Source: Desulfobacteraceae bacterium
Lineage (GTDB): Bacteria; Desulfobacterota; Desulfobacteria; Desulfobacterales; UBA11574
DNA length: 7,157 bases
Assembly (NCBI GenBank): GCA_029857875.1
Contig: JAOUGB010000110.1
Span: 1 to 7,157, forward strand
Reading direction: 5' to 3'
Positions 1 through 7,157 of this stretch are shown piece after piece (the stretch's first letter is position 1; each line of letters begins with the position of its first letter). The notes below the pieces were generated by a model, which did not search any database, was not told the origin of the DNA, and worked only from the letters and a program-made list of their open reading frames with translations. Position numbers and translations under genes: made by a program.

Positions 1-10
1 TGATGATTTT

Positions 11-1003
11 TTAAATTGAGGTCATTACAGGATTCAATTTGTGATAGTCCGCGGTTCCAATTCCGGCGGCTTCCGCTTTTCCGATGAACGGAAGTTCGTC
101 TAAAGATCTTCCGAGTAAAGATGCGCCAAATGCATCGGCAGCGACCTGATCCGTACTGACGATCATGGTATTGGTATTTTTAAGGTCCGAAAGAGAGCCC
201 CCGGTGGGACCGTTGGTCATCATGCTCGTGGTTGCGTCCAGTATCACCAGAGAGGGCTTTACCATCATGGCCAGTTCCATGATAATGCTGTGTATATCCT
301 GGTGAAAGATGTTGCGGCGACCCCCCAGAAGTCCGTACCAGTTTTTCATGATCATGGATGCGCCGCTTCGATGGTGATCTTTAAGAGGCGCCATACCGAT
401 CACTTTGGTGATATCCATAAAAGGTGTGTAAAGAACCGGCCAATTTCGGATCAATTTTGCATCTTTGACCGTCATGGGGCTGAACAAGTCATCGCGCGGC
501 AATAACACCTGGGCGCCGGCACTGCGGGCGGCATCGGCAATGCCTGTCAGGGTAAAGCAGCTGGCAGGATCATTAATGGGGTTATCCGTTACCACGACGG
601 ATGCGGCGCCGGCCCGAAAACAAAGCTGTGTCATTTCGGTTATGATCGCAGGATGCGTCGTTGCCGATAGCATGGCCGGAGATGCAAAGGCGGCATTGAC
701 TTTTAGCAGCACCCGATCCCCTTTTTTTATAAATGTTTCAATACCACCCAAGGATTTTAGAGCCATCCGTAAGGTGGCAACTCTGTCCTCTCCGCGGACA
801 ATGCTCATTTTTTGCCCCAGAGCGTCAATGGAAAAATCCGGCAGGGTAAGGTTTGACGGATCATTTTTTGATAAAGAGGGACCTTTGGAGTCATGGAACC
901 AGAAACCCGCGGCACAGGCAGCGGTTATGGAAATTCCTGCTTTGGTCAATCGGTCCAGAAATTGACGCCGGTTCAATCCGTTACTGTTCGGATCGGGATT
1001 CAT
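11..1003 (-). CDS. Tat-exported DUF362 domain protein
   Basis: Encodes 330 residues. The N-terminus has a twin-arginine signal (N11-R-R-Q-F-L16) followed by a short hydrophobic, Ala-rich stretch (about 22-36), so export to the periplasm through the Tat system is expected. The rest matches the DUF362 pattern: a 'VLLKVN' strand near 97-103, 'ATTHPAII', 'GAASVVVTDNP', a basic/His segment before 'MKNWYGLLGG', 'RRNIFHQDIH', 'VILDATTSM', 'GPTGG' and 'STDQVAADAFGASLLG'. Many DUF362 proteins carry a ferredoxin domain, but this one has no cysteine cluster. The biochemical role of the family is not firmly known, and Tat export hints at a cofactor or pre-folded state. The ATG is preceded by a G-rich Shine-Dalgarno (GAGGGG type). 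The start lies inside the end of the upstream gene (23-bp overlap), suggesting coupled translation. The family assignment is from motif recall. Confidence 0.85.
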   Translation of the reverse strand: MNPDPNSNGLNRRQFLDRLTKAGISITAACAAGFWFHDSKGPSLSKNDPSNLTLPDFSIDALGQKMSIVRGEDRVATLRMALKSLGGIETFIKKGDRVLLKVNAAFASPAMLSATTHPAIITEMTQLCFRAGAASVVVTDNPINDPASCFTLTGIADAARSAGAQVLLPRDDLFSPMTVKDAKLIRNWPVLYTPFMDITKVIGMAPLKDHHRSGASMIMKNWYGLLGGRRNIFHQDIHSIIMELAMMVKPSLVILDATTSMMTNGPTGGSLSDLKNTNTMIVSTDQVAADAFGASLLGRSLDELPFIGKAEAAGIGTADYHKLNPVMTSI

Positions 1004-2060
1004 TGCCCCCCTCTTTTATTCGATGATATAATCGTATGGCCAGCGTTTTCGCCTGATTAATGGTTGCAGCTTCCCGAATGCCTGCCAAATACGAACCATG
1101 GGAGAAAACTATTTCATAGGTGTCTAAAATTGCTATCAATCGAGCACCCTTTATCGGCAGCTGCGCTTCAATATTTTGCCCGCCGTATGCCAATAAAAAC
1201 ACCGTGTAAGCCGATACCAATTCTTTTGCTTCCACAGGTGTTTTGCGATGGGAGAGATAGGCCATGAGGCTGTGGTCGTTAAATTTATATTCGGCAGTGT
1301 ATATCTTATCGAAACCATCATAACCAAAAGCATCCGATGAGATTAAGACCATACTGTTTTTTACCAGTTCCTGTTTGGGGAACAGCTCCATTTCATTGAC
1401 GGTGGCTGCTTCTGAAGGGGTGTTTCGAATGAATGTCTCGGCCATCATTTTTACAGGCTGCAGCACCTGTCCGGATACTTTAGATGCGATTATTTCAAGA
1501 TAATAACGACCATGAGTCAGAAAGAGAGCGTTGGGTGTCCTGTAGGCATATTGTGCCAAACCGAGCGACTCTGCATCTTGCCGGCGCTGGGCGCTAAACA
1601 CTGAAAAAGCGTTTTGGCTATTGCCCATGTCATAAACAAAGGCTTCCATCCAAAGATCGGTTGCACGTTCATCCCTAAAGCGCTGACAGACCAAACGGGT
1701 AAAACCGGCGGACAAGTACAATTCCGCCTTGCCGTTGATTTTATCGGAAAGATTGCGGGCATCAAATATCTCCGTTGATGTGAGGGGCTGTATGCCTTCA
1801 GGCAAGGGGACAAAGGATGCGTTCGGAGACAATTGGGAAGATGGTTTGTCTTTGTTTGGCTCCGGTAAAAGCACATCTTTTTGCAATACCCCCGGGTTAA
1901 AGTGGGATTGAGTGATAAATATACCCACACCGATAACCATGAGAATGGATAAAATAACCATACTCAAAAACGTTTGCCGCCGACTGTTGTTTTTATTCTC
2001 CCGAATCACTGAATCCTCAAGCTTTGACAGAAATTTTGGCAGAGACACCTTATGAAGCAA
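981..2060 (-). CDS. Membrane-anchored DUF6599-like protein
   Basis: Encodes 359 residues. A basic N-terminus (R27, R28) precedes one hydrophobic segment at about 31-50, with no clear signal-peptidase site, so it is probably an inner-membrane anchor with the bulk outside. A Pro/Ser/Asn-rich linker (about 60-90) leads into a domain with 'AELYLSAGFTRLVCQRF' (112-128), 'WMEAFVYDMGNSQNAFSVFSAQRR' (about 137-160) and 'YYLEIIAS' (about 187-194). This pattern of an AELY strand, 'YDMG...NAF.VFS' and a later YYLEI strand recalls the DUF6599 family of Desulfobacterota-like bacteria. That is motif recall, not a search. No catalytic residues are recognisable. The proposed start is TTG at 2058-2060 with AAGG four bases upstream. 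A GTG four codons later is an alternative. The 3' end overlaps the DUF362 start, so the two products probably act in the same envelope process. Confidence 0.75.
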   Translation of the reverse strand: MLHKVSLPKFLSKLEDSVIRENKNNSRRQTFLSMVILSILMVIGVGIFITQSHFNPGVLQKDVLLPEPNKDKPSSQLSPNASFVPLPEGIQPLTSTEIFDARNLSDKINGKAELYLSAGFTRLVCQRFRDERATDLWMEAFVYDMGNSQNAFSVFSAQRRQDAESLGLAQYAYRTPNALFLTHGRYYLEIIASKVSGQVLQPVKMMAETFIRNTPSEAATVNEMELFPKQELVKNSMVLISSDAFGYDGFDKIYTAEYKFNDHSLMAYLSHRKTPVEAKELVSAYTVFLLAYGGQNIEAQLPIKGARLIAILDTYEIVFSHGSYLAGIREAATINQAKTLAIRLYHRIKEGGNESRSEQ

Positions 2061-2063
2061 TGC

Positions 2064-2077
2064 GCCTTTAGAAAGGC
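2064..2077 (-). promoter_or_regulatory. Short hairpin covering the RBS of the DUF6599-like gene
   Basis: Arms GCCTTT and AAAGGC are separated by two bases, immediately upstream of the TTG start at 2058-2060. On the minus strand the second arm contains the AAAGG that would act as Shine-Dalgarno. If it folds, the hairpin would mask ribosome binding. The two-base loop is too tight for full pairing, so perhaps only 4-5 bp would form. Confidence 0.35.
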
Positions 2078-2090
2078 ATAAGGTTCGGCT

Positions 2091-2116
2091 ACCATTGAGA
2101 GAAGTCTTTCTATGGT
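2091..2116 (-). promoter_or_regulatory. Leader hairpin upstream of the DUF6599-like gene
   Basis: ACCAT (2091-2095) pairs with ATGGT (2112-2116). After one T-T mismatch there are five further pairs, one of them a wobble when read from the plus strand, closing on a four-base loop AAGT. No T-run follows on either strand, so it is not an intrinsic terminator. It lies within the predicted 5' leader (about 85 nt) of the DUF6599/DUF362 transcript and could be an RNA element or a protein-binding operator. Confidence 0.35.
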
Positions 2117-2152
2117 ATCATTAAAGGCTGTATCCGTAGCAATTTATAACTT

Positions 2153-2182
2153 AGCATAATGCAAAGACCCACAAAGTGTCAA
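2153..2182 (-). promoter_or_regulatory. Sigma70-type promoter for the DUF6599-DUF362 pair
   Basis: On the minus strand a perfect TTGACA (plus-strand 2177-2182) is followed after 18 bases by TATGCT (2153-2158, 4 of 6 consensus). It sits in the gap after the hydrolase stop codon and about 90 bases before the TTG start of the DUF6599-like gene. The expected transcription start is near 2146. The gap (2061-2196) has no hairpin with a T-run, so read-through from the hydrolase is also possible. Confidence 0.55.
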
Positions 2183-2196
2183 TTTGCAAATGGGTT

Positions 2197-3000
2197 TTAA
2201 GCCTTATTACGGAAAAATTGCATAACGGTCTCGTGGAAATTCTGAGCACATTCCAGATAAATGAGATGGCCGGCACCGGCAAAGGATTTCTCCGCGGCAC
2301 CGGGAATACGGATCGAAAGTAAACGGCCGTTTTCAGGAGGCACCAGTATGTCATGCTCTGCTGTAAGGATCAAGGTGGGGACTTGTATATTACCGATACG
2401 CTCACAGGCATCGAAACGGCCAATGGCGTCAAGTTGTCGTTTGAGTGCATAATCCGGCTGGAGGGGAGCCCTCAACTGCCGTTCTTTGTAGCGTTTCAAG
2501 GCACCCGATCCACTCCTTAGGAATTGAGGAGTGACCAAAAGCGTAAGGTTTTTATCGATGATCTCCTCAGGTGAAAGACCTTTGTTATTGGCAAACCGTT
2601 GGATTACATTCGGATGTGGAGGAATACGCTTACTGCCGCCACAATGGGTACATCCCAGTACAAGACGATGGACCCGGTCCGGATGTCTCAAGGCCAATTC
2701 CTGGGTAATCATGCCGCCCATTGAGAGACCCACAACACCCGCTTGTTTCACCCCGGCGGCATCCAGAACAGCCGCGGCGTGATCAGCCATTTCCTCAATT
2801 GTGTAGGAGCGATTTGGCTTGCTGGAACGACCCGCGCCTATATTGTCAAAGACAATTACACGGAAGTGAAGAGACCATGCTTCGATACTCTCTTTCCAGG
2901 ACCACGTCCCGCCGCTGACTCCGCTAATCAATAGCAGAGGCTCTTTTTTTCCGAAACTTTCCCAATGAATCCTTAGGGCGCCAAAAGTTGTCTTGGGCAA
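2197..3000 (-). CDS. Alpha/beta-fold hydrolase
   Basis: Encodes 267 residues of the alpha/beta hydrolase superfamily, of the single-domain type similar to 3-oxoadipate enol-lactonase and related esterases. The nucleophile elbow is GLSMGG with Ser93. The likely acid is Asp217 in 'LTAEHDILVP' and the likely base His245 in 'GAGHLIYLE', giving a complete Ser-Asp-His triad. The usual oxyanion 'HG' is replaced by 'SGVSGG' (26-31). 'DNIGAGRSS' (52-60) corresponds to the conserved 'D.RG.G.S' motif, with Ile in place of Arg. A cap region spans about 120-200. No signal peptide is seen, so it is probably cytosolic. The start is TTG, chosen because an ideal Shine-Dalgarno lies just upstream and the protein then begins with the expected first beta strand. 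The substrate cannot be told from sequence, and neighbouring genes do not define a pathway. Confidence 0.9.
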   Translation of the reverse strand: MPKTTFGALRIHWESFGKKEPLLLISGVSGGTWSWKESIEAWSLHFRVIVFDNIGAGRSSKPNRSYTIEEMADHAAAVLDAAGVKQAGVVGLSMGGMITQELALRHPDRVHRLVLGCTHCGGSKRIPPHPNVIQRFANNKGLSPEEIIDKNLTLLVTPQFLRSGSGALKRYKERQLRAPLQPDYALKRQLDAIGRFDACERIGNIQVPTLILTAEHDILVPPENGRLLSIRIPGAAEKSFAGAGHLIYLECAQNFHETVMQFFRNKA

Positions 3001-3004
3001 ATTT

Positions 3005-3011
3005 CACCTCC
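3005..3011 (-). promoter_or_regulatory. Strong RBS deciding the TTG start of the hydrolase
   Basis: On the minus strand GGAGGTG lies four bases before TTG at 2998-3000 (six bases measured from the GGAGG core). It is close to a full match to the anti-Shine-Dalgarno sequence. It supports TTG as the true start even though no ATG is present nearby. Confidence 0.75.
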
Positions 3012-3084
3012 AAAGAAGCGGTCCGTCTTTATTTTCCCAAAGGCAGATGGTTCGTGGTAACAAATCATTATTGGCAGGCAAAAT

Positions 3085-3113
3085 ACAATAGAGGAAGGCG
3101 GTTTGTGAGTCAA
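3085..3113 (-). promoter_or_regulatory. Sigma70-type promoter for the hydrolase gene
   Basis: On the minus strand TTGACT (plus-strand 3108-3113, 5 of 6) is followed after exactly 17 bases by TATTGT (3085-3090, 4 of 6). The predicted start is near 3078, leaving a leader of about 78 nt before the TTG codon. This is the best pair in the 3001-3263 gap. Confidence 0.5.
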
Positions 3114-3183
3114 ATAAAAATTAGGCTGCAAGGAATAGGGATAAGTCAAGGGTCAGATTTCGATCCGTAATGAGTCAACTTAT
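3106..3183. repeat. Three AGTCAA boxes with an ATAAGT/ACTTAT inverted repeat
   Basis: AGTCAA occurs at 3108, 3144 and 3173 (TTGACT on the minus strand). Two of the copies are TGAGTCAA (3106-3113 and 3171-3178). ATAAGT (3141-3146) and ACTTAT (3178-3183) form perfect 6-bp inverted ends around a segment containing AAGGGTCAGATTTC. Short sequences with a GGGTCAGAT core recur in many bacterial genomes as small dispersed repeats, often near REP-associated transposases. That comparison is from memory. No transposase is present here. The first box doubles as the -35 element of the hydrolase promoter. Confidence 0.35.
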
Positions 3184-3229
3184 AGCGATTATTATGAATT
3201 TATATTTTGTACGTGTTCAGGGGTATGCG

Positions 3230-3263
3230 GCTGAACTGCTGGATTGCGGCACGGCTGTTAAGC
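3230..3263. repeat. Imperfect inverted repeat just after the permease stop
   Basis: GCTGAACTGC (3230-3239) and GCTGTTAAGC (3254-3263) are complementary at eight of ten positions, around a 14-base loop. The repeat abuts the permease stop codon (3264-3266, minus strand). No T-run follows on the minus strand, so an intrinsic terminator is not convincing. The surrounding bases are more GC-rich than the AT-rich DNA at 3184-3215. Confidence 0.3.
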
Positions 3264-4154
3264 TCAGCGACGGGTCTGAAACTTAATTTTACCGGCTGTT
3301 GTTAAAAATATTCCTGTGAATATTAAGATGGTTCCTTTTACATGATATTCTCTTAACCCCTCATTTAGAAAAATAATCGCCAAAATGATACTAAACACCG
3401 GCATTAGATGAATAAAAATACCGGTCTTGTTCGCTCCGATAATTTGTATGGCCTTATTCCAAAATATGTATGCTAAAATCGAGGAAAATAGAGCGACATA
3501 AACAATACTTCCTATAGAGGCTTGTGTAAAATTTATCGTCTTTCCAGTGCTTATCTCCCAGATGTAAAAGGGAAGGATAAAAAATATACCTATTATGATT
3601 AAAGTTGTAAGAAAGCTCAATGGATTGAGTCCCATCGGACATTTTCTAAGCAATACCGAGTATAAAGCCCAACTCAATCCGGCAGAAATGGTCCACATGT
3701 CTCCCTTGCCAAACCGGACGGAAATGAGAGATGACAGGTTTCCGTTAACAATAATAAACATCAAGCCGGTTAAAGAAATAACTATGCCAATAGCTTGCCT
3801 TAACGTAATCTGTTCTTTGAAACCCATCCAGGAAACCAATACGATAAATATTGGTATCATTGAGTTTATCAAAACAGTGTTTGTTACTGTAGATGATTTT
3901 AGCGCCATGTATATAAACATGCTGAAATTGGTGACGGATAGGATCGCCAACAATGTAAGAATTTTCCAATTCCTTAGAATTAAATCCCTTTGATGTACGA
4001 CATGCCTCAGTGAAAAGGGCAGGATAATCAACAAAGCAACCGCCCAGCGCCAAAATGCCAGAGTTATGGGTGGTATATCGTTGTGAATTCCTCTTCCTAC
4101 AATAAAATTTCCGGACCAAAACAAAACCGCAAAAATGAGCAATAAATAATGCAT
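3264..4154 (-). CDS. EamA/DMT-family transporter (RhaT/YdcZ-like)
   Basis: Encodes 296 very hydrophobic residues. About ten membrane helices can be drawn (roughly 3-20, 30-48, 62-82, 90-110, 120-137, 152-170, 180-200, 212-231, 245-264 and 272-288), arranged as two EamA repeats. Family marks include 'LFWSGNFIVGR' in helix 1, 'P.TLAFWRWAVALLIILPF' in helix 2, 'INSMIPIFIVLVSWMGFKEQIT' at the end of repeat 1 and the matching 'HLMPVFSIILAIIFLNEGLREYHVKGTILIFTGI' in repeat 2, with Glu114 and Glu265 in equivalent places. Length is normal for the drug/metabolite transporter superfamily, whose members export amino acids, metabolites or drugs at the inner membrane. The substrate cannot be assigned. The gene is visibly more AT-rich than the hydrolase and DUF genes. 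Its ATG has only a weak Shine-Dalgarno. Confidence 0.92.
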   Translation of the reverse strand: MHYLLLIFAVLFWSGNFIVGRGIHNDIPPITLAFWRWAVALLIILPFSLRHVVHQRDLILRNWKILTLLAILSVTNFSMFIYMALKSSTVTNTVLINSMIPIFIVLVSWMGFKEQITLRQAIGIVISLTGLMFIIVNGNLSSLISVRFGKGDMWTISAGLSWALYSVLLRKCPMGLNPLSFLTTLIIIGIFFILPFYIWEISTGKTINFTQASIGSIVYVALFSSILAYIFWNKAIQIIGANKTGIFIHLMPVFSIILAIIFLNEGLREYHVKGTILIFTGIFLTTAGKIKFQTRR

Positions 4155-4275
4155 GAAATGAACTTTATTGAATGATTAATAAAGGGTTGAATCGGCCTTT
4201 ACTTAATAGGTTTGGGTGATGAATGCAATTAGTAAAATTCTGATAAGTTATTATTTGCTCATTCTTCAAATGAAA

Positions 4276-4315
4276 AGATAAAAGGCAGAGCCACAGCCTG
4301 CCCTGCCTTTTATCT
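4276..4315 (-). terminator. Intrinsic terminator after the ParA/small-protein unit
   Basis: Perfect 13-bp arms AGATAAAAGGCAG (4276-4288) and CTGCCTTTTATCT (4303-4315) enclose a 14-base loop. On the minus strand the stem is followed by TTTCATTT, making a T-rich tail of the kind expected for termination of the transcript ending at 4420. The plus-strand side is followed by a poorer tail (CAATTTCGTTT), so it may also work weakly that way. It insulates the permease gene downstream. Confidence 0.65.
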
Positions 4316-4367
4316 CAATTTCGTTTATTCGGATTAAAGATTTCTAAACAAAAGCATAAAAATGTGG

Positions 4368-4412
4368 TGGTGCTCTGTGTTTCGTATAAAAGATATGAAT
4401 CGATGAGCACCA
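4368..4412 (-). repeat. 8-bp inverted repeat with long loop after the 105-residue gene
   Basis: TGGTGCTC (4368-4375) and GAGCACCA (4405-4412) are perfect inverted arms around 29 AT-rich bases, starting 8 bases after the stop of the 105-residue gene. On the minus strand CCAC then ATTTTTA follows the second arm, so it could contribute to termination. The long loop makes this weak, and a protein-binding site is another reading. The rest of 4155-4275 and 4316-4367 holds nothing clear beyond AT-rich DNA. Confidence 0.35.
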
Positions 4413-4419
4413 TAAAAAA

Positions 4420-4737
4420 TCAGATAGAGGATTTTATAGAAATAATTACATCCTCCTTTCTGTGTATTCTTCTTTTCGGCGTTGAAATGTCTTCATTTTT
4501 TTGTAGATAAATACGCCTTATATTATATCCTTTTTCTATATGCTTGGACAGGGATCTTGCCATATTATTCTGAACATTTTCATCATTGTAAAAAGCAAGT
4601 TTTTTGCGAACAGTCACTGTTTCCTGGATTTCGCATTGATCTTCGGCCTGATGCAAATTCTCATTTGCGTTTTCTTTGGTTGACAAAAATATGTTTGAGA
4701 TCTCCTCTAAACCCCTTCCCAAGTTCTTTTTTTCCAT
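4420..4737 (-). CDS. Small ParA-partner candidate with ParB-like N-terminal motif
   Basis: Encodes 105 residues, with no family I recognise over its full length. The first residues, MEKKNLGRGLEEISNIF, match the N-terminal signature of ParB/Spo0J (basic residues, then LGRGL). In ParB and several ParA-activator proteins this segment contacts ParA and stimulates its ATPase, and Arg8 would be the key residue. Residues 22-40 are acidic and polar. Residues 43-105 form a basic region with 'VTVRKKLAFYNDENVQNNMARSL' (about 41-63), 'KGYNIRRIYL' (69-78) and 'PKRRIHRKEDVIISIK' (87-102), possibly a small alpha/beta domain. The ParB CTPase motifs and helix-turn-helix are absent, and the protein is about a third of ParB length. 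It starts 52 bases after the ParA-like stop on the same strand, with AAAGGG about ten bases ahead of the ATG. The role as ParA partner is an inference. Confidence 0.75.
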   Translation of the reverse strand: MEKKNLGRGLEEISNIFLSTKENANENLHQAEDQCEIQETVTVRKKLAFYNDENVQNNMARSLSKHIEKGYNIRRIYLQKNEDISTPKRRIHRKEDVIISIKSSI

Positions 4738-4789
4738 TTAGAATGCGCCCTTTATTCCCCTTTTCGTTCAAGCAGCGGTTGATTAGCTT

Positions 4790-5818
4790 TTAAATTCCAT
4801 CCTCATCGTTAAAAAAAGAATCCGTGGATCTGGTAGCAATGGCCTCGATCATCTGTGAATAATTGGATTGAGACGAATACGCAGGAAATTCCTCTACCTC
4901 AGAAGCCGGCGATTCATCCTCGTAAAATTCCTCCATTTCGGAAGCCGGCGGTTCATCCTCAGGCAATTTCGCGGCAGTGTCAATATATTCTTCTGTCTTC
5001 TGCAACATATCTTTCGCCGAGTTGGAGGTGTTGAAATTCTGGTACGCTCTGGTTTCCTCTGAGCGAATAACCTCCTCAGCCAGGTTTTCATAATCTATGT
5101 GACCAATGGCATGTTTATCATAATCTCCAACAGGCAGGCCAAGATCTGCTGTTTCTCTGAGACGGATATTGTAACGAATTACCGTGTCAAAGACATTGTT
5201 TCCAAATTCTTCTTGAACTTTTTCTAGAACAGTTCTGGAGTACCGTGTCCTGCGATCATACATCGTGATAAGAGCGCGAGATTTAATATCATGGCCAATT
5301 TTGTCTTTAAGCATGATAATGATCTCTATTAGTTTGGCAACACCGCGAAGAGAAAAAAGGCTCATATCGATGGGGATAATTACTTCATCGCAGGCACGAA
5401 GTGCATTAAAGCTAAGATGCCCAATGCTTGGGGGACAATCAATTACAATAAAGTCATATTGTTCTTTGAGAGGCTGAATGGCCTGAAAGAGTCTGTGTTC
5501 CCTCCTCTCCAGTCCTGAAAGCTCTTGTTCGAATGCACTGAGGATTAGGCTTGAAGGAGCAAGATCAAAGTTGTCTTTAACAGGCAGCAAGATATCCTCA
5601 ATCCCCCAAAGCCAATTTTTCTTTGGCGTTATCACATCATAAATAGTTTTATCGAGATCGGAAGGCTTTACGTTTAGACCCATGGTTGCGTGGGCCTGAG
5701 GATCAAAATCGATGAGCAATACCTTTTGTCCTTTTAGAGATAATGAAGATGAAAGGTTAATGGCTGTTGTTGTCTTACCGCATCCTCCTTTTTGATTTGC
5801 GCTCGCAATAACTCTCAT
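4790..5818 (-). CDS. parA: ParA-family ATPase with acidic C-terminal tail
   Basis: Encodes 342 residues. The deviant Walker A motif is K10-G-G-C-G-K15-T-T with the signature lysine K10. Walker A' is 'LLIDFDPQAHAT' (D37, D39) and Walker B is 'FIVIDCPPS' (D127). 'LGLPVGDYD' and the helix around 'TRYSRTVLEKV' (191-201, basic) fit the C-terminal part of the fold and non-specific DNA binding. The core ends near residue 255. Most small chromosomal ParA proteins stop there, but this one continues for about 87 residues. The tail is rich in Glu/Asp and Ser, with two 13-residue repeats (287-299, 300-312). There is no N-terminal helix-turn-helix, unlike plasmid type Ia ParA. The ATG is preceded by AAAGGAGG. 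The gene is co-directional with the 105-residue gene, and no ParB is present. It probably positions a cargo on the nucleoid; the cargo is unknown. The gene symbol denotes family only. Confidence 0.93.
   Translation of the reverse strand: MRVIASANQKGGCGKTTTAINLSSSLSLKGQKVLLIDFDPQAHATMGLNVKPSDLDKTIYDVITPKKNWLWGIEDILLPVKDNFDLAPSSLILSAFEQELSGLERREHRLFQAIQPLKEQYDFIVIDCPPSIGHLSFNALRACDEVIIPIDMSLFSLRGVAKLIEIIIMLKDKIGHDIKSRALITMYDRRTRYSRTVLEKVQEEFGNNVFDTVIRYNIRLRETADLGLPVGDYDKHAIGHIDYENLAEEVIRSEETRAYQNFNTSNSAKDMLQKTEEYIDTAAKLPEDEPPASEMEEFYEDESPASEVEEFPAYSSQSNYSQMIEAIATRSTDSFFNDEDGI
4883..4960 (-). repeat. Two tandem 39-bp repeats in the ParA-like tail
   Basis: Two in-frame copies (4922-4960 and 4883-4921) encode EDEPPASEMEEFY and EDESPASEVEEFP. 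Nine of thirteen residues are identical, and the DNA is also clearly similar, pointing to recent duplication. The repeat is acidic and carries Pro-Ala-Ser, so it is probably disordered. Confidence 0.85.
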
Positions 5819-5849
5819 AAATTTCCTCCTTTCTTTTATTTACGAATAA

Positions 5850-5881
5850 AAAAATCTTTTATATTAAACAAAAAGATTTTT
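5850..5881 (-). promoter_or_regulatory. Inverted repeat in the parA promoter/leader
   Basis: Perfect 11-bp arms AAAAATCTTTT (5850-5860) and AAAAGATTTTT (5871-5881) are separated by ten bases, so the half-site centres are 21 bp apart, about two helical turns. It lies 17 bases upstream of the Shine-Dalgarno (5825-5832) of the ParA-like gene. A poor TTGAAA...TATAAA pair with a 15-base spacer overlaps the repeat on the minus strand. The site may be an operator for autoregulation. Being so AT-rich, it could also arise by chance. Confidence 0.4.
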
Positions 5882-5966
5882 CAAGGAAAAATACGATATA
5901 TTGTGTAATAAAGAATAAAACATACAACATAAAGTTGACAGCAGGTTCATAATAGAGTAGGAAGTC

Positions 5967-5978
5967 ATATCTAGATAT
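5967..5978. promoter_or_regulatory. 12-bp palindrome upstream of the response regulator
   Basis: ATATCTAGATAT is a perfect palindrome 39 bases before the ATG at 6018. A perfect TTGACA lies upstream at 5935-5940 on the plus strand, but no good -10 box sits 16-18 bases after it. If that -35 is used, the palindrome would lie at the transcription start, a usual place for a repressor site. Confidence 0.3.
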
Positions 5979-6017
5979 TGATTTTATCTTTTGTCAATTG
6001 ATTTGGGAAAATACATT

Positions 6018-6375
6018 ATGCATAATATTCTGGTAATTGACGATGAAAAATCCATTGCATTCTTGACCACAATCGCATTATCTAAATCCGGCTTCAATGT
6101 CGAAAAAGCCGCAGATGGTTTAGAAGGAATTAAGAAATTCGATGAAGGCCATTTTGATTTGGTTATTACGGATATTTTGATGCCGGGCCTTGATGGCAAT
6201 GGTGTTGTCCGGCATATACGTAATTCAATAAGACAATCTACACCTTGTTATCGGTGTCTCTGGAACTCCTTGGCTTCTTAAAGACAGCGACTTTGATGCT
6301 GTCCTTTCAAAACCCTCCTCGATCAAAACTCTTGTTGATACGGTTAAGAATCTGACATCATCCATCCATAAGTAA
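6018..6375 (+). pseudogene. Single-domain response regulator (CheY-like), frameshifted
   Basis: The first 76 residues are a clear receiver domain: 'ILVIDDEKS' with acidic pair D8/D9, and 'DLVITDILMPGLDG' with phospho-acceptor D52. After 'RQSTP' the frame reads CYRCLW and stops at 6281. In the next frame from 6247 the domain continues as 'VIGVSGTPW', then 'FDAVLSKPSSIKTLVDTV', ending at TAA 6373-6375. Removing one T at 6245-6246 gives an intact 118-residue receiver with conserved Ser81 (VSGT) and Lys98 (SKP), the normal size for this family. No output domain follows, so an intact form would act through protein-protein contacts. As written, the product lacks the last two strands and the lysine and should not function. 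No slippery heptamer is seen at the site. A true mutation or a sequence error are both possible. The ATG at 6018 is preferred over TTG at 5991 because receivers normally start just before 'ILVIDDE'; GGGA at 6005-6008 may be its Shine-Dalgarno. Confidence 0.88.
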
Positions 6376-6379
6376 TGAT

Positions 6380-6838
6380 ATGAGAAGAAGTGATAAAGAA
6401 ATTACCGATAAAAAAGCTATTGAAGACATAATTTTGAGATCAAAAGTGTGCAAACTTGCGATGTGTGAGGAGAACATGCCATACATCGTTCCCCTGTGTT
6501 TTGGTTTCAAAAATAATACTCTTTATTTTCATAGCGCCCCGAAAGGGAAAAAAATTGAAATCCTTAAAAAAAATCCTAATGTTTGTTTTGAATTCGAAAT
6601 ATTTACACAAGTTATCAAATCAGCCGAGGCATGTAAGTGGGGAATGAAATATAGAAGTGTTATTGGGTTTGGCAAAGCCAGCTTTATTGATGATGACGAC
6701 CTGAAACGGCAGGCTTTTGATATCATTATGAGCCAATACGCCGATGGGTCATTTATATATGAAGAAGCATTATTGAAATCTACTGTTATAATAAAGGTCG
6801 AAATTCACAGCATGACTGGAAAACAATCTGAAATTTAA
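6380..6838 (+). CDS. NimA-like pyridoxamine 5'-phosphate oxidase-family flavoprotein
   Basis: Encodes 152 residues. 'MRRSDKEITD' followed by a helix, 'VCKLAMCEENMPYIVPLCFGF' (23-43), 'LYFHSAPKGKKIEILKKNPNVCFEFE' (48-73), 'YRSVIGFGKASFIDD' (91-105) and the C-terminal 'VIIKVEIHSMTGKQS' are the marks of the split-barrel FMN-binding family that includes NimA 5-nitroimidazole reductases. Length is typical for the short form. It is likely a cytosolic, FMN- or heme-binding dimer. The physiological substrate of most members is unknown, and resistance to nitroimidazoles cannot be claimed from sequence. The ATG lies 4 bases after the restored stop of the response regulator and has no strong Shine-Dalgarno, so it may depend on coupled translation. 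Its stop overlaps the convergent downstream gene. Confidence 0.9.
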   Translation: MRRSDKEITDKKAIEDIILRSKVCKLAMCEENMPYIVPLCFGFKNNTLYFHSAPKGKKIEILKKNPNVCFEFEIFTQVIKSAEACKWGMKYRSVIGFGKASFIDDDDLKRQAFDIIMSQYADGSFIYEEALLKSTVIIKVEIHSMTGKQSEI

Positions 6839-7157
6839 AACTGATTCTCGTTCACCGAGACTTCAAGAACCATTTTGTCTTCCGAGCCGAAATGTCTGCA
6901 AAGCGTTTCGAAAATCTCGGCGCCATGCTTGATGAAATAGCAATTCTTAAAGACGCTCGGATCAACCATGCCCTCGGATGTCAGATGAGTGAGCAAGTCT
7001 TGAAGCGGTTTGTAAAATTCTCCCACAAAAATTTGGGGTTTGTAGTAACCAATACCGAGTTTCTTCTTTACAAAGGTAATGGCATTTTCAAGGTTGGTGC
7101 CGACCCCGCCCTTGAAATAAATGTCTGCCTCGGTTGTTTCAGATAAAATTTCCTGCC
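6835..7157 (-). CDS. LOG-family (TIGR00730-like) nucleotide-binding protein, partial
   Basis: An open frame enters from the right edge and ends at TAA (6835-6837); 106 C-terminal residues are visible and the start lies outside the window. 'ADIYFKGGVGTNLENAITFV' contains a GGxGTxxE motif (plus-strand 7087-7110), the signature of LOG/'lysine decarboxylase'-fold Rossmann proteins, normally PGGxGTxxE. The proline is replaced by Lys. 'PQIFVGEFYKPLQDLLTHLTSEGMV' and 'CYFIKHGAEIFETL' match the usual C-terminal layout of that family (a Tyr-x-Pro-Leu helix, a Gly after the next helix, then a final helix). Known LOG proteins are nucleotide 5'-monophosphate phosphoribohydrolases; whether this one keeps that activity is unknown because the N-terminal half is missing. 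The four-base stop overlap with the NimA-like gene leaves no room for a terminator between them. Confidence 0.65.
   Translation of the reverse strand, partial: QEILSETTEADIYFKGGVGTNLENAITFVKKKLGIGYYKPQIFVGEFYKPLQDLLTHLTSEGMVDPSVFKNCYFIKHGAEIFETLCRHFGSEDKMVLEVSVNENQF

Follow-up and report, generated by a model that had tools for sequence, protein, structure and literature searches.

Organization of the locus

The DNA analysed here (the window) is a whole contig of 7157 bases (C609) from a fragmented, 87% complete genome of 3.46 Mb. On its minus strand the gene of a ParA-type ATPase (5818-4790) is followed, after a gap of 52 nt, by the reading frame of a 105-residue protein (4737-4420) with the N-terminus MEKKNLGRGLEEISNIFLS..., and then by a terminator-like hairpin (4316-4275). 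A preliminary description of this DNA had reported both reading frames at these positions, an LGRGL-bearing partner beside the ParA in which no ParB domain was seen, and a window free of recognizable parS, and all of this was confirmed. The features were the following:

4790..5818, minus strand: ParA-type ATPase, 342 aa (179 bits to PF13614, cut-off 27; nearest chain of known structure 8ray, E 1.2e-48)
4793..5062, minus strand: acidic C-terminal tail of the ParA, residues 253-342, net charge -18, at the place where sister ParAs carry a glycogen-binding domain
4420..4737, minus strand: putative partner (adaptor) protein, 105 aa, of a family without a name (reading frame, homologues, conservation)
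4681..4716, minus strand: putative docking tag, partner residues 8-19, RGLEEISNIFLS (predicted helix 7-17, low confidence)
4438..4575, minus strand: C-terminal domain of the partner, residues 55-100 (AlphaFold2: helix 55-68, strands 75-85 and 90-100)
4275..4316, minus strand: terminator-like hairpin 3' of the partner gene, 17 pairs, 7 of them G-C
5879..5901, minus strand: non-coding element of 23 nt upstream of parA, containing TTGAAA

The hairpin likely closes the two-gene unit. Since the hairpin precedes the next minus-strand gene, which codes for an EamA transporter (4154-3264), that gene is probably not part of the unit. A CheY-like reading frame of opposite direction is located upstream of parA. 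This receiver gene (6018-6373) is broken about two-thirds along its frame, and because the copy at the related locus L081 is intact (127 aa), the break is either a recent event or an assembly error.

The small protein belongs to a nameless family

No Pfam or NCBIfam match was obtained for the small protein even at E 1, hence it has no match to the ParB_N CTPase or the HTH domain. A search of 5.8 billion proteins gave 95 matches with E values up to 10, of which 94 had a value no higher than 1.2e-16. Since these strong homologues exist and the reading frame is conserved across genera, the small ORF is, on comparative grounds, a real gene, and by the same measure its product is a member of a nameless family of Desulfobacterota. 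In a profile search 240 proteins were found at E 1 or less, the best 120 of which were examined. The family was present in 22 of 389 genomes of the class sample, in 23 of 389 genomes of the order sample, which was searched with a wider profile, and, own genome counted, in 6 of 395 genomes of the phylum sample.

The family has a short (approx. 102-125 aa) and a long (approx. 160-190 aa) form, and both have the N-terminal tag and the C-terminal domain. The insert of the long form contains four near-invariant cysteines (C40, C43, C56 and C82, in at least 90% of 86 sequences), which are likely to form a metal site. The C-terminal domain was modelled by AlphaFold2 as one helix and two strands, with block-mean pLDDT values of 90-98 for the short and 84-95 for the long form; when both models were compared with the PDB by Foldseek, no match at E 0.001 or less was obtained. 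The basic C-terminal 60 residues had been put forward earlier as a possible cargo-binding domain. The basicity itself could be seen in the window, where residues 45-105 carry a net charge of +7; however, it is not a trait of the partner family, since the median charge of the last 61 residues was only +3 (range -2 to +9, 33 proteins). Two relatives of the small protein, P0001 and P0002, carry the docking tag twice per chain.

The partner is paired with ParA and separate from ParB

The neighbourhoods of 35 partner genes from 27 genomes (the window and L081-L114) were compared. Among them are L108 and L110, where the match to the family is confined to the tag; a broken remnant with stop codons in G136 was excluded. 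In 31 of the 35 loci the gene immediately upstream, on the same strand, codes for a ParA, the gap being -79 to 453 nt. The expectation that homologues always sit next to a ParA was thus borne out at most loci, but not at L099, L106 and L111, where partners of the family proper have no adjoining ParA; the same is true of L110, which codes for a 353-aa protein with a family match restricted to the tag. Among the genomes with a partner locus lacking ParA, G260 (C187, C208) and G524 (C2) have ParAs of the clade elsewhere, and G366 has a 67% identical stretch of 63 residues close to the edge of a contig.

Besides ParA and the partner, no gene family occurred in more than 6 of 38 stretches, the flanks of which were of unequal length, and no co-conserved cargo gene was common beyond subclades in the neighbourhoods compared. 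At L104 (1046-1726) and five other loci a nameless gene for 226-234 aa lies 3' of the partner; in all six the ParA carries a glycogen-binding domain.

Neither a parS site nor a ParB gene accompanies the pair. The consensus of parS, which we take to be TGTTTCACGTGAAACA, had no match with up to 3 mismatches in the 7157-base window. An HTH_ParB match was present in 27 of 28 genomes, always on a contig other than that of the partner (27/27); the remaining genome of the 28 had no such match. The genome of the window codes for a ParB of its own (L117) with LGRGLDALL near its start.

Related ParA proteins carry a glycogen-binding domain

The Walker A motif KGGCGKTT, with the signature lysine, was found in the window ParA and in 58 of 58 members of its clade, as were the catalytic Asp and arginine 209. 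The window ParA keeps both arginines which align with two arginines of Soj that we assume to be DNA-binding, one of these being the counterpart of arginine 209; the second position (238) is an arginine in 12 of the 32 ParAs described next.

Of the 58 related ParAs compared, 32 (ParA-CBM) have a C-terminal glycogen-binding domain of the AMPK type. The window ParA has no PF16561 match, and the 26 window-type ("acidic-tail") ParAs are defined as all clade members without the sugar-binding domain, the frame-broken L085 included. When the ParAs standing beside partners of 160 aa or more were inspected by eye, 14 of 17 ended in the AMPK-type domain, the exceptions being L092, L112 and L113. In a Pfam scan two of these sister ParAs, L104 and L108, scored 46 and 43 bits for PF16561 (cut-off 26.8), a domain that is also annotated in relatives; AMPK beta-2 structures matched the L104 ParA weakly (E 4e-4 and worse). 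Changes of W100 and W133 lower the glycogen binding of AMPK beta (PMC2642990). A counterpart of W100 is present in 31 of 31 ParA tails, rows that were picked by that motif, and one of W133 in 30 of the 31 by script and in L097 by eye; the tail of the L190 ParA, which the script overlooked, has both tryptophans. Thus the sister ParAs share with AMPK beta the domain and its tryptophans and are predicted to bind glycogen, unlike the window ParA, from which the domain is missing. At L111 (9555-9806) an 83-aa ORF consisting of the glycogen-binding domain alone lies directly upstream of the tagged partner, with no adjoining ParA. Glycogen synthase (PF08323) was tried as a discriminating co-occurring gene and rejected as uninformative: it is present in 27 of 28 genomes and the only one without it, G206, has a ParA-CBM.

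In a maximum-likelihood tree of 67 ParAs, rooted by choice on the reference ParAs, the 58 clade members stood apart from the references (100/98). The 26 acidic-tail ParAs formed a single clade (100/100) nested within the ParA-CBM rows (94/89 at the joining fork), while an alternative with all ParA-CBM rows in one clade was not rejected (p-AU 0.264, quick tree). Loss of the glycogen-binding domain on the branch of the window is favoured by this topology, but not shown, and the branch probably exchanged the domain for the acidic tail. Since the domain is absent from this branch, its cargo probably differs from that of the sister ParAs. The net charge of the tails of clade ParAs without the sugar-binding domain ranges from 0 to -49, and a motif SNYSQMIEA is found near the tail end in 19 of the 26. 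A direct repeat of 36 nt lies within the acidic tail of the window ParA (4886-4960), and the ParA of L012 (423 aa) has a longer tail with similar units.

The window ParA was used as query in a phylum sample of 297 genomes and an order sample of 194 genomes. In the phylum sample 12 genomes had an acidic-tail ParA; in the 11 besides the own genome the identity was 56-69%, and the partner adjoined it in just two of them (G597, G639). Beside 11 of the 26 window-type ParAs no tagged ORF was present in any frame in stretches of 2.9-19 kb. Five of these 11 genomes (G524, G158, G575, G396 and G149) have a tagged protein elsewhere; the other six are G435, G465, G470, G598, G660 and G679. Because of these 11 cases, a solitary window-type ParA may act together with a partner in trans or entirely on its own.

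The N-terminal tag is common to different partners

The tag, found in 48 of 49 partners, reads [R/K]-G-L-[E/D]-x-[I/V]-[S/A]-x-hydrophobic-[F/Y]-L-S. The search pattern required I or V at position 6, S or A at position 7 and S, T or A at position 12, so these positions are not independent evidence, and rows L175-L190 were chosen by the tag itself. The first position was left free, R or K not being demanded, and was R or K in 47 of the 48 partners with a tag found by script. L181 and L183 were skipped by the automatic picking; their tagged ORFs are present under L163 and L165. In the subfamily of the window the exact LGRGL was found in only 17 of 94 proteins and the strict RG[LIF] in 65 of 94, whereas IS..FLS was present in 91 of 94. 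Arg8, singled out earlier for a test of ATPase stimulation, is thus not the best-conserved part of the tag in this subfamily, and many close relatives lack it; the partner of L090 has Met in its place. Among 93 further profile-matched proteins, mostly long forms within the best 120 of the 240, the strict tag was present in 92.

The search with the window ParA gave 16 further ParA-CBM loci at E 1e-60 or less (L156-L166 and L170-L174). At each of them the following ORF with a length of at least 200 aa, selected by position alone, carried the tag within residues 8-46 (16/16). L142 (G575:C309), a ParA-CBM below the 1e-60 limit with no tagged ORF within 2100 bases, stands outside this count, which would be 16 of 17 with it. 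The tagged ORFs at the 16 loci are proteins of 260-322 aa that have no match to the window-partner profiles past residue 50. When a profile of this second type (12 proteins, L110 included) was compared with that of the long partners, a stretch of 23 residues covering the tag was the only match (probability 93, E 3.1e-7). The remainder of the profile matched ParA weakly, the match starting immediately after Walker A (probability 50, E 1.6e-4), and a pattern search for Walker A was negative in all 16 partners of this type. Hence the second partner type probably has a ParA/MinD-like fold which lost the ATPase motif.

Several of the loci L175-L190 have a third gene, for approx. 190-210 aa, 3' of the second-type partner (clusters c2 and c11). 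Similar genes at L108 (10085-10693) and L110 (2214-2786) have no Pfam match over the cut-off. Behind its tag, the tagged partner at L161 (304-1200) weakly matches a MerR-type helix-turn-helix (E 0.00036, short of the curated cut-off).

Among the different partners the tag is thus the common part and the rest is swapped: it is attached to an alpha-beta-beta domain with or without the four-cysteine insert, or to what is probably a ParA/MinD-like domain devoid of Walker A. Such constancy beside one ParA clade, with the remaining parts of the protein replaced, is what would be expected of a ParA-docking element.

The putative binding pocket of the ParA

In the tag of the window, L6, R8, L10 and I13 have the same spacing as L11, R13, L15 and L18 of the ParB of M. 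xanthus, so that the match covers the first half of the tag. In that protein L11, L15, L18 and I19 bind ParA, and R13 is needed for the stimulation of the ATPase (PMC12462528). The ParA positions were mapped on the M. xanthus ParA and compared with seven reference ParAs, namely the 8ray chain and six that stand beside ParB-like ORFs. At position 116, a ParB contact, all seven references have V, all 26 window-type ParAs have Q, and the 32 ParA-CBMs have Q (23) or P (9). F occupies position 155 in 22 of the 26 window-type ParAs and in 31 of the 32 ParA-CBMs (53 of 58 in the clade), and in none of the seven references. Judged from these alignments, the two changes would insulate the pair from ParB, and they fit a pocket re-cut for a longer tag.

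The positions facing the arginine of the tag are occupied in all 26 window-type ParAs by Tyr (81) and by Glu or Asp (117). In the ParA-CBMs Tyr81 is kept in 16 of 32 and Glu117 in 2 of 32, though their partners keep the tag arginine. Because these residues are mostly lost there, the M. xanthus contact is not simply transferable to the ParA-CBM group. A co-variation of the partner arginine with the acidic residues of the pocket was considered and rejected, since the data run the opposite way.

Comparison with known systems

The pair resembles the ParABS system in its ParA ATPase domain and in the hydrophobic-R-hydrophobic spacing that the tag shares with the ParB peptide (PMC12462528). It differs from ParABS in the lack of a CTPase or HTH match in the partner and of parS in the window, in the presence of a separate ParB in the genome, in a tag that runs on into IS..FLS, and in the ParA pocket altered at positions 116 and 155. 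McdA/McdB and other ParA/MinD cargo systems likewise consist of two genes, a ParA and a small partner with a basic N-terminus (PMC10241942). Unlike McdA, whose Walker A is given as SGGQGKT (PMC9178275), the window ParA retains the signature lysine in KGGCGKT; its partner belongs to a different family than McdB, and no neighbour gene is common across the loci. Searches of the open-licence literature turned up neither this partner family nor a fusion of ParA with a glycogen-binding domain. Thus a ParA with an adaptor is a known kind of system, while the adaptor family, the tag kept across exchanged domains and the sugar-binding ParA are apparently new, at least to us.

Proposed function and alternatives

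We consider it somewhat probable that the pair is a positioning module, composed of a ParA and an adaptor of a new family. ATP-bound ParA dimers would coat the nucleoid and the N-terminal tag of the partner is predicted to dock on such a dimer; its binding would trigger ATP hydrolysis and the release of ParA, so that the cargo, likely something other than chromosome origins, would follow ParA or become spaced along the nucleoid. In the window type the conserved C-terminal domain of the partner is the candidate to bind cargo or to mediate dimerisation. The earlier proposal of a two-gene positioning system is supported in so far as the pair is conserved and ParB lies elsewhere; it needs revision in that the genes are not a lone pair but a branch of a larger ParA clade. 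A broader scenario is offered only tentatively: an ancestral ParA would hold glycogen by its own sugar-binding domain, interchangeable adaptors would share the 12-residue docking tag, and the window pair would be an offshoot that discarded the sugar-binding domain, acquired its acidic tail and transports another cargo.

It is unlikely, though deserving of attention, that the ParA is a nucleotide switch and not a positioner, the partner setting an ATP state that controls an enzyme or a polysaccharide process. BcsQ, FlhG and MinD-type proteins are regulators that transport no cargo, and such a role would suit both the location of the sugar-binding domain on the sister ParAs themselves, whereas in known positioners it is the partner that carries the cargo, and the window-type ParAs that have no tagged neighbour. 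The ParB-like tag counts against a switch, as does arginine 209, which aligns with a presumed DNA-binding arginine of Soj: it is kept throughout the clade, but would be needless in the cytoplasm.

Less probable still is a DNA-partition pair similar to ParF/ParG, in which the C-terminal domain of the partner would bind a centromere-like site, e.g. upstream of parA, and the pair would segregate a replicon or repress its own operon. In ParF/ParG a ParA also works with a small partner bearing a basic N-terminal tip, as in the window, and the basic C-terminal domain of the window partner would suit DNA binding. A possible site is the 23-nt element (5879-5901), which is identical in the window and three relatives, has one change in a fourth and is kept even where the surroundings differ (L088). 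Its 17-nt core recurs with 2 mismatches at four other places in the genome, the reversed control at none. The element is likely to be a promoter or an operator. However, there is a single exact copy of the core in the genome and the basicity is not conserved in the family. A plasmid or phage origin was considered, but the small protein had no match at E 0.001 in 72,556 plasmid and 50,697 phage records. ParA/partner pairs are found on contigs of up to 422 kb (L096), and the helix-strand-strand fold predicted for the partner is not the ribbon-helix-helix of ParG. Finally, the tip of the small protein resembles that of the ParB of its own genome, yet a decoy or modulator of the chromosomal ParA/ParB is very improbable, as the protein co-occurs with its own ParA subfamily, the pocket of which differs from the reference ParAs at 116 and 155.

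As for the meaning of the positioning module, many bacterial ParA/MinD ATPases are called orphans, since their partners are too diverse to be recognized (PMC10241942). A constant tag on exchanged domains would be a handle for finding the partners throughout a ParA clade. For the sister systems the predicted glycogen-binding fusion names a candidate cargo: may storage granules be spaced and inherited by means of a nucleoid ATPase?
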